Positions 1 through 64,000 of a DNA stretch of 64,000 nt are shown here, piece after piece. The DNA is taken from contig JAJDCU010000073.1 in NCBI GenBank assembly GCA_029260655.1, forward strand, positions 1-64,000, given 5' to 3'. Origin of the DNA: Phycisphaeraceae bacterium. Its GTDB lineage: Bacteria > Planctomycetota > Phycisphaerae > Phycisphaerales > Phycisphaeraceae. Each line of letters opens with the position of its first letter. Positions within the stretch are counted from its first letter, which is position 1. Made by a program: the position numbers and the translations under genes. The notes under the pieces are model-generated. The model had not been told where the DNA came from. It made no database searches and saw only the letters and a list, made by a program, of their open reading frames with translations.

Positions 1-1362
1 GGTCTTGCCGTCCTTGCCCTTGCGGATTCTGGTGGTGCCGTTGGGGGCAAATTCGATCTGGTCGCCGTTGGGCTTGGTCACGCTGGAGCCCCACGTATCG
101 CTGTCCGGGCCGGTCCAGATCTCGGTGCCGTCCTTGAGGACGATCTTGACGGACTTGTCGTGCTTGCTGGGCGTGACGCTGGTGGCGTTCTTGAGGTCGT
201 CCCGGCTGAGTCCAGCCTGACGCAGGGTGTCGTCCAGGGTGGTGTTGCGGTTAGGGTGCTTGCTCTTCTTGCCGCCGTTGGCCGCGCCGCCCTTACGCTT
301 GGGGAACATCAGGTCCATCAGGTCGTCGTAGGTCATGCCGGCTTTGAATAATTCGTCGAAGAACTTCATCGGCCGAGTGATCGTGTTGCCGTCCTTGTCG
401 GTGATGGTCAGTGTGTTCTTGTCACCGTCGTGGACGATGGTCGTGCCGTCGGGCTTACGGGTAAGGGTGCCGCTCTTGGGGTTCTTGACGTTGCGTCGCG
501 AGACGGTGCCGTCCGGGTAGATCTGTGTCTCGTCGCCGTTAGGCTCGGTGACGCTGGTGCCGAACCCGTCGCTGTCCGGGCCGGTCCAGATCACCGTGCC
601 GTCGCCGAGTGTGATCTTGGTGGAGCCGGTTTCGACGGTCTCGGTCTTGGTCGTGGAACTCTTGAGCCGGTTGGGATTGATCGAAGTCACGCTCAGGGCC
701 TTGCCGAGGGTGGTGTTCTTCTCGTTCTTATCTTTCTGCTGGGGCTTCCCGTTCTTGGCCAGCGAGTCCATCCTGGCGAGGCGGTCGGCCAGTTCGTTGG
801 TGCGGTCGCGGTGGTTGTCCCAGGTATGGACTCGGCCACTGGCTTTTCTTAGAAATTTCGATGCACGGTCGACGGTTTGGGTACGGTTGCGGTTGGCGTT
901 GGCGCCGTTGTCCTTCGGGCACGGGTCATTGACCTGCTCGGCCTCAAGGTCGCGAGCGGTGCGTGTGCCGTTAGGCGTTCTGAGGACCGGTCGGCCGGGC
1001 AGGCCGTCTTCGGGCTTGTTGCCGGAGTCGGCGTTGGCTTCTTCCAGTTCCAGGTCACGTGCCGGTCGGGTGCCGTTGGGGGTCTTGACGACCGGCCGGC
1101 CGGGCAGTCCGTCTTCGGGCTTGGTGCCGGAATCGGCGTTGGCTACTTCCAGTTCCAGGTCACGTGCCGGGCGGGTGCCGTTGGGGGTCTTGACGACCGG
1201 GGTGCCGTGCAGGCCGTCGCGGGGGTCTTCTTGCTTGACGACCGGGCGGTCGTTCTTGGCGCCCGTTTTCGGGCAGGGGTCGGGGTTGGCGTTGGCTGTG
1301 TTGGCTACCAGAAGGGCGGCGGCCACGGCCAGGGTCAGGATGATGTTTTCGATGCGGTTCAT
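1..1362 (-). CDS. Exported repeat-rich protein, 3' end outside window
   Basis: The frame is open from an ATG at 1362 to the left edge of the window, so the gene is partial (454 codons seen). The N-terminus is a signal peptide (MNRIENIILTLAVAAALLVA, with a cut probably after NANA), so the product is exported. Residues about 50-146 are three 35-residue tandem repeats around 'VVKTPNGTRPARDLELE'. Two later, widely separated blocks share 'IWTGPDSD..G(T/S)SVT.PNGD', each followed by a P(D/N)GT turn, giving a beta-rich, Asn/Asp/Gly-turn repeat look. It lies 82 bases downstream of the CsgG-like gene on the same strand and is probably cotranscribed. No enzyme motif was recognised. A substrate or partner role for the CsgG-like pore is only inferred from position. 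Confidence 0.75.
   Translation of the reverse strand, partial: MNRIENIILTLAVAAALLVANTANANPDPCPKTGAKNDRPVVKQEDPRDGLHGTPVVKTPNGTRPARDLELEVANADSGTKPEDGLPGRPVVKTPNGTRPARDLELEEANADSGNKPEDGLPGRPVLRTPNGTRTARDLEAEQVNDPCPKDNGANANRNRTQTVDRASKFLRKASGRVHTWDNHRDRTNELADRLARMDSLAKNGKPQQKDKNEKNTTLGKALSVTSINPNRLKSSTTKTETVETGSTKITLGDGTVIWTGPDSDGFGTSVTEPNGDETQIYPDGTVSRRNVKNPKSGTLTRKPDGTTIVHDGDKNTLTITDKDGNTITRPMKFFDELFKAGMTYDDLMDLMFPKRKGGAANGGKKSKHPNRNTTLDDTLRQAGLSRDDLKNATSVTPSKHDKSVKIVLKDGTEIWTGPDSDTWGSSVTKPNGDQIEFAPNGTTRIRKGKDGKT
925..1215 (-). repeat. Tandem 105-bp coding repeat, about 2.8 copies
   Basis: Units start at 1215, 1110 and 1005 (minus strand) with an exact spacing of 105 bases, giving 35 amino acids per unit. 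The first two copies are nearly identical at the DNA level, which suggests recent duplication. The third is diverged and incomplete. Confidence 0.9.
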
Positions 1363-1444
1363 GGTTATCACTTTTCTTTCGTGTAGATGTATTTGTTGTG
1401 TGTTTGTGGTTCTTTTGGTTGTCTTAGGTGTTTAGGTCCGTGGG

Positions 1445-2482
1445 TTACTCGATGACCAGGTCGTTACGCTGCGGTTCGACGTCCAGGTGCTTGTGGAAGG
1501 TGCCGATCGCGAGCTTCTCTTCGACCTCGGTGATCTCGATCGTGCCGATCTGACGCTTACGCTGGCCCAGCACCTCGCCGGTGGTCGGGTCGGTCAGGGT
1601 CTTGGTGATGCGGTAGACCTTGAAGCTGTCGCCGATGTGGATGTTGCTGCTGGAGCCGGCGTTGAGGTAGACCTCGCCGAGTTCGGCGTCGACGACCCGG
1701 CCGGTCCACTTGACGGCGGCGGCCTCGGCGGCGAAGCGCTGGGCGATCTCGTTGATCGCACGACGGCAGGCCTCACCAAGCGGGGTTGAGTTGAACTTGT
1801 TCCCGCCGAAGCTGAAACCCTTGAAGTTGATGTTCCCAGCCAGAGCGCTGGACTTGATCTTTTCGCGGACGGTGTAGCTCTTAACAACCTGGCCGGTCGT
1901 GGCGTCGACGATGCGGATGTCGATCGCGACGTAGCCCTTTGACCACTGCGGGGAGATCGCACCGCCCAGGTCCGAGCCGCGGAAGCCGAAGCTCACCCCG
2001 CCGCCGGAGTTGTTCTGGCCAAACTCGGTGACGCTGCCCATGATCAACAGTTGTGCGCCGAAGAGGTTGCCGGCCTGAGCGCCGCTCTCGGCGTTGGTCA
2101 GCCCGTTGGCGGCGAGCTGCTGCTCGCTCATGACCGAGCTGAGGTTGCCGCGTTCAAGAACGATGACGCTTTCGGATTCGATCAGTGCGGTGGTCAGCAT
2201 CGCCGACAGGCCGCCGCCGACGTCCCAGCCGCCGTGGGCGGAAGTAAACGAGCCGATGGCGTCAAAATGGTCCACGGCCACGGTCCGCTTGGGGCCGGGG
2301 ATCGTAGGAAGCGGGGCAGACAGCATCGCCAGATGCTCGGCCGCCTCGACCTGGATCTTGTCGTTGTCACGCTTGCGGTTCTTTTCCTTGTCGCCGAACC
2401 ACGCGTTGGCGGGGGTCGAGCCCAAGGTCAGCATCAGGACGGTCAGGGTCAGGATCGAAATTTTGTGGGTCTTGGTCGTCAT
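1445..2482 (-). CDS. CsgG/HfaB-like outer-membrane secretion component
   Basis: The 345-residue product begins with a signal peptide (MTTKTHKISILTLTVLMLTL, cut after PANA). The middle has the CsgG-type core: 'KRTVAVDHFD', 'LSAMLTTALIESESVIVLERGNL', 'GAQLLIMGSVTEFG' and a 'YVAIDIRIVDATTGQVVKSYTV' strand. The last 90 residues resemble a FlgT-C-like beta domain ('GEVYLNAGSSSNIHIGDSFKVYR'). CsgG proteins form outer-membrane pores that export curli subunits. No lipobox cysteine is seen at the signal cleavage site, unlike E. coli CsgG, so anchoring may differ. The next gene on the same strand encodes a repeat-rich exported protein. Family assignment is good; the curli role is inference. Confidence 0.82.
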   Translation of the reverse strand: MTTKTHKISILTLTVLMLTLGSTPANAWFGDKEKNRKRDNDKIQVEAAEHLAMLSAPLPTIPGPKRTVAVDHFDAIGSFTSAHGGWDVGGGLSAMLTTALIESESVIVLERGNLSSVMSEQQLAANGLTNAESGAQAGNLFGAQLLIMGSVTEFGQNNSGGGVSFGFRGSDLGGAISPQWSKGYVAIDIRIVDATTGQVVKSYTVREKIKSSALAGNINFKGFSFGGNKFNSTPLGEACRRAINEIAQRFAAEAAAVKWTGRVVDAELGEVYLNAGSSSNIHIGDSFKVYRITKTLTDPTTGEVLGQRKRQIGTIEITEVEEKLAIGTFHKHLDVEPQRNDLVIE

Positions 2483-2715
2483 CGTTCGTTTCCTTCCAAA
2501 AGGGGGTTAGGGTTGTGTGTCCGCATAGGTATTCACGATGGGCGTGCCACAACGGCCCGATGGCTGTACCAAGTGGGGGGGGGTGGGCGAGATATGTCTG
2601 TCCCGAGAATCACTAAGAAATGATTGGCAAACTACTTACGGGCACAGATGTGGACCAGAAATAATCGTCACCCCCAGAAGCTTCGCCGGTATGGCTTGGG
2701 ATGTCTTCAAGAATT

Positions 2716-2772
2716 GGGTAAAATAGCCCAAGTTGTCTATGGCATAATTCCCCGATATAGGGTAATATAGCC
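2716..2772. promoter_or_regulatory. Twin GGGTAAWATAGCC direct repeats upstream of sigma-54 activator
   Basis: GGGTAAAATAGCC at 2716-2728 and GGGTAATATAGCC at 2760-2772 differ by one base. They are 44 bases apart, about four helical turns, and the second ends 27 bases before the ATG at 2800. This suggests a transcription-factor site pair controlling the activator gene. The rest of the 317-base spacer (2483-2799) holds no ORF I can support. It has a G-run near 2574-2584 and a TGGCACG word on the minus strand at 2543-2549, discussed as a possible -24 box. Confidence 0.4.
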
Positions 2773-2799
2773 TAGTTCTAATTCTCCACGAAGGCCCCC

Positions 2800-4371
2800 A
2801 TGCCTGACGACCTGCTGCCTGAAACCGCCACAGCGCTGGATCGCAAGACCTTGCTGGCCTTGGTCGAGGCCAGCCACGCGGTCAACCGGGGCCTGGAGCT
2901 GGCGGAAGTCTTTGAGTTGTTGGTGCGCAGTGCCGCGGGGGTGCTGCACGCTCAGGGCGCCAGCGTGCTGATGCTGTCGGACGCCGGGGACGAGCTGGTG
3001 TTCCAGGCGGCGGTCGGGCCCGGCAGCAGGGGGCTCGTCGGCACGCGGATCGGCGCTGACCAGGGCATCGCCGGGCAGGTCCTCAAAACCGGGCGGGCGG
3101 CCCGGATCGACGACACCTCGCTGAACCGTAACTTCCTGCCCGACATCGACCGCAAGACCCACACCCGTACCCACGGCCTGCTCGCCGCACCCCTGGTCCA
3201 CGGCAGCGAAGCCATCGGTGTCGTCGAAGTGGTCAACCCGACCAAGAAAAAGCAATTCACCGACCGAGATCTGGAGCTGTTAAAGCTCTTCGCCAACCTC
3301 ACCGCCTCGGCCGCGCGCAACGCACAGGCGCTGGACCGGCTCAAACGCGAGAACCTGACGCTCCGAGATGCCGCGCCCCCGCCGACCGTCGTCGGCAACG
3401 CCCCTTCGATCCGCGCGGCGCTGCGGCTGGCGCGCAAGGTCGCCCCAACCCGGACCAGCGTCCTGCTGACCGGGCAGACCGGGACCGGCAAGGAGGTCAT
3501 GGCCCGGGCGCTGCACAGCCTTAGCCCCCGACGTGACAGCCCCTTCGTGGCGGTCAACTGCGCCGCGCTGACCGAGACCTTATTAGAGAGCGAGTTGTTC
3601 GGGCACGAGAAGGGGGCCTTCACCGGCGCGACCGATCAGCGGCCGGGGCGCTTCGAGTTGGCTGAGGGAGGCACGCTTTTCCTCGATGAGATCGGGGAGA
3701 TGGGCCTTTCCAGCCAGTCGCGCCTGCTGCGCGTGCTTCAGGAGCGGGAGTTCACCCGTGTCGGCGGAACACAGACGCTTCGGTGTGATGTGCGTGTGAT
3801 CGCAGCAACCAACCGCGACCTCAAGGCAGAGTCCGCCCTTGGCCGGTTCCGTGAGGACCTGTACTACCGGCTGAACGTCTTCCCGATCGAGCTGCCGCCG
3901 CTTGCTCAGCGCCTGGAAGATGTACCCGTGCTCGTGGCACACTTCCTGGAGCAGTTAGGCCCGGAGCTCGGGATTGAATCGATCTCGATTGCCGACGAAG
4001 CGCTCGCCACCTTGTCGGCTTATCGCTGGCCGGGCAACATCCGCGAGCTGCGCAACGTCACCGAACGGGCGGCACTCCTCAGTGACGGACGGATCGGATT
4101 GAGTGACCTGCCCGGTGAGGTCACATCTGAAATATCTCCGATGGGCGATCCGTCGTCTTGGGAACAGAGCACACCCAGCACCGTACCCGTCGCGCCGCAG
4201 GCCCCGGTTGAATCAAGCGGCTCGCGCCTCGCGAATCAGGAGCGTGAACTGGTCTGCCGAACCTTGACCCAGACCGGCTGGAACCAGTCCAAGGCGGCAC
4301 GGAAGCTGGGTGTCACGCGCGACGTGCTGCGCTACCGTGTAAAGAAGTATGGCCTGATCCCTCCGGACTAG
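2800..4371 (+). CDS. Sigma-54-dependent activator with GAF sensor domain
   Basis: The 523-residue protein has three parts. An N-terminal GAF domain (about 25-170) is a likely ligand sensor. A central AAA+ sigma-54 interaction domain (about 200-430) has Walker A 'GQTGTGKE', the sigma-54-contacting GAFTGA loop at 272-277 and Walker B '[11 protein letters not shown]'. A C-terminal Fis-type helix-turn-helix ends in '[25 protein letters not shown]'. Such proteins bind upstream sites and use ATP to open RNA polymerase-sigma-54 promoters. There is no receiver domain, so it is likely controlled through the GAF domain, as in NifA/FhlA-like proteins. It is divergent from the CsgG-like gene and ends 3 bases from the convergent LolD-like gene. 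Its target genes are unknown. Confidence 0.93.
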
Positions 4372-4374
4372 GTG

Positions 4375-5148
4375 TCAGGCCGCCGGCTCGTCGGTGAGCG
4401 ATCCCTCGCGGAGCCACAGGCTTCGGTCGGCTACGGCGGCGATGTCGTGGTCGTGGGTCACCATCACGACGGTCTGACCCTGTTGATGAAGCTCGGCGAT
4501 CAGTTGCATGATCTGCTGGCCGGTCTCGGAGTCGAGGTTGCCGGTCGGTTCGTCGGCCAGCAGGACATCGGGCTCGTTGACTAGCGCCCGGGCGATCGCG
4601 ACCCGCTGTCGTTCACCGCCGGAGAGCTTGCTGGGGCGGTGCTTCATCCGGTCGGCCAGCCCGACCCGCTCGAGCAACTCGATGGCGTGCTTGCGGGCCT
4701 TGGCACGGCGGATCGGCCAACCCGGAATCGACGAGCGGATCATCGCGCCGATCAGCACGTTCTGAAGCGCGGTCAGTTCCGGCAACAGGTGGTAGCTCTG
4801 AAAAACGAACCCGACCTGGCGGTTTCTGTAGCGGTCGATCTCCCCGCCGGGGAGCTTGAAGATGTCTTTGCCGTTGAACCTAACCGAGCCTAAGTCAGGC
4901 CGATCAAGCCCGCCGACCAGGTGCAATAGCGTGCTCTTTCCCGACCCCGAAGCGCCCATGACGGCGACCCACTCGCCTCGATCGACGTTCAGGTCTACGC
5001 CATGCAACACGTGCAGGTCCTGCCCGCCGATGCGGTAGTGCTTGTGCAGGTCCGTGACGGTGAGAAGGGGTTGGGGATTGGGGGTTGGGGATGGGAGGTT
5101 AGGGGAAACGGAAGTTGTTGAAGCGTGCTCGTTCATCGTATTAGCCAA
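4375..5148 (-). CDS. LolD-like ABC transporter ATP-binding protein
   Basis: This is an ABC ATPase of the LolD/MacB/FtsE class, with Walker A 'GASGSGKST', Q-loop '[18 protein letters not shown]', signature '[15 protein letters not shown]' and Walker B '[17 protein letters not shown]'. It probably powers the adjacent LolC/E-like permease in moving lipoproteins (or another substrate) out of the inner membrane. The first 28 residues (Pro/Asn/Ser-rich) are largely the translation of a heptanucleotide repeat run (5067-5105), so the N-terminus is not a conserved domain. The start at 5148 or 5136 is uncertain. The gene follows the permease by 28 bases and is probably in one operon. Confidence 0.9.
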
Positions 5149-5182
5149 TCACTAACCACTAACCAACAATCACCAATCACTC
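5067..5182. repeat. Two heptanucleotide-period repeat runs
   Basis: At 5067-5105 the plus strand reads in 7-base steps with the words GGGGTTG, GGGATTG, GGGGTTG, GGGATGG and GAGGTTA. At 5140-5182 the minus strand reads TGATTGG, TGATTGT, TGGTTAG, TGGTTAG, TGATTGG. The first run lies inside the 5' coding end of the LolD-like gene; the second spans the permease-ATPase junction. They resemble the heptanucleotide STRR repeats known from heterocystous cyanobacteria. Confidence 0.8.
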
Positions 5183-6820
5183 GTACCTCAGCGCCTCGAC
5201 CGGGTCGAGACGGGCGGCGAGTACCGCGGGGATCAACGCCCCGACGACGCTGGACAGGATCGCACCGAGCACAATAAAGAGGGCGTCGTAGAACTTGACT
5301 TTGTCGGGGATGCGGTCGAAGAAATAGGTCTGGGGGTCCCACATCTTGAAGCTGATTGCATGGTTGAGTTTGTACGCGAGGTCGCCGGCTCTATCCAGGC
5401 TGATCCACGCCCCGGCGAGCCCGGCAAGCATCAACACAAGCGCCCCCAGCACCGCAAACCTCAGCGCCTTGCGCCTGGGATACCCGATAGCTCCGCCCAC
5501 AACAGCGCCGATCAGTGCCCCGCCTCCAGCACACCAGGCGTAGTGCGCGCTCACACCCAAGTGGTTCGCCAGCCAGTACTGGATCTCGTTGAGGTGCCAG
5601 ACGATCCCGAGCGCAAGCGACAGGCCCAGCAGTGAGCCGACGACGCCGACCGCCAGCCCGTAGCCCAGGAACAGGCCCATGATGCCGCCCTGGCTCGCAC
5701 CGATCGCGCGGAGCACGCCGATGTCCCGCGTTTTCTCCAGCACCGTCATGTAGAACGTCGTCGCCACCATGACCACGGCGACGATGCTGATGATCACAAA
5801 GAGGAACGTCACCATGCCCTTCTCGTTCTTGACCGCGTTGATGAACTGGGCGTGTCGCTGTTTCCAGGTGCGCACCACGGGTGGGAACTGATCGGGGCGC
5901 GTCTCGAAAAAGCGCTTGACTTCTTCCTTCACGGCCCCGTGGACCTGTTCGAGGCTGTACTTCTCGGCCCCGCGCAGCACGAGCTCGGAGGTGCGCGCCG
6001 GCTTGACCGAGACCCCGGGCAGTGTTTCACCGGTCTCCGGGTCGATGTTCTCGGTTTTCTGGCCGTGCATCCCGAGCTTTTCTTGGAGGACGTCGAACCG
6101 GACGAATACCTGGCTCTTGTCGATGTCGTAGAGCCCGGACTTAAACTCGTTGACGACGGCCGCCTTGCCGTGCTCCGGGCCAAGGTTCGCAGGCGCGCCG
6201 CGCTCGGTCAGGGGCAGGAGGGTCAGGGTCGCCTGTGACTGGACGGCGCTTAGGCTGAAGTTGTATTGCCCGTGCTCGTCGCGGCGGTGCGCGGGGTTGA
6301 CCTCGATCCCGATGACCATCCCCGGCATGTCCAGGCCCTTGGGGTCGAGTGTCATCGCCAGTCGTTTAAGGTCGAAACCCTGAGGGACAGGATCCCCGGG
6401 GTCGGGCTCCAACCCGTAGCGGTCGAACATGTCGTTAGCCGACCACTGAAGGGTGTCTTCATAGCGGACGATCCTGGCGAAGCCTTCGGGTTCGATGCCC
6501 ATGATGTTGACGCCGATGGTCTGCCCGAACAGGTTGACCATCCCGAAGGTGGAGATGACAGGCGAGACAGCGTCGACCTCGTCAAGCTTCTCAAGCCGAA
6601 TCGAAAGGTCTTCGTAATGCGCGAACCCGGTCAGCGATTGCGCCGAGACGGTGACATCCCCGGTGAGCTGCTTGGCCGAGTCCTGGAGCATGTCCAGGAA
6701 CCCGCCCATGACGCTGATGACGATGATGACCATCGCCGTGCACAGCATCACCGCCAGCGCCGCAAACATCGGCCCGAGCTTGCGCCTTAGGTACTTCAGG
6801 ATGAGGGTAAGTTTGTACAT
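5177..6820 (-). CDS. LolC/LolE-type ABC transporter permease
   Basis: The 547-residue membrane protein starts at 'MYKLTLILKYLRRKLGPMF', followed at once by a first membrane helix (about 12-35), typical of LolC/E and FtsX-like permeases. A large periplasmic domain (about 40-330) is followed by the FtsX-type block 'FLFVIISIVAVVMVATTFYMTVLEKTRDIGVLRAIGAS' and further helices. It ends 'AARLDPVEALRYE', the usual tail of this family. It should pair with the LolD-like ATPase next to it. The two helices in the region 'GGALIGAVVGGAIG...LGALVLMLAGLAGAWI' look like an insertion. An in-frame upstream ATG at 6859 only adds translated repeat sequence, so I chose 6820. Confidence 0.9.
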   Translation of the reverse strand: MYKLTLILKYLRRKLGPMFAALAVMLCTAMVIIVISVMGGFLDMLQDSAKQLTGDVTVSAQSLTGFAHYEDLSIRLEKLDEVDAVSPVISTFGMVNLFGQTIGVNIMGIEPEGFARIVRYEDTLQWSANDMFDRYGLEPDPGDPVPQGFDLKRLAMTLDPKGLDMPGMVIGIEVNPAHRRDEHGQYNFSLSAVQSQATLTLLPLTERGAPANLGPEHGKAAVVNEFKSGLYDIDKSQVFVRFDVLQEKLGMHGQKTENIDPETGETLPGVSVKPARTSELVLRGAEKYSLEQVHGAVKEEVKRFFETRPDQFPPVVRTWKQRHAQFINAVKNEKGMVTFLFVIISIVAVVMVATTFYMTVLEKTRDIGVLRAIGASQGGIMGLFLGYGLAVGVVGSLLGLSLALGIVWHLNEIQYWLANHLGVSAHYAWCAGGGALIGAVVGGAIGYPRRKALRFAVLGALVLMLAGLAGAWISLDRAGDLAYKLNHAISFKMWDPQTYFFDRIPDKVKFYDALFIVLGAILSSVVGALIPAVLAARLDPVEALRYE

Positions 6821-6831
6821 GGAGGGAGGGG

Positions 6832-7292
6832 TGAACCGCCAAGACGCTGAGGACGCCAAGAAGAGAAGTCAGTCCACAGAGTAAACGATACGTTGGATGC
6901 CGTCCTTGAGTACGGGACATTGAAGTTGATCAGGAGGCCGAGTTGGCAATCCAAGGCCTTTAGATACGAAATCACTTGGGCCCGATGGATCGGGGCGATC
7001 TGATCCACGGTCTTTAGTTCAATAATGATCGCGCGTTCAACCAACAGGTCAATCCGGCCTTGCCCTATGTTCTGATCCCGGTAGCTCAAAGAGAAGGGGT
7101 GCTGCTGTTGGTAGGCAATCCCACGGTGGTCAAGTTCGACAGCCAAGGCAGATTCATAGACCGATTCAAGATAACCCGGGCCCAGTGCGCGGTGAACTTC
7201 GATGGCGGCCCCGATGACGTTGTGTGCGAGTCGGTCTGTCGTCTCGCTTGGCTCTTGCACTTTCTTGGCGTCCTCGGTGTCTTGGCGGTTCA
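6832..7292. mobile_element. 461-bp cassette with 31-bp terminal inverted repeats carrying a GxxExxY gene
   Basis: The left end (6832-6862, plus strand) and the right end (7292-7262, minus strand) both begin TGAACCGCCAAGAC and continue to GAGGACGCCAAGAA. They match at 29 of 31 positions. The unit sits exactly between lysS and the LolC/E-like gene. The lysS stop codon and the first ATG of the inner gene use bases at one edge, and the permease ATG lies 11 bases beyond the other edge. No transposase is present and no clear target duplication was seen. Mobility is therefore inferred from the symmetric ends and the position. Confidence 0.65.
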
Positions 7293-7296
7293 TCAT
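6869..7296 (-). pseudogene. GxxExxY family PD-(D/E)XK-like protein, frameshifted at 3' end
   Basis: The product matches the GxxExxY family of about 130 residues. It has 'NVIGAAIEVHRALGPGYLESVYESAL' (G-YL-E-SV-Y motif) and the nuclease-like core 'GRIDLLVERAIIIELKTVD' (D and E-x-K), and runs to 'GLLINFNVP'. There, near 6909-6916, the frame slips. The adjacent frame continues 'LKDGIQRIVYSVD' and stops at 6869, as expected for the family. The actual frame instead reads through the end repeat to a stop at 6796. One missing base, for example CCGGTACTC changed to CCGTACTC, explains this. The first codons (NRQDTEDAKK) are translated terminal repeat. The ATG at 7296 or 7293 overlaps the lysS stop. Function of the family is unknown. 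Confidence 0.8.
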
Positions 7297-8888
7297 TCCC
7301 CGGCCTCCCTCGGCCTCATCAGCGGGAAGAGGATCACGTCGCGGATGCTGCGTTGGCCGGTCAGGAGCATGACCAGACGGTCGATCCCCAGGCCCAGGCC
7401 GCCGGCGGGGGGCATGCCGACACGCAGCGCTTCGAGGAAATCTTCGTCCAGCGAGCGGAACGTGCTCTCCTCGTCGTCCGCGCCGGCGAGCTGTTCTTTG
7501 AACTTGGCCTCCTGGATGTCGGGATCGTTCAGCTCGGTGTACGCTGGGCCGATCTCCATCTCGCCGATGAACAGGTCCCACCTCTCGCAGAGGTCGGGGT
7601 TGTCCTTGCGTGGCCGGGTCAGCGGGCTGATCACGCTTGGGTAATCCATCACGAATGTCGGCTGAACGAGCCCGCCCTCGGCGGTCTCCTCAAACACCTC
7701 GTTGACGACCAGCCAGTCGTCCTTGCCCGCCTCTTTCAGGCCCAGCGACCGCGCTTTCTCACGGACCCGTCCGATGTCGGTCATCTCGAAGCCGTTGGCG
7801 CGCTGGAACAGGTCTGCGTAGGTCACGCGGGTAAACGGTTTTTGATAGTCGATCGCCGTGCCGCTCCACTCGATGATGCCGTCGCTGCTCAGCGTCATCG
7901 CCAGGTGGCGGATCAGGGATTCGGTCAGCTCCATCATGGTCTGGTAGTCGCCGAAGGCCTGGTAGACCTCCATGGCGGTGAACTCGGGGTTGTGCGAGCG
8001 GTCGACGCCTTCGTTTCGGAAGTTTCGGTTAATCTCGTAGACCCGAGGCAGCCCGCCGACCATGAGGCGCTTCAGGTACAGCTCGGGCGCGATCCTCAGG
8101 AACAGGGGGATGTCCAGCGCGTTGTGGTGCGTGTTAAACGGCCTGGCCGCGGCGCCTCCGGCGATCGGCTGAAGCATCGGCGTCTCGACCTCGAGGAACC
8201 CGCGAGCGTCCATGAACCGGCGGACCTCGCTGACGATCCGCGAGCGCTGCTGAAAGGTTTCGATCACTTCCGGGTTGGCGTACATATCGACGTAACGCTT
8301 GCGGTAGCGCTGCTCGGGGTCCTGCAATCCCTGGAACTTGTTTGGCGGTAGCGCCAAGCTCTTGGCGGCCACAGCGAAGGGTGGGTCGTTTGCGTTGTCC
8401 GTGTCGGCTTGGTCGCCGCTACCACCCTCTGCCGCTTGCGGCTTCGCGGTCGCCCACACCGTGATCTCCTGCGTCTTCGTCTTCGCCAACGGCCCCTGCG
8501 CGGTCACGATGTCCGACAACTCCACCAGCTTGGCGACCTTGAACGCCTCGGGCCCGACCAGCTTCTTACTCACCGCAAGCTGCAGGTCGCCTGACTGGTC
8601 GCGCAGGAGCATGAAGATCAGGTTGCCCATCACCCGGTGCTGCATGACCCGCCCGGCGACCTTCACCACAGGCCGGCGGTCGTCTTCGGGGTTGTCTTTG
8701 TGGGCTTGGTCGGCCTGCTGGTCGTATTGGCTTTTGGCGTCGGCGAGAGAGGTCAGCCCGTCGATCCGTCCGCCGAAAGGGTCGACCCCGAACTCGTCGC
8801 GTAGCCGGGTAAGCCTCGCCCGACGGTCTGCGAGCAGGTCGCGTGCCGAACGCTCGGGGGCCGGATTGTTCTCTTTTGGCGTGCTCAT
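7293..8888 (-). CDS. lysS: Lysyl-tRNA synthetase, class II
   Basis: The enzyme charges tRNA-Lys with lysine. The 531-residue protein has an N-terminal OB-fold anticodon-binding domain and the class II core. Motif 2 is 'FRNEGVDRSHNPEFTAMEVY' near residue 290 and motif 3 is 'GLGIDRLVMLLTGQRSIRDV' near the C-terminus. The ATG at 8888 is chosen because an upstream in-frame TTG adds only six residues. An insertion of about 25 Gly/Asp/Ala-rich residues ('PQAAEGGSGDQADTDNAND') interrupts the end of the OB domain. It is followed on the same strand by the GxxExxY cassette and the Lol-like ABC genes and preceded by rplS and its terminator. Confidence 0.97.
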   Translation of the reverse strand: MSTPKENNPAPERSARDLLADRRARLTRLRDEFGVDPFGGRIDGLTSLADAKSQYDQQADQAHKDNPEDDRRPVVKVAGRVMQHRVMGNLIFMLLRDQSGDLQLAVSKKLVGPEAFKVAKLVELSDIVTAQGPLAKTKTQEITVWATAKPQAAEGGSGDQADTDNANDPPFAVAAKSLALPPNKFQGLQDPEQRYRKRYVDMYANPEVIETFQQRSRIVSEVRRFMDARGFLEVETPMLQPIAGGAAARPFNTHHNALDIPLFLRIAPELYLKRLMVGGLPRVYEINRNFRNEGVDRSHNPEFTAMEVYQAFGDYQTMMELTESLIRHLAMTLSSDGIIEWSGTAIDYQKPFTRVTYADLFQRANGFEMTDIGRVREKARSLGLKEAGKDDWLVVNEVFEETAEGGLVQPTFVMDYPSVISPLTRPRKDNPDLCERWDLFIGEMEIGPAYTELNDPDIQEAKFKEQLAGADDEESTFRSLDEDFLEALRVGMPPAGGLGLGIDRLVMLLTGQRSIRDVILFPLMRPREAGE

Positions 8889-8898
8889 CGCGGGCAAT

Positions 8899-8940
8899 CC
8901 TAACAAAGAAAACCCCGCCGGTCCTTGTCGGACGGCGGGG
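8899..8940 (-). terminator. Rho-independent terminator of rplS
   Basis: On the minus strand a GC-rich hairpin pairs 8934-8940 with 8913-8919 (GGCGGGG/CCCCGCC) and 8930-8933 with 8921-8924, with a 5-base loop and one bulge. It is followed by TTTTCTTTGTT. It lies between rplS and lysS and would separate their transcripts. Confidence 0.75.
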
Positions 8941-9002
8941 CGGTGGTTGTTCCGTGGGCTAAACCCAAGCGTAGGGTTCAGTTGTCATTCTCGGCCGGGT
9001 CG

Positions 9003-9037
9003 TGCTAATGGCTAAAAGCTATTGGCTAACGGCTCTT
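9003..9037. repeat. Heptanucleotide run GCTAATG/GCTAAAA/GCTATTG/GCTAACG
   Basis: Four consecutive 7-base units beginning GCTA end at the rplS stop codon. The same word family occurs at 14034-14055 (opposite orientation), 14125-14156 and, degraded, 39010-39045. Confidence 0.8.
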
Positions 9038-9500
9038 ATTCAGCGGTTTCGGCTTTTTCCGCAGCGGCTTGCTCGGCGGCCTTTTCCTTGGCTTCCTGCT
9101 CGGCACGGGCGGCGTCGGCCTTGTCCTGCTGATCGGTCAGCCAGCCCAGACCGCTTTTACGGTCACGCAGGCGACGCTTCTTGCCCACCCGCTCTCGCAG
9201 GTAATAAAGCTTGCTACGCCGGGTGTGGCCGTGACGCACAATCTCGAACTTCGCGACCCTCGGCGAGTGCACCGGGAATGTCCGCTCCACGCCCTCGTTC
9301 GCCACGATCCGACGGACCGTGATGGTCTGCTCGATCCCCGAGCCCTGGCGTTTGATGATCACGCCGGTGAACACCTGGATACGCTCCTTGGCGCCCTCGA
9401 TGATCCGCACGTGGACATCAACCGTGTCGCCGATGCTCAGCACCGGCCGGTCGGTCTTGATCTGGGACTGCTGGACCGCTTGAAGTATCGCGTCGCTCAT
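9036..9500 (-). CDS. rplS: 50S ribosomal protein L19
   Basis: The 154-residue protein carries the L19 core: 'RPVLSIGDTVDVHVRIIEGAKERIQVFTGVII', 'FPVHSPRVAKFEIVRHGHTRRSKLYYLRE' and 'GKKRRLRDR'. It ends in an Ala/Glu/Lys-rich tail of about 35 residues beyond the usual length of about 115. The ATG at 9500 has GGAAG upstream; a longer reading frame to 9671 lacks family similarity. L19 sits at the 30S/50S interface. Its usual operon partners trmD and rpsP are on the same strand but almost 4 kb away, separated by the oppositely oriented BlaI/M56 module. Confidence 0.97.
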   Translation of the reverse strand: MSDAILQAVQQSQIKTDRPVLSIGDTVDVHVRIIEGAKERIQVFTGVIIKRQGSGIEQTITVRRIVANEGVERTFPVHSPRVAKFEIVRHGHTRRSKLYYLRERVGKKRRLRDRKSGLGWLTDQQDKADAARAEQEAKEKAAEQAAAEKAETAE

Positions 9501-9662
9501 GGCGGGGCTTCCGTCAGGGGGTGTTTTTGCGTCTATACCGGGGGACCGGGCCCGCCGATTCGAGCCGAGCAGTATATCCGGGGCCCCATCCTCTGTCGAA
9601 CCTCTCGGACCCACCGGTCTCCCCGCCGCGACCGTTGATTCTCGGGCTCCACGAGATTGTGC

Positions 9663-9700
9663 TTGCATCACGACTACAGTTGTAATAGACTACATATGTA
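9663..9700 (+). promoter_or_regulatory. BlaI-type twin operator and promoter
   Basis: TACAGTTGTA (9675-9684) and the perfect palindrome TACATATGTA (9691-9700) both fit the TACA-N2-TGTA core bound by BlaI/MecI dimers. They are 16 bases apart, just before the BlaI-like gene. A possible promoter is TTGCAT (9663-9668), 17 bases, TAGACT (9686-9691), so bound repressor would cover it. This predicts autorepression of the blaI-M56 operon. Confidence 0.85.
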
Positions 9701-9715
9701 ATCAAAGGAGCCGCC

Positions 9716-10090
9716 ATGTCCAAGCCACCCAAAATCTCGGATGCCGAATGGCAGGTGATGCAGGTTCTGTGGGACCAGGCCCCGTTAAACGCCGCCGAGG
9801 TCGTCGAACGTTTGGCGGACCAGCAGGACTGGTCGCCACGGACGATCAAGACCATGCTCAGTCGACTCGTGCACAAGGGCGCGTTGGCTTACACCCAAGA
9901 GGGCAACCGGTATCTCTACCGTCCGGCGGTGACGCGGTCGGCATGCATCCGCGACGCGAGCCGATCGTTCCTGGGCCGTGTGTTTTCCGGGGACACACAA
10001 CTTCTGCTGGCGCATCTGGTCGAGTCTGGCCGGCTCTCGCGTGAAGACATCGAGACGCTCAAGAAGACTCTTGAAGACAAGGAGCATTAG
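9716..10090 (+). CDS. BlaI/MecI-family transcriptional repressor
   Basis: The 124-residue winged-helix protein begins 'KISDAEWQVMQVLWDQAPLNAAEVVERLA'. It continues 'WSPRTIKTMLSRLVHKGALAYTQEGNRYLYRPAV', the hallmark BlaI/MecI DNA-binding part, and has a C-terminal dimerisation helix region (about 80-124). Family members repress their own operon and are cleaved when a partner M56 protease senses a signal. An AAAGGAG ribosome-binding site precedes the ATG, twin operators lie just upstream, and the M56 gene starts 2 bases after the stop. The regulon may extend beyond this operon; no beta-lactamase is nearby. Confidence 0.95.
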   Translation: MSKPPKISDAEWQVMQVLWDQAPLNAAEVVERLADQQDWSPRTIKTMLSRLVHKGALAYTQEGNRYLYRPAVTRSACIRDASRSFLGRVFSGDTQLLLAHLVESGRLSREDIETLKKTLEDKEH

Positions 10091-10092
10091 CC

Positions 10093-13000
10093 ATGATCGA
10101 TTGGTTCAACGGATTGGAGTCGGGGTTACAAGCCGTATTGACCGCGTCATGGCAGGCGGCCGTGCTGGCGGTGATCGTGCTGGCCACACAGTCGGCGATG
10201 GGACGCTGGCTGTCACCGCGCTGGCGGTACGCGCTCTGGTCGGTCGTGGTGATCCGTTTGATGATGCCGATGGCGCCGGGCAGCGCGTTAAGCGTGTTCA
10301 ACCTGTTCAAGAGTGATCCTGCGCCTGCCGTCGTGGTCGCTCCACTGCCACCGACACCGACCATCGGCGAGATCACATACAGCCTGGACACCAGCGGGCC
10401 GAGTGTGACCGCACTTGCATCTGTCCCGTCATGGGGCATGGATGACATAATGCTGGCTGTCTGGCTGGCCGGCTTGGTCCTGATCTTCTCCGTCATCATC
10501 GCGATCAATCTGGCGCTTACGTTGCGCCTGCGCCGCCGAACCGCGATCACCGATCCAGACCTGCTTGACCTGGTCGAATCATGCAAACAAGAGATGGGCG
10601 TCCGCCGGAACGTCCATTTATACGACGATCCCCGAATCGCAAGCCCCGCGCTGGCGGGTGTCTTCCGCCCGTCGCTGCTGATCCCGCCGGGTCTGCTCGC
10701 TGATCTGCCACGGCAGGAACTGCGTTTCATCCTGCTGCACGAACTGGCCCATGTGAAGAAGCACGACATCGCGCAGAACTGGCTGCTTATCGCACTGAGC
10801 GCGGTCCACTGGTTCAACCCGATCGTCTGGTTCGCTTTCGCCCGGCTGCGTGCCGACCGTGAGCTGGCACGAGACGCGATGGTCCTTAGCACCACCGGGA
10901 CCGACGCCAATCAGGCCTACGGCCAAACGATCATCCACACCCTCGAACGCATCACCCACCCACGCCTGAATAATCCTGCGCTCGCCGGCATCGGCGACGG
11001 GCTAGGCCAACTCAAACGCCGCCTGCGCATGATCGCGCTCGCCCCCAAACGCCGACCCGCGCTCACCCTCACCGGCATCGTGCTGCTGGCCACCCTCGCC
11101 GCCATCGGCCTGACCGACGCCGCGGAGCCGGAGGCGGCAGTGATATCTGAAAGGGCATCAACTCAGACAATCGAAGAAGTCGAGGAGCCCGAGGCCGAGG
11201 TTGAGATTGATAAGTCGCCCACCGCGCGTTCAATACCACACGCCATCGACTCGCCCGCGCCGGTTCATTTTTACGAGAACCGCCTGGTGAGCGCCATCGA
11301 GTATCTGCGCAATGCCACCGGTGCGAATATCTATGTGAACTGGTCGGCGCTATCGGATCAGGGAATCACGCCGGAAACGAAGTTCACGCTGGAGATGCAA
11401 GGGGAAGGGGTGACCGGCCGGGCAGCGTTGTCACGCATCCTTGAGGTCGTTTCTACCGACGCGACTGAACGCGTCATTTTCGGTATCCGAGAAGGGGTTG
11501 TCATTGTCAGCACATTGACTGACATGGTCGCCACCCAGGTCAGTTATCCGATCGAGATACCGACGGAGGATCACGATCGTGAAGCGACCACGGCAGCGCT
11601 TCGTAAACTCAGCCAGCCGATACCGATCCAGTTCGAGCGCAATGATCTGGTCCATGTCATCAGGTATTTCAGTAAGCGGACCGGCGTAGACGTGTCCGTG
11701 AACTGGCAGGCTTTGGAGAAGGCGGGCGTTGATCAGGGCACGTCGATCACGTTGACGCTCAAGGATGTCAGCGCAAGTGAGGCGTTGCGGTTGATTCTTC
11801 ATCAGTTGGCCTACGACACCCCCGCCGATCGGATCGAGTTCCGTGTGATTGATGGGATCATCACCATCAGCACAGCGAGCGATCTGCCGAAACCGCCGAC
11901 CATGGAAGAGGTCCGTGCGGAGATCGATCGGTTGGTTGCTGAGAAGTTCCGACAGCCGATTGGGGTCGAATTAACCAATGCGCCGATGGATCGCGTGCTG
12001 AACATGTTCCGTGATGTGTGGGGCGTACCAGTGTTTGCAAATTGGCCGATGTTGAAACAGGCGGGGATCGACGCCCAGACGCAGGTGACACTCTCACTGC
12101 CAGACATGCCCGGCGATCAAGTACTGCGTTTGGTGTTGAAACAGGCGTCGGGCAAGCAAGGCCTCAATGCTCCCTCTTGGAATATCATCGATGGGGTCGT
12201 GAATATCAGCATAAAACGCGACTTCATGACCACGGACACCCGGGTGTACGACATCCGACACCTGCTGGCCGTCGATCACGAGCCCCCTCCGCTGGCCCCC
12301 CGCGCTGACGGCACGATCTCGGAACGACCGGCAAAGAAGAAACCGTCACGTGAAGAGCTGGTCGGCCAGATCGCCGATCTGATCCGCGAAACCGTGGGCT
12401 ACTATGAAGAATGGGAAGCCCATGGCGGCGGCATCAGTTCGGTCAGCGAACTGAAAGGCAACCTGATCGTCAAGACCTCGCCGGATAATCATGAGAACAT
12501 CACAAACCTGTTAGCGATGTTAGGCGAGGCGCGTTCGGTACAGATCAGCTTCGAGAGCCAATTTCTGCTTGTCCCCGAGCGATTTTTCGAGGCGTCCGGG
12601 CTCGGTATGGAACTCTCGCAGACGCCGGATGGCGACCACATCGCGTTTTTGGACGATCTGGAAGTGGGCATTATCACCAAGGCCATTCGGAACAATCCGT
12701 CCGCTCGGACTCTTGCCACCCCACGAGTCATGCTGTTAAATGGGCAGGGGGCCGACATTCTGATCGGCGAGCGTGTCTCATATCTGGCCGAATACAATCG
12801 GGTCGAGGGCGAGAACGGCACCGAATACAAGCCTGTACATCTTTTCCTCAATGATGGCGTCATGCTCGAGACGGAAGCGACAGTCAGCGCTGATCGGCGT
12901 TATGTCTCCGCGACATTGCACCCAACGGTAATCAACACGGCACACCCGACCGAAAAGCACCTATGGGACAATAGCCCACCCGATCAAGACCTTTATGTCG

Positions 13001-13215
13001 AGGTGCCCAAGTTCACGAAAGTAGAAAAAGAAATCACCGTTTCGATCCCGGATAAAGGAACCCTGCTGATCGATGTCGGCACCGTATCCGGCCCGATGAG
13101 TTCGCACGATCCGGTTGAGGAAGGCGTCGAACGGCGTGTCTACATGCTTGTTAAGCCGACGATCATTATTGTCACACCAAATGCCAAGCAGTTCCCCGGG
13201 TTGCTGGATGAGTAG
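10093..13215 (+). CDS. BlaR1-like M56 metalloprotease fused to STN repeats and a secretin-like domain
   Basis: The N-terminal part (1-345) is a BlaR1/MecR1-type M56 protease. It has helices at about 13-36, 46-61 and 118-141, the zinc site 'HELAH' at 216-220 with 'HD' following, 'ADRELARDAMVL', and a last helix at about 323-345. Instead of the usual penicillin-binding sensor, the exported part carries three repeats of about 115 residues starting near 387, 505 and 620. Each has a '(N/T)..(V/M).(V/A)I.YL/YF...TG..(I/V).VNW' core and resembles the secretin/TonB short N-terminal (STN) domain. Then come a 'TRVYDIRHLL' segment (about 715), an N1-like segment (753-815) and a secretin-like domain (817-1035) with 'ATPRVMLLNGQGADILIGE' near 875 and 'LVKPTIIIVTP' at the end. 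The secretin 'VPVLGDIP' motif is missing, so a pore is doubtful. It probably senses an envelope signal and cleaves the BlaI-like protein. Confidence 0.88.
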   Translation: MIDWFNGLESGLQAVLTASWQAAVLAVIVLATQSAMGRWLSPRWRYALWSVVVIRLMMPMAPGSALSVFNLFKSDPAPAVVVAPLPPTPTIGEITYSLDTSGPSVTALASVPSWGMDDIMLAVWLAGLVLIFSVIIAINLALTLRLRRRTAITDPDLLDLVESCKQEMGVRRNVHLYDDPRIASPALAGVFRPSLLIPPGLLADLPRQELRFILLHELAHVKKHDIAQNWLLIALSAVHWFNPIVWFAFARLRADRELARDAMVLSTTGTDANQAYGQTIIHTLERITHPRLNNPALAGIGDGLGQLKRRLRMIALAPKRRPALTLTGIVLLATLAAIGLTDAAEPEAAVISERASTQTIEEVEEPEAEVEIDKSPTARSIPHAIDSPAPVHFYENRLVSAIEYLRNATGANIYVNWSALSDQGITPETKFTLEMQGEGVTGRAALSRILEVVSTDATERVIFGIREGVVIVSTLTDMVATQVSYPIEIPTEDHDREATTAALRKLSQPIPIQFERNDLVHVIRYFSKRTGVDVSVNWQALEKAGVDQGTSITLTLKDVSASEALRLILHQLAYDTPADRIEFRVIDGIITISTASDLPKPPTMEEVRAEIDRLVAEKFRQPIGVELTNAPMDRVLNMFRDVWGVPVFANWPMLKQAGIDAQTQVTLSLPDMPGDQVLRLVLKQASGKQGLNAPSWNIIDGVVNISIKRDFMTTDTRVYDIRHLLAVDHEPPPLAPRADGTISERPAKKKPSREELVGQIADLIRETVGYYEEWEAHGGGISSVSELKGNLIVKTSPDNHENITNLLAMLGEARSVQISFESQFLLVPERFFEASGLGMELSQTPDGDHIAFLDDLEVGIITKAIRNNPSARTLATPRVMLLNGQGADILIGERVSYLAEYNRVEGENGTEYKPVHLFLNDGVMLETEATVSADRRYVSATLHPTVINTAHPTEKHLWDNSPPDQDLYVEVPKFTKVEKEITVSIPDKGTLLIDVGTVSGPMSSHDPVEEGVERRVYMLVKPTIIIVTPNAKQFPGLLDE

Positions 13216-13252
13216 GCCTAACTGTTAAGGGTACAACCTCATATACGGTAAG

Positions 13253-13276
13253 ACCGGCCGCGAGCGGCCGGGCTAA
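13253..13276. repeat. REP-like palindrome, copy 1
   Basis: CCGGCCGC-GAG-CGGCCGG followed by GCTAAG lies in the 70-base spacer between the convergent M56 and trmD genes. It is related to copies at 27314-27340, 29743-29768 and 58428-58447. It may also serve as a bidirectional transcription stop, but there is no T-tract. Confidence 0.6.
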
Positions 13277-13285
13277 GCGGGGGAG

Positions 13286-14041
13286 TCACTGGGGGGCATC
13301 CCCCAGCAGGTCCGGCCGGCGTTCTTCGGTGCGCTTGCGGGCTTCGGCCTCGCGCCAGGCTTCGATCTTGGCGTGGTTACCGCTTAAGAGGACTTCGGGG
13401 GCTTCCATGCCTTCCCACGTTCGGGGGCGGGTGTAGTGGGGGTGGTCCAGGAGGCGCTGGGCGCCGGGTGAGAAGCTGTCGTGGTGGGCGGAGTCCTGAT
13501 GGCCAAGCGCCCCCGGAAGTAAGCGCACCACCGCATCAATCAAGACCATCGCGGGGAGTTCGCCGCCGGAGAGGACGTAGTCGCCGACGCTGATTTCGCG
13601 GATGGGGGCGAGTTTTTCGATGACGCGCTCGTCGATGCCCTCGTAGTGGCCTGCGATCATCAGGAGGCGCGGTTGCCCGGCGAGTTCCTCGACGATCGGT
13701 TGTGTCAGCGGTTCGCCTTGAGGGGTGAGCAGGATGCGCGTGGCGGGGCGGTCGTCTTGCGCTTCGACGGCCTGCACGGCGTCCCAGACAGGCTGACACT
13801 GGATGACCATCCCGGGTCCGCCGCCGAAGGAGGGTTGGTCGACTTTCTGGTGCTTGTTGCCGGCATAGTCGCGGATGTCGGTGACGTGGTAGCTGACGAC
13901 CGGCTGGCGAATGTCGTTGGGATCGGCGGGATTGACGACGGGTTCTGCGGCGCGCTTGAGGATGCTCGATCCGAGCACGCCGGGGAACATCTCTGGGAAG
14001 AGTGTGAGGACGTCGATGCGGAGGGGGGGTGATGTAGCCAT
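13286..14041 (-). CDS. trmD: tRNA (guanine37-N1)-methyltransferase
   Basis: TrmD methylates G37 of tRNAs to prevent frameshifting. The 251-residue protein has the SPOUT/TrmD features: '[24 protein letters not shown]', '[22 protein letters not shown]', '[17 protein letters not shown]' and '[23 protein letters not shown]', which form the knotted SAM pocket. The start codon at 14041 lies within a heptanucleotide run, so MATS may be repeat-derived. It follows rpsP on the same strand with an intervening terminator. rimM, usually between them, is absent, and rplS is displaced. Confidence 0.97.
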
Positions 14042-14055
14042 TAGCCGTTAGCTGA
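14034..14055. repeat. Heptanucleotide run (TAGCCAT TAGCCGT TAGC) over trmD start
   Basis: The run is the reverse complement of the GCTAATG/GCTAACG words found at 14125-14156. The two runs face each other across the 70-base spacer that contains the rpsP terminator and could pair in RNA. Confidence 0.7.
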
Positions 14056-14074
14056 GGGCGATGTGTGAGCGGGT

Positions 14075-14118
14075 AAAAAAACAATCCCACGGAAGTCCGC
14101 TGCGCGGCCATCCGTGGG
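14075..14118 (-). terminator. Rho-independent terminator between rpsP and trmD
   Basis: On the minus strand CCCACGGA (14118-14111) pairs with TCCGTGGG (14093-14086) around a GC-rich loop. This is followed by ATTG and a run of seven T (14081-14075). It probably ends or attenuates the rpsP transcript before trmD. Confidence 0.75.
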
Positions 14119-14124
14119 CATCTG

Positions 14125-14156
14125 TGCTAATGGCTAACCGCTAACGGCTGATGGCT
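14125..14156. repeat. Heptanucleotide run after rpsP
   Basis: The units GCTAATG, GCTAACC, GCTAACG and GCTGATG in exact 7-base steps run up to the rpsP stop codon at 14159. Confidence 0.8.
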
Positions 14157-14158
14157 TT

Positions 14159-14422
14159 TTAGGCCTTCTTCGCGGCTTCGATGACGCCGGCCTTTTTCAG
14201 CAGGGCGGCGACGGTTTCGCTGGGCTGGGCGCCGACGCTCAGCCAGTACTTGACGCGCTCTTCGTCGCACTTGAACTGAACCGATTCGTCCGAGTTGGCC
14301 GGGTCATAGGTGCCCAGTTCCTCGATCGGCTTGCCATCGCGGGGGTTGCGCTGGTCGATGGCGTTGAGCCGATAGACCGGGTGATGCGTGCGTCCAAAGC
14401 GCTTGAATCGAAGCTTGACCAC
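14159..14422 (-). CDS. rpsP: 30S ribosomal protein S16
   Basis: The 87-residue product matches S16 over its length: 'VKLRFKRFGRTHHPVYRLNAIDQRNPRDGKPIEELGTYDP' and 'VKYWLSVGAQPSETVAALLKKAG'. It starts at GTG 14422 with AAAGG eight bases upstream. A longer in-frame ATG at 14530 adds unrelated sequence and is rejected. S16 binds 16S rRNA during 30S assembly. trmD is the next gene downstream. Confidence 0.96.
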   Translation of the reverse strand: MVKLRFKRFGRTHHPVYRLNAIDQRNPRDGKPIEELGTYDPANSDESVQFKCDEERVKYWLSVGAQPSETVAALLKKAGVIEAAKKA

Positions 14423-14550
14423 AGTTAAACCTTTGTTTTGGCTAGGGATACGTCCCGTCGAGCACCGCCGACACCCACCGCGTCGGCCCAGCGAATCGAA
14501 GATTGTAGCCGATTTACGTGGATGGGCCAAGCGGGGGATCGGATGTTGGC

Positions 14551-14692
14551 CACAGAGGCACAGGGACGAAGTTATCCGCAGATTACGCAGATTTCACAGA
14601 TTAGGAACGGGGAGAAGATACGGAGCAGCTCTTCATCTGCGGAATCTGTGGGCCCGTCTTATCCTCTGTGCCTGTGTGTCTCTGAGGTTAAT
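14551..14692. repeat. Inverted pair of CACAGAG / GCAGATT short-period repeats
   Basis: The left arm has CACAGAGGCACAGGGAC, then CCGCAGATTACGCAGATTT and CACAGATTAGG in 9-base steps. The right arm carries the same two blocks in inverse order (ATCTGCGGAATCTGTGGG, then CTCTGTGCCTGTGTGTCTCTGAGG). Only about 20 bases separate them and no ORF lies inside. It occupies most of the 284-base spacer 14423-14706, which otherwise holds only the rpsP 5' region. It resembles the end repeats of the GxxExxY cassette with the gene lost. Confidence 0.7.
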
Positions 14693-14706
14693 CGGATCAG
14701 GTTGGG

Positions 14707-15462
14707 CTACCGGCCTTCGATCAGGCGGTGGCCCAGGAAGTCGTTGAGGTCGTAGATCTCGGTGATCTGGTCGGCGACGGCCTGGACGTCGTACTCGGTG
14801 CGGATGAACTCGACGGAATCTTCGTTGAGGATGGCGTAGGAAGCGCGGGGGTCGCGGTCGCGGGGCTGGCCGACGCTGCCTGGGTTGACGATGACTTTCT
14901 CGGTGTCGGAGAAGGTGTGTGTCCCGCCGAGGTCCGCGGGGGGGTAGAAGTCCGGTTCATCGGTGAAGACGCCGGGGACGTGTGTGTGCCCGCAGAAGCA
15001 GCGACCGTCGGTGCGGTCGAAGATCGACTGCATCTTGCTCGGGGAGGTCATCACGTCGTCGGGGAAGATGTATTCGTTGATCGGCCGACGCGGTGAGGCG
15101 TGGACCCACATCGCGCCCTCGGTCTTCTGGCGGATCAGCAGGTTGCCCAGGAACTCCCATCGTTTTCGTTGCAGGGCCGGGTCGGGCTCGAGCTCGAACT
15201 GCCTGCGTGTCCAGAACGCGGCCTGCTCGGCGCTGGTGTTGAAGCTGGTCGGCTCGTACATCACGGCGAAGTCGTGGTTGCCCATCAGGGCCCATTCGCA
15301 GCTTTGCATCACCAGGTCCAGGCATTCGACGGGGTTGGGGCCGTACCCGACGATGTCTCCTAGGCAGACGACCCGGGTGATCTCCCGCTTCTCGATGTCC
15401 GCGAGTACGGCCTTGAGCGCGAGGAGGTTGGCGTGGATGTCGGAGATCAGGGCGATGGGCAT
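14707..15462 (-). CDS. Calcineurin-like metallophosphoesterase
   Basis: The 251-residue protein has the metal-binding motifs of the YfcE/MJ0936-like class. These are 'ISDIHANLLAL' (D-x-H), 'CLGDIVGYGPNPVECLDLV' (GD), 'MGNHDFAV' (GNHD), 'WVHASPRRPINEYI' and 'FCGHTHVPGVF' (GHTH), followed by 'VNPGSVGQPRDRDPRASYAI'. It is probably a cytoplasmic phosphodiesterase or phosphatase of unknown substrate. It is divergent from the glycosyltransferase at 15623. Confidence 0.93.
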   Translation of the reverse strand: MPIALISDIHANLLALKAVLADIEKREITRVVCLGDIVGYGPNPVECLDLVMQSCEWALMGNHDFAVMYEPTSFNTSAEQAAFWTRRQFELEPDPALQRKRWEFLGNLLIRQKTEGAMWVHASPRRPINEYIFPDDVMTSPSKMQSIFDRTDGRCFCGHTHVPGVFTDEPDFYPPADLGGTHTFSDTEKVIVNPGSVGQPRDRDPRASYAILNEDSVEFIRTEYDVQAVADQITEIYDLNDFLGHRLIEGR

Positions 15463-15470
15463 GGGGTTGA

Positions 15471-15505
15471 TCGGGTATCGGGTTTCGGGCTTCGGGTATC
15501 GGGAC
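15471..15505. repeat. Heptanucleotide run CGGGTAT/CGGGTTT/CGGGCTT
   Basis: Five CGGG words occur in 7-base steps just upstream of the phosphoesterase start codon. The same word family is at 27355-27380 (inverse) and 35761-35797 (inverse). Confidence 0.8.
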
Positions 15506-15622
15506 GCACCTGAGACGGATTGCTGATATAGGACCGCCCAGGCAGGGCCAAAGTTTAGGCCGACACGGCTGTTACCGCCAGCGTGCGGGCAGGCGGGGTC
15601 AGGGTGACTATATTAAGGTCTC

Positions 15623-16756
15623 ATGCCCGAGACCGAGTTGCCATCTCGAGGAAGGGCTGGGGATCAGCCCGTGCCCCAGCGTGTCCTGATCGTCCGCCCG
15701 ACCGCGTTGGGCGATGTGGCGCGGACGGTCCCGGTGTTGGCGACCCTCCGCCGGGCCCTGCCTAAGGCACACATCGACTGGCTGGTTGCCAAGGCCTTTT
15801 CGCATGTCGTCCGCCACCATCCGATGCTCGATGGGGTCGTCGAGTTCGACCGCAAGCAGCTTGCGCGGTTTGGGCTTTCGCCGTCCGCCACCCGGGCCGG
15901 TTGGCGGTTTGCCCGGTTGTTGCGAGACAAGCGATACGATGCCGTGTACGACCTGCAGGGTTTGTTCCGCTCGGGCTTGTTCACCCGTTTGACCGGCGCG
16001 CCCAGGCGGGTCGGGTTCACCAACGCCCGCGAGGCCGGCTGGCTTGGGTACAACACACGCCACCGCGTCGACGCCGCCCACCACGCCGTCGACCGCATGC
16101 TCGGGCTGATGCAGGCCGACGGGTTGGATCCGGTCCACGACATGCGGCTGTACGTCGGCGAGCAGGACAAGGCCTGGCTGGACACGTTCAAGCAGGAACA
16201 CGGCATCGGCGCGGGGGGATACGCCTGCATCGCGCCGACCGCGCGGTGGGGCTGCAAGTGCTGGCCGATCGAGCGCTACGGCGAGATCGCCCGGCGGATG
16301 ATTCAAGAAAAAATCGCCGGCGACAAGCTGGTCCTGCTCGCCTCGCCGGATGAGCGAGAACAGGTCCTGCCCATCTTCGAGGCGTTGATCGGAAACGGCG
16401 CGGCGGGGGGGGACTTGCGCGATCGGGTGGTGTTCCCCGCCACCGGCGTCGGGCAGATGATGGCTATCCTCAGCCAGAGCCGGGTGCTCATCTGCAACGA
16501 CTCGGCGCCCCTTCACATCGCGGTGGGCTTTGACCGCCGGGTCGTCGCGCTGTTCGGCCCGACGGACCCGGCGCAGGTCGGGCCGTACCGGCGCGACGCT
16601 TGTGTGCTTCGTCCCCCCGGCGCCGACAAGCAGAAACACCACTACCGCAGGCATATGAACGACCAGACGTTGATCTCGCAGATCACCGTCGGGCAGGTGT
16701 GGCAGAAACTATTGGAGCAGACCCAAGGCGACCTAGCCGTGACACCGCAAGGCTAA
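15623..16756 (+). CDS. Glycosyltransferase family 9 (heptosyltransferase-like)
   Basis: The 377-residue protein is of the ADP-heptose:LPS heptosyltransferase type. Its start is 'RVLIVRPTALGDVARTVPVLATLRRALP', followed by 'YDAVYDLQGLFRSGLFT', 'ACIAPTARWGCKCWPIERYGEIA' and the donor-binding 'LICNDSAPLHIAVGFDRRVVALFGPTDPAQVGPY'. It probably adds a sugar to a cell-surface lipid or polysaccharide at the inner membrane. A GTG start near 15671 fits the family better than the ATG at 15623, since the first 16 residues are not conserved. Confidence 0.9.
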   Translation: MPETELPSRGRAGDQPVPQRVLIVRPTALGDVARTVPVLATLRRALPKAHIDWLVAKAFSHVVRHHPMLDGVVEFDRKQLARFGLSPSATRAGWRFARLLRDKRYDAVYDLQGLFRSGLFTRLTGAPRRVGFTNAREAGWLGYNTRHRVDAAHHAVDRMLGLMQADGLDPVHDMRLYVGEQDKAWLDTFKQEHGIGAGGYACIAPTARWGCKCWPIERYGEIARRMIQEKIAGDKLVLLASPDEREQVLPIFEALIGNGAAGGDLRDRVVFPATGVGQMMAILSQSRVLICNDSAPLHIAVGFDRRVVALFGPTDPAQVGPYRRDACVLRPPGADKQKHHYRRHMNDQTLISQITVGQVWQKLLEQTQGDLAVTPQG

Positions 16757-16768
16757 ACCGCACAAGCC

Positions 16769-16797
16769 CGCCGGACTGCAAGATTTGCAGTGCCGGC
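16769..16797. promoter_or_regulatory. Perfect dyad ACTGCAA-GAT-TTGCAGT
   Basis: A 17-base perfect dyad (16775-16791) flanked by CCGG on both sides lies in the 131-base spacer before the histidine kinase gene. There is no T-tract, so an operator, possibly for the Fis-type response regulator encoded next, is as likely as an RNA hairpin. Confidence 0.4.
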
Positions 16798-16887
16798 CGA
16801 TTCCCGACGATCCGTGGTATGAATGCACGCCGAGGCTTACGGGGCCCCGTGCGGTTACAATGGGTCGTGCATCATGGGGATGGCCGG

Positions 16888-18444
16888 ATGACACTTCGAA
16901 ACAGATTACTGATTACAACCACGATCGTGGTCTTGAGCCTGCTGGGTGTGACCGGTGCGTCTTTGTGGGTTGTCACCTGGATGGAGCGTAACCTGGGCCT
17001 GGTCGCCGAGGAGTACGACGAGCTTCGGTTGGTCGATCATGTGGGCAACGATCTGGCGACAGCGCGGACCCTGCTTCGGGCGGAGCACCCCGATTTTGTG
17101 ATGATTCAGGCCAAGCTTCAAGAGGCGTCTTCGCGTCTACAGGCGTTTCTCGGGATGCAGTACGAAGGCGAGAACGACCCCGACCACGAAGCGGAAGATC
17201 ACGAGGACGCCGAACGGCGGGCCGCGCACGCCATCTCACAGGCGTTGGGGCCGATCCTGGACCAGGTACGCCAAATGGCCGACCTTGCAGGTGCGGACTC
17301 TGTGGATGTCGACCCGTCGGCGGTGCTGGAGTCGGTCGAGCAGATGGATACGCACCTGAAGAAGTTGGCCGACGAAGCCAGCGCCTTGGTCTTAAGCGCC
17401 CGTGAGAAGAGCCGTACCGCACTCCGACGGGCGGTGTTCACCCTCACCGGCTTGTGTTTGATGGCGGCGCTGGTCGGGATTATCAGCGGGGTGATCCAGT
17501 ACCGCACGGTCGTCCCGCCGCTTGCACGGATACGTGACCGTGTGCGTGAGATCGCGTCGGGCAAGTTCGATCAGCGGCTTACCATCCGTGGCCGGGACGA
17601 GTTCGCCGAACTGTCTGAAGACTTCAACCGCATGGTCGCCGAGCTGGAATCCCTTTACCACAACCTCGAGGAGCGTGTCGAGGTCAAGAGCCGTCAACTC
17701 GTGCGTTCCGAACGGCTCGCCAGCGTCGGGTACCTGGCGGCGGGTGTTGCGCACGAGATCAACAACCCCCTGAGCATCATCGCTGGATACGCCGAACTGG
17801 CGCTGAAGGACTTACGCAAACAGATGCGGGAAGTCCACGACACCGAGACGATCCAGGGCCTTGAGATTATCCATGACGAGGCGTTTCGGTGTAAGCAGAT
17901 CATCGAGAAGCTTTTGTCCCTGGTCCGCAACCCCGATGTGTCGCGGTCGGTGGTGAATCTGGGTGCCGTGGCTCACGACGTCGTGACGATGGTCCGGGGG
18001 CTCAAGCAGTTCAACGGCCGTATTCTGTCGGTCGAGATCGACCCGTCACAGCCGTTGGAGGTCTTGGCGCACGAGGCCGAGATGAAGCAGGTTCTTTTGA
18101 ACCTGACGATCAACGCGATGGAAGCGGTCAATGACGGCGACGGGTGCGTCGAGATCCGCGGTTCGTTGGCCGGCGGCGAAGCCGAGTTGAGTGTGATCGA
18201 CAACGGACAGGGCATGTCGCCCCAGGCGATGACACGCGCCTTCGAGCCCTTCTACACCGACAAGCGCAGCGGCGAGCACGGCAACGGGCTTGGCCTGTCC
18301 ATCGTCCACGCCATCATCCAGGACCACGGCGGTCGGATCGAGGCGCACAGCGACGGGCCCGGGCTCGGCAGCCGGTTTACACTGCACCTGCCCGTCGTCG
18401 AGAAAGACCAGGAACACCATGGCCCAAACCAATCCGTCGCCTAA
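16888..18444 (+). CDS. Membrane sensor histidine kinase with HAMP domain
   Basis: The 518-residue kinase has a first helix at about 5-32, a periplasmic part (about 33-180) and a second helix 'AVFTLTGLCLMAALVGIISGVI' (about 180-202). A HAMP linker follows ('PPLARIRDRVREIASGKFDQRLTIRGRDEFAELSEDFNRMV'), then HisKA with 'VAHEINNPLSIIAGYAELAL' (phospho-accepting His289) and an HATPase domain ('NAMEAV', 'DNGQGM', 'GNGLGLSIVHAIIQDHGGRI'). The ATG at 16888 has a GGGGA site; longer upstream readings are not conserved. It overlaps the response regulator gene by 26 bases, so the two are translationally coupled. The ligand is unknown. Confidence 0.94.
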   Translation: MTLRNRLLITTTIVVLSLLGVTGASLWVVTWMERNLGLVAEEYDELRLVDHVGNDLATARTLLRAEHPDFVMIQAKLQEASSRLQAFLGMQYEGENDPDHEAEDHEDAERRAAHAISQALGPILDQVRQMADLAGADSVDVDPSAVLESVEQMDTHLKKLADEASALVLSAREKSRTALRRAVFTLTGLCLMAALVGIISGVIQYRTVVPPLARIRDRVREIASGKFDQRLTIRGRDEFAELSEDFNRMVAELESLYHNLEERVEVKSRQLVRSERLASVGYLAAGVAHEINNPLSIIAGYAELALKDLRKQMREVHDTETIQGLEIIHDEAFRCKQIIEKLLSLVRNPDVSRSVVNLGAVAHDVVTMVRGLKQFNGRILSVEIDPSQPLEVLAHEAEMKQVLLNLTINAMEAVNDGDGCVEIRGSLAGGEAELSVIDNGQGMSPQAMTRAFEPFYTDKRSGEHGNGLGLSIVHAIIQDHGGRIEAHSDGPGLGSRFTLHLPVVEKDQEHHGPNQSVA

Positions 18445-19036
18445 CCGGCGCGTCCTGGTCGTCGAGGATGAGCCCAAGCTCCGCGCCATGCTGCTGCGCG
18501 CCATCCCCGACATGGGCTTCGAGCCTATCGGCGCGGCCACCGGCGAGGACGCGCTTCAGAGCATGCAGGACCTGCCCGCCGCCATCGTCATACTCGACCT
18601 GAACCTCCCGGGGATCCACGGGATGGCGGTCTTTGAAAAGATCTGCGAACACTGGCCTCAAACACAGGTCATCATCATGACCGGCTACGGCGACCTCGAC
18701 GCGGCGCAGCAGTCGATCCGTCTGGGCGTCGTCGATTTCCTCACCAAGCCCTGCATGCTCGGCGACCTCGAACACGCATTAGACCGGGCATGGCGCAAAC
18801 GCCTGGACCAGCAGGATCATCCGGACATGGCGCGCCCGTCCGTCGTAGCCGCCGCGCCGAAAGATACCGAGGCCGTCGCGGACCGGCCCCAGACCCTCCA
18901 GGACGTGGAGAAGCAGCTTATCCTCAACGCGCTGGACCGCCACGACGGCAACCGCGCCGCCACCGCCAACGAGCTGGGTATCAGCGTCCGAACGCTCTAT
19001 TACCGGCTATCCCAATACGACATCGAAGAGGCGTAG
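18419..19036 (+). CDS. Response regulator with Fis-type DNA-binding domain (ActR/PrrA-like)
   Basis: The 205-residue protein has an N-terminal receiver with 'VLVVEDEPKLRAML', the phospho-acceptor Asp60 in 'VILDLNLPGIHG', 'IIMTGYGDLDAAQQSI' and 'DFLTKP'. A linker leads to a C-terminal Fis helix-turn-helix ('LILNALDRHDGNRAATANELGISVRTLYYRLSQYDI'). It lacks the AAA+ module, so it acts like ActR/RegA/PrrA rather than as a sigma-54 activator. It is the partner of the overlapping kinase gene and may also influence the ECF operon starting 139 bases downstream. Confidence 0.93.
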   Translation: MAQTNPSPNRRVLVVEDEPKLRAMLLRAIPDMGFEPIGAATGEDALQSMQDLPAAIVILDLNLPGIHGMAVFEKICEHWPQTQVIIMTGYGDLDAAQQSIRLGVVDFLTKPCMLGDLEHALDRAWRKRLDQQDHPDMARPSVVAAAPKDTEAVADRPQTLQDVEKQLILNALDRHDGNRAATANELGISVRTLYYRLSQYDIEEA

Positions 19037-19174
19037 GGCCCAAGGTATCCTGCCCGCTGTCGGGTTTGTCTTTGGCTTATCCGGGCTCCGCTGGGTTCTT
19101 CGGCAGGGAGGGCATCAGGCCGAAACTTCCCCCCCGAAGGGAGTCCCGGCCCGATTCGGCGTAAGCTGGTCAGC

Positions 19175-19747
19175 GTGCAAGGCCAACCGGGACAAGACCA
19201 TCGCAGCGACGCCGAACTGGTGGACACCGCCAACGCGGGGGGCTCACGCGGCGCCGACGCATTCGAAGCCATCTACCATCGGCACCGTAGCTGGGTCGTG
19301 AACACCGCCTACCGGTTCACCCAGGACCGTGACGCGGCACTGGACGTGATGCAGGACGTGTTCATGTACCTGCTTGGCAAGTTCCCCGGGCTTGTGCTGA
19401 CCGCGAAGCTCACCACGTTCCTCTACCCCGTGATCAAGCACACCGCCTTGCAGGCCCGCCGAAAGGCCGGCCGATTCGCCGGCTCGGATGAAGTGCTGTC
19501 CGAACTGCCCGCGCCCAGGACGCCGGGAACCGGGGCCCCGGGGGACGGCGACGACATCGAGCGGGTCCTGACCGCCTTGCCCGCCCATCAGCGCGAGGTG
19601 CTGCTGCTGCGTTTCGTCGACGGGATGACCCTCCAGGAGGCCGCGGTGGCGCTGGGGGTGCCGGTCGGGACGGTCAAATCCCGCATCCACCACGCGATCC
19701 GCTCACTTCGGGAAGACCCCGGAACAAAAAAATTCTTCGAGGTGTGA
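19175..19747 (+). CDS. ECF-type RNA polymerase sigma factor
   Basis: The 190-residue protein has sigma region 2 ('FEAIYHRHRSWVVNTAYRFTQDRDAALDVMQDVFMYLL') and region 4 ('LTALPAHQREVLLLRFVDGMTLQEAAVALGVPVGTVKSRIHHAIRSLRE'), with no regions 1.1 or 3. It starts at GTG 19175. It heads a five-gene operon encoding a membrane-anchored dockerin protein, a cohesin-like protein and two lipoproteins. This suggests an envelope-responsive regulator whose restraining partner is the next gene. Target promoters are unknown. Confidence 0.93.
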   Translation: MQGQPGQDHRSDAELVDTANAGGSRGADAFEAIYHRHRSWVVNTAYRFTQDRDAALDVMQDVFMYLLGKFPGLVLTAKLTTFLYPVIKHTALQARRKAGRFAGSDEVLSELPAPRTPGTGAPGDGDDIERVLTALPAHQREVLLLRFVDGMTLQEAAVALGVPVGTVKSRIHHAIRSLREDPGTKKFFEV

Positions 19748-19789
19748 ACTTTTCGAGGCCCCCGCGCCCTTCACCTGTTGGAGACAGCC

Positions 19790-20305
19790 ATGCCCACACG
19801 GGATGACCCCAATCCTCAGACCGACGAACCCCGCCTGCCGGACGAATTGGCCGACAGGCTGTCTGCCATGCACGACGCCCGGCTTTTTTTCCCGCCGGAC
19901 ATTGATCAGGCGGTGTTGGCAAAGGCCCGGGCACGGTTCGGTGAGATGCCTGAGGACCGCCGCCGTCCGTGGTTGCGATTTGCTGCACCCGCAGCAGCAG
20001 CGGCCATCGCGCTGGGTGTCTGGACGGTCTGGCCGTTCACTGATTCAACCGGCGGGGGGCCGGCACTTGCCGTCGCTGGGGACGCCGATCGCAGCGGATC
20101 GGTCGACATCCTCGACGCCTTCGCGATGGCCCGGTTGATAGACGCCGGCCAAACCCCGCCCGCCGACTGGGATGTGACCGGTGACGGCCAGGTGGACCGC
20201 GCCGACGTCTTGGCCGTCGCCGCTATCGCTGTGAGCCTTTCCGGGCAAGCCGATGTGACCGAGGGATACGGGGGGATCGAGGGAAGCGGGGGTGCTTCAT
20301 CATGA
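19790..20305 (+). CDS. Membrane-anchored dockerin-repeat protein, possible anti-sigma factor
   Basis: The 171-residue protein has a soluble N-terminal part (1-65) rich in charged residues and one membrane helix ('RFAAPAAAAAIALGVWTVWPF', about 65-85). An exported part holds two dockerin-type Ca-binding repeats, 'GDADRSGSVDILDAFAMARLI' and 'DVTGDGQVDRADVLAVAAIAV'. A GGAG site precedes the ATG at 19790. Its place right after an ECF sigma gene and its N-in topology suggest a one-pass anti-sigma factor, although no ZAS zinc motif (H-x3-C-x2-C) is present. It overlaps the next gene by ATGA. The dockerin identification is strong; the anti-sigma role is inference. Confidence 0.75.
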   Translation: MPTRDDPNPQTDEPRLPDELADRLSAMHDARLFFPPDIDQAVLAKARARFGEMPEDRRRPWLRFAAPAAAAAIALGVWTVWPFTDSTGGGPALAVAGDADRSGSVDILDAFAMARLIDAGQTPPADWDVTGDGQVDRADVLAVAAIAVSLSGQADVTEGYGGIEGSGGASS

Positions 20306-20754
20306 CGGGTCTGATCGCGTTCATCCTGATGTTGGCCGTGTCGTTCTCACCTGCCCCCAATGTAGCCACGGATGAGGTTGCCAGCGATTCACGGTTCACG
20401 ACCGTCGACATCTACCTCGACTCCGGCGACACACCGTTGGCGGTATATCAACTCGAATTCAAGGCGACAGCCGGTCAGGTGAAGATCGTCGGGATCGAAG
20501 GCGGGGAACACCCGGCATTCAGTGAGCCGCCGTATTACGATTCGAAGGCGATCCAGCAGCAGCGCGTCATCCTCGCATCGTTCAACACCGCCGACGCAAC
20601 CGAACTGCCCGCCGGCAAATCGCGCGTCGCCACGATTCATCTTCAGGTAGCCGGGGAAGCCAAGCCGCAGTACGCCATCGAGCTCACCGTCGCCGCGGAC
20701 GACCGGGGCGATCCGATCCAAGCCACCGCCGAGTTCCAGGAACAGACACCATGA
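20302..20754 (+). CDS. Small exported protein with cohesin-like beta fold
   Basis: The 150-residue protein has a signal peptide (MTGLIAFILMLAVSFSPAP). It then has a strand pattern like cohesin domains: 'TTVDIYLDSGDTPLAVYQLEFKATAGQVKIVGIEGGE', 'RVILASFNTADATELPAGKSRVATIHLQV'. Cohesins bind dockerins, and the gene before it encodes a dockerin, which supports the reading. The similarity is by eye and lacks a decisive motif. Start and stop codons overlap both neighbours (ATGA at 20302 and at 20751), so the genes are translationally coupled. Confidence 0.55.
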   Translation: MTGLIAFILMLAVSFSPAPNVATDEVASDSRFTTVDIYLDSGDTPLAVYQLEFKATAGQVKIVGIEGGEHPAFSEPPYYDSKAIQQQRVILASFNTADATELPAGKSRVATIHLQVAGEAKPQYAIELTVAADDRGDPIQATAEFQEQTP

Positions 20755-22877
20755 CACACCGCTTCACCCGATGGACCCCGCTATTGGCAGTTGCCCTCTG
20801 CGCGCTTGCGACGCTGATCGTGATCGGCTGTGAGTCAGGCCACTATAAGGGTGGTCCAGGCGCTTCGGGCGGAGTGCCTGTTGCGGGTTCGTACGGCTCT
20901 TCTTCTTCATTGTTCGGCGACGATGAGGATGAGCCGGTCGAGTTGGAAGAGCGCGTTTACTTCGCCCGCGAGTCGATCATGCAAGCCGCTGCGACTGACG
21001 CCGACGCCCCCGGCTCGGGTGCGATGCTCGGGCTGATGTCGACCCCCGGGTCCGATCAAATTAAGCGGGTCCCGCTGCCGTTAGCGCACACGGATGTCAA
21101 GGCTTCGATCAGCGGGTACATCTCCAGCGTATCGGTCACCCAGCAGTTTAAGAACCCCTACGACACCAAGATCGAAGCGGTCTACGTCTTCCCCCTGCCG
21201 CAGGACGCGGCGGTCAACGAGTTTGTCATGACGATCGGGGACCGGCGGATCCGCGGGATCATCCGGGAGCGCGAGGAGGCCGAGCGGCTTTACAAAGAGG
21301 CCCGCGCCCAGGGCTACCGCGCTGCGCTGATGACCCAGCAGCGAGCCAACATCTTTACGCAGAAGGTCGCCAACATCGAGCCCGGCAAGCGGATCGACGT
21401 GAGCATCCGCTATTTCAGCGCGCTTAAGTACAGCGATGGGTACCTCCGATTCGTGTTCCCGATGGTGGTCGGCCCGCGGTTTAACCCGCCCGAAACCGCC
21501 AACGGCATCGGCGCGGCGGCCCGCGGTTCGCGAGGGGCTTCGGGGCAGTCAACCGAGGTCCAGTACCTACGTCCCAGCGAGCGCAGCGGACACGACATTG
21601 CGCTATCGGTTGATATCGATGCCGGCGTGCCGATCGAAGAGCTTGTCTGCACAAGCCACGCGGTCCTTGCCTCGCCCAGCGATGACCCCGCCCCCCGGAC
21701 TACCCGCCGTCTCGTCTCGCTTGCCCCTGGAGATACGATCCCCAACAAGGACTTTGTGCTTAGGATCAAGGTCGCCGGGGGCTCGGTGAAGCCGGGCCTG
21801 CTGACACACCGGGACGAACGCGGCGGGTTCTTCTCGCTCATGCTCGTGCCCCCGGCGGAACTGGGCTCGCTGCCCCGGCACCCGATGGAGATGGTCTTCG
21901 TCTTGGATTGTTCGGGCAGCATGTCAGGCGAGCCGATCAAACAGGCCAAGGAAGCGATCAAGTACGCGCTGGGAGAACTTCGACCCGAAGACAGTTTCCA
22001 GATCATCCGTTTCTCCAACGACGCCTCAGCCCTGGGCGATGCGCCGCTGCCGGCTACGATCCAGAACATCAGGCGCGGCGAGAAGTACTTGAAGCAACTC
22101 AAAGGCCAGGGCGGCACGATGATGATCGAGGGCATCAAGGCCGCGCTGGATTTCCCACATGATGAAGAGAAGCTCCGCATCGTCTGTTTCATGACCGACG
22201 GGTACATCGGCAACGAGGCCGAGATCCTCCGGGCGGTCAGGGAACATGTCGGCGCTGCGCGGGTCTTCAGTGTCGGTGTCGGGTCATCTCCCAACCGCTA
22301 CCTGATGCAGCGGATGGCCAGCCTGGGCCGTGGCACGGCGGCGTACCTGGGCAAGGGCGACGACGGCGCGGAAGTCATGGACGCTTTCTACCGGCGAGCA
22401 AGCAGGCCGGCGATGACCGGTGTGTCGGTCGACTGGCGCGGCGCGCGTGTTTCCGATGTCTACCCAAGCGAGGCGCGTGACCTTTTTGTCGGCAGCCCGA
22501 TCATCATCACCGGTCGCTACAAGGGCGATCTGCCAGACCGCTTGACCGTCACCGGCCAAGCCGGCGGCGAGCCGGTCGAGGTAGTTGTCGAGGTGACGCC
22601 GGCCGGTCCGGACGACCGCCACGAAGCACTGGCCAGCATGTGGGCGCGTAACAGAATCGCCGACCTAGCCGACCGTCAGGCCTACGCCGGTGATGACGAC
22701 GGCGAGCTGGCCGGGCAGATCAAACACCTGGCGCTGGATTACAACCTCGTCAGCGCCTACACCGCGTTCCTCGCCGTCGACGCCAGCGAGCGGACCTCCG
22801 GCGCAGAGGGCGTCACCGTCCACGTCCCGGTCCCCGTGCCCGACGGCGTGAAGTACGAAACCACCGTCACCGAGTAA
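20751..22877 (+). CDS. VIT and von Willebrand A domain lipoprotein
   Basis: The 708-residue protein has a lipoprotein signal with the lipobox cysteine at Cys27 ('LIVIGC'). A VIT domain (about 111-243; 'YISSVSVTQQFKNPYDTKIEAVYVFPLP...YKEARAQGYRAAL') follows. Then comes a VWA domain whose MIDAS is 'DCSGSMSG' at Asp386, with 'GTMMIEGIKAAL' and 'FMTDGYIGNE'. A C-terminal region is typical of inter-alpha-trypsin inhibitor heavy-chain-like bacterial proteins. It is probably anchored to a membrane facing the periplasm and binds a partner through metal. It is the largest gene of the sigma/dockerin/cohesin operon. Confidence 0.92.
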   Translation: MTHRFTRWTPLLAVALCALATLIVIGCESGHYKGGPGASGGVPVAGSYGSSSSLFGDDEDEPVELEERVYFARESIMQAAATDADAPGSGAMLGLMSTPGSDQIKRVPLPLAHTDVKASISGYISSVSVTQQFKNPYDTKIEAVYVFPLPQDAAVNEFVMTIGDRRIRGIIREREEAERLYKEARAQGYRAALMTQQRANIFTQKVANIEPGKRIDVSIRYFSALKYSDGYLRFVFPMVVGPRFNPPETANGIGAAARGSRGASGQSTEVQYLRPSERSGHDIALSVDIDAGVPIEELVCTSHAVLASPSDDPAPRTTRRLVSLAPGDTIPNKDFVLRIKVAGGSVKPGLLTHRDERGGFFSLMLVPPAELGSLPRHPMEMVFVLDCSGSMSGEPIKQAKEAIKYALGELRPEDSFQIIRFSNDASALGDAPLPATIQNIRRGEKYLKQLKGQGGTMMIEGIKAALDFPHDEEKLRIVCFMTDGYIGNEAEILRAVREHVGAARVFSVGVGSSPNRYLMQRMASLGRGTAAYLGKGDDGAEVMDAFYRRASRPAMTGVSVDWRGARVSDVYPSEARDLFVGSPIIITGRYKGDLPDRLTVTGQAGGEPVEVVVEVTPAGPDDRHEALASMWARNRIADLADRQAYAGDDDGELAGQIKHLALDYNLVSAYTAFLAVDASERTSGAEGVTVHVPVPVPDGVKYETTVTE

Positions 22878-22945
22878 CGTGACTCACCAGGCACCCAACA
22901 GTCCACAGTAAGTCACATCAGCAACCGCTATCCGGAGAGTCCATC

Positions 22946-23725
22946 ATGCGCCTTCATCCTGCCGTTATCATCCTGCTGTTCGTGTTCGCCGCATCCATCC
23001 AGAGCGGTTGTGAAAGCTACGTCGTGCCCGGGCCGGCGGCGCAGATGCAGGCGTTTGGCGTCGTCCCCCCGGGCGAGCGCGAGCAGCTGACCGATCATCA
23101 GATCAGGCAGGAACTGAGCCGAAAACCGTTGGCGACCTTCCCGGCCAATCTCTGCGTGGCCCATGTCCAGGGCGCCAGCTATCGCAACTGGTATGGCAGG
23201 GCCTACGGCCGGGGCGCGTACAGCGTCATCACCACCCGGGAGGTGCAGACCGAAGAACACCTCAAGCGGCTCGCCGGCATGCCGATGGTTCAAGCCGTCG
23301 CGCCGATGAGCCGGATGCTCCTGCCCGCGGACCTTCACTCCGATATGGAGCTGCGCCAGGCCGCCGCGAAACTGCACACGCAGATCCTCCTTATCTATAC
23401 CTTCGACACGGACTACTACGACGAGAACAGCGCCACCCCCCTGGACGTGGTGACGCTTGGGTTCAGGTCCCACAAGAAGGTCCGCATCACCACCACCGCG
23501 TCCGCGGCGCTTCTGGATGTCCGTAACGGCTATGTGTACGGCGTGGCTGAGGCGACCGCCAGGAATGAGCAGGACACCAGCTCATGGAACAACCAGGAAA
23601 AGGCGGACGAATCCAGGCAGCGCACCGAAGCCGAGGCGTTCGACAGGCTCCTCGATGAATTGGCGACGACCTGGACGGGCATCGTTCAGACCTACGCGAC
23701 AGCGCAGCCGGATGCCGGCAGTTGA
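22946..23725 (+). CDS. Putative lipoprotein of unknown function
   Basis: The 259-residue protein has a lipoprotein signal ('VIILLFVFAASIQSGC', Cys22). The rest shows alternating strands: 'FPANLCVAHVQG', 'LHTQILLIYTFDTDYYDEN', 'KKVRITTTASAALLDVRNGYVYGVAEATA', then a C-terminal helix. Segments such as 'TASAALLDVRNGYVYGV' recall lipoproteins that test for envelope gene variants, but I do not recognise a named family. It follows the VIT/VWA gene by 68 bases in the same direction and is probably the last gene of that operon. Confidence 0.8.
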   Translation: MRLHPAVIILLFVFAASIQSGCESYVVPGPAAQMQAFGVVPPGEREQLTDHQIRQELSRKPLATFPANLCVAHVQGASYRNWYGRAYGRGAYSVITTREVQTEEHLKRLAGMPMVQAVAPMSRMLLPADLHSDMELRQAAAKLHTQILLIYTFDTDYYDENSATPLDVVTLGFRSHKKVRITTTASAALLDVRNGYVYGVAEATARNEQDTSSWNNQEKADESRQRTEAEAFDRLLDELATTWTGIVQTYATAQPDAGS

Positions 23726-23741
23726 TTGTGTGCGATCGACC

Positions 23742-24383
23742 TCACCCGCCTCGCACGCCGAAGACCGCCACGGCGCACCAGGCGTTGCCGATACGGTCGT
23801 TGAGGTCGAACCCTCGGACGGCCGGGGAGCCGGCGGGGAAGCCGCGGTCCAGGCAGCGTGCGTGCCAGGCGGCGAGGTCGTGCTCTGCAAGTTCCTGCGA
23901 TTCTGTGAACAACACCAGAAGCAGTCCGCCGTGTCGGATCGTGCCGTCGGTCCAGATCTTCTTGATGTCCTTGACGACCGGCGAGAGCAGTTCGGCCGAG
24001 TAGCGGGGGAACGGGCCGGACGTCTCGTGCTGCGCGACGGCCTTGACCTCCAGCCAGTAGGCGTCCTGCGGGTCGGCAGCCGGCTGGTCATCGAACAAAG
24101 TGCCTTTGATCAGCGGGTCGCGCAGCGGCAGGCCGTTTGGCGTGAGGACGATGTCACACCGCTGGCCCTCGCTGCGCTTGGTCTTTTGCCGATCATCGGG
24201 GTAGCGCTGCTCACGCCAGACGCCGAAGCCGTGGTCTGTCAGTGATTGTTCGATCAGCGGGTGCAGGCCCAGCTCGTCCAGCGCATCGATCCCATACACC
24301 GCCTGCTCGAGGTCATCTTCACCGGCGCGCTTCTTCAGCCCGGTTTCAACGGCGTCGGCGATGTCGGCGGTGGACCAGTGCAT
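23742..24383 (-). CDS. PD-(D/E)XK nuclease-like hypothetical protein
   Basis: The 213-residue product starts at 'MHWSTADIADAVETGLKKRAG' (ATG 24383). It has 'RCDIVLTPNG' followed by 'YWLEVKAVAQ', the Asp and Glu-x-Lys spacing of a PD-(D/E)XK active site, preceded by a possible catalytic Glu in 'FGVWREQRYPDD'. The C-terminal half includes 'GGLLLVLFTES'. It may be a DNA nuclease or a repair-type enzyme. It stands alone: no methyltransferase or helicase is near. It converges on the lipoprotein gene with a 16-base gap. Confidence 0.6.
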   Translation of the reverse strand: MHWSTADIADAVETGLKKRAGEDDLEQAVYGIDALDELGLHPLIEQSLTDHGFGVWREQRYPDDRQKTKRSEGQRCDIVLTPNGLPLRDPLIKGTLFDDQPAADPQDAYWLEVKAVAQHETSGPFPRYSAELLSPVVKDIKKIWTDGTIRHGGLLLVLFTESQELAEHDLAAWHARCLDRGFPAGSPAVRGFDLNDRIGNAWCAVAVFGVRGG

Positions 24384-24493
24384 GTGTGCGTACTCTTGGC
24401 GTCTCTGCATAGATTGAGGTATCTTAATCGCACCGCTGCGAAAAAACCCGGATGCTTCGACGGTCATATCAACCCACCTAATGGAGCCATCGT

Positions 24494-24976
24494 ATGCTCA
24501 CCGCACTTGCGCAGACTTCCGGACAGGCTTATCCAAGCGGCTCACCTTCCGGCGACGATTTCGCCGCGCTAATCGTGATGATCGTCGCCATGGTGGCGGT
24601 GATGCTGTTGATCTCCCTGGCGATTAATATCGCCATCTGCATCTTGCTGCATGTCGTCCAGTCGCGTGTCCCGGCCGAGCACCAGAAGATCTCTCCTCCG
24701 GCGATCTGGCTATTATTGATCCCGATCTTCGGGCTTGTCTGGAACTTCTTCGTCTTTCAGCGCATCCCCGAGTCGTACAAGAGCTACTTCGACTCGGTCG
24801 GCGATCCGGTTGTCGGGGATTGCGGCAAGGGGGTCGGGCTGTGGTTTGCGATCAGCGCCGCCTGCACGATTGTCCCGTGCCTGAACTACATCGCGGGCCC
24901 GGCTTCGCTGGTGCTGCTGATCATCTTCCTGGTGAAGGTCTTTGAGCTTCGCGGGAAGGTGCCCGAGGCGGTGTAA
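24494..24976 (+). CDS. Four-helix integral membrane protein, unknown
   Basis: The 160-residue protein has hydrophobic stretches at about 24-56, 68-90 ('PPAIWLLLIPIFGLVWNFFVF'), 114-132 and 135-152. No motif was recognised. It is common in form to small membrane proteins with 'P.(F/W)..VW.FFV' cores in Planctomycetes. It is divergent from the PD-(D/E)XK gene across 110 bases and converges on a CNNM gene. Confidence 0.75.
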   Translation: MLTALAQTSGQAYPSGSPSGDDFAALIVMIVAMVAVMLLISLAINIAICILLHVVQSRVPAEHQKISPPAIWLLLIPIFGLVWNFFVFQRIPESYKSYFDSVGDPVVGDCGKGVGLWFAISAACTIVPCLNYIAGPASLVLLIIFLVKVFELRGKVPEAV

Positions 24977-24988
24977 GCGGGCCATCGT

Positions 24989-25984
24989 TTACCACTGCGC
25001 CAAGTCGCCGGTGATCGGTTCGATCAGGTCCTTGACGGTGACCACGCCGACGGGTTGGCCCGCCTGCCCGGTGACGATAGCGAGCCCGGCGGTGTGGCGT
25101 TGCAGCCGGCTAAGCGCTTCGCGTACCGGTGTGTCCTGACCGATCATCTGGGCGGGCTTGATCAGTTCACCGATCGGCGGGCAGTTGTCCTGGCCGTGCA
25201 GCAGGGCATCCATCACGCGCAGCACACCGACGACCTCGCCCCGCCGGCCGAGCACGGGGACGTGTGCGTGGGTCGAGCGCTGCGCCAGCCGCCAGATCAT
25301 CGTGGTGTCGTCGTGCAGGCCGATCTTTTCGACCCTGGGCCAGGGGATCATCTCGCCGCGGACATTTCGGCCGGACAGGCCCAGCACGCGGTCGACGATC
25401 GCGGACTGTTCCTGGCTGAGCAGCCCGTAGCCCACACCCTCACGGACCAGCACGCCGACCTGTCTGCGTGGGTGAAACGCCGGGACGCGCGGGTCCTGGC
25501 CGATCGCCTTCATCAAGGCGCCGCTGAACAGCCCGATCAAGGGCGCTAGACCGGTATAGGTGAACAGCCGTCTTGAGAAACTGAGCACCGGCGCCAGTCG
25601 ATACATCAGCCTGTCGCTGTGCGCGGCGAAGAGGTCCTTGGGCAGTGTCTCCCCGACCACGAATAAAATCGGGGTCACGATCAAGACGTTGAGCAGGACG
25701 GCTTCGAAGTCGCCGAGCCCACGTGATTCGAGGATCACGCCCATGGAAGCGGTCCCGAGGTAGTTGGTGATGTTGTTGCCGATCAGCAGCGTGGTCAGCA
25801 GCACGGTCGGCCGGGCCAGCAGATCCTGAAGGGTATTGGCGGCGCGGCTTCCTCGGTGGGTCATGACGTGCAACCGGATCCGGTTGAGGCTGTAGGCCCC
25901 GGTCTCCAGCCCGGAGTACAGGGCCGATCCGGCGAACCCGATCAGCGCCAGCAGGGCCCAGCAAAATAGCGCGGCGCCGCTCAT
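24989..25984 (-). CDS. CNNM/CorC-type transport protein with CBS domains
   Basis: The 331-residue protein starts with a DUF21 (CNNM) membrane domain of about three helices ('GFAGSALYSGLETGAYSLNRIRLHV', 'TTLLIGNNITNYLGTASM', 'TPILFVVGETLPKDLFA'). A CBS pair follows ('GEMIPWPRVEKIGLHDD', 'VPVLGRRGEVVGVLRVMDAL', 'LAIVTGQAGQPVGVVTVKDLIEPITGDL'). The family moves or senses Mg2+/Co2+. The C-terminal CorC_HlyC domain is missing here. Its first bases overlap the end of the upstream paralogue by ATGA. Confidence 0.9.
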   Translation of the reverse strand: MSGAALFCWALLALIGFAGSALYSGLETGAYSLNRIRLHVMTHRGSRAANTLQDLLARPTVLLTTLLIGNNITNYLGTASMGVILESRGLGDFEAVLLNVLIVTPILFVVGETLPKDLFAAHSDRLMYRLAPVLSFSRRLFTYTGLAPLIGLFSGALMKAIGQDPRVPAFHPRRQVGVLVREGVGYGLLSQEQSAIVDRVLGLSGRNVRGEMIPWPRVEKIGLHDDTTMIWRLAQRSTHAHVPVLGRRGEVVGVLRVMDALLHGQDNCPPIGELIKPAQMIGQDTPVREALSRLQRHTAGLAIVTGQAGQPVGVVTVKDLIEPITGDLAQW

Positions 25985-27291
25985 GTCCGGCCTCCCCCGC
26001 CGTTGGGCTCTGGTGTGTCTGCCAGATGGATCGTGATGAGGTTGATCCGGTGGCCTTGGACCTCATCGACGCGCAAGACCAGGTTCCCGATCGTGGTCTG
26101 GTCACCGGGCTTGGCGGCCCGGCCGAGCCTTGCCATGACCAGCCCGCCAAGGGTATTCACCGCGCCCAGTGTGTCCCGCACATCTGGTGGAGCGCCCTTG
26201 CCAAATGCGTCGGCCCAGTCTCGGATCGACAGCTCCGCGCTGACGCGCCAATAGCCGGGCGAGACTTCTTCGACCGCAGGCTCGCCTTCGTTGTCATACG
26301 CACCGGCGATATCCCCGACCAGGTACTCGGCCACGTCTTCCAGTGTGACCAAGCCCGCGGTCCCGCCGTATTCATCGACCACTACCGCGGTGGTTTTTGC
26401 ATCCCTTCGCAGTTCGGCAAGCAATTGGTCGGCCCGCTGCTGCTGGGGGACGAACGTGGCCGGTTCGATCAGGGCATGAACCTCCAGCCGAGAATCTGGC
26501 GGGTACAGCAGCGTCCGACGGGCGGTAATGAAGCCCTCGATGTGGTCCAGGCTCTTGCGGTAGGCCGGGACCTGGCGCAGATTCGTCCGCCGGAACAACT
26601 CGATCAGCTCGGCAGGGTCGGCATCGATGTTGAACGCCTGGATGTCCACGCGCGGGGTCATCAGGGCGTCGACCTTGACCCGCCCAAGCTCCAACACCTG
26701 ACGCAGCATCCGCTGTTCCTGCGGGTCGATCACGCCCTGACGTCGGCTCATATCCATTAAAGACGCCAGCTCGTCGGGGGACAGGGCGTCGGGTTTCGCT
26801 TTTGGCGCGATCAGTCGGGCCAAGGGGGTGATGACCAGCCCCGAAGCGATCAGGCGGACCGGCGTGATCAACCGGTGCACGACCCAAAGCGGCGGCGCAG
26901 CGAGCGCCGAGAACCGCAGGCTTGACCGTGCGGCGACCAGCTTGGGCAGCACTTCTCCGAGGATGATCACCCCCAACAAGGGCGCCAGGCTCGCCGCGCC
27001 CAGCGCCACCGGCCCGAGTAACTCTTGCTCGCGCGCGTGCAGCAGCAGTTTCGTGCTGATGACGAAGTACAGGACGTTGATCACCATGTTCCCAAGCAAC
27101 AGGGTGATCAGCAGCGATCGGGTCTCAGCCAGGAGGGTTGTGACAACCGACCCGGCGAAGGTCCCCGACACCTTAAGCTGGGCGCGCTGGTGACGGGTGA
27201 GGCTGAACAGGGCCGTCTCGCTGCCGGAGAAGAACCCGCTTGCGATCAGCAGCAGGGGCAGGCACAGCAGCATGAGGGTCGGCACGGTCAT
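25981..27291 (-). CDS. CNNM/HlyC-CorC family protein with CBS and CorC domains
   Basis: The 436-residue protein has the DUF21 membrane domain ('ASGFFSGSETALFSLTRHQR', 'LLLGNMVINVLYFVIS', 'GVIILGEVLPKLVAA') and a CBS pair ('VDALMTPRVDIQAFNIDADPAEL', 'TTAVVVDEYGGTAGLVTLEDVAEYLVGDI'). It ends with the CorC_HlyC transporter-associated domain. I start it at ATG 27291 ('MTVPTLMLLCLPLLLIASGFF'); a longer reading to 27357 only adds translated repeat. It forms an overlapping pair with the shorter paralogue. Confidence 0.9.
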   Translation of the reverse strand: MTVPTLMLLCLPLLLIASGFFSGSETALFSLTRHQRAQLKVSGTFAGSVVTTLLAETRSLLITLLLGNMVINVLYFVISTKLLLHAREQELLGPVALGAASLAPLLGVIILGEVLPKLVAARSSLRFSALAAPPLWVVHRLITPVRLIASGLVITPLARLIAPKAKPDALSPDELASLMDMSRRQGVIDPQEQRMLRQVLELGRVKVDALMTPRVDIQAFNIDADPAELIELFRRTNLRQVPAYRKSLDHIEGFITARRTLLYPPDSRLEVHALIEPATFVPQQQRADQLLAELRRDAKTTAVVVDEYGGTAGLVTLEDVAEYLVGDIAGAYDNEGEPAVEEVSPGYWRVSAELSIRDWADAFGKGAPPDVRDTLGAVNTLGGLVMARLGRAAKPGDQTTIGNLVLRVDEVQGHRINLITIHLADTPEPNGGGGRT

Positions 27292-27313
27292 AAGGGAAAG
27301 CTGGAAAGAAGAG

Positions 27314-27340
27314 TTTAACCTGGTCGCTTGCGACCAGCCG
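27314..27340. repeat. REP-like palindrome, copy 2
   Basis: TTTAACC then TGGTCGCTTGCGACCA lie upstream of the CNNM/CorC gene. The sequence is the inverse of the 29743-29768 copy: GGTCGCAAGCGACC followed by GGTTAAA. Confidence 0.65.
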
Positions 27341-27354
27341 AGCACGCAAGTAAC

Positions 27355-27380
27355 CACCCGAAACCCGATACCTTACCCGG
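27355..27380. repeat. Heptanucleotide-like run CACCCGA AACCCGA TACCTTA CCCGG
   Basis: This is a short ACCCGA-type run, related in inverse orientation to the CGGGTAT run at 15471-15505. It lies between the CNNM/CorC and Gfo/Idh genes. Confidence 0.5.
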
Positions 27381-27429
27381 CCCTTCGCTTCGCTCAGGGC
27401 CGGCGTTGTTTTCTCCAAGGCCCCAGGCC

Positions 27430-28518
27430 CTAGACCCCGTCTTCCGCGCCATCCAGCAGCAGCGCCGAGCCTTCCATCCCTTCCCACTTGTGCGCTTTGA
27501 TCGCTGCGACGACACGTTCGGCGGCGTCCACCGCGGCGTACCCGGCGGGCCCATCGACCGTGGGCCGGCTCCCATCGCGGACCGCGCCCAGGAAGCTGGT
27601 CTGTTCCGCGGTGAGTTGGTCTTCTTCTCCGGGGGGCAGGTCGAAGGTCAACTCCTTGACCTGCACGATGTCCTGGTAATCAAGGTCCGACAGGTCCAGC
27701 CCCTGGGCGACCTGCGCACGGACCTTCGCCAGCGCCTTGCGGTTGTCCCCGTCGGTGTGGATCACGATCCCCTCTCGGGTCTGGTAGTTCAGGCTGATGT
27801 ACCCGCTCTCGGAGAACACGCGCAGTTTGCGCTCGGTCTTCAGCGCCAGCCTTGATGCGGTGATGTTCGCCACGCACCCGTTCTCGAAGACGATCCGCGC
27901 TCCGGCGACGTCTTCGTGTTTGCCAAGCACCGCGACCCCCGCTGCGTGGACGGTCTTGATCGGCGACTGCGCCAGCATCAGTACGATGTCCAGGTCGTGG
28001 ATCATCATGTCCATGACCACGCCCACGTCCAGGGAGCGGAACGTCATCGGGCTGACCCGGTCGACCTCCAGGAAGCGTGCGTTGAACTTGAGCGCCTCGG
28101 CCGCGCGGACCGCGGGGTTGAATCGTTCGGTATGGCCGACCTGGAGCACGGCGTCATGCTTCTCGGCGCAGTCGACCAGGGCCTTGGCGTCGGTGACGGT
28201 TGGGGCAAGCGGTTTTTCGATCAGGCAGGCGATTTTGCGCTCCAGCAGCGGCTGCGCGGTCGCGCGGTGGTGCTGAGTCGGCACGGCCACGGTGACAGCC
28301 CCGACATCGGGGTGCTCGCCGAGCATCTGGTCGACCGAGGTGTATGCCACGCAGCCGTATTCGTCTGCCACGGTGTGGGCGCGCTCCTCGTCCAGGTCCA
28401 CGACCGCCTTGAGCTGGACCCCGGGCATCTGCTTGTAGGTCCGTGCGTGATGCCGGCCCATCCGCCCGACGCCGATCACCGCGACCTGCGCCTGGGCTTG
28501 CTGTGTGTTGCTGGTCAT
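27430..28518 (-). CDS. Gfo/Idh/MocA-family NAD(P)-dependent oxidoreductase
   Basis: The 362-residue protein has a Rossmann start ('VAVIGVGRMGRHHARTYKQMPGVQLKAVVDLD') and the family 'EKPLAPTVTDAKALVDCAEKH' motif with the catalytic Lys of EKP. It also has 'QVGHTERFNPAV' and 'VGVVMDMMIHDLDIVLML', with the His-Asp pair of the active site. It probably oxidises a sugar or sugar nucleotide. The 'GHTERFNPAV' and 'HDLDI' features recall UDP-GlcNAc 3-dehydrogenase (GnnA)-like members, but no lpx gene is close enough to settle it. It is divergent from pdxA. Confidence 0.88.
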   Translation of the reverse strand: MTSNTQQAQAQVAVIGVGRMGRHHARTYKQMPGVQLKAVVDLDEERAHTVADEYGCVAYTSVDQMLGEHPDVGAVTVAVPTQHHRATAQPLLERKIACLIEKPLAPTVTDAKALVDCAEKHDAVLQVGHTERFNPAVRAAEALKFNARFLEVDRVSPMTFRSLDVGVVMDMMIHDLDIVLMLAQSPIKTVHAAGVAVLGKHEDVAGARIVFENGCVANITASRLALKTERKLRVFSESGYISLNYQTREGIVIHTDGDNRKALAKVRAQVAQGLDLSDLDYQDIVQVKELTFDLPPGEEDQLTAEQTSFLGAVRDGSRPTVDGPAGYAAVDAAERVVAAIKAHKWEGMEGSALLLDGAEDGV

Positions 28519-28632
28519 GGGCGTATGTTACGGCATCGCGGCATCGCCAAGCGAATCGGGCATGGGCGGCGAACGCTCAGCGTCCTTCTATGGGGCGTAC
28601 GCCCGGCCGCGGCTCGGTGGTACGATGTGCCC

Positions 28633-29706
28633 GTGACACACACGCCAGACAACCCGGCCGACCCGGACGCGCCCGCATCACGGCGCAAGCCGGTGATCGG
28701 GATCACGATGGGCGACCCGGCGGGGATCGGGCCGGAGGTCGTGGTCAAGGCCCTAAGCGACCCGCAGGTGCGCCGGCTGGCGCGGTTCGTCGTCTACGGG
28801 ATGAACGAGCTGCTGGCCTACGCCGCGGACCTCGCCGAGACCGAGCCGTTCTGGTGGCGGATTCAGCACGACTCGCCACGCACCGGGTTCAGCCTGACCC
28901 ACGACATCGTCGTGCTGGACTACGACGAGTACACCCAACTCGGCTCGGCGATCCACAAGCCGACACGGCAGGGCGGTCAGGCGAGTCTGGCGTTCATCGA
29001 CGACGCCATCGCCGCCGCCGGCCGACCGATCGAGGACGCGGGCATCGATGCCGTGGTCACCGCGCCGATCTGCAAGGAGTCCTGGCACCTCGCCGGTTGC
29101 AAATTCCCCGGCCATACCGAGCTGTTCGCCCAGCGCACCAAGACCAAGAAGGTCGTGATGGCGTTCGACTCGCCCAAGCTCCGGGTCGCGCTGGCGACCG
29201 TTCACATCCCCCTGATGGACCTGCGCAACGTCCTGACGATTGGCGCGGTCTACGACCCGATTGATCTTGGCAACCAGTTCTGCAAGCGCCTTGGGATTGC
29301 CAAGCCCCGGATCGCCGTCGCCGGGCTCAACCCCCACGCCTCGGAGAGCGGGCGCTTCGGTGATGAAGAAACGCGGATCATCACCCCGGCGATTGAGGCG
29401 GCGAAGTCTCACGGGATCGACGTCCACGGCCCGTTCCCGGGTGACACCGTCTTCAACGCGGCGATCGCCGGCCGATACGACCTGGTCGTCGCGATGTATC
29501 ACGATCAGGGTCTGATCCCGGTCAAACTTCTGTGCTTCGACCAGGCGGTCAACGTGACGCTGGGCCTGCCGATCGTCCGCACCAGCCCGGACCACGGCAC
29601 GGCGTTCGACATCGTCGGTAAAAATGTGGCAGACCCCGGGAGCATGAAGGCGGCGATCCGGTTGGCGGTGAGGCTGGCGGGGGAGAGGAAAGGGTCCAGA
29701 GTCTAG
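28633..29706 (+). CDS. pdxA: 4-hydroxythreonine-4-phosphate dehydrogenase
   Basis: PdxA acts in pyridoxal phosphate synthesis. The 357-residue product has 'PVIGITMGDPAGIGPEVVVKAL', 'AVVTAPICKESWHLAGCKFPGHTE', 'IAVAGLNPHASESGRFGDEE', 'DLVVAMYHDQGLIPVKLL' and 'GLPIVRTSPDHGTAFDI', which include the metal-binding His residues. The start is a GTG (28633, or 28627). No upstream ATG is usable; a long open frame before it is antisense to the Gfo/Idh gene. The spacer contains the 12-base palindrome GGGCGTACGCCC at 28596-28607. Confidence 0.96.
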   Translation: MTHTPDNPADPDAPASRRKPVIGITMGDPAGIGPEVVVKALSDPQVRRLARFVVYGMNELLAYAADLAETEPFWWRIQHDSPRTGFSLTHDIVVLDYDEYTQLGSAIHKPTRQGGQASLAFIDDAIAAAGRPIEDAGIDAVVTAPICKESWHLAGCKFPGHTELFAQRTKTKKVVMAFDSPKLRVALATVHIPLMDLRNVLTIGAVYDPIDLGNQFCKRLGIAKPRIAVAGLNPHASESGRFGDEETRIITPAIEAAKSHGIDVHGPFPGDTVFNAAIAGRYDLVVAMYHDQGLIPVKLLCFDQAVNVTLGLPIVRTSPDHGTAFDIVGKNVADPGSMKAAIRLAVRLAGERKGSRV

Positions 29707-29742
29707 GTCTGGGGTTACTACGGACCATTACTTGTTGCAATG

Positions 29743-29768
29743 CACCGGTCGCAAGCGACCGGGTTAAA
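29743..29768. repeat. REP-like palindrome, copy 3
   Basis: CCGGTCGC-AA-GCGACCGG followed by GTTAAA ends 4 bases before the queC start codon. It could sequester or frame the ribosome-binding region. It shares its core with 27314-27340. Confidence 0.65.
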
Positions 29769-29772
29769 ACCT

Positions 29773-30504
29773 ATGAACGCCTTCAATGAAGAACCAATTC
29801 CCGCTATCGTCCTGCTCTCCGGCGGGCTCGACTCCGCGACGGTCCTCGCCATCGCCAACGAGCAGGGCTACGCCTGCCATGCGCTGAGTTTCGATTACGG
29901 CCAACGCCACCGGGCCGAGATCGACGCCGCAGCAAAAGTAGCCGAACAACTCGGCGTCGTTTCGCACCGTTGGATCAACATCGACCTGCGCAGCCTCGGC
30001 GGTTCGGCGCTGACCGACAAAATCGACGTCCCCAAGGACCGCGACGGCGACGAGATGACCCACGGCATCCCCGTCACCTACGTCCCGGCTCGCAACACGG
30101 TTTTCTTAAGCTACGCGCTGGCCGTCGCCGAGGTCATCCACAGCACCGACATCTTCATCGGCGTCAACGCGGTCGATTACTCCGGCTACCCCGACTGCCG
30201 CGGCGAGTACATCCGCGCGTTCGAGTCGATGAGTAACCTCGCCACCAAGGCCGGCGTCGAAGGCGAACGCATGACGATCCACACACCCCTGATCGACTTG
30301 CCCAAGACCGGGATTATCGAAAAGGGCCTGGAGCTGGGCGTCGACTACAGCCTGACCCACTCCTGCTACGACCCCATCGACGACGGCAAACCCTGCGGCC
30401 ACTGCGACGCCTGCCTGTTGCGTATCCGCGCCTTCGAAGCCATAGGCCAACACGACCCCGCGATGTTACGAAGGCACGGAGAAGGCTGGCGGCCGGGAGT
30501 TTGA
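29773..30504 (+). CDS. queC: 7-cyano-7-deazaguanine synthase
   Basis: QueC makes preQ0, the precursor of queuosine. The 243-residue protein has the PP-loop '[16 protein letters not shown]', '[14 protein letters not shown]', '[17 protein letters not shown]', '[11 protein letters not shown]' and the zinc-binding cysteines '[18 protein letters not shown]'. The ATG at 29773 is used. An earlier in-frame ATG at 29740 only adds the translated palindrome. Other que genes are not in the window. No convincing Shine-Dalgarno is visible, and the palindrome lies where one would be expected. Confidence 0.96.
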
Positions 30505-30527
30505 AACATTTCAATCGGAGATAAGTC

Positions 30528-30725
30528 ATGAGTGAAATGCGAAGAATACTGGACGACATTCCCAATCCTCATAGAACACGCATTTTGGAGTTGGGCTTAG
30601 CTGATCCTGAAGCATGGGTGTCCATCAAGCAAACTGACTTGGGAGGAAAGTCGGTCATTGATTTGATCAAAGAGGGAGATGATAAAACACTGTGTTGGTT
30701 GATACAAAGAGTGCGAGGCAGATAG
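30528..30725 (+). CDS. Small protein resembling MbcA/ParS/Xre antitoxin C-terminal domain
   Basis: The 65-residue protein has a GGAG site before its ATG and is clearly less GC-rich than its neighbours. Its second half, 'ADPEAWVSIKQTDLGGKSVIDLIKEGDDKTLCWLIQRVRG', follows the DUF2384 (MbcA/ParS/Xre toxin-binding) pattern of A-x-DPEAW, GG-(K/R)-(S/T)-P-x-DL, then a helix ending R-x-x-G. The N-terminal HTH and a RES-type toxin gene are absent, so it would be an orphan or a remnant. The identification is from pattern alone. Confidence 0.5.
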   Translation: MSEMRRILDDIPNPHRTRILELGLADPEAWVSIKQTDLGGKSVIDLIKEGDDKTLCWLIQRVRGR

Positions 30726-30780
30726 GTTGATTGTGTAGCCAGGATAAAAATATTATTTGGTAACATCTCCAACCTCTAAC

Positions 30781-30812
30781 AAAAAACCCCCGGCGGAGCC
30801 GGGGGCTGGGGG
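30781..30812 (-). terminator. Rho-independent terminator of serC (repeated family)
   Basis: On the minus strand ACCCCCAG is followed by the hairpin CCCCCGGCTCCGCCGGGGG and then TTTTTTGTT, 23 bases after serC. The same CCCCAGCCCCCGGC-GCCGGGGG design occurs at 47007-47042 and 58490-58517. Confidence 0.85.
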
Positions 30813-30834
30813 TAGATCGTATGTGGGTCGTTGC

Positions 30835-31920
30835 TTACCCGTTCTGCTTGGCGAAGTCGGCCATGAACTTCGCCAGCGTCTCGGCGCCTTCTACGGGCAT
30901 GGCGTTGTAGATCGATGCCCGGCAGCCGCCGACGCTTCGGTGGCCTTTCAGACCGCTCATGTCTTGCGCGAGGGCCTCGGCGATGAACTGTTTTTCCAGG
31001 TCCTCGGTGGGCAGGCGGAAGACGACGTTCATCTTGGACCGACAAGACGGGTCCACCGGGCAGCGGTAGAACGATCCGTGGGATTCGATCGCGTCGTAGA
31101 GTAGGCCTGAGCGTTTGTCGGCCAGCTGTGTCGCGGCGTCGAGTCCGCCGGCGTCCAGCAGGCGTTGCAGCACCAGCTTCATCATGTAGATGGTGAAGAC
31201 AGGGGGGGTGTTCATCATCGAGTCGGCCTTGGCGTGGCCGGCGTAGCCCAGGTAGTTTGTCAGGTCCGACGGGCAGGCTTCGAGGATGTCGTCGCGGATG
31301 ATGACAACCGCCAACCCCGCGGGCCCGACGTTTTTCTGAGCGCCGGCATAGATCAGACCGAATTTCTCAACCGGGAGACGCCGGCTTAAAAAGTCGGATG
31401 ACATATCCGCGACCAGTGGGACGCCGACATCCGGCCAGTCCTGCCACTGCACGCCGCCGATGGTTTCGTTGCTGGTCAGGTGCAGGTACGCCGCATCACT
31501 GGACGCCTTGAGCGAGGCGGGGTCGGGCAGGGTGGTGAAGCTGGATTCCGTGCCGTCGAAAACAACGTTGACCTTGCCGACTTTTTTGGTGTCGGCCAGC
31601 GCCTTCTTTGCCCAGGCCCCGGTGAGGGTGAAGTCGCAGCTCTTGCCGCCGTGCAGCAGGTTCATCGGAACCATGGAGAACTGGAGCGTCGCGCCGCCGC
31701 CAAGCAGCAGCACCTGGTAATTGTCCGGCAGGCCCAGCAGCTCTTTGACCAGGCTCATCGCGTCGTGGTGGACCTGGTCGTAGGTCTTGCTGCGGTGGCT
31801 CATCTCGATGAGGGACATGCCCTGGCCGTGGTAGTCGACCATCTCATCGCGGGCCTGTTCCAGGGCGCTTTGTGGCAGGGTGCAGGGGCCGGCGCTGAAG
31901 TTGAATATCCGTTTCATCAC
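30835..31920 (-). CDS. serC: Phosphoserine aminotransferase
   Basis: SerC converts 3-phosphohydroxypyruvate to phosphoserine with pyridoxal phosphate. The 361-residue product has 'IFNFSAGPCTLPQSAL', 'LLGGGATLQFSMVPMNLL', 'LTSNETIGGVQW', 'LVADMSSDFLSR' and the PLP-lysine in 'FGLIYAGAQKNVGPAGLAVVI'. It overlaps the upstream serA-like gene by ATGA, so the two serine-pathway steps are translationally coupled. It is followed by a strong terminator. Confidence 0.97.
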   Translation of the reverse strand: MMKRIFNFSAGPCTLPQSALEQARDEMVDYHGQGMSLIEMSHRSKTYDQVHHDAMSLVKELLGLPDNYQVLLLGGGATLQFSMVPMNLLHGGKSCDFTLTGAWAKKALADTKKVGKVNVVFDGTESSFTTLPDPASLKASSDAAYLHLTSNETIGGVQWQDWPDVGVPLVADMSSDFLSRRLPVEKFGLIYAGAQKNVGPAGLAVVIIRDDILEACPSDLTNYLGYAGHAKADSMMNTPPVFTIYMMKLVLQRLLDAGGLDAATQLADKRSGLLYDAIESHGSFYRCPVDPSCRSKMNVVFRLPTEDLEKQFIAEALAQDMSGLKGHRSVGGCRASIYNAMPVEGAETLAKFMADFAKQNG

Positions 31921-32813
31921 TTGATTCCTTGCGCGAAGGTCTTGGCGAACTGCTGGATGATCTGTTGGGCCTCATCGCCGATACGGAGCAGGTTTTCCTT
32001 TGTGCTGGCGCCCAGGTGCGGGGCCATGACCACGTTGGGGGCTTTGAGGATCGGGCAGTCTTCCGGGGGTGGGTCGCTTGGCCACACGTCCGTGGCGTAG
32101 GCCCGCAGTTTACCGCTTTGAAGCGCCGAGGCAACGTCCGCCTCAACGACCGCCGCGCCGCGCCCGGTGTTGACCAGCACCGCGCCGTCCTTCATGCCCG
32201 CGATCAGCTTAGCGTCGATCATCCCGCGGGTCTGATCGGTCAACGGCGTGTGCAGGGAGATATAGTCGGCGTCGGCGACCGCCTGGGCGAGGCTGGGCAG
32301 AATATCGGCGAACGGGCTTGGCTTGCCGGACCGCCTGTATGCGACGACCTTCATCCCGAAAGCCTCGGCGCGCTTGGCGACCTCGGTGGCGATGTTGCCC
32401 ATCCCGACCAGGCACAGGGTTTTGCCGGAGAGCTCGGTGCGCTTGAGCTGCTTTTTCTCCCACCGCCCGGCGGCCATGCTGTCGTGAGCCTCGGTCACCC
32501 GGCTGGCGACCGCCAGCATCAGCGCAAAGGCCATCTCGGCGACCGCGATGCTAGAGGCCTTGGGCGTGTTGCGGACCTCGATCTCTCGCTTAGCGGCATA
32601 GTCCCGGTCGACGTTATCAAGCCCGACCCCGCCACGGATGATCAGCTTCAGGTTCGCCGCCTCGTCGATGAACGCCCGGGTGCACTTTGTCTTGCTCCGG
32701 ATCAGCACAGCGTCCGCCTCGCTGAGCCTTGTCATATCGTCGGTGACCTCGCCGAAGGCCCGTAGCCGATCGGGGAGGGAGGTATCAAACGCGTCGCAGA
32801 TCAGGATCAACAT
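31917..32813 (-). CDS. serA: D-3-phosphoglycerate dehydrogenase (short form)
   Basis: The 298-residue D-2-hydroxyacid dehydrogenase has 'IIRGGVGLDNVDRDYAAKREIEVRNTP', the NAD loop 'LCLVGMGNIATEVAKRAEAFGMKVV', 'INTGRGAAVVEADVASAL' (as 'VNTGRGAAVV') and 'PNVVMAPHLGASTKENLLRI' with the catalytic His. It lacks the C-terminal ACT/serine-sensing domains of long SerA, so it is likely not feedback-inhibited that way. Coupling to serC supports the SerA role. I chose ATG 32813; a GTG three codons upstream is nearer the AGGAAAG site. Confidence 0.93.
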   Translation of the reverse strand: MLILICDAFDTSLPDRLRAFGEVTDDMTRLSEADAVLIRSKTKCTRAFIDEAANLKLIIRGGVGLDNVDRDYAAKREIEVRNTPKASSIAVAEMAFALMLAVASRVTEAHDSMAAGRWEKKQLKRTELSGKTLCLVGMGNIATEVAKRAEAFGMKVVAYRRSGKPSPFADILPSLAQAVADADYISLHTPLTDQTRGMIDAKLIAGMKDGAVLVNTGRGAAVVEADVASALQSGKLRAYATDVWPSDPPPEDCPILKAPNVVMAPHLGASTKENLLRIGDEAQQIIQQFAKTFAQGIK

Positions 32814-32863
32814 GGCGGTCACACTTTCCTTTTTTTCTCTATCTCTTTTCGGTCTTAACAGGA

Positions 32864-34114
32864 CTATCCGTCGTTTCTAAGGCTTCGGACCACGACCCCG
32901 GAGCGCAGTTTGGGCTCGAACCAGGTCGACTTAGGCGGCATGATGGCGTGTTCGTCGGAGATGCCGATCAACTGCTCGACGCTGACCGGGTAGAGCGCAA
33001 AGGCCACGCGCATGTCTCGCTGGCAGCGTTTCTCAAGCTCGCTGGTGCCCCGGATACCGCCGATGAAATCGATGCGTTTATCCGTCCGCGGGTCCCCGAC
33101 CCCGAGGATGGGCGCCAGGAGGTTGTCCTGGAGGATGGAGACGTCCAGGCGGCTGACCGGGTCATCGTTGGCGTCTGCCACGCCGGGCAGTGGGGTCAGG
33201 CGGTACCACACGCCGTCCAGGTGCATCCCGAACTGCTGGGCGGCCTGCGGTTGGGCGGTTTGGGTTTCACTGACCTCAAACTTGGCACGGACTTTATTGA
33301 GGAACGCCCCCGGCTCCAGGGCGTTGAGATCCTTGACCACCCGGTTGTAGCCGAGGATCTTCAGCTCGTCGTCCGGGAACGCGACCGCGAGGAAGTGGTT
33401 GTAGGGCTCGTCGCCATGGTGGTTTGGGTTGGCGTCTTTGAGGATGTTTCGGACCCGAAATGCCGAGGCGCTTCGGTGGTGGCCGTCGGCGATGTACAGC
33501 GAATCGACCCGGCCAAACGCCCCGCGCAGGCCGGACACCATTTGGGGATCGTCGATGACCCACAGCCGATGCCCCACACGATCGTCCGCGACAAAATCGT
33601 ACGCCGGCTGCTGTCCATCGCACACCGCTTTGATCATCGCGTTGACCTGTGCCTGGGCGCGGTAGGTCAGCAGGACCGGCCCGGCGTTGGCCATCAGTTT
33701 CTCCACGTGCTTGGCCCGGTCGTCTTCCTTGTCCCGGCGGGTCAGCTCGTGCTTCTTGATCTTGTCGTTCTCGTATTCATCGACGCTGGCGCCCAGCACC
33801 AGCCCGTGCTGCACGTGGCCGTCCATCGTAAGTTGATAGAGATAGAAACAGGGGCGGTCGTCCTGGACCAATGTGCCGGCGTCGATCATCTGCCTGAGGT
33901 TCTCGGCACTTTTGTCGTAGACGGCCTCATCATGCGGGTCGGTGTCCTCGGGCAGGTCGATCTCGGCCCGGACGACGTGCAGGAAGCTGTGGGGGTTACC
34001 CGACGCCATCCGACGCGCCTCCTGGGCGTTCATCACGTCGTAGGGCGGGCTGGCGACCTGCTCGATCAGTTCGGGACGGGGACGCAGCCCACGGAAAGGA
34101 CGGATATCGGCCAT
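32864..34114 (-). CDS. DUF1015 family protein
   Basis: The 416-residue protein matches DUF1015 from its start ('ADIRPFRGLRPRPELIEQVASPPYDVMNAQEARRMA') through 'ENLRQMIDAGTLVQDDRPCFYLYQLTM', 'LYIADGHHRSASAFRVRN', 'HFLAVAFPDDELKILGYNRVVKDL' and 'AIMPPKSTWFEPKLRSGVVVRSL'. The biochemical role is unsettled; a 'DGHHR' motif hints at a nucleotide or metal site. It lies 50 bases upstream of serA in the same direction. DUF1015 genes next to serA/serC recur in several phyla, suggesting a link to serine metabolism. Confidence 0.92.
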   Translation of the reverse strand: MADIRPFRGLRPRPELIEQVASPPYDVMNAQEARRMASGNPHSFLHVVRAEIDLPEDTDPHDEAVYDKSAENLRQMIDAGTLVQDDRPCFYLYQLTMDGHVQHGLVLGASVDEYENDKIKKHELTRRDKEDDRAKHVEKLMANAGPVLLTYRAQAQVNAMIKAVCDGQQPAYDFVADDRVGHRLWVIDDPQMVSGLRGAFGRVDSLYIADGHHRSASAFRVRNILKDANPNHHGDEPYNHFLAVAFPDDELKILGYNRVVKDLNALEPGAFLNKVRAKFEVSETQTAQPQAAQQFGMHLDGVWYRLTPLPGVADANDDPVSRLDVSILQDNLLAPILGVGDPRTDKRIDFIGGIRGTSELEKRCQRDMRVAFALYPVSVEQLIGISDEHAIMPPKSTWFEPKLRSGVVVRSLRNDG

Positions 34115-34374
34115 GGCAAGTGGTTCCATTCAGGGAGGGCACCCGACATGAGCACCGGGCGATTTAGATCAAGTATATCGTCGGCGTCGATGTCACCAAG
34201 CCTTTTAGATCGGCGGCCCCAAGATGTCCGGATCGGGTCGTTTCCCAAGGTGCAAGCCGCCCTCGGAGCGCGGGGCGGGTGTGGCTTGCGGGTGACTCAT
34301 TCCGTCGGCCCGCCGGCGGACTTCATACCGCGGCCCCCCGTGCAACAATCCTCTATAATGATAGGCTCTAGAAT

Positions 34375-35733
34375 ATGAGAACAGATGCCGCCTCACGCAT
34401 GAAAATCGTCACGTCGCTGCTCGCCTGCGCAGCGGCGGGGCTGTCGGCGGTCCTGCTGTATCAATCGCTCACGCACGACGCCTTGCCCGGCTGCGGGGGC
34501 GGGTCCGGCTGCGGCGAGGTGCTGTCCAGCCGGTGGTCGTCATTTTTTGGCGTACCGGTGAGCCTGTTTGCTGTGGGGATCTACCTCCTGATGCTGCTGG
34601 CGGTTATTGCGCGGAGCCCCCGCGCGGCCGAGAAGCCCCAGCACCTCGAGACGTTCGTGGTGGCGCTTAGTGCATTGACCGCCATCGCGGCGGCGGGGTG
34701 GTTCATCGCCGTGCAGGCGCTGGTCATCAAGGCGCTGTGCAAATACTGCATGGCGACCCACGCGCTGGGGGTGACCGCGTCGGTGTTGTGTCTGCTTATG
34801 GTGTACCGGTCGATGCGGTTCAAGTCGGTGGTGTCGGTGATGGTCTGCGCGGCGGCGCTGGTTGGGGTGATGATTGCCGGGCAGGTGTTCGGCCCTAAGC
34901 CCAAGACCGCTGGGCCCGTGGTGCAGTACGTCGATGACCTGCCAACCCCCACGTCTTCCCCTGGGCCGGCCGACGCCGTGCTTACGCCCGATGAACCGGT
35001 CGATACGCCGGAACCTGGCAAGGTTCCCGAGCCTGACAAGGTCGCCGCCGAGACGCCTGATGCGCCGTCGGAGACCCCCAAGAACCCGACGGCGCCTGTG
35101 GACACGCCCCAACTTGACGTGTCACAGACCGTCCCGTTCTACGGCGGACGCCTGAACATCGACCCGAGCGAACTGCCGATCGCCGGCAACCTGGACGCCC
35201 AGGTGCTGATGGTCTGCCTGTTCGACTACACCTGCCAACACTGCCGGACCACACGCAAGATGCTGGAGCGGACATCACGCAAACACGGCGACGGCCTGGG
35301 GATCCTTTTCCTCCCCGCGCCTCTTGACGGCAAGTGCAACCGGATGATCAAGCGGACCCAGTACCAGCACCGCCACGCATGCATGTTGGCGAAGATGTCT
35401 CTGGCGGTCTGGCGCGCCGACCCCAAGAAGTGGGTGGCGTTTGACAAGGCTCTGTATACCGACACCCGATTCCACACGCCGGGCGGCGCACGGAAAACCG
35501 CGGTAGAGCTTATCGGCGAGCAGGCCCTGGACAGCGCCTTGGAAGACCCCTGGGCCGACGCGCAGCTCGCGCGCGATGTCAACACCTACCAGACCACCGC
35601 CAAGGCCGCCGGCAAAGGCGCCCTGCCGATGCTCATCACTCGGCGGGGGGTCATGAGCGGCACGCCGGACCACCCGTCGGAGGTCGACCGGTTTATCAAG
35701 CGCAGCAAACCCGCCGAGCCCAACAAGCCCTGA
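34375..35733 (+). CDS. VKOR membrane domain fused to periplasmic thioredoxin-like domain
   Basis: The 452-residue protein has a vitamin K epoxide reductase-like four- to five-helix domain (1-170). Its loop cysteines are in 'CGGGSGCGEVLSSRWSSFFGVP' and its redox pair is 'CKYC' (Cys122/Cys125). A Pro/Asp/Glu-rich linker (about 180-245) leads to a DsbA/DsbG-like thioredoxin domain with 'DYTCQHCRTT' (Cys287/Cys290). Such fusions use quinone to oxidise protein thiols, making disulfide bonds outside the inner membrane. The second ATG at 34399 ('MKIVTSLLACAAAGLSAVLLY') is an equally good start. It lies 70 bases before gatB in the same direction. Confidence 0.9.
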   Translation: MRTDAASRMKIVTSLLACAAAGLSAVLLYQSLTHDALPGCGGGSGCGEVLSSRWSSFFGVPVSLFAVGIYLLMLLAVIARSPRAAEKPQHLETFVVALSALTAIAAAGWFIAVQALVIKALCKYCMATHALGVTASVLCLLMVYRSMRFKSVVSVMVCAAALVGVMIAGQVFGPKPKTAGPVVQYVDDLPTPTSSPGPADAVLTPDEPVDTPEPGKVPEPDKVAAETPDAPSETPKNPTAPVDTPQLDVSQTVPFYGGRLNIDPSELPIAGNLDAQVLMVCLFDYTCQHCRTTRKMLERTSRKHGDGLGILFLPAPLDGKCNRMIKRTQYQHRHACMLAKMSLAVWRADPKKWVAFDKALYTDTRFHTPGGARKTAVELIGEQALDSALEDPWADAQLARDVNTYQTTAKAAGKGALPMLITRRGVMSGTPDHPSEVDRFIKRSKPAEPNKP

Positions 35734-35760
35734 TCTTCTGGACGTGGCCCGCAGACATAA

Positions 35761-35797
35761 TCCCGACCCTGACCCCCGATACCCGAATCCCGATCAT
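35761..35797. repeat. Heptanucleotide run with CCCGA words upstream of gatB
   Basis: TCCCGAC, CCTGACC, CCCGATA, CCCGAAT, CCCGATC occur in 7-base steps, the inverse of the CGGGTAT run at 15471-15505. They end 7 bases before the gatB ATG, leaving no good ribosome-binding site visible. Confidence 0.75.
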
Positions 35798-35803
35798 CCC
35801 CCC

Positions 35804-37330
35804 ATGCCCACCGCACCCGCTGATATCAAGACCACTCTCATCGTCGGCATGGAGATCCACGTCGAACTTTCGACCCGCTCGAAGATGTGGACCAGCGCCC
35901 CCAACGTCGCCCACAGCGACTACTTCGACGCCGAGCCGAATACCCTGCTGGACCCGGTCGTGATCGGGATGCCCGGCGTGCTGCCGGTGATCAACGAGCA
36001 GGCCGTCGAGATGGCCGTCCGCGTCGGGCTGGCGCTGGGCTGTGAGATCGCCAGGACAACCAAGTGGGACCGCAAGAGCTACTACTACCCCGACCTGCCT
36101 AAGAACTACCAGATCAGCCAGTATGATCAGCCGATCTGTGGCGAAGGCGCGCTGGATATCCCGGCAGATGACAACGGCGAAGCGTCAGGGGGCGGCGAAA
36201 TGCGCACCATCCGCATCACCCGAGCGCACCTCGAAGAAGACGCCGGCAAGCTCATGCACGAAGCCCCCGGCGGCGCGCCGATCGATCACTCGATCGTCGA
36301 CCTTAACCGCGCCGGCACGCCGTTACTTGAAATCGTCACCGAGCCGGACTTCCGCAGCCCCGATGAGGCCGTCACCTTTGGGCAGATGCTGCGAAACATA
36401 TGCCGGCACCTGGGCGTCACCGAAGGCGATATGCAGCGCGGACACATGCGCTTCGAGCCCAACATCAACGTACACATCGAAAAAGACGGCGAAACATTCA
36501 AGACCCCGATCGTAGAAATCAAGAACCTCAACTCATTCAAGGCCGTCCACGGCGCGATCACCCACGAATACCAACGCCAGATCGACGAATGGCGCGACAC
36601 CGGCAAGGTCATGGGCGCACGCTCCAAGTCCACCCGCGGCTGGGATGACAACAAAGGCATCACCACCCCGCAACGCGAAAAAGAAGACGAGGATGAGTAC
36701 CGCTACTTCCCCGACCCCGACCTGGTCACCGTCGCCATCGACGACGACTGGCTAAGCCGGATCAAACAAACCGTCACCGAACTCCCCGACGCCAAGCGCA
36801 GCCGCTACGTCGATGAGTATGGCCTCTCCCCCGTCGACGCCGGCACGCTCCTGGACGACCCCGGCCTGACTCGGTTCTACGAAGACACCATCGCCGTCGC
36901 CGCCGACCCCAAACGCGCCGCCGCCATGCTCCTGAACTACGGGTCTAAACTCGCCAACGAACGCGGCCAAGGCGTGCACGAACTGGGTATCACCCCCGAC
37001 CAAGTCAAGACCATCGCCGACTTATCCAGCGCCGACAAGATCGGCTCCACCGCCGCCGCCGACCTCTTCGCCCTCTGCTGCGATAGCGACGACCCCGCCG
37101 AAGCCCTCGCCGAAAAGCACGGCCTCCTGCAAGTCTCAGACACCGGCGCGTTAGAAGGTTTCGTCGATCAGGTCTTAGCCGATGCCAAGAACGCCAAGGC
37201 CATCGAAGATATCCGGGGGGGCAAAGACAAAGCCGTCGGCGCATTGATGGGCCAGATCATGAAACTCAGCAAGGGCCAGGCCAACCCCAAACTCGTCACA
37301 CAGATGATTGTCGGGAAGGTAAGGGGGTAG
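35804..37330 (+). CDS. gatB: Asp-tRNA(Asn)/Glu-tRNA(Gln) amidotransferase subunit B
   Basis: GatB, with GatA and GatC, converts misacylated Glu-tRNA(Gln) or Asp-tRNA(Asn). The 508-residue product has 'IVGMEIHVELSTRSKMWTSAPN', 'DRKSYYYPDLPKNYQISQYDQPI', 'RAHLEEDAGKLMHE', 'IDLNRAGTPLLEIVTEPDFRS' (here 'VDLNRAGTPLLEIV') and a C-terminal GatB/YqeY helical domain. An in-frame reading to 35744 only adds the heptanucleotide run. gatA and gatC are not in the window. Confidence 0.97.
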   Translation: MPTAPADIKTTLIVGMEIHVELSTRSKMWTSAPNVAHSDYFDAEPNTLLDPVVIGMPGVLPVINEQAVEMAVRVGLALGCEIARTTKWDRKSYYYPDLPKNYQISQYDQPICGEGALDIPADDNGEASGGGEMRTIRITRAHLEEDAGKLMHEAPGGAPIDHSIVDLNRAGTPLLEIVTEPDFRSPDEAVTFGQMLRNICRHLGVTEGDMQRGHMRFEPNINVHIEKDGETFKTPIVEIKNLNSFKAVHGAITHEYQRQIDEWRDTGKVMGARSKSTRGWDDNKGITTPQREKEDEDEYRYFPDPDLVTVAIDDDWLSRIKQTVTELPDAKRSRYVDEYGLSPVDAGTLLDDPGLTRFYEDTIAVAADPKRAAAMLLNYGSKLANERGQGVHELGITPDQVKTIADLSSADKIGSTAAADLFALCCDSDDPAEALAEKHGLLQVSDTGALEGFVDQVLADAKNAKAIEDIRGGKDKAVGALMGQIMKLSKGQANPKLVTQMIVGKVRG

Positions 37331-37362
37331 GAATACAGCCCGCGCACAAGTACAATAGGCTC

Positions 37363-38232
37363 ATGCGTTCCGGCGGCATCTTCATCCTGTTCATACTACT
37401 GACGAATATGTTCGCGCAGCCCGCGTTCGCATATAACAGATTACATTCCCAAGGGAATGAGATAAGGGGTTTAGAGAAAACTATTTGGGTATACGAACAC
37501 GAACATGGCGAATACCCTCTCACTGACAATGAAAGCACATGGTACGAAAAACTCATCACCGCCAACAATATTTCTCCCAACTGGATTTGGAAGGTTTCGG
37601 CCGACGGGCGGTTTCCCCTCGATCTCTATGGCAATCCGCTCGTTTATGAGCCACCCAGTGCCGCGAACGGAGGTCAGGTCGCCATCCGTGCGATCGGTCA
37701 GAACGGGATTGACGATCATGGGGCACTGGACGACTGGGACAGCCGCTATGGTCCCAACCCGGGATACTGGTACAAGAAAGATTGGCCGGCTGCGAACCGT
37801 CGGGCGTGGATTTGTGCTGTATTGGCCATGATTGGTCTGACCTACATTGTGGTAAAAAACAAACAGGCCATGGCAAGGTTCGTATTTGCATCGCTTTGGC
37901 TAGGCTTGCTCGCCGGCGTGGTGCTTCCTTTTGGGTTCGACTCGGGTTGGGTTCGAAGTTCAGCGAGCATCGATCCCAAGTGGATCACACCGATATCGAA
38001 TATTGGTGCCCTGCTTCTATTTTTCAGCATTGTTCTGCTGATGATGCATGTGGTGTATATGGCGTGGCACAGACGTTCATTGAGACCGCATGGAACTCTT
38101 CTCTGCGAAAAGTGCCACTTCGACCTGCGTGGCACGATCGCTGCAAACATCGGCCGCTGCCCGGAGTGTGGTGAGCCATTGCCGGAAGATGCAGATATAG
38201 AAGTCGATCTTAATCCTCCACCTTCACCATAA
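37363..38232 (+). CDS. GspG-like pseudopilin domain fused to membrane helices and zinc ribbon
   Basis: The 289-residue protein has a signal-like N-terminus (MRSGGIFILFILLTNMFAQ). Next is a part like the C-terminal half of type II secretion major pseudopilins: 'LEKTIWVYEHEHGEYPLTDNES', 'FPLDLYGNPLVYEPP', 'IRAIGQNGIDDHG'. Three helices follow (about 148-160, 170-190, 212-232) and then a zinc ribbon 'CEKCHFDLRGTIAANIGRCPECGEPL' (C-x2-C...C-x2-C). The pilin-type hydrophobic methylation helix is missing. The function is unknown. Its codon and base use is less GC-rich than gatB. Its 3' end overlaps the convergent DtxR gene by 23 bases. Confidence 0.7.
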   Translation: MRSGGIFILFILLTNMFAQPAFAYNRLHSQGNEIRGLEKTIWVYEHEHGEYPLTDNESTWYEKLITANNISPNWIWKVSADGRFPLDLYGNPLVYEPPSAANGGQVAIRAIGQNGIDDHGALDDWDSRYGPNPGYWYKKDWPAANRRAWICAVLAMIGLTYIVVKNKQAMARFVFASLWLGLLAGVVLPFGFDSGWVRSSASIDPKWITPISNIGALLLFFSIVLLMMHVVYMAWHRRSLRPHGTLLCEKCHFDLRGTIAANIGRCPECGEPLPEDADIEVDLNPPPSP

Positions 38233-38869
38233 TCTTCCCCGCCGCGGCTAAGCCTAGTGTGACCGGTTCGCGGTCCTGGGGGCGGACGGTGATGGCGTCG
38301 GCGGTGGGGCTTGTGGATTCGATGGTAAATGGTGCGCCGGGGGTCAGGCCGTGCTTATCAAGGAACTGGAGGAACTCGGGCTGCTGGTCGACGATGCGTG
38401 CGACGTGGGCGTCGGTGTCGGGGGCGCACTGGGCGAGGGGGGTCAGGTCATGTCGATGGTGTGTGCCGTCGTGTTTTGGGATCGGGTCGCCGTGCGGGTC
38501 GGTGTCGGGATGGCCAAGAAGCCGATCGATTTTTTCAAGCACCTTGTCGGAGATCGCGTGCTCCAATTCTTCCGCTTCGTCGTGGACCTCGGACCAATCT
38601 AATCCAAGGGTCTGCACCAGGAACAATTCGATCAGCCGATGTCGGCGAAGGACCTGTAGCGCCAGGCGTGAGCCGGCCTCGGTCAGGCGGACGCCTGCGC
38701 GGGGCTGGTAGTCGGCGAGGTTGGCGTCGGCGAGTGTCTTGACCATCGAGGTCGCGGTCCCCGGCGTGACGCCGACGGCTGTGGCGAGCCCGCCCATGGG
38801 GGCCAACTCGCCGGCGCGTTGCAGCAGGTAGATCTGCTTGAGGTAGTTTTCGACGGTGATGGTGGGCAT
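38210..38869 (-). CDS. DtxR/MntR-family metal-dependent repressor
   Basis: The 219-residue protein has the winged helix ('VENYLKQIYLLQRAGELAPMGGLATAVGVTPGTATSMVKTLADANL', 'GVRLTEAGSRLALQVLRRHRLIELFL'). A metal-binding and dimerisation domain follows ('VHDEAEELEHAISDKVLEKIDRLLGHPDTDPHGDPIP') and then a C-terminal FeoA/SH3-like domain. It should sense Fe2+ or Mn2+. It is divergent from the feo operon, its probable target, across a 227-base spacer with promoter-like and palindromic elements. The ATG at 38869 is followed upstream by a heptanucleotide run; longer readings are repeat translation. Confidence 0.93.
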   Translation of the reverse strand: MPTITVENYLKQIYLLQRAGELAPMGGLATAVGVTPGTATSMVKTLADANLADYQPRAGVRLTEAGSRLALQVLRRHRLIELFLVQTLGLDWSEVHDEAEELEHAISDKVLEKIDRLLGHPDTDPHGDPIPKHDGTHHRHDLTPLAQCAPDTDAHVARIVDQQPEFLQFLDKHGLTPGAPFTIESTSPTADAITVRPQDREPVTLGLAAAGKIMVKVED

Positions 38870-38918
38870 GGGGGGTTGGGATTTGGGGGTTAGGGGTTGG
38901 GGATTGGGGTTTAGGGAT
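38868..38918. repeat. Heptanucleotide run GGGGGTT/GGGATTT/GGGGGTT/AGGGGTT/GGGGATT
   Basis: G-rich 7-base words stretch over about 50 bases just upstream of, and touching, the DtxR start codon. They are the same word family as 5067-5105 and could fold into a G-quadruplex on the plus strand. Confidence 0.8.
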
Positions 38919-38934
38919 CTGAAGTTGAGCTCGT

Positions 38935-38994
38935 TATTTAGCCCCGGACCACGTCCGGGGGGTCGGCCCCACGTTGTCGACCCGGGGCTAAATA
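38935..38994. repeat. 60-bp palindromic element with TATTTAGCCCCGG ends
   Basis: TATTTAGCCCCGG (38935-38947) is the exact inverse of CCGGGGCTAAATA (38982-38994). Inside lie a second hairpin CCCCGGAC-CAC-GTCCGGGG (38942-38960) and GGTCG...CGACC. It lies between the divergent DtxR and feo genes, so it may be an operator, a dual terminator or an inserted repeat. Confidence 0.65.
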
Positions 38995-39059
38995 GTGAAA
39001 CAGCCAAGACTAATGGCTAACAGCTCGGGGCGAAAAGCTGAGAGCCCTTGGCTTTCCTC

Positions 39060-39092
39060 TTGACATTCCTCAAATAGTATATATTGTATTAT
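39060..39092 (+). promoter_or_regulatory. Candidate feo promoter with AT-rich overlapping dyad
   Basis: A perfect -35 TTGACA (39060-39065) is followed by the AT-rich TAGTATATATTGTATTA (39076-39092). This could hold a -10 (TATTGT after 16 bases or TATATT after 14) and a partial TAnTA dyad suitable for a DtxR-type repressor. The ATG at 39097 follows within a few bases, so the mRNA may be leaderless or nearly so. Confidence 0.45.
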
Positions 39093-39096
39093 CCAA

Positions 39097-40122
39097 ATGG
39101 CAACTTTGATTAATCAAAATCAAGACGGCCCCAAGCTGCCCCGATGGCGGCGAGTGATCAACTGGCTTGGGCGTTGGCCGGGCCAGCGGGATCGCCGGGC
39201 GGTCGAGGACCTGCTCAAGCACGTGCACGCCTGCCAAGAGCGCGGCCAGGGGGCGTCGGCGGAGTCGGCGGCGGGGGCGATCGGTTGGTCGGCACGTAGG
39301 GCGGTCAAGGTGATCGCGTCCGTCGAGGCGCTTGGGCTTATCCGCTCCACGTCCAAGGGCCTTGAACTGACCGACGGGGGCACGCAACTGGCGGTCAGCG
39401 TGATCCGGGCGCACCGGCTATGGGAGCGTTACCTCGCCGACGAGGCGGGGATGCCGCTGACGCAGGTCCACGCCGAGGCCAACCGCAGGGAGCACGACCG
39501 GGAAGGCGGCCGGGTGGATCGGCTTGATGCGGCGCTGGGTTACCCTCAGAGCGACCCGCACGGCGATCCGATCCCGCGGGCGGATGGTCGGCTGGCGGAG
39601 TTTGCCGGGACACCGCTGATGAGTTGGTCAAGCGGGCGGCCGGCGCGGATCACGCACATCGAGGATGAGCCCGCCAGCGTGTTCGATCAGATCGTGGCGA
39701 CCGGGCTGATGCCCGGGCAGGTCATTACCGTTGAAGGCTCGACCCCGGAGGGTTTGCGCGTCGCATTTAACGGGCGAAAGAGCGTGCTGGCGCCGGTGAT
39801 CGCGGCGAACGTGTTTGTCCAGGCCGTCCCGCAAGACGCGGCGCCTGCCCCGGCCCGCAGTCTCAGCTCGCTTGAGCAGGGCGGCGAAGCGGTGATCCGC
39901 GGGTTCGACCAGGGCCTGCGCGGGTTTCACCGACGCCGGCTATTGGACCTTGGCCTGACCCCCGGCACGCCGATCCGCGCCGAGCGGGTGAGTATGTTCC
40001 GCGACCCAAGGGCATACCGCGTGCGGGGGAGCCTGGTGGCGCTGCGTCGTGAGCAGGCCGACCGGGTACACATCGAGGAAGGATCACCGTCACCGTCGGC
40101 GCAGACGGGGGCCACATCATGA
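39097..40122 (+). CDS. DtxR-like regulator fused to FeoA domain
   Basis: The 341-residue protein has an N-terminal winged helix and DtxR-like metal/dimer part ('WSARRAVKVIASVEALGLIRSTSKGLELTDGGTQLAVSVIRAHRLWERYL', 'VHAEANRREHDREGGRVDRLDAALGYPQSDPHGDPIP'). Two SH3-type FeoA domains follow: about 190-245, and 'SLSSLEQGGEAVIRGF...RRRLLDLGLTPGTPIRAERVSMFRDPRAYRVRGSLVALRREQADRVHIE' at about 255-328. It probably couples iron sensing with FeoB function. No alternative start with a ribosome site is obvious. It overlaps the FeoB G-domain gene by ATGA. Confidence 0.88.
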   Translation: MATLINQNQDGPKLPRWRRVINWLGRWPGQRDRRAVEDLLKHVHACQERGQGASAESAAGAIGWSARRAVKVIASVEALGLIRSTSKGLELTDGGTQLAVSVIRAHRLWERYLADEAGMPLTQVHAEANRREHDREGGRVDRLDAALGYPQSDPHGDPIPRADGRLAEFAGTPLMSWSSGRPARITHIEDEPASVFDQIVATGLMPGQVITVEGSTPEGLRVAFNGRKSVLAPVIAANVFVQAVPQDAAPAPARSLSSLEQGGEAVIRGFDQGLRGFHRRRLLDLGLTPGTPIRAERVSMFRDPRAYRVRGSLVALRREQADRVHIEEGSPSPSAQTGATS

Positions 40123-40922
40123 GCTGCGATACCTGTGACACCTGCGGTTTACCAGACGACGGCGATGATCGGCAGAAGTTCGACGGCGTGGTCGCGCTGG
40201 CGGGTAATCCCAACACCGGCAAGAGCACGGTCTTCAACGCGCTGACGGGGCTGCGTCAACACACCGGCAACTGGCCTGGAAAGACCGTCGCCCGCGCCGA
40301 GGGACGATTTACACACGAAAACAAGACTTACAAGCTTGTCGACCTGCCCGGGACGTACTCGCTGCTCTCGGCGTCGGAAGACGAGCAGATCGCGCGGGAC
40401 TTCATCCTGTTCGGTCGGCCTAGCTGCACGGTCGTGGTCGCCGACGCCACCTGCCTGGAGCGGAACCTGAACCTGGTATTGCAGGTTCTGGAGATCAGCG
40501 ATCGCGTGGTGGTGTGTGTGAACCTGGTGGACGAGGCGAAGCGCAAGGGGATCCAGGTCGATGCCGGTCAGTTGGAGAAAGACCTGGGCGTGCCTGTGGT
40601 CAAGACAACCGCACGATCCGGGCGGGGGCTCTCGGAGCTTGTCAGCAAAGTCGTGGGCGTGATCGAAGGACGCTGCCAGACCCATCCACACCGCGTGGAC
40701 CTTGGCCAGGGCGTGGGCGAAGCGGTGAGCCGGCTGGTCCCGATGGTCAATGAAGTTGCGCCTGGCCTGCCCAACGCGCGCTGGGTGGCGATGCGGCTAC
40801 TAGACGGCGACTGGCGGATACGCGAGGCGCTGTTAAACGGTGAGCTTTCGCAGGTTGCGGAGCGTCAGCAGGCCCCGGCCGAGTCGTTCAGCAACAAGAT
40901 GGCGCTGGAGGGCTCGCAATAA
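40119..40922 (+). CDS. feoB: FeoB GTPase domain as a separate protein
   Basis: The 267-residue protein begins 'MSCDTCDTCGLPDD' (cysteine-rich). It carries the FeoB G domain: G1 'GNPNTGKST', switch 'HTGNWPGKTV', G3 'DLPGTYSLLSASEDEQIARDF', G4 'NLVDEAKRKG' and the start of the GDI helical domain. In most bacteria this is fused to the membrane channel; here the reading frame ends (TAA at 40920-40922) and the membrane part starts in another frame with a one-base overlap (TAATG). The split looks natural because both parts have clean ends. It regulates Fe2+ uptake by GTP hydrolysis. Confidence 0.93.
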   Translation: MSCDTCDTCGLPDDGDDRQKFDGVVALAGNPNTGKSTVFNALTGLRQHTGNWPGKTVARAEGRFTHENKTYKLVDLPGTYSLLSASEDEQIARDFILFGRPSCTVVVADATCLERNLNLVLQVLEISDRVVVCVNLVDEAKRKGIQVDAGQLEKDLGVPVVKTTARSGRGLSELVSKVVGVIEGRCQTHPHRVDLGQGVGEAVSRLVPMVNEVAPGLPNARWVAMRLLDGDWRIREALLNGELSQVAERQQAPAESFSNKMALEGSQ

Positions 40923-42331
40923 TGAAGCTCGATGGCTACACCCCCCGGCCCGTCGCCGACCTGCTCGATCAAGCCGAGGAGGCCAGGCGTGCTTTAGGTG
41001 AGGGCTTCCGCGACCGCGTGGTCGAGTCGATCTATAAAGACGCCACCGAGATCGCCGGCCGATCCGTGGAGTACGGCGAGCGCCGTAGAGTTGATCTGGA
41101 CCTGTTGGTCGACAAGGTCGTGCTCTCGCCGATCTTCGGCCTGCCGTTGATGATTGCGCTGCTTGGGTTGATCTTCTGGGCGACGATCATCGGGGCGAAC
41201 TACCCGTCACAGATGCTTGCTACGGGGCTGTTCTGGGTCGAGGCGCAGGGCACTTTGCTGTTCGATTATCTGGGTGCGCCGTGGTGGCTGACGGGTTTTA
41301 TCTGGCACGGGATCTATCGCGGTTTGGCGTGGGTGATCGCGGTGATGCTCCCGCCGATGATGATCTTCTTCCCCTGCTTCACGATCCTCGAAGACCTGGG
41401 CTACCTGCCCAGGGTCGCGTTCAACCTGGACTGGCTCTTCAAGAAATCAGGCGGCCACGGCAAGCAGGCGCTGACGATGAGCATGGGCTTTGGCTGCAAC
41501 GCCGCGGGGGTGATCGCCTGCCGGGTCATCGACTCGCCGCGTGAACGGCTGATCGCGATCCTGACCAACAACTTCGTGCCCTGCAACGGCCGATACCCGA
41601 CGTTGATCCTGATCGCCGTGCTCTTTGTCGCGGCCGGGTTCAGCCCGACGGCGGCCTCGGCGGTCGCGGCCGGGACCGTGTTGACCATTGTCGTCCTCGG
41701 GGTCATCACCACCTTGATCGTCTCCGCGGCGCTGTCGCGCACCGTGCTCAAGGGCGAGGCCTCGGCGTTTACGCTGGAACTGCCCAGCTACCGCAGGCCC
41801 AGCATCGCCAGGATCATCTACACGTCGCTGATCGACCGGACGATCTTTGTGCTGATGCGCGCCGTCATGACCGCCATCCCCGCGGGCGCGGTCATCTGGC
41901 TTTTGGGCAACATCACCGCCGGGGGCACGCCGTTGGCGACCCACGTGTCCGACTTCCTAGAGCCCTTCGCTTACCAGTTCGGGCTCGACGGGGTCATTAT
42001 CCTCGCCTACATCATCGCCATCCCCGCCAACGAGATCGTCGTCCCGACCATACTCATGATTTACCTGGGTGAAGGCATGATGACCGAGGACATCAGCCAG
42101 GATTCGCTGCGGCAGGTCCTGGTCGAGCAGCACGGCTGGACGATGCTGACCGCGGTGAACCTGATGCTGTTCTCGCTGCTGCACAACCCCTGCGCCACCA
42201 CGATCATCACGATGTGGAAAGAAACCCGCAGCCTGCGCTGGACGACGCTGGGGGCGGTGGGGCCGTTGGTGATCGCGTTTGGGGTGTGTTTCGTGGTCGC
42301 CCAGGCCGCGCGGCTACTGGGCTGGGGGTAG
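40922..42331 (+). CDS. feoB: FeoB ferrous iron transport membrane domain as a separate protein
   Basis: The 469-residue protein has a short cytoplasmic helical start ('LLDQAEEARRALGEGFRDRVVESIYKDATEIAGRSV'). The FeoB channel domain follows with two Gate motifs: 'FFPCFTILEDLGYLPRVAFNLDWLFKKSGGHGKQALTMSMGFGCNAAGVIACRVID' and the FeoB_C region 'NNFVPCNGRYPTLILIAVLF', then the remaining helices ending 'MLFSLLHNPCATTIITMWKETRS'. It imports Fe2+ across the inner membrane and needs the GTPase encoded just upstream. Translational coupling through TAATG should keep the two parts equal. Confidence 0.93.
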   Translation: MKLDGYTPRPVADLLDQAEEARRALGEGFRDRVVESIYKDATEIAGRSVEYGERRRVDLDLLVDKVVLSPIFGLPLMIALLGLIFWATIIGANYPSQMLATGLFWVEAQGTLLFDYLGAPWWLTGFIWHGIYRGLAWVIAVMLPPMMIFFPCFTILEDLGYLPRVAFNLDWLFKKSGGHGKQALTMSMGFGCNAAGVIACRVIDSPRERLIAILTNNFVPCNGRYPTLILIAVLFVAAGFSPTAASAVAAGTVLTIVVLGVITTLIVSAALSRTVLKGEASAFTLELPSYRRPSIARIIYTSLIDRTIFVLMRAVMTAIPAGAVIWLLGNITAGGTPLATHVSDFLEPFAYQFGLDGVIILAYIIAIPANEIVVPTILMIYLGEGMMTEDISQDSLRQVLVEQHGWTMLTAVNLMLFSLLHNPCATTIITMWKETRSLRWTTLGAVGPLVIAFGVCFVVAQAARLLGWG

Positions 42332-42335
42332 GTAA

Positions 42336-42415
42336 AAAGCAGGAAATAGGGCCAGAATATTCCGGTGGGCACCAGTCCCACGGCCTCCGGATTTCCTGCT
42401 TTAGCGGTGACCGCT
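42336..42415. repeat. Nested hairpins downstream of feoB
   Basis: AAAGCAGGAAAT (42336-42347) is the exact inverse of ATTTCCTGCTTT (42391-42402). Inside lies GTGGG-CACCAGT-CCCAC, and just after is AGCGGT-G-ACCGCT (42403-42415). A third TTTCCTG-rich stretch follows to 42458. The set probably ends the feo transcript or is a repeat. The rest of the spacer to 42536 holds CGGGCA-TGT-TGCCCG and a GGGAG ribosome site. Confidence 0.6.
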
Positions 42416-42536
42416 GTTGAGGCCGTCCCAATTTCCTGTTTTCCTGCTTTTGCATTTTCTGTTATCCCATGGGAACCCCGCCCGGGGCAGGGCGTCTGAC
42501 TAGGTCGGGCATGTTGCCCGCTATGGGAGCATCATC

Positions 42537-43736
42537 ATGAAGCGATTGAGTCTGTTGTCGTTACTGGCTGTGCTGGCTGTGTCGGGGGTGCCAACGGTAT
42601 CGGATGCCCGGGTCAAGCTCATCACACTACCCGTGCGAGAGCGAGTCGAGATCCAACTCGACCACGCAAGCGCGACGCTGGTCGAGGAAGAGCGGGTCGT
42701 CCCGCTGGTCGCCGGCACGAATCAGGTCGACTTTTCCTGGGCGAACACGAACATCGACCCGGGCACGATCGTGTTCCGTGTGGTCGGGTACGAAGGCGAC
42801 ATTGCCGGCAAGGCCCCCGCGGTCAATGTGCTGAGCGTCAGCTACCCCCCCGGCGAAAACGCGCTGGTCTGGGACGTGTCAAGCACACACTCCGGCCCGG
42901 TGCGCGTGCGGATCAGCTACCTGCTGGGCGGGCTTGATAAGAGCTACAACTACCGCGCGGTCACCGAGCACGACGAGTCGACGCTGGCGCTGTCGCGCTA
43001 CATCCGGGTGAAGAACTTCGCCAACGAGCAGTACGACGACACGCAGATCCACGCCGGGCTGGGCGATAAGTTCAGCAAGCCGATCGGGATCAACGAGACC
43101 AAGGAGATGCTGGTCGAGAGGATCGCCCGGGTGCCGATCACCAAGACCTACACCTGCGATCCCGCGCAGTTCGGTTATACCGATCAGGCGCAGAAGAAGC
43201 TGCGTGTGCCGATGCATTACGTCCTGACGAACAATTCGGCGAACGGTCTGGGGGGCGAGGCGATGCCCTACGGCAAGGTCCGCATCTTCCAGAAAGACAG
43301 CACCGGCACGACCGCGTTCATCGGCGAGGACTGGGGTGCGTTTACCCCGATCGATGACCGGATGCGGCTGTACCTGGGCGTCGCTCAGGACGTCGTCGTC
43401 AAACGCACGATCGAGCGCCGGGACCGGACCAAGGTTGGGGGGAACCTGTCTCATTACGACGTGGTGGTCAAGTACGAGATCGAGAACTTCAAGGACAAGC
43501 CGGTCGTGCTGAACGTGGCCGAGCTGATCGACCAGGTCCGTAACGAGGCGGGGTTCGGCTCAGGCCACTCCGCGGAGTGGGTGATCGGGGATCAGACTAC
43601 TTTTACCGGCAAGCCCGACGCTGAGGAGTCCAGCCAGCACCGCATCGTTTTCCACGCCGACCTGCCCGCGCGCAAGGGCGACAAGGCCAAGAAGATCGTT
43701 CATAAGCTCCACCTGGTCTTCCGTAACCAGTTTTAA
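42537..43736 (+). CDS. Exported DUF4139-like protein, paralogue 1
   Basis: The 399-residue protein has a signal peptide (MKRLSLLSLLAVLAVSGVPT, cut after SDA). It continues as a beta-rich protein related to DUF4139/DUF4140-type proteins: 'RERVEIQLDHASATLVEEERVVPLVAGTNQVDFSWANTNIDPGTIVFRV', 'VRVRISYLLGGLDKSYNYRAV', then 'VVKYEIENFKDKPVVLNVAELID' near the end. It is probably periplasmic or outer-membrane associated. The function is unknown. It is followed by a hairpin and then a paralogue. Confidence 0.75.
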   Translation: MKRLSLLSLLAVLAVSGVPTVSDARVKLITLPVRERVEIQLDHASATLVEEERVVPLVAGTNQVDFSWANTNIDPGTIVFRVVGYEGDIAGKAPAVNVLSVSYPPGENALVWDVSSTHSGPVRVRISYLLGGLDKSYNYRAVTEHDESTLALSRYIRVKNFANEQYDDTQIHAGLGDKFSKPIGINETKEMLVERIARVPITKTYTCDPAQFGYTDQAQKKLRVPMHYVLTNNSANGLGGEAMPYGKVRIFQKDSTGTTAFIGEDWGAFTPIDDRMRLYLGVAQDVVVKRTIERRDRTKVGGNLSHYDVVVKYEIENFKDKPVVLNVAELIDQVRNEAGFGSGHSAEWVIGDQTTFTGKPDAEESSQHRIVFHADLPARKGDKAKKIVHKLHLVFRNQF

Positions 43737-43756
43737 TCTCGATTGACCACACCAAG

Positions 43757-43777
43757 CCCACGGCGTCCCGCCGTGGG
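43757..43777. terminator. Perfect hairpin between DUF4139-like genes
   Basis: CCCACGGCG-TCC-CGCCGTGGG has a 9-base stem and no mismatch, 20 bases after the first gene and 20 before the second. With no T-tract it may reduce, rather than stop, read-through. Confidence 0.5.
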
Positions 43778-43797
43778 ACCGCGATAAGGAATAAGCC

Positions 43798-45228
43798 ATG
43801 AAACACCTGCTTACCCTGATACTCGTCTTCGTCTTCGCCGCCCCTGCATGGGCACGCAACATCGACCTGTCTACGGTCCCGACGCGCGATACCGTGCAGT
43901 TGACAATCTACAACGCCGAGGACATCACCCTCGTCCGGGAGACGCGCATCGTTACCTTCAAGAAGGGCGTTAACCCGCTTCAGTTCTCATGGGCCAACAC
44001 CCTGATCGACCCGACCTCGGTCGAGCTTCGGTTCCTGACCCGCCCGGACGAGCTGACCGTACTTGACACGACCTACCCCCACGACAAGCCGCAGATGCTC
44101 TACTGGAACGTCGCCAGCGAATTTTCCGGGGAGGCCCGGGTCGAGATCACCTACTTCACCAGCGGGATCACCTGGAGCGCCGACTACACCGGGATCACCG
44201 ATGCCGATGAGAAGGCGATGCGGCTGGAGGGATTTGTCACCGTGACGAACAACTCCGGCGAAGACTACGAAGATGCACAGGTCCGCCTGGTGGTCGGGAC
44301 GATCAACCTGGTGGAGAAGATCGAGCAGTTGGCCCGACGCGGGTTGATCCCTGCGCCTGCGGCGGGCGCGATGCTCGGCGGTCGGCTGGATAGGTCCATG
44401 CGCCAGCGTGCGATGAAGGGCATGGTCATGGAGGCCGAGGGGATGGCGCTTGATATGTCCGCACCAATGCAAGCCAAGCAGATCATCAAGGAGGGGCTAA
44501 GCGAATACTTCATCTTCACGATCGAAGGCAAGGAGACCGTGCCTAACCAGTGGTCCAAGCGGATGCGCAGCTTCGATGCCGCCGACGTCCCGGTCAAGGT
44601 CCAGTACCGATACCGGATCAACGAATACGGCAACCAGCTCGTTCGGATGTTCCTATTAACCAACGATGACGAGGCCGGCCTGGGCCAGAGCCCGCTGCCC
44701 GACGGCGTGGTGCGGCTGTTCCGCGCCAACGACACCGGCGCGCTTTCCTACCTCACGCAGCAGCCGATCAAGTACATCCCCGTCGGCGACAAGATCGAGC
44801 TGAACCTGGGCCACGACCCCAACGTCGTGTTCGAGTTGGTTGACCTGCGCGTCTTCCGTGACAACATCTGGGGTTCGATCAACGCCAAGTTACGCCGGCG
44901 GTTTGACGAGCCGGGCGTGCGGATCGAGGACCGAGGCCGGGTCCAGGGCTGGGACCAGCACACTGTCTTCGCGCAGCGCATCCGCAACTACACCGCCAAG
45001 CCGATCGATCTGGAGATACGCCGGTCCTTCGGCGGGGACGCGACCTATATCAGCCAGACCCCCGCCACCCGCCACGACTACCAGACCGTGCAATACATCG
45101 CCCGGGTCGAGCCCGGCCAAACCCGGGACGTGACCTACGAGCTTATCCTTCGCCAGGGAAGCAACCAGAAGCAAAACCGCGTCGAGATCCAGTCCGCCAA
45201 GCCCGCCGCGGTGCCTTGGCTGGACTGA
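43798..45228 (+). CDS. Exported DUF4139-like protein, paralogue 2
   Basis: The 476-residue protein has a signal peptide (MKHLLTLILVFVFAAPAWA). It has the same core as the preceding gene ('RDTVQLTIYNAEDITLVRETRIVTFKKGVNPLQFSWANTLIDPTSVELRF', 'GEARVEITYFTSGITWSADYTGIT'), which fits DUF4139 proteins well. A Met/Ala-rich loop (about 185-220) interrupts the middle. The end 'YELILRQGSNQKQNRVEIQSAKPAAVPWLD' is typical of secreted members. The function is unknown. It is followed by a strong terminator. Confidence 0.82.
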   Translation: MKHLLTLILVFVFAAPAWARNIDLSTVPTRDTVQLTIYNAEDITLVRETRIVTFKKGVNPLQFSWANTLIDPTSVELRFLTRPDELTVLDTTYPHDKPQMLYWNVASEFSGEARVEITYFTSGITWSADYTGITDADEKAMRLEGFVTVTNNSGEDYEDAQVRLVVGTINLVEKIEQLARRGLIPAPAAGAMLGGRLDRSMRQRAMKGMVMEAEGMALDMSAPMQAKQIIKEGLSEYFIFTIEGKETVPNQWSKRMRSFDAADVPVKVQYRYRINEYGNQLVRMFLLTNDDEAGLGQSPLPDGVVRLFRANDTGALSYLTQQPIKYIPVGDKIELNLGHDPNVVFELVDLRVFRDNIWGSINAKLRRRFDEPGVRIEDRGRVQGWDQHTVFAQRIRNYTAKPIDLEIRRSFGGDATYISQTPATRHDYQTVQYIARVEPGQTRDVTYELILRQGSNQKQNRVEIQSAKPAAVPWLD

Positions 45229-45272
45229 GCCATGACAACGAAATGGCGATCAGAAACATAGACCTGTTAGAG

Positions 45273-45299
45273 CCGCACCTTGGGAGGTGCGGTTTTTTT
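45273..45299 (+). terminator. Rho-independent terminator
   Basis: CCGCACC-TTGGGA-GGTGCGG followed by TTTTTTT is a textbook intrinsic terminator, 45 bases after the second DUF4139-like gene. Confidence 0.95.
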
Positions 45300-45430
45300 C
45301 TGCGTGGTTATCGCCCCTGCCTGCATATTTAGGGCCATCGGCTGTGATCGGGCGATGACAGGTACACCGCCGGGCCTAAGCGCGAGCGGTGCCGGACTAT
45401 TCTCAACAGACACGAAACGGGCTAATCACC

Positions 45431-46972
45431 ATGGCAAGCAAGACCTCCAAGCGGACCAAGGCCACCGCCGACATCGGCGTGTTCGGGCTGGGTGTGATGG
45501 GACAGAACCTGATCCTGAACATCGCCGACCACGGCTACACCGTCGCGGCACACAGCAAGGCCGGCAAGGAAGTCACCGGCTTCGCCAAGCGGATCAAGAA
45601 CGACGCCGAGCCCTCCGCCAACCGTGTGTTGGGGATCACCAACCTCAAGACGCTCATCCAGTCCCTGAAGCGCCCGCGCAAGATCATCATCCTCGTCCCG
45701 GCGGGCAAAGTCACCGACCTGGTGATCGACAGTCTTGCGCCGCTTTTGCAGAAGGACGACATCATCATCGATTCGGGCAACGCCCTGTGGACCGACACGA
45801 TCCGCCGGGAGAATGACCTGGCCAAGAAGGGTCTGCACTTCGTCGGCAACGGCGTCTCGGGCGGGGAGACCGGCGCGCGGTTCGGGCCTTCCCTGATGAT
45901 GGGCGGGTCCAAGCACGCTTGGAAATCGCTTAAGCCTATCTGGACCGCCATCGCCGCCAAGGTCGACCGCAAGACCGGCAAGCCCTACGAAGACGCTTCG
46001 CCCGGCAAGCCCGTCAAGGGCGGCGAAGCCTGCACCGCCCACATCGGCCCCGACGGCGCGGGCCATTACGTCAAGATGGTTCACAACGGGATCGAATACA
46101 TCGACATGCAGCTTATCTGCGAAGGCTACATGCTGATGAAGACGATCCTCGGCATGAAGCCCGACGCGATGGGCAAGGTCTTTACCCGCTGGAACAAGGG
46201 CGTTCTCGATAGTTTCCTGATCGAGATCACCGCCGACATTCTTAAGCAGCGTGACCCCGCCAACCCGAAAAACTTCTTCGTGGACAAGGTCCTGGATACC
46301 GCCGGGCAGAAGGGCACGGGCAAATGGACCGCGGGCAACGCGCTGGACATGGGCATCCCCGCCAACGCCATCGCGGAGGCCGTGTTCGCACGGTGCATCT
46401 CTGCAATCAAGGACGAGCGCGTCCACGCCAGCAAGCGTCTGAAGGGCCCGAAGAAACGCTACACCGGGTCCAAACCCGCGCTGATCAAGGCGATCCACGA
46501 TGCGCTGTACTGCTCAAAGATCTGCGCCTACGCACAGGGCTTCCAGCTCATGGCCGAGGCGCAGAGCGAGTACCACTGGAAGCTGAACTTCGGCAAGATC
46601 GCCAAGATCTTCCGCGGCGGCTGCATCATCCGCGCCGGGTTCCTCCAGAAGATCACCAACGCCTACGACAAGAACCCCAAGCTCCAGAACCTGATGCTCG
46701 ACCCGTACTTCAAGAAGGCTCTGCACGACGGCCAACGCAACTGGCGCAAGGTCGCCGCCCTCGCCGCCGAGCACGGCGTGCCGACCCCGGCGTTCATGTC
46801 GGCGCTTAGCTACTTCGACGGCTACCGCACCGCCGTCCTGCCCGCCAACCTGTTGCAGGCCCAGCGCGATTACTTCGGAGCACACACCTACGAGCGCACC
46901 GACAAGAAGCGAGGCCAGTTCTTCCACGTCGACTGGCCCGAACCGGGAAGGCCGCAGTTGAAGGTGGGATGA
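45431..46972 (+). CDS. gnd: 6-phosphogluconate dehydrogenase (decarboxylating)
   Basis: Gnd oxidises 6-phosphogluconate to ribulose 5-phosphate with NADP in the pentose phosphate pathway. The 513-residue protein has '[30 protein letters not shown]', '[23 protein letters not shown]', '[21 protein letters not shown]' with the catalytic Lys, '[13 protein letters not shown]' and '[14 protein letters not shown]' near the C-terminus, all as in the long dimeric form. It starts at ATG 45431 and has its own terminator. Confidence 0.97.
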
Positions 46973-47006
46973 TCGCTACGACCTGATCTTGCAGACCCAT
47001 GTTTTA

Positions 47007-47042
47007 CCCCCAGCCCCCGGCTTTGCCGGGGGTTGTTATTTA
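47007..47042 (+). terminator. Rho-independent terminator of gnd (repeated family)
   Basis: CCCCCAG, the hairpin CCCCCGGC-TTT-GCCGGGGG and TTGTTATTTA follow 35 bases after gnd. It is nearly identical to 58490-58517 and similar to the serC terminator. Confidence 0.85.
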
Positions 47043-47106
47043 TGGCGATATCGAGTTTCCTCGCGAAGCCTAGGGCTCGGGGATGGGGTAAAGCGTTTTG
47101 CTATAC

Positions 47107-47796
47107 CTACTCCGCCTTGATCGGCACGAGCTGTTCCACCGTCAGCGTGTGTCCGGTGACGGCTTCGGTGAAGGTGGCTTTGACGGTGGCGCTGGTGATC
47201 GCGGGGGCCATCGGGTCGGGCAGGTCCATCTCGACGGTGTAGTGATAGCCGGTGAAGTTGGCGCGGTAGGCCTGGTCGAATTCGTCGGGCTCATAGGTCC
47301 GCTCGGCGAGGACGGCGGGGGGTTTGTCGTCGTGGATCGCCACCGCCTGGAGCTTGAGCCGACCGGCAACCGGCAGCAGCCGGCCCTGGTGGTCAAGGGG
47401 CGTGAGGTAGATGCGGATCAGGTCGTCACGCCCGTCGTTGTCCGTGTCGACCGCGCCGGAGTAGCGTTCCAGGGCGATCTTCGCCAGCACCGGCGGGTCC
47501 GCGTCCTTGATCGCGCGTTCCCCCGCAGATTTCGCACGCAGCCCTTCGATCTCGCCGAGACGAAGCTCCATCTGCTGGTTCAACTCGTCGACCTGATGCT
47601 GGAGCTTAAGGTTTTCTCCGCGCAGGCGATCGTTCTCGTTGAGGAAGCCCTTGGACCCGCACCCAGTTAGACACAACACGGCGAGCAGGGACACGATGTG
47701 CGCAAACGAAGAAAGGCGTTTTGACAGGATGACAGGATGGACGGGATAGGACCCAGATATCCATAGCCTGGATTTAATCCTGTTCATCCTGTTCAT
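47107..47796 (-). CDS. Putative lipoprotein with coiled coil, unknown
   Basis: The product of up to 229 residues has a lipoprotein signal ('FAHIVSLLAVLCLTGC'). A short coiled coil ('LNENDRLRGENLKLQHQVDELNQQMELRLGEIEGL') precedes a beta domain with 'DADPPVLAKIALERYSGAVDTDNDGRDDLIRIYLTPLDHQGR' and a C-terminal strand region. The first residues (MNRMNRIKSRLW...) are translation of a short-period repeat, so the true start may be a non-ATG codon nearer the signal. It follows clpP on the same strand. No family was recognised. Confidence 0.7.
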   Translation of the reverse strand: MNRMNRIKSRLWISGSYPVHPVILSKRLSSFAHIVSLLAVLCLTGCGSKGFLNENDRLRGENLKLQHQVDELNQQMELRLGEIEGLRAKSAGERAIKDADPPVLAKIALERYSGAVDTDNDGRDDLIRIYLTPLDHQGRLLPVAGRLKLQAVAIHDDKPPAVLAERTYEPDEFDQAYRANFTGYHYTVEMDLPDPMAPAITSATVKATFTEAVTGHTLTVEQLVPIKAE

Positions 47797-47802
47797 CCTG
47801 TC
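47723..47802. repeat. Inverted pair of GACAGGATG / AACAGGATG repeats
   Basis: GACAGGATGACAGGATGGAC (47723-47742) faces ATCCTGTTCATCCTGTTCATCCTGTC (47777-47802) across about 30 bases. The arms share a 9-10 base period. It covers the start of the lipoprotein gene and lies 38 bases after clpP. Design and size resemble 14551-14692. Confidence 0.75.
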
Positions 47803-47840
47803 TAATGCTTGTTGCTTTGTGTCGGGTATTGGCGGTCGTG

Positions 47841-48470
47841 CTACGCGTCTTCTTTCTCGTGGTTGTCCGAGATCGCGTCGGGGATGTGTTCCAGCACGCT
47901 GTCGACCACGCCGTAGTCCACCGCCTCCTGAGCGTCGAGCCACTTGTCGCGCTCGCAGTCCCTGGCGATCGTCTCGTCGTCCTTGCCGGTGTGCTCTTTC
48001 ATGATCCGGTACAGACGCTCGCGGGTGCGGATCATCTCCTTGGCCTGGATGCCCAGGTCGGTGGCCTGGCCCTCGACGACCCCGCCCATCAGAGGCTGGT
48101 GCAGCAGCACCCGGCTGTTGGGCAGGACGTGGCGTTTATCCTTGGCGCCGGCCATCAGCAGGACCGCCCCCATCGACGCCGCCATCCCGATGCAGTAGGT
48201 CGCGACCTTCGGGCGGATGAACTGCATCGTGTCGTACACCCCTAGGCCCGCCGAGACCGAGCCACCGGGGCTGTTGATGTAGAAGTGGATATCGCTCTTG
48301 GCGTCCTCGTTGGAGAGAAACAGCAACTGGGCGATCACCAGGTTGGCGGTTTCGTCGTTGACGGCTCCGCCCAGGAATATGATCCGGTCCTTGAGCAGCC
48401 GGGAGTAGATGTCGTAGGCCCGCTCGCCGCGGCCGGTCTTCTCAATCACCGTGGGGACTAGGTATGACAT
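47841..48470 (-). CDS. clpP: ATP-dependent Clp protease proteolytic subunit
   Basis: The 209-residue serine peptidase carries '[25 protein letters not shown]', '[22 protein letters not shown]', the nucleophile Ser in '[11 protein letters not shown]', the catalytic His in '[11 protein letters not shown]' and Asp further on in the '[22 protein letters not shown]' region. It assembles into tetradecamers with ClpX or ClpA for protein turnover. clpX is not in the window. It is divergent from the ADP-ribosylglycohydrolase gene. Confidence 0.97.
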
Positions 48471-48683
48471 GCGTGTCGCTTCCTTGCATTCGGGGCTGAA
48501 ATTCGAGTCGGCAGGATTGTAGCCGGTGAAGCGGCGAGGGCCAATGCGGGGCCGTGGGCTGTTGCCGGACCCGCCGGGGGTCTAAGATGACGGTGGCCGA
48601 GTAGGCGAACCACTGAAGATACCCCCTGTAAGCCCGGGTCGCCGATCCGAATCGCGGGCAAGCGGTGTCGGGAGACCCGTTGT

Positions 48684-50021
48684 ATGGATAAACACCTCTG
48701 GTTGTGGTGGCGGCAGGGCGAGGTCGCGATCGAGAAAGAGCAGATGGCGGACGAGGGCCGCGACCCCGCCGCCTTGGCGGAGCAGTTCGATGCGCTTGAG
48801 AAGCTCGATGATGACGGCCAGGCGTTCCAGGACCGCTTCAACGCGCTTCTGGACCGGGTGCAGGCGTTGCCCATCTCCAGCAAATATGACGAGCCATCGG
48901 ACCTCGCCGGGATCCTGGCCGCACGACCAGACGGGCCCCGGCAGGTAGGCAAGGTAGGTACGGATCTGCAAGACCGGCTACACGGCGCGTGGTTGGGTAG
49001 GTGCGCCGGGTGCCTGCTTGGCAAACCCATCGAGTGCTGGCACACCGACCGCGTGTGGGGCATCCTTCAAGACGCCGGCCACGACATGATCACCGACTAC
49101 CTCTGGCGGATGGATATCTCGCAAGAGGTATATAGGGAGCATGACGCCGCGTCCCTGCTCGATTTTGGCAGCAGCATCAGGCACATGCCCGAGGACGATG
49201 ACACCAACTACACCGTCACCGGCCTGGCGCTGGTGAAGCAAAAGGGCATCAACTTCACGCCCGACGACATAGCCACGTTCTGGATGCAGAACATCCCGAT
49301 CCTTCACACCTGCAGCGCCGAGCGGGTCGCCTACCGCAACTTCACCGCCGGCATCTGGCCGCCCGGCTCCGCGACCTGCCGCAACCCCTACCGCGAATGG
49401 ATCGGCGCACAGATCCGGGCGGACTTCTTTGGCTACGTAGCGCCCGGCAACCCGCAGCTCGCCGCCGAACTGGCCTGGCGCGACGCCAGCATCTCACACG
49501 TCCGCAACGGGATCTACGGCGAGATGTGGGTCGCCGCCATGCTCGCCGCCGCCGCGGTTGAAACCGACATCAAAAACATCATCGAGATCGGCCTGGCCGA
49601 AATACCCGTCAACTGCCGCCTGGCCGAAGACATCAGGCAGGTCATCGGCTGGCACGGGCGGGGCGTTTCCTACAGGGATGCTGTTACGAAGATCCACGAA
49701 CGCTGGGACGAGCGCAACTGGCACCACTGGTGCCACACCAACTCAAACGCACAGATCGTCGCGCTGGCCCTGCTCTTCGGCGAGCGTTCTTTCGAAAAGA
49801 CCGTCACCCGTGCCGTCTACCCCTGTTTCGACACCGACTGCAACGGCGCCACCGCGGGTTCCGTGATCGGCATGGTGCTCGGCGCCAAGGCCCTGCCTGC
49901 GAAGTGGACGGACCTCATGTGCGACACGCTGCTGACCGGCGTGGATGGATATCAGAAAGTCAAGATCTCAGACCTCGCGAAGCAGACGTTGGAACTGTCC
50001 AAGAGCAGTGCTAGGGGATAA
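48684..50021 (+). CDS. ADP-ribosylglycohydrolase-fold protein
   Basis: The 445-residue protein has an N-terminal helical extension (1-95). The ARH fold follows: 'LQDRLHGAWLGRCAGCLLGKPIE', metal ligands 'DDDTNYTVTGLAL', and the C-terminal 'PCFDTDCNGATAGSVIGMVLGAKALP' with the D-x-D Mg sites. Family members remove ADP-ribose from proteins or small molecules or act on related substrates. The substrate is unknown. It starts at ATG 48684 after a GGGAG site. No ADP-ribosyltransferase is nearby. Confidence 0.9.
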   Translation: MDKHLWLWWRQGEVAIEKEQMADEGRDPAALAEQFDALEKLDDDGQAFQDRFNALLDRVQALPISSKYDEPSDLAGILAARPDGPRQVGKVGTDLQDRLHGAWLGRCAGCLLGKPIECWHTDRVWGILQDAGHDMITDYLWRMDISQEVYREHDAASLLDFGSSIRHMPEDDDTNYTVTGLALVKQKGINFTPDDIATFWMQNIPILHTCSAERVAYRNFTAGIWPPGSATCRNPYREWIGAQIRADFFGYVAPGNPQLAAELAWRDASISHVRNGIYGEMWVAAMLAAAAVETDIKNIIEIGLAEIPVNCRLAEDIRQVIGWHGRGVSYRDAVTKIHERWDERNWHHWCHTNSNAQIVALALLFGERSFEKTVTRAVYPCFDTDCNGATAGSVIGMVLGAKALPAKWTDLMCDTLLTGVDGYQKVKISDLAKQTLELSKSSARG

Positions 50022-50156
50022 GCTCGGAACAGAGGTGGGGGGGTAAAAGTGTTGGAAGCGGGTAATGTGTTCACCGCTGCGACACCCGACCCATGCTTGT
50101 GCTTCACTCATCGGCGATCGGGCGCCCCCGCCGGTTCACCCTATCTTGTGTTTCCA

Positions 50157-51500
50157 TCACTCTTGCTGAAGCTTCTGCTTGATTGGCAGGTGGTCCTCGA
50201 CGTCATATTCAAAAGGGAACGGCTCGCCCGACGACCCGTCGGGACGCGGCAGGCCGGGCCAGCGAGGCTCGACCGCCGGGGCGACCTGCACACCGCGTAC
50301 CCCAAAGCGTGAAACGCGCCTGGGGTCCCAGATGAGCCGCCCGCTGCGATTGATGTACGCAAAGCTGTTGCCGCACTTCACCCGCGCAGCTCTTCGGAAA
50401 AACGGCAGAGCGTTTTCAAACTTAGGTTTGATCTCGACGCGACCGGTTCGGCTGATGTAGCCGTAGCCGCCTCCCTGCCGGATCAGCCCCAACGGAGTTG
50501 TGCGGTCATTGTTTGTGTTGCTGGGAAGCCCGGTCCGTGTGGCGTCCTCAAAGTACCACGCGCCGTCGAACCCCCAGGCGATTTCCTTGCCGGAGACGTC
50601 GAGAAACCCCCACTCATCGCCGCGTCGAACCGCGGCGCATCCGCCGGCGAAGTTGCGGACTTCGTCGTAGGTCGGCTTGATGCGGGTCCGTTGCCGTTTG
50701 TCCATGAAGCCCCACTTTCCATGGACCTTCACCGCGGCCAGCCCCTCGTGGTAGCTTCGGAGCTCTTCGATCTCGCCAGCCTTATCGCGGAACCGAAGCT
50801 TCCCGCTCTTGTCGATGAAGCCCCACGCACCGCCGTGTGCTTCCATTTGGCGAACCGCCGCGAGCCCGTCCCAAAAGGACCGCACCTCGGCGAACTCCAT
50901 GGGGATCGCGACCTTGCCGCGCTTGTCCATAAAGCCGCACCACTCATCGGTCTGCACCGCAGAAAGCCCGTCTATCATCCTCAGCAGGCCGGTGTAGGCG
51001 GTCTCGCTCAACCTGTCACCCGTTGGGCCTATGAGATAGTGGCGCCGCTGGTTCTCCGCCCCATACCCGATGGCGGCGTAGCCATCAGAGTACCGGTCCG
51101 CGGCCCCCTTGCCGAGCTTGATGACGCGGAGTTGCTCTCCCTTCATCAAGCCGGCGTTGCGCCTCCTGTTCTCATAGAAGGCCAACCAGCCCATCCGCCC
51201 CTGGGACATGTAGCGGGCGAGCCAGACCCCCCGTCCCTTGTACTTGAACGGCCCGTAGAAGTAGTCGACCCACTCGTATATTGGCTCGACCACCACGTCC
51301 CCACGTCGGTCGGCGAAGCCCCACCGGCCGTTGACCTCGATCGGCATCAAATCCAACGGGTCGACGGGACGCTCGGGCTTGAAGTCCACGGCTTCCGCTT
51401 TGGGCGGGCCCAGCACCGCTTCATTCGCATGAGCGAAAGCCGGTACCAGCCACAGCAACGTCACCGCCAGAACGCGAGCCCCGAAAAGCAAACTGCTCAT
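50157..51500 (-). CDS. Exported WG-repeat protein
   Basis: The 447-residue protein has a signal peptide (MSSLLFGARVLAVTLLWLVPAFA). It then has at least seven WG-type repeats: 'GRWGFADRRGDVVVEPIYEWV', 'WCGFMDKRGKVAIPMEFAEV', 'AWGFIDKSGKLRF', 'KWGFMDKRQRTRIKPTYDEV', 'EWGFLDVSGKEI', 'GYGYISRTGRVEIKPKFENA' and 'SFAYINRSGRLIW'. WG repeats form beta-propeller-like or solenoid scaffolds for binding. I chose ATG 51500 because AGGGAG lies at a normal distance; 51509 is an alternative. The partner is unknown. Confidence 0.9.
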   Translation of the reverse strand: MSSLLFGARVLAVTLLWLVPAFAHANEAVLGPPKAEAVDFKPERPVDPLDLMPIEVNGRWGFADRRGDVVVEPIYEWVDYFYGPFKYKGRGVWLARYMSQGRMGWLAFYENRRRNAGLMKGEQLRVIKLGKGAADRYSDGYAAIGYGAENQRRHYLIGPTGDRLSETAYTGLLRMIDGLSAVQTDEWCGFMDKRGKVAIPMEFAEVRSFWDGLAAVRQMEAHGGAWGFIDKSGKLRFRDKAGEIEELRSYHEGLAAVKVHGKWGFMDKRQRTRIKPTYDEVRNFAGGCAAVRRGDEWGFLDVSGKEIAWGFDGAWYFEDATRTGLPSNTNNDRTTPLGLIRQGGGYGYISRTGRVEIKPKFENALPFFRRAARVKCGNSFAYINRSGRLIWDPRRVSRFGVRGVQVAPAVEPRWPGLPRPDGSSGEPFPFEYDVEDHLPIKQKLQQE

Positions 51501-51590
51501 GCAATGCATCTCCCTGGATATGACTCAATTAAGAAACAGTACGGGTGTAGGGAACATTGTATTTGAGGTCCGCGGACTTGCGCCCGGCAG

Positions 51591-52145
51591 TCATGTTCTC
51601 AGCGCGGAATGCCAGAAGCGAAGCAGGGTCATGAGGACCCAGAAGGTGGCGAGGATATAGAGAATCGGCATGCCGAACTTCCAGAACTCGTGTATATAAA
51701 GGTCGAAGAACCAACTGGGGTTCACCTCGTCTTTCATGTTGGCGAAGCGCTGGAGTGCGAAGCTGACGAGGATGACGTAGAAGATCAGGCAGACGATTGC
51801 GAAGGTGCTGAAGAGTTGCGGCTCGGGGGCGTTGGCACGCTTGGTGCTGAGCCAGTGCTCCCAATCGCCGTCCTCCTGCTCGACGCGCTCTTTGATGAAT
51901 CGCCCGGCCTGCATCATCGAAGCCTGCTCTGAGAGGTAAAGCACAAGAACCAAAAGGATCATAAACGGTGCTAGCATGAGCACCATCACGTGCGTATCCT
52001 CCCGCAGGGCGAAATAAGTCAGGATCGGAGCGCCGATGATCCCGACCAGCAGGGTATAGAAAATGCGAGCCCGGGTACCGATGATCTCTTCACGGAGCGA
52101 GTTGAAATATTTCTCGCGGAGGTCGAGCGGTGGCTTGTTTTCCAT
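51591..52145 (-). CDS. Four-helix membrane protein, unknown
   Basis: The 184-residue protein has an N-terminal amphipathic segment ('DLREKYFNSLREEIIGTRARI'), helices at about 29-47 and 53-71, a charged loop with 'QEDGDWEHWLSTKR', then two helices (about 112-131, 155-175). No motif was recognised. It lies upstream of the WG-repeat gene on the same strand with a 90-base gap and may be cotranscribed with it. Confidence 0.75.
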   Translation of the reverse strand: MENKPPLDLREKYFNSLREEIIGTRARIFYTLLVGIIGAPILTYFALREDTHVMVLMLAPFMILLVLVLYLSEQASMMQAGRFIKERVEQEDGDWEHWLSTKRANAPEPQLFSTFAIVCLIFYVILVSFALQRFANMKDEVNPSWFFDLYIHEFWKFGMPILYILATFWVLMTLLRFWHSALRT

Positions 52146-52479
52146 GGCCGAATTCCTTTGACAGATATACTTATTTCAATCAGTGTCCGACTTCACCGCC
52201 GGACCTTTCCATGTTGCTTCGACTTCAAAACGGAATTCCCGCCGCAACCGATATGACACACCCCAAAGGCCTGGCGAAGGTCTCCTCTTTGCCGTCGCGG
52301 CCAGGCCTCGTCGCGGTGCCGTGGTTATTATACATTGCTTTGAGTGTCATTACCGGTATCCATCGGGATGGCTTGGGGCACCTTCTCCTGGTTGGTTTGG
52401 GCTTGGCCGGGGGGGCCGGGGTGTCTAAGATGGCGTGGATGGCCCGTGCCGGGCTATATAAATAAGGACACGCACCAGT
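52146..52479. other. 334-base intergenic region before ABC-2 permease
   Basis: It separates divergent genes. An AT-rich TATATAAATAAGG (52455-52467) just before the permease gene could be a -10 region. An open frame at 52253-52465 on the plus strand (70 codons, hydrophobic middle) has no ribosome site and no recognisable similarity, and I do not call it. Otherwise I see only GC-rich spacer. Confidence 0.4.
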
Positions 52480-53376
52480 ATGAGCCAGGCAATGAGTCAG
52501 ACAGCGGGAGGAATATCCGGGGGCGCGTCGGCGGGCGCATCCGGTGGGCTTTGGCCGGCGGCGCTGACCTTGTGGAAGCGGGAGATGGTCAGGTTCTTTC
52601 GGCAGAAGAACCGGGTGGTCAGCGCGCTGGTCACGCCGGTGCTGCTTTGGGTCGGGCTGGGCGCGGGGCTGGATAAATCGTTTGTCTCGCCTGGAGCCCC
52701 CGGACTAGCCCCGGGAGCCGTTGGCGAGGCCGCAAGCGGCTTGGAGGCGGTGAGCGGCCCCGGGTACATGATGTACTTCTTCCCGGGGACGCTGACGATG
52801 ATCCTGTTATTCACCGCGATCTTCTCGACGATCAGCGTGATCGAGGATCGGCGTGAGGGTTTTTTGCAGGCGGTGCTGGTCGCGCCGATCCCCAGGCTGT
52901 CGATCGTTCTGGGCAAGGTGTTTGGCGGGGCGAGCATCGCGATGGTCCAGGCGCTGGTGTTTCTGTTGCTCTGGCCGTTGGTCGGGTCGTTCCCCGGTGT
53001 CGGCGCGGCGCTGGCGGCGGCGGGGGTGCTGGCGCTGCTATCGATCGCGATGACGGCGATGGGTTTGTGCATCGCCTGGCCGATGGACTCGACGGCGGCT
53101 TTTCACGCGGTGATGATGCTGTTTCTCATGCCGATGTGGTTCCTCTGCGGCGCGGTGTTCCCGGTGTCGACGGCGATGCCCTGGCTGCGCGTGCTGATGT
53201 GGGCGAACCCGTTGACGTATGGGCAAGCGGTGCTGTCCCGGGCGCTGCTGGGTTACGACGCGACGCAGACCGGGCTGCCTTTGGCGTTGGAGATCGTGCT
53301 GATGTTGGCGTTCACCGCCGCGGTCATGGCGGTCGCGGTGAGGCTGGTAGGTAAGCCGCGAAGAGATGGGGCGTAA
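52480..53376 (+). CDS. ABC-2 type transporter permease
   Basis: The 298-residue protein has a Gly/Ala-rich start, then 'LWKREMVRFFRQKNRVVSALVTPVLLWVGLGAGLDKSF'. Five more helices follow with the DrrB/ABC-2 feature 'VIEDRREGFLQAVLVAPIPRLSIVLGKVFGGASIAMVQALVFL'. No ATPase gene is adjacent, so its partner is elsewhere. It is followed after 3 bases by a SCO gene. Permease plus SCO pairs are often part of cytochrome oxidase assembly clusters, which suggests that role. Confidence 0.88.
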   Translation: MSQAMSQTAGGISGGASAGASGGLWPAALTLWKREMVRFFRQKNRVVSALVTPVLLWVGLGAGLDKSFVSPGAPGLAPGAVGEAASGLEAVSGPGYMMYFFPGTLTMILLFTAIFSTISVIEDRREGFLQAVLVAPIPRLSIVLGKVFGGASIAMVQALVFLLLWPLVGSFPGVGAALAAAGVLALLSIAMTAMGLCIAWPMDSTAAFHAVMMLFLMPMWFLCGAVFPVSTAMPWLRVLMWANPLTYGQAVLSRALLGYDATQTGLPLALEIVLMLAFTAAVMAVAVRLVGKPRRDGA

Positions 53377-53379
53377 GCG

Positions 53380-54057
53380 ATGTTGCCCAAGGCCGTGCTT
53401 GTGTTGGTGGCGGTGCTATCTTTGTCGGCGACGGCGTGGATCACGCTGACGGTGTTGACCGTCGGGCCGATCGCGCCAGAGGACCGGCCCCCCGCGGGGG
53501 TGTTCGAAGTACATGGCCCGGCGGATCAGGCCGACTTATCGCCGCCGCGTCTGTACCCGATGCTCGATTTCAACTTGACCGATCAGGACGGCCAGGCGTT
53601 TGGTCTAAGCGACCTGCGCGGCAAGGTCTGGGTCGCCGACACGATCTTTACCCGTTGCGACGCGATCTGCCCGACGTTGACCAGCGGGTTGAAGCAGATC
53701 CAGGCGGCGCTGCGTCTGGACGAGCGATACCCTAATACCCGGCTGGTCAGCTTCAGCGTGGACGGCGGCTACGATACCGCCGAGGTGCTCAAGCGTTACG
53801 CCGACGCCTACCGCGCCGATCCCGGGCAGTGGTACTTCCTTACCGGCGGGCGCGATGTGGTCTGGCCTTTGATCAACGACGGGCTGCGCCTGGCGGTCGA
53901 CGAGGCGGAGCCCGGTGAAGACATGGCGATCTCCCACACCGGCAAGCTGGTGCTGATCGACCGGGAGGGCATGATCCGCGGGTACTACGACGGTCTGAAC
54001 GAAGCAGGTCGGATCGAGATGTTGGCGGATATGGCCCGTGTGCTGGACGAGGAGTAG
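53380..54057 (+). CDS. SCO1/SenC family copper/redox protein
   Basis: The 225-residue protein has one N-terminal membrane anchor (5-30). Its thioredoxin-like SCO domain keeps the copper ligands 'CDAIC' (Cys93/Cys97) and the distal His186 ('ISHTGKLVLID'). It also has 'FNLTDQDGQAFGLSDLRGKVWVADTIFTRC' and 'YYDGLN'. SCO proteins help load copper into cytochrome c oxidase. The gene is in one run with the ABC-2 permease and the two following genes. Confidence 0.92.
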   Translation: MLPKAVLVLVAVLSLSATAWITLTVLTVGPIAPEDRPPAGVFEVHGPADQADLSPPRLYPMLDFNLTDQDGQAFGLSDLRGKVWVADTIFTRCDAICPTLTSGLKQIQAALRLDERYPNTRLVSFSVDGGYDTAEVLKRYADAYRADPGQWYFLTGGRDVVWPLINDGLRLAVDEAEPGEDMAISHTGKLVLIDREGMIRGYYDGLNEAGRIEMLADMARVLDEE

Positions 54058-54065
54058 GTCAGGCG

Positions 54066-54956
54066 ATGCAACACCCTCCGGATCAATCACCCCCGCATTC
54101 GTTTTCGCCGCCGGACCCGCAGCAGTTCGCGTCCTATCTTCAGCAACACCCGGCGCAGCCGCCGTCGCCCTGGTCGGTCAGGCTCCCCTTGCTGGTCGCC
54201 GTCGGATTGATCGGCGTGTCGATGTTGACCGAGGGTCTGCTGGCGGCGCTGCTGCTGTGGTCCGCGTTGATCTGGCTGTTTGGCCACACCTCCGTTCGGG
54301 CGCGCAGGGCTCAGGCGCTTGAGAGGCTTGTCCATGGTGCGCAGGAGTTAGCGATGCTCCGGCGTTTCCCCGAGGCGCTTAGGCGGGGCTGGCGCCTTCT
54401 GCCCAAGGCCAGCAAGTCCCCGCACCTGCACGGGCAGACCGTGGCGATGATCGCGCACTGCCTCGATGCGCTGGGCGCTTATGACTCGGCGATCATCGGG
54501 TACGACTACCTGCTGCAGCGTCTGCCTCCCGGTCAGCCGATCGCGGTTCATATCGGTCTGAGCCGAGCATCCGCGTCGCTAGGCGCCGAGAACCTGTCGG
54601 ATGCCGACGACGCCCTGCGCCGTCTTCGCGGCGCGGTGGAGACGTTCGGCAACAGCCCGATCAGCGCCGCGTACCGGATGCTGCGGTTGGCCCAGCAGGT
54701 CCGCACGCACCACTTCGCCGAGGGCGTTGAAGATAGCGGCGGCCTGACCGAGGCGCTTCGGCCATTGGGTGTGGAGGCGGGGTACGGCCACGCGCTGATG
54801 GCCCTGTGTCATTACCACTATGTCGACCCGGACGCCGACCCGGATCAGTCACGGGCGTCGGCGGTGAAGTGGTGGGAGCAGGCGACCTTACTGATGCCGC
54901 CGGATGCGCTGGTCCAGCGGTTTCCCGAACTAAGCCCCCTGATGGAGTTGCCGTGA
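54066..54956 (+). CDS. Helix-rich membrane protein, unknown (paralogue-like to next gene)
   Basis: The 296-residue protein has a Pro/Gln-rich start (1-38) and two close helices ('LPLLVAVGLIGVSMLTEGLLAALLLWSALIWLFG', about 39-75). A soluble region of alpha-helical repeats follows, with TPR-like features ('MIAHCLDALGAYDSAIIGYDYLLQRLP'). No family was recognised. The next gene has the same plan, and their ends overlap by GTGA. Protein-protein contact is likely; a link to oxidase assembly is only positional. Confidence 0.75.
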   Translation: MQHPPDQSPPHSFSPPDPQQFASYLQQHPAQPPSPWSVRLPLLVAVGLIGVSMLTEGLLAALLLWSALIWLFGHTSVRARRAQALERLVHGAQELAMLRRFPEALRRGWRLLPKASKSPHLHGQTVAMIAHCLDALGAYDSAIIGYDYLLQRLPPGQPIAVHIGLSRASASLGAENLSDADDALRRLRGAVETFGNSPISAAYRMLRLAQQVRTHHFAEGVEDSGGLTEALRPLGVEAGYGHALMALCHYHYVDPDADPDQSRASAVKWWEQATLLMPPDALVQRFPELSPLMELP

Positions 54957-55969
54957 CCCAGGACCAAGACCCACGCGATCCGCTAGCAGACCCGGCTCCC
55001 CCGGATATTTCGGGCCCCCCGGATCCCCCGGCCCCCGACGGCGGTGATCCTTCGGGCGATCCCGGCGAAGGTGAAGGCCATGCCGTGGCCGTTGAAGACG
55101 ACCGAGGCGCTCAGGGGGATGCCGGCGTCGAAGGGTTGCCCCCGTTTTCGCCGGACCTTTTTTTCCGAGAGATGCGCCTCGACGCCTGGCTCCGCTGGTC
55201 GGTGGCGGGCGCGGTGATCGTCGCGGTGGGGTTCTTGATCGTAAGCGGGCTGGCCGACACCTTCGCGGGGATGGTGCTGGCGATGTTGCTGATCCTTGGA
55301 TGGGTCGCGGTCAGCTCGATCAGCGCCGGTGTTTTCCGTGCCTTGCCGGGGTTGACAGCGATGATCGGTCAGGACCCGTCCGCCGCCGAGTCTGCGCTGG
55401 CCCAGCAGATCAGGCGTCGGCCGTTGATGCGCTGGGTCCGGCTGATGTTGTATCACCGGTTGGCATCGATCCGTCACCGCCAGCAACGGTTCGCCGAGTC
55501 TGCGGCGATCTGCCAGGCGGTGCTGACCCAGCCGTTGGGGCCGGCCTCCGCCCAGCGCGGGCGACTGCTGCTGATGTTGACCGAGGCGCGTCTGCAGTGC
55601 AGGGACCTCTACGGGGCGTACCGGTCTTTGTGTGAGCTGCACCATCAGCGGCTTGGCCTGGTCGAGTCGTTGCAGCGGCTGGCGATACAGACCCGTTACG
55701 AGGTGTTGGCCGGGCACGACCGGGCGGCGCTGTCAAACACCCGGCAGAAGCTGCTCATGGCCGAGCTGATGCCGCCGGTCCACTGCGGCGCGATGCACGC
55801 GATGCTGACCACCGCCGCGGCGCGCACCGGGCAGGACGAGCTGGCGGACTGGCTGTGGCGCCGGTCGTTGCTGCTTTGCGGAGCCCAGCAGTTGGATCGG
55901 CTGGTCAAAGGCGCATTCGCCGTGGGGTTCGTCGGCCCGCCGGAGTCGGGGAACCTGCCCAACGGGTGA
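54953..55969 (+). CDS. Helix-rich membrane protein, unknown
   Basis: The 338-residue protein starts at GTG 54953. It has a Pro/Asp/Gly-rich disordered start (1-65), two helices ('WSVAGAVIVAVGFLIVSGLA', 'FAGMVLAMLLILGWVAVSS') and a helical-repeat soluble part ('MLYHRLASIRHRQQRFAESAAICQAVLTQPLGPASAQRGRLLLMLTEARLQ'). It has the same layout as its upstream neighbour, suggesting an old duplication. A longer reading to 54806 runs inside that neighbour and is rejected. Confidence 0.75.
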   Translation: MTQDQDPRDPLADPAPPDISGPPDPPAPDGGDPSGDPGEGEGHAVAVEDDRGAQGDAGVEGLPPFSPDLFFREMRLDAWLRWSVAGAVIVAVGFLIVSGLADTFAGMVLAMLLILGWVAVSSISAGVFRALPGLTAMIGQDPSAAESALAQQIRRRPLMRWVRLMLYHRLASIRHRQQRFAESAAICQAVLTQPLGPASAQRGRLLLMLTEARLQCRDLYGAYRSLCELHHQRLGLVESLQRLAIQTRYEVLAGHDRAALSNTRQKLLMAELMPPVHCGAMHAMLTTAAARTGQDELADWLWRRSLLLCGAQQLDRLVKGAFAVGFVGPPESGNLPNG

Positions 55970-55986
55970 AACAGGCTTGGCTTTTG

Positions 55987-56065
55987 CCGTACCTTTCCAT
56001 ATACGGTTACGGGTAGAGCATCCATGGATGCTCGTATGCTTAGCCACACCTGGGAAGACGTGGCT
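55987..56065. promoter_or_regulatory. Three consecutive hairpins before antiporter gene
   Basis: CCGTA...TACGG (55987-56006), the perfect 18-base palindrome GAGCATCCATGGATGCTC (56016-56033) and AGCCAC...GTGGCT (56042-56065) follow one another in the 141-base spacer. They could be a structured 5' leader of the antiporter mRNA or an end signal for the upstream operon. Confidence 0.45.
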
Positions 56066-56110
56066 TGGTGGTATCAGAGTTGATGACGCCTGGCCTGCTA
56101 TCATCCGCCC

Positions 56111-57205
56111 ATGCTCTTAGCGATCCTCCCGGGACCATGGTTTGCCGGCCAGCCCCAGTGGCTGCTGTTGTTGATTGCGCTGGTGGGGATGATCGGCGTG
56201 GTCAAGGGCGCGGACTGGCTGGTCGAGGGTGCTGCTGGGATCGCGGCTCGGCTTGGGATGCCCAAGATCGTGATCGGCGCGACGATCGTGTCGCTGGGGA
56301 CGACCAGCCCGGAGGCGGCGGTGTCGGTTCTGGCGGCCTGGCAGGGCGATGCGGGGCTTGCGCTGGGCAACGGCGTGGGGTCGATCATCGCCGACACCGG
56401 GTTGATCTTCGGGATCGGCTGCCTGATGACACGCCTGCCCGCGGATAAGTTCGTGCTCAGCCGGCAGGGCTGGGTTCAGTTTGGCTCGGCGGTGTTATTG
56501 GCGGGGATTTGTTACGGGCTCTACGCGATGCACGGCGACGCCGCCACACTCGGCAGGCCGATCGGCGCGCTGCTCGTGGTGCTGCTTATTGCCTACATGG
56601 CCATGTCCGTCCGCTGGAGCAGGCAACATCCTTTCGGCGAGCCGCACATGGTCGATGATCAGTACGGCGATGTGATTGACCTGCCAGGCGGGTCCGATGC
56701 GCGATCCGATGAACCCAAACTATTGTCGGCGTTGATCGTGATGGGTTTGGCCGGGCTTGCGGTGGTGATCGTTTCTGGCGATGCGCTGGTGTCGTCGGTC
56801 AGCGAGGTCGCCGAGGTGCACTGGGGCGTACCCAAGACCGTGATCGCCGCGACCCTCGTCGCGTTTGGCACATCGTTGCCGGAGCTAATCGTCGGGATCA
56901 CCGCCATCCGCAAGGGCCACGCCGAGCTGCTGGTCGGCAACGTGATCGGCGCGGATATCTTGAATGTCCTGTTCGTCATCGGCGCCGCGGCGCTGGCCAA
57001 GCCGCTTCCGATCACCGAGCCGGGGACCGCCCAGCCGTTGATCTTCCTCTGGCTTCACCTGCCGACGATGCTGATCATGCTGACCCTGTTTCGGGTTTAC
57101 ATCTTCCGCGCGACCGGCAGGGGGAACTTTTCCCGCTGGATGGGCGTACCGTTGGTGGCGATGTACTTGGCGTACACCGTGTTTGGATACGTCGCGTCGC
57201 TGTGA
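56111..57205 (+). CDS. Calcium/sodium antiporter (CaCA family)
   Basis: The 364-residue protein has about ten to eleven helices and the two inverted alpha repeats, 'IGATIVSLGTTSPEAAVSVLAAW' and 'IAATLVAFGTSLPELIVGITAI', each with the acidic ion-binding Glu. It has a cytoplasmic loop (about 178-200) and resembles the YrbG/NCX_Mj branch. It exchanges Ca2+ (or another cation) for Na+ at the inner membrane. Three hairpins lie upstream. Confidence 0.95.
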   Translation: MLLAILPGPWFAGQPQWLLLLIALVGMIGVVKGADWLVEGAAGIAARLGMPKIVIGATIVSLGTTSPEAAVSVLAAWQGDAGLALGNGVGSIIADTGLIFGIGCLMTRLPADKFVLSRQGWVQFGSAVLLAGICYGLYAMHGDAATLGRPIGALLVVLLIAYMAMSVRWSRQHPFGEPHMVDDQYGDVIDLPGGSDARSDEPKLLSALIVMGLAGLAVVIVSGDALVSSVSEVAEVHWGVPKTVIAATLVAFGTSLPELIVGITAIRKGHAELLVGNVIGADILNVLFVIGAAALAKPLPITEPGTAQPLIFLWLHLPTMLIMLTLFRVYIFRATGRGNFSRWMGVPLVAMYLAYTVFGYVASL

Positions 57206-57295
57206 GGCTTGGCGGTCGGGTTGCTATGATGCGGGGCCCGGGCGGTTTGGCGGGGGGTGGCCGGTTCAAGCCGACCGCGTCATAGACCGACATAA

Positions 57296-58426
<1,131 letters not shown>

Positions 58427-58427
58427 C

Positions 58428-58447
58428 AAGCCGCTCGCGGCTTAGCG
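58428..58447. repeat. REP-like palindrome, copy 4 (diverged)
   Basis: AAGCCGCTCGCGGCTTAGCG lies 2 bases after gmd. It shares the GCGAGC/GCTCGC core and the GCTAAG side word with the 13253-13276 copy. Confidence 0.5.
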
Positions 58448-58489
58448 TCCGTACATTTTGCCGGACATAATCAACCGGCTCAACTCCGT

Positions 58490-58517
58490 CCCCCCAGCCC
58501 CCGGCTTTGCCGGGGGA
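58490..58517 (+). terminator. CCCCAGCCCCCGGCTTTGCCGGGGG hairpin between gmd and fcl
   Basis: It has the same sequence as the gnd terminator hairpin but is followed by ATCTACC rather than a T-tract, so termination is probably partial, letting fcl be expressed. Confidence 0.6.
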
Positions 58518-58550
58518 TCTACCACGATCCATTAACCCCACGAATCAACC

Positions 58551-59516
58551 ATGGCCTACCTCGATAACAAACGCATCTGCATCACCGGCGGGGCCGGGTT
58601 CCTCGGCCAGAACATCCAGCAAAAGCTCCGCGACCGCGGCGTCAAGCAGGAAAACATCTTCGTCCCACTGATCGAAGACTACGACCTGACCAGCGAGGCC
58701 GACGTCATACGGATGTACAAGGACGCCAACCCGCAGGTCGTCATCCACCTCGCCGCGGAAGTCGGCGGGATCGGCGCCAACCGCGAACACCCCGGCCGGT
58801 TCTTCTTCGCCAACATGGCCATGGGCATGCACCTGATCGAACAAGGCCGCATCCACGGCCTGGATAAGTTCGTCCACACCGGCACCGTCTGCGCCTATCC
58901 CAAGTTCACCCCCGTCCCGTTCAAGGAAACCGAGCTCTGGAACGGGTACCCCGAAGAAACCAACGCACCCTACGGCGTCGCCAAGAAAGCACTGTTCGTC
59001 ATGCTCGACGGCTACAAACGCGAATACGGCCTGGACTCCGTCGTCGTCGTCCCGGTGAACCTCTACGGCCCCAACGACAACTTCAACCCCCAGTCCTCAC
59101 ACGTCATCCCCGCACTGATCCGCAAGTGCGTCGAGGCCCGCGACGCAGGCGACGCTTCGATCTCCTGCTGGGGCACAGGCACCGCCAGCCGCGAGTTCCT
59201 CTACGTCGAGGACGCCGCTGATGGCATCGTCACCGCCACCGAAAAACTCGACACCCCCGACCCCATCAACCTCGGCACCAACATGGAGATCACGATCAAA
59301 GACCTGGTCGAACTGATCGCCAAGCTCTGCAAGTTCACCGGCAAGATCGAATGGGACCCCACCCAACCCGACGGCCAACCCCGCCGCTGCCTCGATACCA
59401 GTAAGGCCAAACAAGCCATGGGCTGGCAAGCGAAGGTCGGCTTCGAAGAAGGCCTGCGCAAGACCATCGAATGGTTCGAGCAGCAGGACGAGGTCAGGGA
59501 AGTGGTGTACGGGTAG
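58551..59516 (+). CDS. fcl: GDP-L-fucose synthase
   Basis: Fcl (WcaG) epimerises and reduces the Gmd product to GDP-L-fucose. The 321-residue SDR protein has 'RICITGGAGFLGQNIQQKL', 'HLAAEVGGIGANREHPGRFFFANMAMG', 'TGTVCAYPKFTPVPF', 'APYGVAKKALFVMLDGYKREYG' (Tyr-x3-Lys) and 'NLYGPNDNFNPQSSHVIPALI'. It forms a pair with gmd. Confidence 0.96.
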   Translation: MAYLDNKRICITGGAGFLGQNIQQKLRDRGVKQENIFVPLIEDYDLTSEADVIRMYKDANPQVVIHLAAEVGGIGANREHPGRFFFANMAMGMHLIEQGRIHGLDKFVHTGTVCAYPKFTPVPFKETELWNGYPEETNAPYGVAKKALFVMLDGYKREYGLDSVVVVPVNLYGPNDNFNPQSSHVIPALIRKCVEARDAGDASISCWGTGTASREFLYVEDAADGIVTATEKLDTPDPINLGTNMEITIKDLVELIAKLCKFTGKIEWDPTQPDGQPRRCLDTSKAKQAMGWQAKVGFEEGLRKTIEWFEQQDEVREVVYG

Positions 59517-59530
59517 GGAAGAGTCGAATG

Positions 59531-60640
59531 TCAGGTAGCTATCCCGTCAATGATCGGGCGGAACGCCACTTGTAGGCGTGACATGCCATCAACCATCTTA
59601 TCGTGTAATGTCGACCACTTCTGTGGGTCATCATCCCAGCCAATCGGAAAACGAAAAAGAACCCGGCAGCCTTGCCGATCCTGCATGGCATCCCACTCCA
59701 GAGCTTGACCGAAAGCATGTTCAGCATCGGATTGATGCCTCTTCAATTTCTCAAATACCGCTGTATTTGCATCTGCTGACCCCGGCCCGGCATCGACGTA
59801 AAGTTCAATGGCAGACTCATTTCTTCTGACTCGGAAGGTAAACGTTACACCCTTCATCCCTGCATTCTTAGCGATCCAATCCTGGTCGGTGGGCGACAAG
59901 TTGGCATGAAGTGTGTTTTGGTAACGACACTTCTCAAGAAGCAGAGTAAAGAATTCTTTCCGCAGGCCAGATGCGGCTGACTGGGCTTGTTTGCTACGTC
60001 TCTCTTGGATCTGCTTGGACTTGACTCTTACCTGATAGTCTTCAGCCTCAGGTAGTGGTATTACCTGCTGGACGTCAAGCAATACGCGCTGGCCGTCGGC
60101 ATAGGGGCGCAATCGAACACAGGTAACATCTAAGCCCCGCTCATTGACCCACAGTACAGCGGATGTCAATTCTCTAGAAAAATCCGCTGACGCAAGAATG
60201 ATCCGAACATCCTGAGCAAACAGATTTTCCTCCGGCTCGTCCCACCCGAGATGCTTCAATAGTAATGCTCTCGCGTCACCTTCTTTGTTACGCGCTGATA
60301 GGTACTTCGCGAATGTCTCTACGACCTGTTCGAAAGTCATGGCAGACACCATCGCAGCGTACCGGATGGCTTGTAATTCCATGTGGCCACCGTCTTCGGT
60401 GCGCTTGAGTTCGATGACAACAAGATTGGCTTGCTTATCTACCCCGAGCAGATCAATCCTTCGGCGGGAATCCTCCCATCGACCGAATTCCTCATCGACA
60501 ACTAACACGCCGGGTGCGATTACTTCGATCTGATCACGCAACGTACGCTGAAGGTCTTGTCGCTCTCGCACCCCGGCAGAATCGAAAGTGATGGTGTTAA
60601 TGGCTTTGAGTGTTTGATCATCGTATTCGTAGAGCGGCAT
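59531..60640 (-). CDS. PD-(D/E)XK nuclease-like protein with DUF4268 domain
   Basis: The 369-residue protein starts at 'MPLYEYDDQTLKAINTITF' (ATG 60640). Its N-terminal half has 'RRRIDLLGVDKQANLVVIELKRTEDGG', an Asp and Glu-x-Lys pair typical of NucS/PD-(D/E)XK nucleases. The last 130 residues fit DUF4268 ('FFTLLLEKCRYQNTLHANLSPTDQDWIAKNAGMKGVTFTFRVRRNESAIELYVDAG'). It is less GC-rich than its neighbours, which suggests transfer. Such proteins are often accessory defence or repair genes; here it stands alone before ruvB. Confidence 0.85.
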   Translation of the reverse strand: MPLYEYDDQTLKAINTITFDSAGVRERQDLQRTLRDQIEVIAPGVLVVDEEFGRWEDSRRRIDLLGVDKQANLVVIELKRTEDGGHMELQAIRYAAMVSAMTFEQVVETFAKYLSARNKEGDARALLLKHLGWDEPEENLFAQDVRIILASADFSRELTSAVLWVNERGLDVTCVRLRPYADGQRVLLDVQQVIPLPEAEDYQVRVKSKQIQERRSKQAQSAASGLRKEFFTLLLEKCRYQNTLHANLSPTDQDWIAKNAGMKGVTFTFRVRRNESAIELYVDAGPGSADANTAVFEKLKRHQSDAEHAFGQALEWDAMQDRQGCRVLFRFPIGWDDDPQKWSTLHDKMVDGMSRLQVAFRPIIDGIAT

Positions 60641-60719
60641 TGGAAGCTCCTCAAAACTGTCTTGCGGTGAAGGGCTGGACCGAATCCACTGCCGTTTTTG
60701 CCCGTCGATGAGCCACAAT

Positions 60720-61751
60720 CTACTCAAACAGCTCCGCATCCTGTTCGTGGATAGCAAATCTGACCCCCAGATGTTCCGCCGCCGCTTTGGTGAGTTGCCG
60801 GCCTTTGCGGGTGCGGGCGAGGAAGCCGATCTGCAATAAGTAGGGTTCGCAGACTTCTTCGAGGGTGCCGGCGTCTTCGCCGAGGGTGGCGGCGATGGCT
60901 TCGACGCCGACGGGGCCGCCCTCGTAGGTGGTGGCGATGACGCGGAGGTACTTGCGATCCAGCTCGTCCAGTCCTAGATGATCGACGCCTTCCAGTTCAA
61001 GGGCTTCGTCGACGATGGCTGGGTTGAGTTGGTCGTTGTGTTTGACCTGTGCGAAGTCGCGGATTCGCCTAAGCAGGCGGTTGGCGATGCGCGGGGTGCC
61101 GCGGGACCGTGAGGCGATGGTGGAGAGGGATTCGTTGCCGGCGGTCATGTTTAATAGCCCGGCGCTACGGTGCAGGATTTTTAGTAAATCGTCCTGCGGG
61201 TAGAAGTCCAGGTTGTGCGTGAGTCCGAACCTCGACCGCATGGGCCCACTGATCAGCCCCGCGCGGGTGGTCGCACCGATCAAAGTGAAGGGTTGCAGCG
61301 GCAGCGTGATCGTCTTGGCGTGCATGCCGGAGTCCACGGTGACATCGATCTTGAAGTCCTCCATCGCCGAGTAGAGGTACTCCTCCAGCGAGACCGGCAT
61401 GCGGTGGACCTCGTCGATGAACAGGACATCGCCCTTTTGCAGCTTGGTGAGAAACCCCACCAGGTCGCCGGGCTTGGTCAGCGCCGGGCCACTGGTGACG
61501 GTCAGGTGGGCATCCATCTCGTTGGCGATGACGTGGGCGAGCGTGGTTTTGCCCAGGCCCGGTGGGCCGTGCAGCAGGACGTGCTCCATCGGCTCGTTGC
61601 GTTCCTTGACCGCCTGGAGGGTGATGCGCAGTTTCTCGATGAGCCTGGGCTGGCCGACATAATCGTCAAGCCGGGTTGGGCGCAGCGACAGATTGACCGC
61701 CTCCTCTGCGGGGCTGTGTGTTTTGCCGGAGACGATCCGCTGGGTAGCCAT
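60720..61751 (-). CDS. ruvB: Holliday junction branch migration helicase RuvB
   Basis: RuvB drives branch migration of Holliday junctions with RuvA. The 343-residue AAA+ protein has 'LRPTRLDDYVGQPRLIEKLRI', Walker A 'GPPGLGKTTLAHVIANEM', Walker B 'DVLFIDEVHRMPVSLEEYLYSAMEDFKID', sensor 'LIGATTRAGLISGPMRSRFG' and the C-terminal winged helix ('EVCEPYLLQIGFLARTRKGRQLT'). ATG 61751 fits the family; the upstream ATG at 61793 does not. ruvA and ruvC are not nearby. Confidence 0.97.
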   Translation of the reverse strand: MATQRIVSGKTHSPAEEAVNLSLRPTRLDDYVGQPRLIEKLRITLQAVKERNEPMEHVLLHGPPGLGKTTLAHVIANEMDAHLTVTSGPALTKPGDLVGFLTKLQKGDVLFIDEVHRMPVSLEEYLYSAMEDFKIDVTVDSGMHAKTITLPLQPFTLIGATTRAGLISGPMRSRFGLTHNLDFYPQDDLLKILHRSAGLLNMTAGNESLSTIASRSRGTPRIANRLLRRIRDFAQVKHNDQLNPAIVDEALELEGVDHLGLDELDRKYLRVIATTYEGGPVGVEAIAATLGEDAGTLEEVCEPYLLQIGFLARTRKGRQLTKAAAEHLGVRFAIHEQDAELFE

Positions 61752-61851
61752 GATGGGATGATAGCCGATCAGCCGGCGGATGCGGCTGGGCAAACGCGAG
61801 GCATCCGGCGCGGATCATGTGCGCCTATTTAGCCTTGGGGTATGCCTCGTG

Positions 61852-62721
61852 TTACTTTTCCGCCGGTCCGCCCAGGCGCATGTTGTCGATCAGGCGAACC
61901 GTCCCGACACGGCCTGCCGTCAGCGCGATCACCCCCCCGGTCAGTGTCGGCTCCACGCAGGTCAATTCGCCGAGGGTCTTGGGGTGGCGCAGGACCGCGT
62001 AGTCGACGTCGATCTGGTGGGCCTGCATCACCGAGCACATCGCCTGCTCGACCGCCTGGGGGTCGGTCTCGCCTTCTTCTTCGACGAGCGATCTGGCTTG
62101 CCGAAGGGCCTTGGACAACCCAAGGGCGCGCTGGCGCTGTTCGGCGTCGAGGCTGCGGTTTCGGCTGGACATCGCCAGCCCGTCGGGCTCACGCACGGTC
62201 GGAATCTCAACGACCCGCACGTGCATCATCAGGTCGGCCAACATCGCCTCGATGACCCGTAGCTGCTGGTAGTCCTTCTGGCCCAACGACAGGAAGTCTG
62301 GGTGGAAGATGTTCAGCAGCTTGGCGACGACCCGGCACACGCCCTGGAAGTGGCCCGGGCGCTGTTGGCCTTCCAGGTCGGCGGACAATGATGGCACTTC
62401 GATATCCACGCCCGGCTTCGTCGGCGGGTACAGCTCGTCCACCGAAGGGGTAAAGACCCCCGCTGCGCCGGCCTGGGCACACTTTTTGATATCGACCTCT
62501 TGTGACCTGGGGTACTTCTGAAAGTCTTCGCCGGGCCCGAACTGTGTCGGATTGACAAACACGCTGACCAGCACGTGGTCGGCAAGCCCGCGGCAGATAC
62601 GGATATGTTCGGTGTGGCCGTCGTGCAGCGCGCCCATGGTCGGCACCAACGCGACTTTGCCTTGGAGGCCCGCCCGGTGTTCCCGGGCCTGCCCGACGGT
62701 GCGTGTGACAACGGTTTGCAT
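61852..62721 (-). CDS. panC: Pantoate-beta-alanine ligase
   Basis: PanC joins pantoate and beta-alanine with ATP to make pantothenate. The 289-residue product has 'VALVPTMGALHDGHTEHI' (HIGH-like site), 'VSVFVNPTQFGPGEDFQKYPR', 'GHFQGVCRVVAKLLNIFHPDFLSLGQKDYQQL' and 'EPDGLAMSSRNRSLDAEQRQRA' (KMSKS-like). ATG 62721 after AGGAC fits the family length; 62757 is an alternative. panB and panD are not in the window. Confidence 0.96.
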   Translation of the reverse strand: MQTVVTRTVGQAREHRAGLQGKVALVPTMGALHDGHTEHIRICRGLADHVLVSVFVNPTQFGPGEDFQKYPRSQEVDIKKCAQAGAAGVFTPSVDELYPPTKPGVDIEVPSLSADLEGQQRPGHFQGVCRVVAKLLNIFHPDFLSLGQKDYQQLRVIEAMLADLMMHVRVVEIPTVREPDGLAMSSRNRSLDAEQRQRALGLSKALRQARSLVEEEGETDPQAVEQAMCSVMQAHQIDVDYAVLRHPKTLGELTCVEPTLTGGVIALTAGRVGTVRLIDNMRLGGPAEK

Positions 62722-62793
62722 GTCCTGCCTTGCGTGTTGGCCGGTCGTCGCGGTCATGGGCAGAACCTATCAGCTTGACCGGGCGCGCACCAG

Positions 62794-63870
62794 TTAGGCC
62801 GGGAACGGGATGGTCTGGCCCGCCATGCGCCGGTAAAGGTCCAGCACGTCGGCGATCTGGTGCGATGTCGGGCGGTTGTGCCTGACCCAGTCCTGTGCCC
62901 GTTGGCCCATCGCCGCGGTCAGCTTGGGGTCTTCGATGAATCGTTGCAATTGATGCGCCCAATCCTCGGGCGTCGGTCCGTCCAGCACGGTCGCCGTCTG
63001 CCCGTCGATCAGGTAGTCCAGGTAGGGGTCGTGGCAGGCGATCACGGGCAGCCCCCAGGCCATCGCCCGGAGGGTCAGGCTGCGTGACTTGCCCAGGGCC
63101 TGGGGGTGGATCAGCGCGTGGGCGCGCAAAAGCATCTCCCGGTGGCCAAGACGTCTGGGCGTCAATGAAATATTCGCCAACAGGCCCATCGCGCTGGCGG
63201 CCTTCCAGATCTGGTGCTGGGCTCCGCCCTGGCCGTCGAAGAAGAACTGGGACATCGGTCTGCGTCTGACGACCGAGGCGATCCCGCCGAGCAGGGCATC
63301 GTAGTCGCTGTCCCACACACCGTTGCCGCTGACGATCGCGCAGAACGTCTCGCCTTCTTGTCGGACCGGGGGCTCGGTGGATTGGTTGTGGACCCCCGTG
63401 CCGATCGTCTGCACCAGCAGATCGGGCCCGACGTGCTGGCGTATCGCCTCGGCGATCGGCTCGGTCACCGCCGCCACCGCCACCTTGGCCGGGTCGGCCC
63501 GGGACAGCAGGCGCTGGGCCAGGGGGATATCCAGCATCGAGCAGGCGCCCAGAACGATCGGCGTACCGAGGGAATCCGCCAGCTTTAGCCCCCCGCGCCA
63601 CAGCCGCCCGTCCAGCGCGTGGATCAGGTCCACCCCAAGGGCCTCCAGCGGTTCGTCCAGGCGGGCGATCCGGTGTTGGTTCATCACGGTGACCCGGGTT
63701 TCATGCCAGGGCACCAGCCCGCCGAACATACTCACGTCCTCGGTATCGATGTGCTGGGGCACGACCTGAACCACCCGGACCCGCTCGTCGATCAGCCCGA
63801 CCACCAGGTGCTGAAACGGTGTCAGCTCCTCATCCAGCCAGGCCTGGTTTGCCAGCAGGGCGACATGCAT
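62794..63870 (-). CDS. Glycosyltransferase, GT4-like
   Basis: The 358-residue protein has a GT-B layout. The N-terminal part is 'HVALLANQAWLDEELTPFQHLVVGLID' and 'VDLIHALDGRLWRGGLKLADSLGTPIVLGACS'. The C-terminal donor-binding half is 'LLRAHALIHPQALGKSRSLTLRAMAWGLPVIACHDPYLDYLIDGQTATVLDG' with the E-x7-E region replaced by 'SRSLTLRAMAWG'. It probably transfers a sugar to a surface glycan, but the missing acidic donor residue makes activity uncertain. It is upstream of panC on the same strand. Confidence 0.75.
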   Translation of the reverse strand: MHVALLANQAWLDEELTPFQHLVVGLIDERVRVVQVVPQHIDTEDVSMFGGLVPWHETRVTVMNQHRIARLDEPLEALGVDLIHALDGRLWRGGLKLADSLGTPIVLGACSMLDIPLAQRLLSRADPAKVAVAAVTEPIAEAIRQHVGPDLLVQTIGTGVHNQSTEPPVRQEGETFCAIVSGNGVWDSDYDALLGGIASVVRRRPMSQFFFDGQGGAQHQIWKAASAMGLLANISLTPRRLGHREMLLRAHALIHPQALGKSRSLTLRAMAWGLPVIACHDPYLDYLIDGQTATVLDGPTPEDWAHQLQRFIEDPKLTAAMGQRAQDWVRHNRPTSHQIADVLDLYRRMAGQTIPFPA

Positions 63871-63962
63871 CCCATGATGCTACGCGACCGCCGGGGCCCT
63901 TCCAAGCCGGATTGTGGGTCTTCATCACCGCTGGGCCCCATCCGGGGGTAAAATCAAGCCCC

Positions 63963-64000
63963 GTGACACAGCGATCCACCGACAACCAGACCTGGACCAC
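63963..64000 (+). CDS. Possible start of a gene running off the right edge
   Basis: A GTG at 63963 opens a frame (VTQRSTDNQTWT) to the window end, in the direction opposite to the glycosyltransferase. GGGGG lies 17 bases upstream, farther than usual. Twelve codons are too few to judge. Confidence 0.25.
   Translation, partial: MTQRSTDNQTWT

Follow-up and report, generated by a model that had tools for sequence, protein, structure and literature searches.

A BlaI-type repressor gene and a gene encoding an M56 membrane protease with an exported secretin-like sensor form a two-gene operon downstream of two TACANNTGTA operators in the 64,000-nucleotide stretch of DNA analyzed in this study (the window). 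Comparison of the sequences indicates that the exported part of the protease derives from the lineage of the TPR-STN-secretin that is resident in the same genome. As far as the searched literature shows, this is an undescribed variant of BlaR1/BlaI, and it is recurrent. Our tentative interpretation, to which we give a little less than an even chance, is a BlaR1/BlaI-type proteolysis switch in which a truncated mimic of the resident secretin would serve as the sensor and would respond to the state of the secretin or its partners. New in this study are the origin from a resident secretin, the shared loss of a loop and a lip segment, the tracking of the secretin of the same genome, and a tandem operator that occurs once per genome.

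Organization and integrity of the locus

The features of the locus are listed in Table 1. The blaI and M56 genes are separated by a 2-bp gap, and their reading frames and coordinates agreed exactly with the preliminary description upon re-examination. The pairing of a BlaI repressor with an M56 protease, which was proposed there, also holds in Pfam searches (Penicillinase_R, 2e-35; Peptidase_M56, 3.6e-59). Only one protein with PF03965 and one M56 protein were found in the genome, i.e., the products of these two genes.

Table 1. Features of the blaI-M56 locus, in positions of the window
Feature	Positions	Strand	Details
BlaI-type operator 1, TACAGTTGTA	9675..9684	no strand	motif search; 16-bp tandem in relatives
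BlaI-type operator 2, TACATATGTA	9691..9700	no strand	motif search; 16-bp tandem in relatives
blaI-like repressor gene	9716..10090	+	124 aa; PF03965 match
M56 protease gene with STN repeats and secretin-like domain	10093..13215	+	1040 aa
M56 (BlaR1-type) membrane protease domain	10135..11034	+	aa 15-314; Pfam Peptidase_M56 3.6e-59
STN/N0-like domain 1	11239..11535	+	aa 383-481; alignment to resident STN, model
STN/N0-like domain 2	11599..11892	+	aa 503-600; DotD, Z 9.3
STN/N0-like domain 3	11941..12240	+	aa 617-716; EscC N0, PilQ N0, FpvA signalling domain, Z 8-9
N1-like domain	12235..12537	+	aa 715-815; ~50% identical to resident secretin over best-conserved part
Secretin-like domain	12544..13203	+	aa 818-1037; without lip insertion and VPxLxxIP loop; gate region kept
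FPGLL tail	13192..13206	+	common to resident TPR-STN-secretin

The gene order rplS-blaI-M56-trmD is kept in the related genome G005, in which the M56 protein is 73% identical over 816 aa, and the trmD side of the locus is conserved in G001. In G002, trmD and rplS are adjacent with nothing between them, which represents an empty site. Another reading frame occupies the site near trmD/rplS in G004, and a remnant beside trmD in G003 corresponds to the final ~43 codons of the fusion gene. The preliminary description had raised the possibility that the long frame is a chimera created by misassembly; this is excluded by the synteny in relatives and by fusion orthologues in independent assemblies.

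The last ~300 residues of the G005 orthologue are replaced by unrelated sequence, a feature that had not been foreseen; the STN and N1 domains are kept, the secretin domain is gone, and the substituted C-terminus has no Pfam or NCBIfam match. Because the secretin domain is replaced in this orthologue, the secretin core is not indispensable. Taken together with the absence or remnant state of the locus in congeners, the replacement indicates that the system is dispensable and that its sensor is fast-evolving.

Repressor and M56 protease

The BlaI-like protein matches the structures of MecI and BlaI from end to end. The scissile bond of staphylococcal BlaI is Asn101-Phe102 (PMC9834060), and His100-Leu101 (H-L) of the BlaI-like protein is aligned with this cleavage site; the hydrophobic P1' residue is kept, and the N-F identity is not. 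Residues 29-327 of the M56 protein match BlaR1 structures. The HExxH...ExxxD motif and the conserved Arg are present, and H216, E217, H220, E257, D261, and R310 are invariant among 45 diverse M56 proteins.

Pfam detected no penicillin-binding/Transpeptidase (class-D beta-lactamase-like) domain in the M56 protein, the exported part of which consists of STN and secretin domains. The resemblance of the M56 half to BlaR1 would suit a beta-lactam sensor, but the missing transpeptidase domain, on the one hand, and the synteny and orthologues described above, on the other, leave only a very slim chance that the protein senses beta-lactams or is a chimeric artefact.

Domains and fold of the exported part

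The ~695 residues of the exported part make up three domains of STN/N0 type, one N1-like domain, and one secretin domain. The preliminary description had recognized the three STN-like repeats and the secretin landmarks, with VPVLGDIP absent, and had suggested profile searches and structure prediction, both of which agree with it. The Secretin profile PF00263 matches residues 865-993 above its threshold (2.2e-8, 34.3 bits versus a cut-off of 27.5; profile positions 2-119 of 169), and the Pfam STN match reaches only 0.0018, which is under the cut-off. Each of the three repeats nevertheless aligns with the STN domain of the resident TPR-STN-secretin (34-46% identity, E = 1e-13 to 1e-51), and the repeats are real despite the sub-threshold Pfam score. 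From sequence alone, a profile of the exported part retrieves PilQ, BfpB, pIV, and GspD.

The exported part was modelled with AlphaFold2 (16 sequences, mean pLDDT = 76, pTM = 0.39); the single domains of the model are usable, and their arrangement is not. It shows three STN-type repeats, a single domain of N1 type, and a C-terminal domain rich in beta structure. Secretins account for all of the 32 best Foldseek matches to this model (E = 2.2e-14 to 1e-6). In a second structural alignment, the second repeat matches DotD (Z = 9.3), and the third repeat matches the N0 domains of secretins as well as the signalling domain of FpvA (Z = 8-9; Z = 8.2 for FpvA); the C-terminal part aligns with GspD, pIV, and PilQ (Z = 10-12). 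The FpvA match would suit STN domains that read TonB-dependent transducers, as the FecA/FpvA signalling domains do; however, the closest sequence relatives of the repeats are secretin STN domains, and a search of the whole genome (95% complete) for the TonB-receptor plug PF07715 found none, the plug and barrel also being absent from the M56 protein. A TonB partner is therefore disfavoured, and we regard such a transducer-reading role as highly improbable.

Resident secretin as the source of the sensor

The resident TPR-STN-secretin (G000:C9; L022 8985-12452; 1155 aa) is single-copy in the genome. Nearly all genomes of the order encode a protein of ~1150 residues that combines a TPR region and a single STN domain with N1 and secretin domains; this protein is conserved across the class and is present in all 14 of the fusion- or STN-carrying genomes that were checked. 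The resident protein matches the sensor in the STN domain (all three repeats), the N1 domain, the secretin domain, and the C-terminal FPGLL sequence. The other secretins of the genome are PilQ-like, in a pilM-N-O-P-like operon, and GspD-like, two of which lie in T2SS-like operons, the operons being assigned from sequence.

When fused modules were scored against standalone secretins in 12 genomes, with the lost loop left out, the best score was obtained with the secretin from the same genome in 7 of the 12 (permutation p about 5e-5). Permutation of the alignment columns, in which composition is kept, gave a mean of 0.7 own-genome best scores out of 12; composition fails to explain the tracking. 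In 10 of 13 cases, versus 2.8 expected, the standalone secretin nearest to the module came from within the same family. For the module of the window, the resident secretin ranks 12th of 22, and the four top matches are all from its own family. A mixture-model tree, made with the better of the two models used, joined the fused and resident modules in G134 and in G153 with strong support and on long branches, and a quick FastTree tree set most fused modules apart from standalone ones. A single clade of all fused modules gave a borderline result in the AU test (p = 0.0504), in which long branches are involved. The own-genome tracking fits repeated capture, gene conversion, or co-evolution, and would not be expected from one ancient fusion followed by independent drift.

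Loss of outer-membrane elements from the fused modules

All 22 standalone secretins of the class that were aligned have the VPxLxxIP loop (VPxLxKxP...RLFTN) and none of the 14 M56-borne modules does, as scored with a regular expression and with four variant loops recognized by eye. The spacing from the strand at the end of N1 to the APR motif is 95-119 aa in the 20 measurable standalone secretins and 53-61 aa in 10 of the 11 measurable fused modules, including that of the window (56 aa); i.e., the fused modules are ~50 residues short at the lip. The single exception (1 of 11) is the fused module of G145, which retains the lip spacing. In the protein of the window, the lip insertion is missing between about aa 830 and 855 and the VPxLxxIP loop at about aa 1004-1013, and the gate region, which comes after the APR motif, is retained.

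In f1 pIV, residues 199-234 make up the extracellular portion of the barrel (PMC8563730), and alignment to this protein places the missing segment immediately ahead of residue 233. Since the gates come after the APR motif in XcpD and pIV (PMC10550240, PMC8563730), the missing part is the lip, and its assignment to the central gate was rejected. The VPxLxxIP stretch is the most conserved stretch of secretins, from which we infer that it is the outer-membrane amphipathic loop. The lip segment and this loop would then be the elements that insert secretins into the outer membrane, and the fused modules appear to lack both of them. With both elements lost, the mimic could keep contacts with the secretin or its partners yet should stay at the inner membrane. 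Given the fusion to inner-membrane helices, it is unlikely that the fused protein forms a gated multimeric channel in the outer membrane.

Distribution of the fusions

The survey of M56 proteins suggested in the preliminary description was carried out on 108 M56 reading frames from genomes of the class, which were ranked by similarity to the M56 protein of the window and are thus not a random sample. Eighteen of them carry STN/secretin domains, of which 11 have a secretin-like module (window included) and 7 have STN repeats only. The same type of fusion recurs in seven families of the class (f1, f5, f6, f9, f11, f20, and f24). Verrucomicrobium sp. BvORR106 has an M56 protein with a secretin module, and a Victivallaceae genome has one with an STN module; for these two fusions, the exported parts hit the family of the pilus secretin Amuc_1098 (7e-16 and 6e-34). 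The idea that the fusion is unique to this locus was rejected in view of its recurrence in the seven families and in Verrucomicrobiota. The literature search found no paper that joins M56 with secretin or STN, which is a weak negative because the matches to BlaI and secretin were swamped by unrelated papers.

The other M56 proteins export beta-propellers and ExbD, carboxypeptidase-regulatory, SLBB, LysM, and amidase domains, and a LysM domain is added in the fusion of L028. The STN repeat is also borne by PadR-linked HAAS proteins and by anti-sigma/vWA proteins, and given these carriers, STN modules may be generic interaction modules. The main rival to a secretin sensor draws on this diversity: the STN and secretin parts may be a generic exported binding scaffold on a BlaR1-type sensor, with another periplasmic ligand (peptidoglycan, polysaccharide, or protein) and with secretin ancestry just as the source of the domains. 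This is a real possibility, albeit one that we place clearly short of an even chance. The very diverse exported domains on M56 proteins of this and related groups, the same STN repeat on the HAAS and anti-sigma/vWA proteins, the swapped secretin part of G005, and the added LysM domain of L028 all speak for it; however, a generic scaffold alone predicts neither the loss of the same two outer-membrane elements in different lineages nor the tracking of the secretin of the same genome.

Operators and regulation

Six TACANNTGTA sites are present in the 3.5-Mb genome, and two of them sit 16 bp apart before blaI, where the preliminary description had placed two TACA-N2-TGTA operators. The sequence ACTACANNTGTAATC of operator 2 has its sole exact match genome-wide at this site. 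The occurrence of the pair before blaI is far beyond chance. G000, G005, and G049 each have a single tandem pair; the 16-bp tandem is shared by G005 and is degenerate in G049 and, before blaI, in G134. A wider-spaced operator pair precedes blaI in G180, and tandem operators are conserved across three families.

Two of the remaining four TACANNTGTA sites are inside genes, one overlaps the end of a gene, and the lone fourth site is upstream of an acetyl-CoA synthetase-like gene. A wider BlaI regulon was rejected, as only six TACANNTGTA sites exist genome-wide and the relaxed operator motif is no commoner in the genome than its reversed control. The genome-wide motif search found no second operator at secretin, pilus, or T2SS genes. 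Self-regulation is what the operator survey indicates, and no further target gene emerged from it.

That the only tandem operator of the genome belongs to its own operon would also suit an inner-membrane assembly or anchoring factor for a secretin machine, for which BlaI would serve only to limit its level and the protease would act on BlaI to tune the abundance of the factor itself. The secretin core also retains barrel and gate parts that might dock into a ring. Against this, the pair is absent or a remnant in congeners while G003 and G004 keep the secretin, which means that it is not needed for assembly, and the BlaI/M56 pairing elsewhere is a sensor arrangement. We therefore consider an assembly or anchoring role unlikely.

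Proposed mechanism

In the proposed secretin-sensing switch, BlaI would repress its own operon by binding both tandem operators. The M56 protein would be an inner-membrane protein whose zinc-protease site points to the cytoplasm, and the three N0/STN domains, the N1 domain, and the secretin core would be held in the periplasm. Secretin subunits or periplasmic partners in the wrong state or amount (e.g., unassembled or mislocalised) may engage the mimic. When the sensor of BlaR1 changes state, BlaI is cut directly by the M56 protease, which is a dimer (PMC9834060); the M56 dimer may be activated here in the same way, and cleavage of BlaI would then derepress the operon.

A secretin partner is indicated by the combination of parts from the resident secretin with the loss of outer-membrane elements, and the sensor probably reads the state of the resident secretin. 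The preliminary description had envisaged a proteolytic switch that reads a secretin, pilus, TonB, or other outer-membrane partner. A BlaR1/BlaI-type switch that has no penicillin sensor and whose sensor consists of secretin parts is in line with this proposal, and its secretin option is strengthened by the resident origin and the deletions; the TonB option found no support, since the 95% complete genome yielded no plug domain.

More generally, it is possible, if somewhat doubtful, that dedicated secretin sensors arose repeatedly in Phycisphaerae and their relatives, through the addition of a copy of the cell's own secretin to a BlaR1-type protease and the removal of the outer-membrane elements from this copy. 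The mimic would bind unassembled or mislocalised subunits and lead to cleavage of the repressor in a stress response unrelated to Psp. If this is true, the BlaR1/BlaI chassis serves class-wide to sense the state of a giant channel of the outer membrane, by means of a sensor derived from that very channel; this would be a second and unrelated way in which cells notice that the assembly of a secretin has failed. The fused modules would also be a natural set of secretin cores without the membrane-inserting parts, which is useful for probing the role of those parts. The parallel deletions give clear, testable predictions.

Comparison with known systems

BlaR1/BlaI is the textbook case of signal-gated repressor proteolysis, and staphylococci detect penicillin with such a two-gene switch. 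The characterized BlaR1/BlaI members found in the literature sense beta-lactams. The present locus resembles BlaR1-BlaI and MecR1-MecI of Staphylococcus and Bacillus in the adjacent blaI and M56 genes, the TACANNTGTA operators, the homologous repressor and protease, and the same catalytic residues. On the other hand, it has neither a penicillin-binding sensor nor a beta-lactamase or mecA target, its exported part is composed of STN, N1, and secretin domains, and the residues at the cleavage position of the repressor are different.

The N0, N1, and secretin domains are shared with PilQ, MshL, GspD, and Amuc_1098 by sequence and fold, whereas here they are fused to a polytopic inner-membrane protease and the lip segment and VPxLxxIP loop are missing. 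The closest relative of the STN, N1, and secretin modules of the sensor within the genome is the resident TPR-STN-secretin, with which the FPGLL tail is common; unlike the sensor, this protein has its own exported TPR N-terminus and all of the outer-membrane elements, and has no protease. The STN fold is also that of the FecA and FpvA signalling domains, which are used for signalling across the envelope, whereas the protein described here is without a TonB barrel and the genome search for a TonB receptor plug domain was negative. The Psp response, which involves PspB, PspC, and their partners, acts at the inner membrane, where complexes with mislocalised secretins are known (PMC5596341), and is thus a precedent for the detection of such secretins there. 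It differs in having no protease or BlaI, and the parallel would be a functional one, with no sequence relation between the two systems.

Genomic context of the fusion

In the window, the blaI-M56 pair lies between rplS and trmD-rpsP and is inserted in the opposite orientation; in the relative G002, rplS and trmD-rpsP are directly adjacent. In the relative G003, a remnant of the fusion comprising the last ~43 codons is found beside trmD, and an unrelated gene occupies the place of the remainder. The C-terminal half of the window ORF adjoining lysS resembles a GxxExxY family protein.

Coordinates of the features described (G, genome; C, contig; L, extracted locus)
Source	Coordinates	Feature
Window	9036-14530	rplS/trmD-rpsP region
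Window	6796-7581	ORF beside lysS
G003:C166, L247	1220-1420	Fusion remnant
G005, L024	6997-7899	Orthologue C-terminus
G000:C53, L023	7556-8662, 8697-9050	PadR/HAAS pair
L030	5612-9376	STN-repeat protein
L031	3883-9489	STN-repeat protein
G000:C9, L022	8985-12452	Resident TPR-STN-secretin
G041, L035	6340-7401	N1-secretin core protein
L027	7944-11507	M56 protein, other envelope module
L028	5906-8233	M56 protein, other envelope module

Related modules

In the orthologue from G005, the C-terminal stretch of ~300 residues had no match in Pfam or NCBIfam, and its end, LTKQIGLTFTVERRVEDIWVISEKP, looks STN-like. In the window's own genome, a PadR-type regulator adjoins a HAAS-domain membrane protein carrying a single STN repeat of the same family as those of the fusion; this pair is a second regulator scaffold bearing the STN module. 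Two further proteins with STN repeats have an anti-sigma-like N-terminus and what appears to be a von Willebrand A domain.

The conserved resident TPR-STN-secretin (1155 residues), encoded near obg- and mnmE-like genes, is widespread across the order. SLBB (Wza-type), LysM, or ExbD domains, borne by M56 proteins at two loci and in set A2, are further envelope-related modules carried by the same protease. G041 encodes a lipoprotein-like protein of 353 residues that lacks M56 and is built from an N1-type domain plus a secretin core; this core is missing both the lip segment and the VPxLxxIP loop, the two deletions also seen in M56-borne modules.
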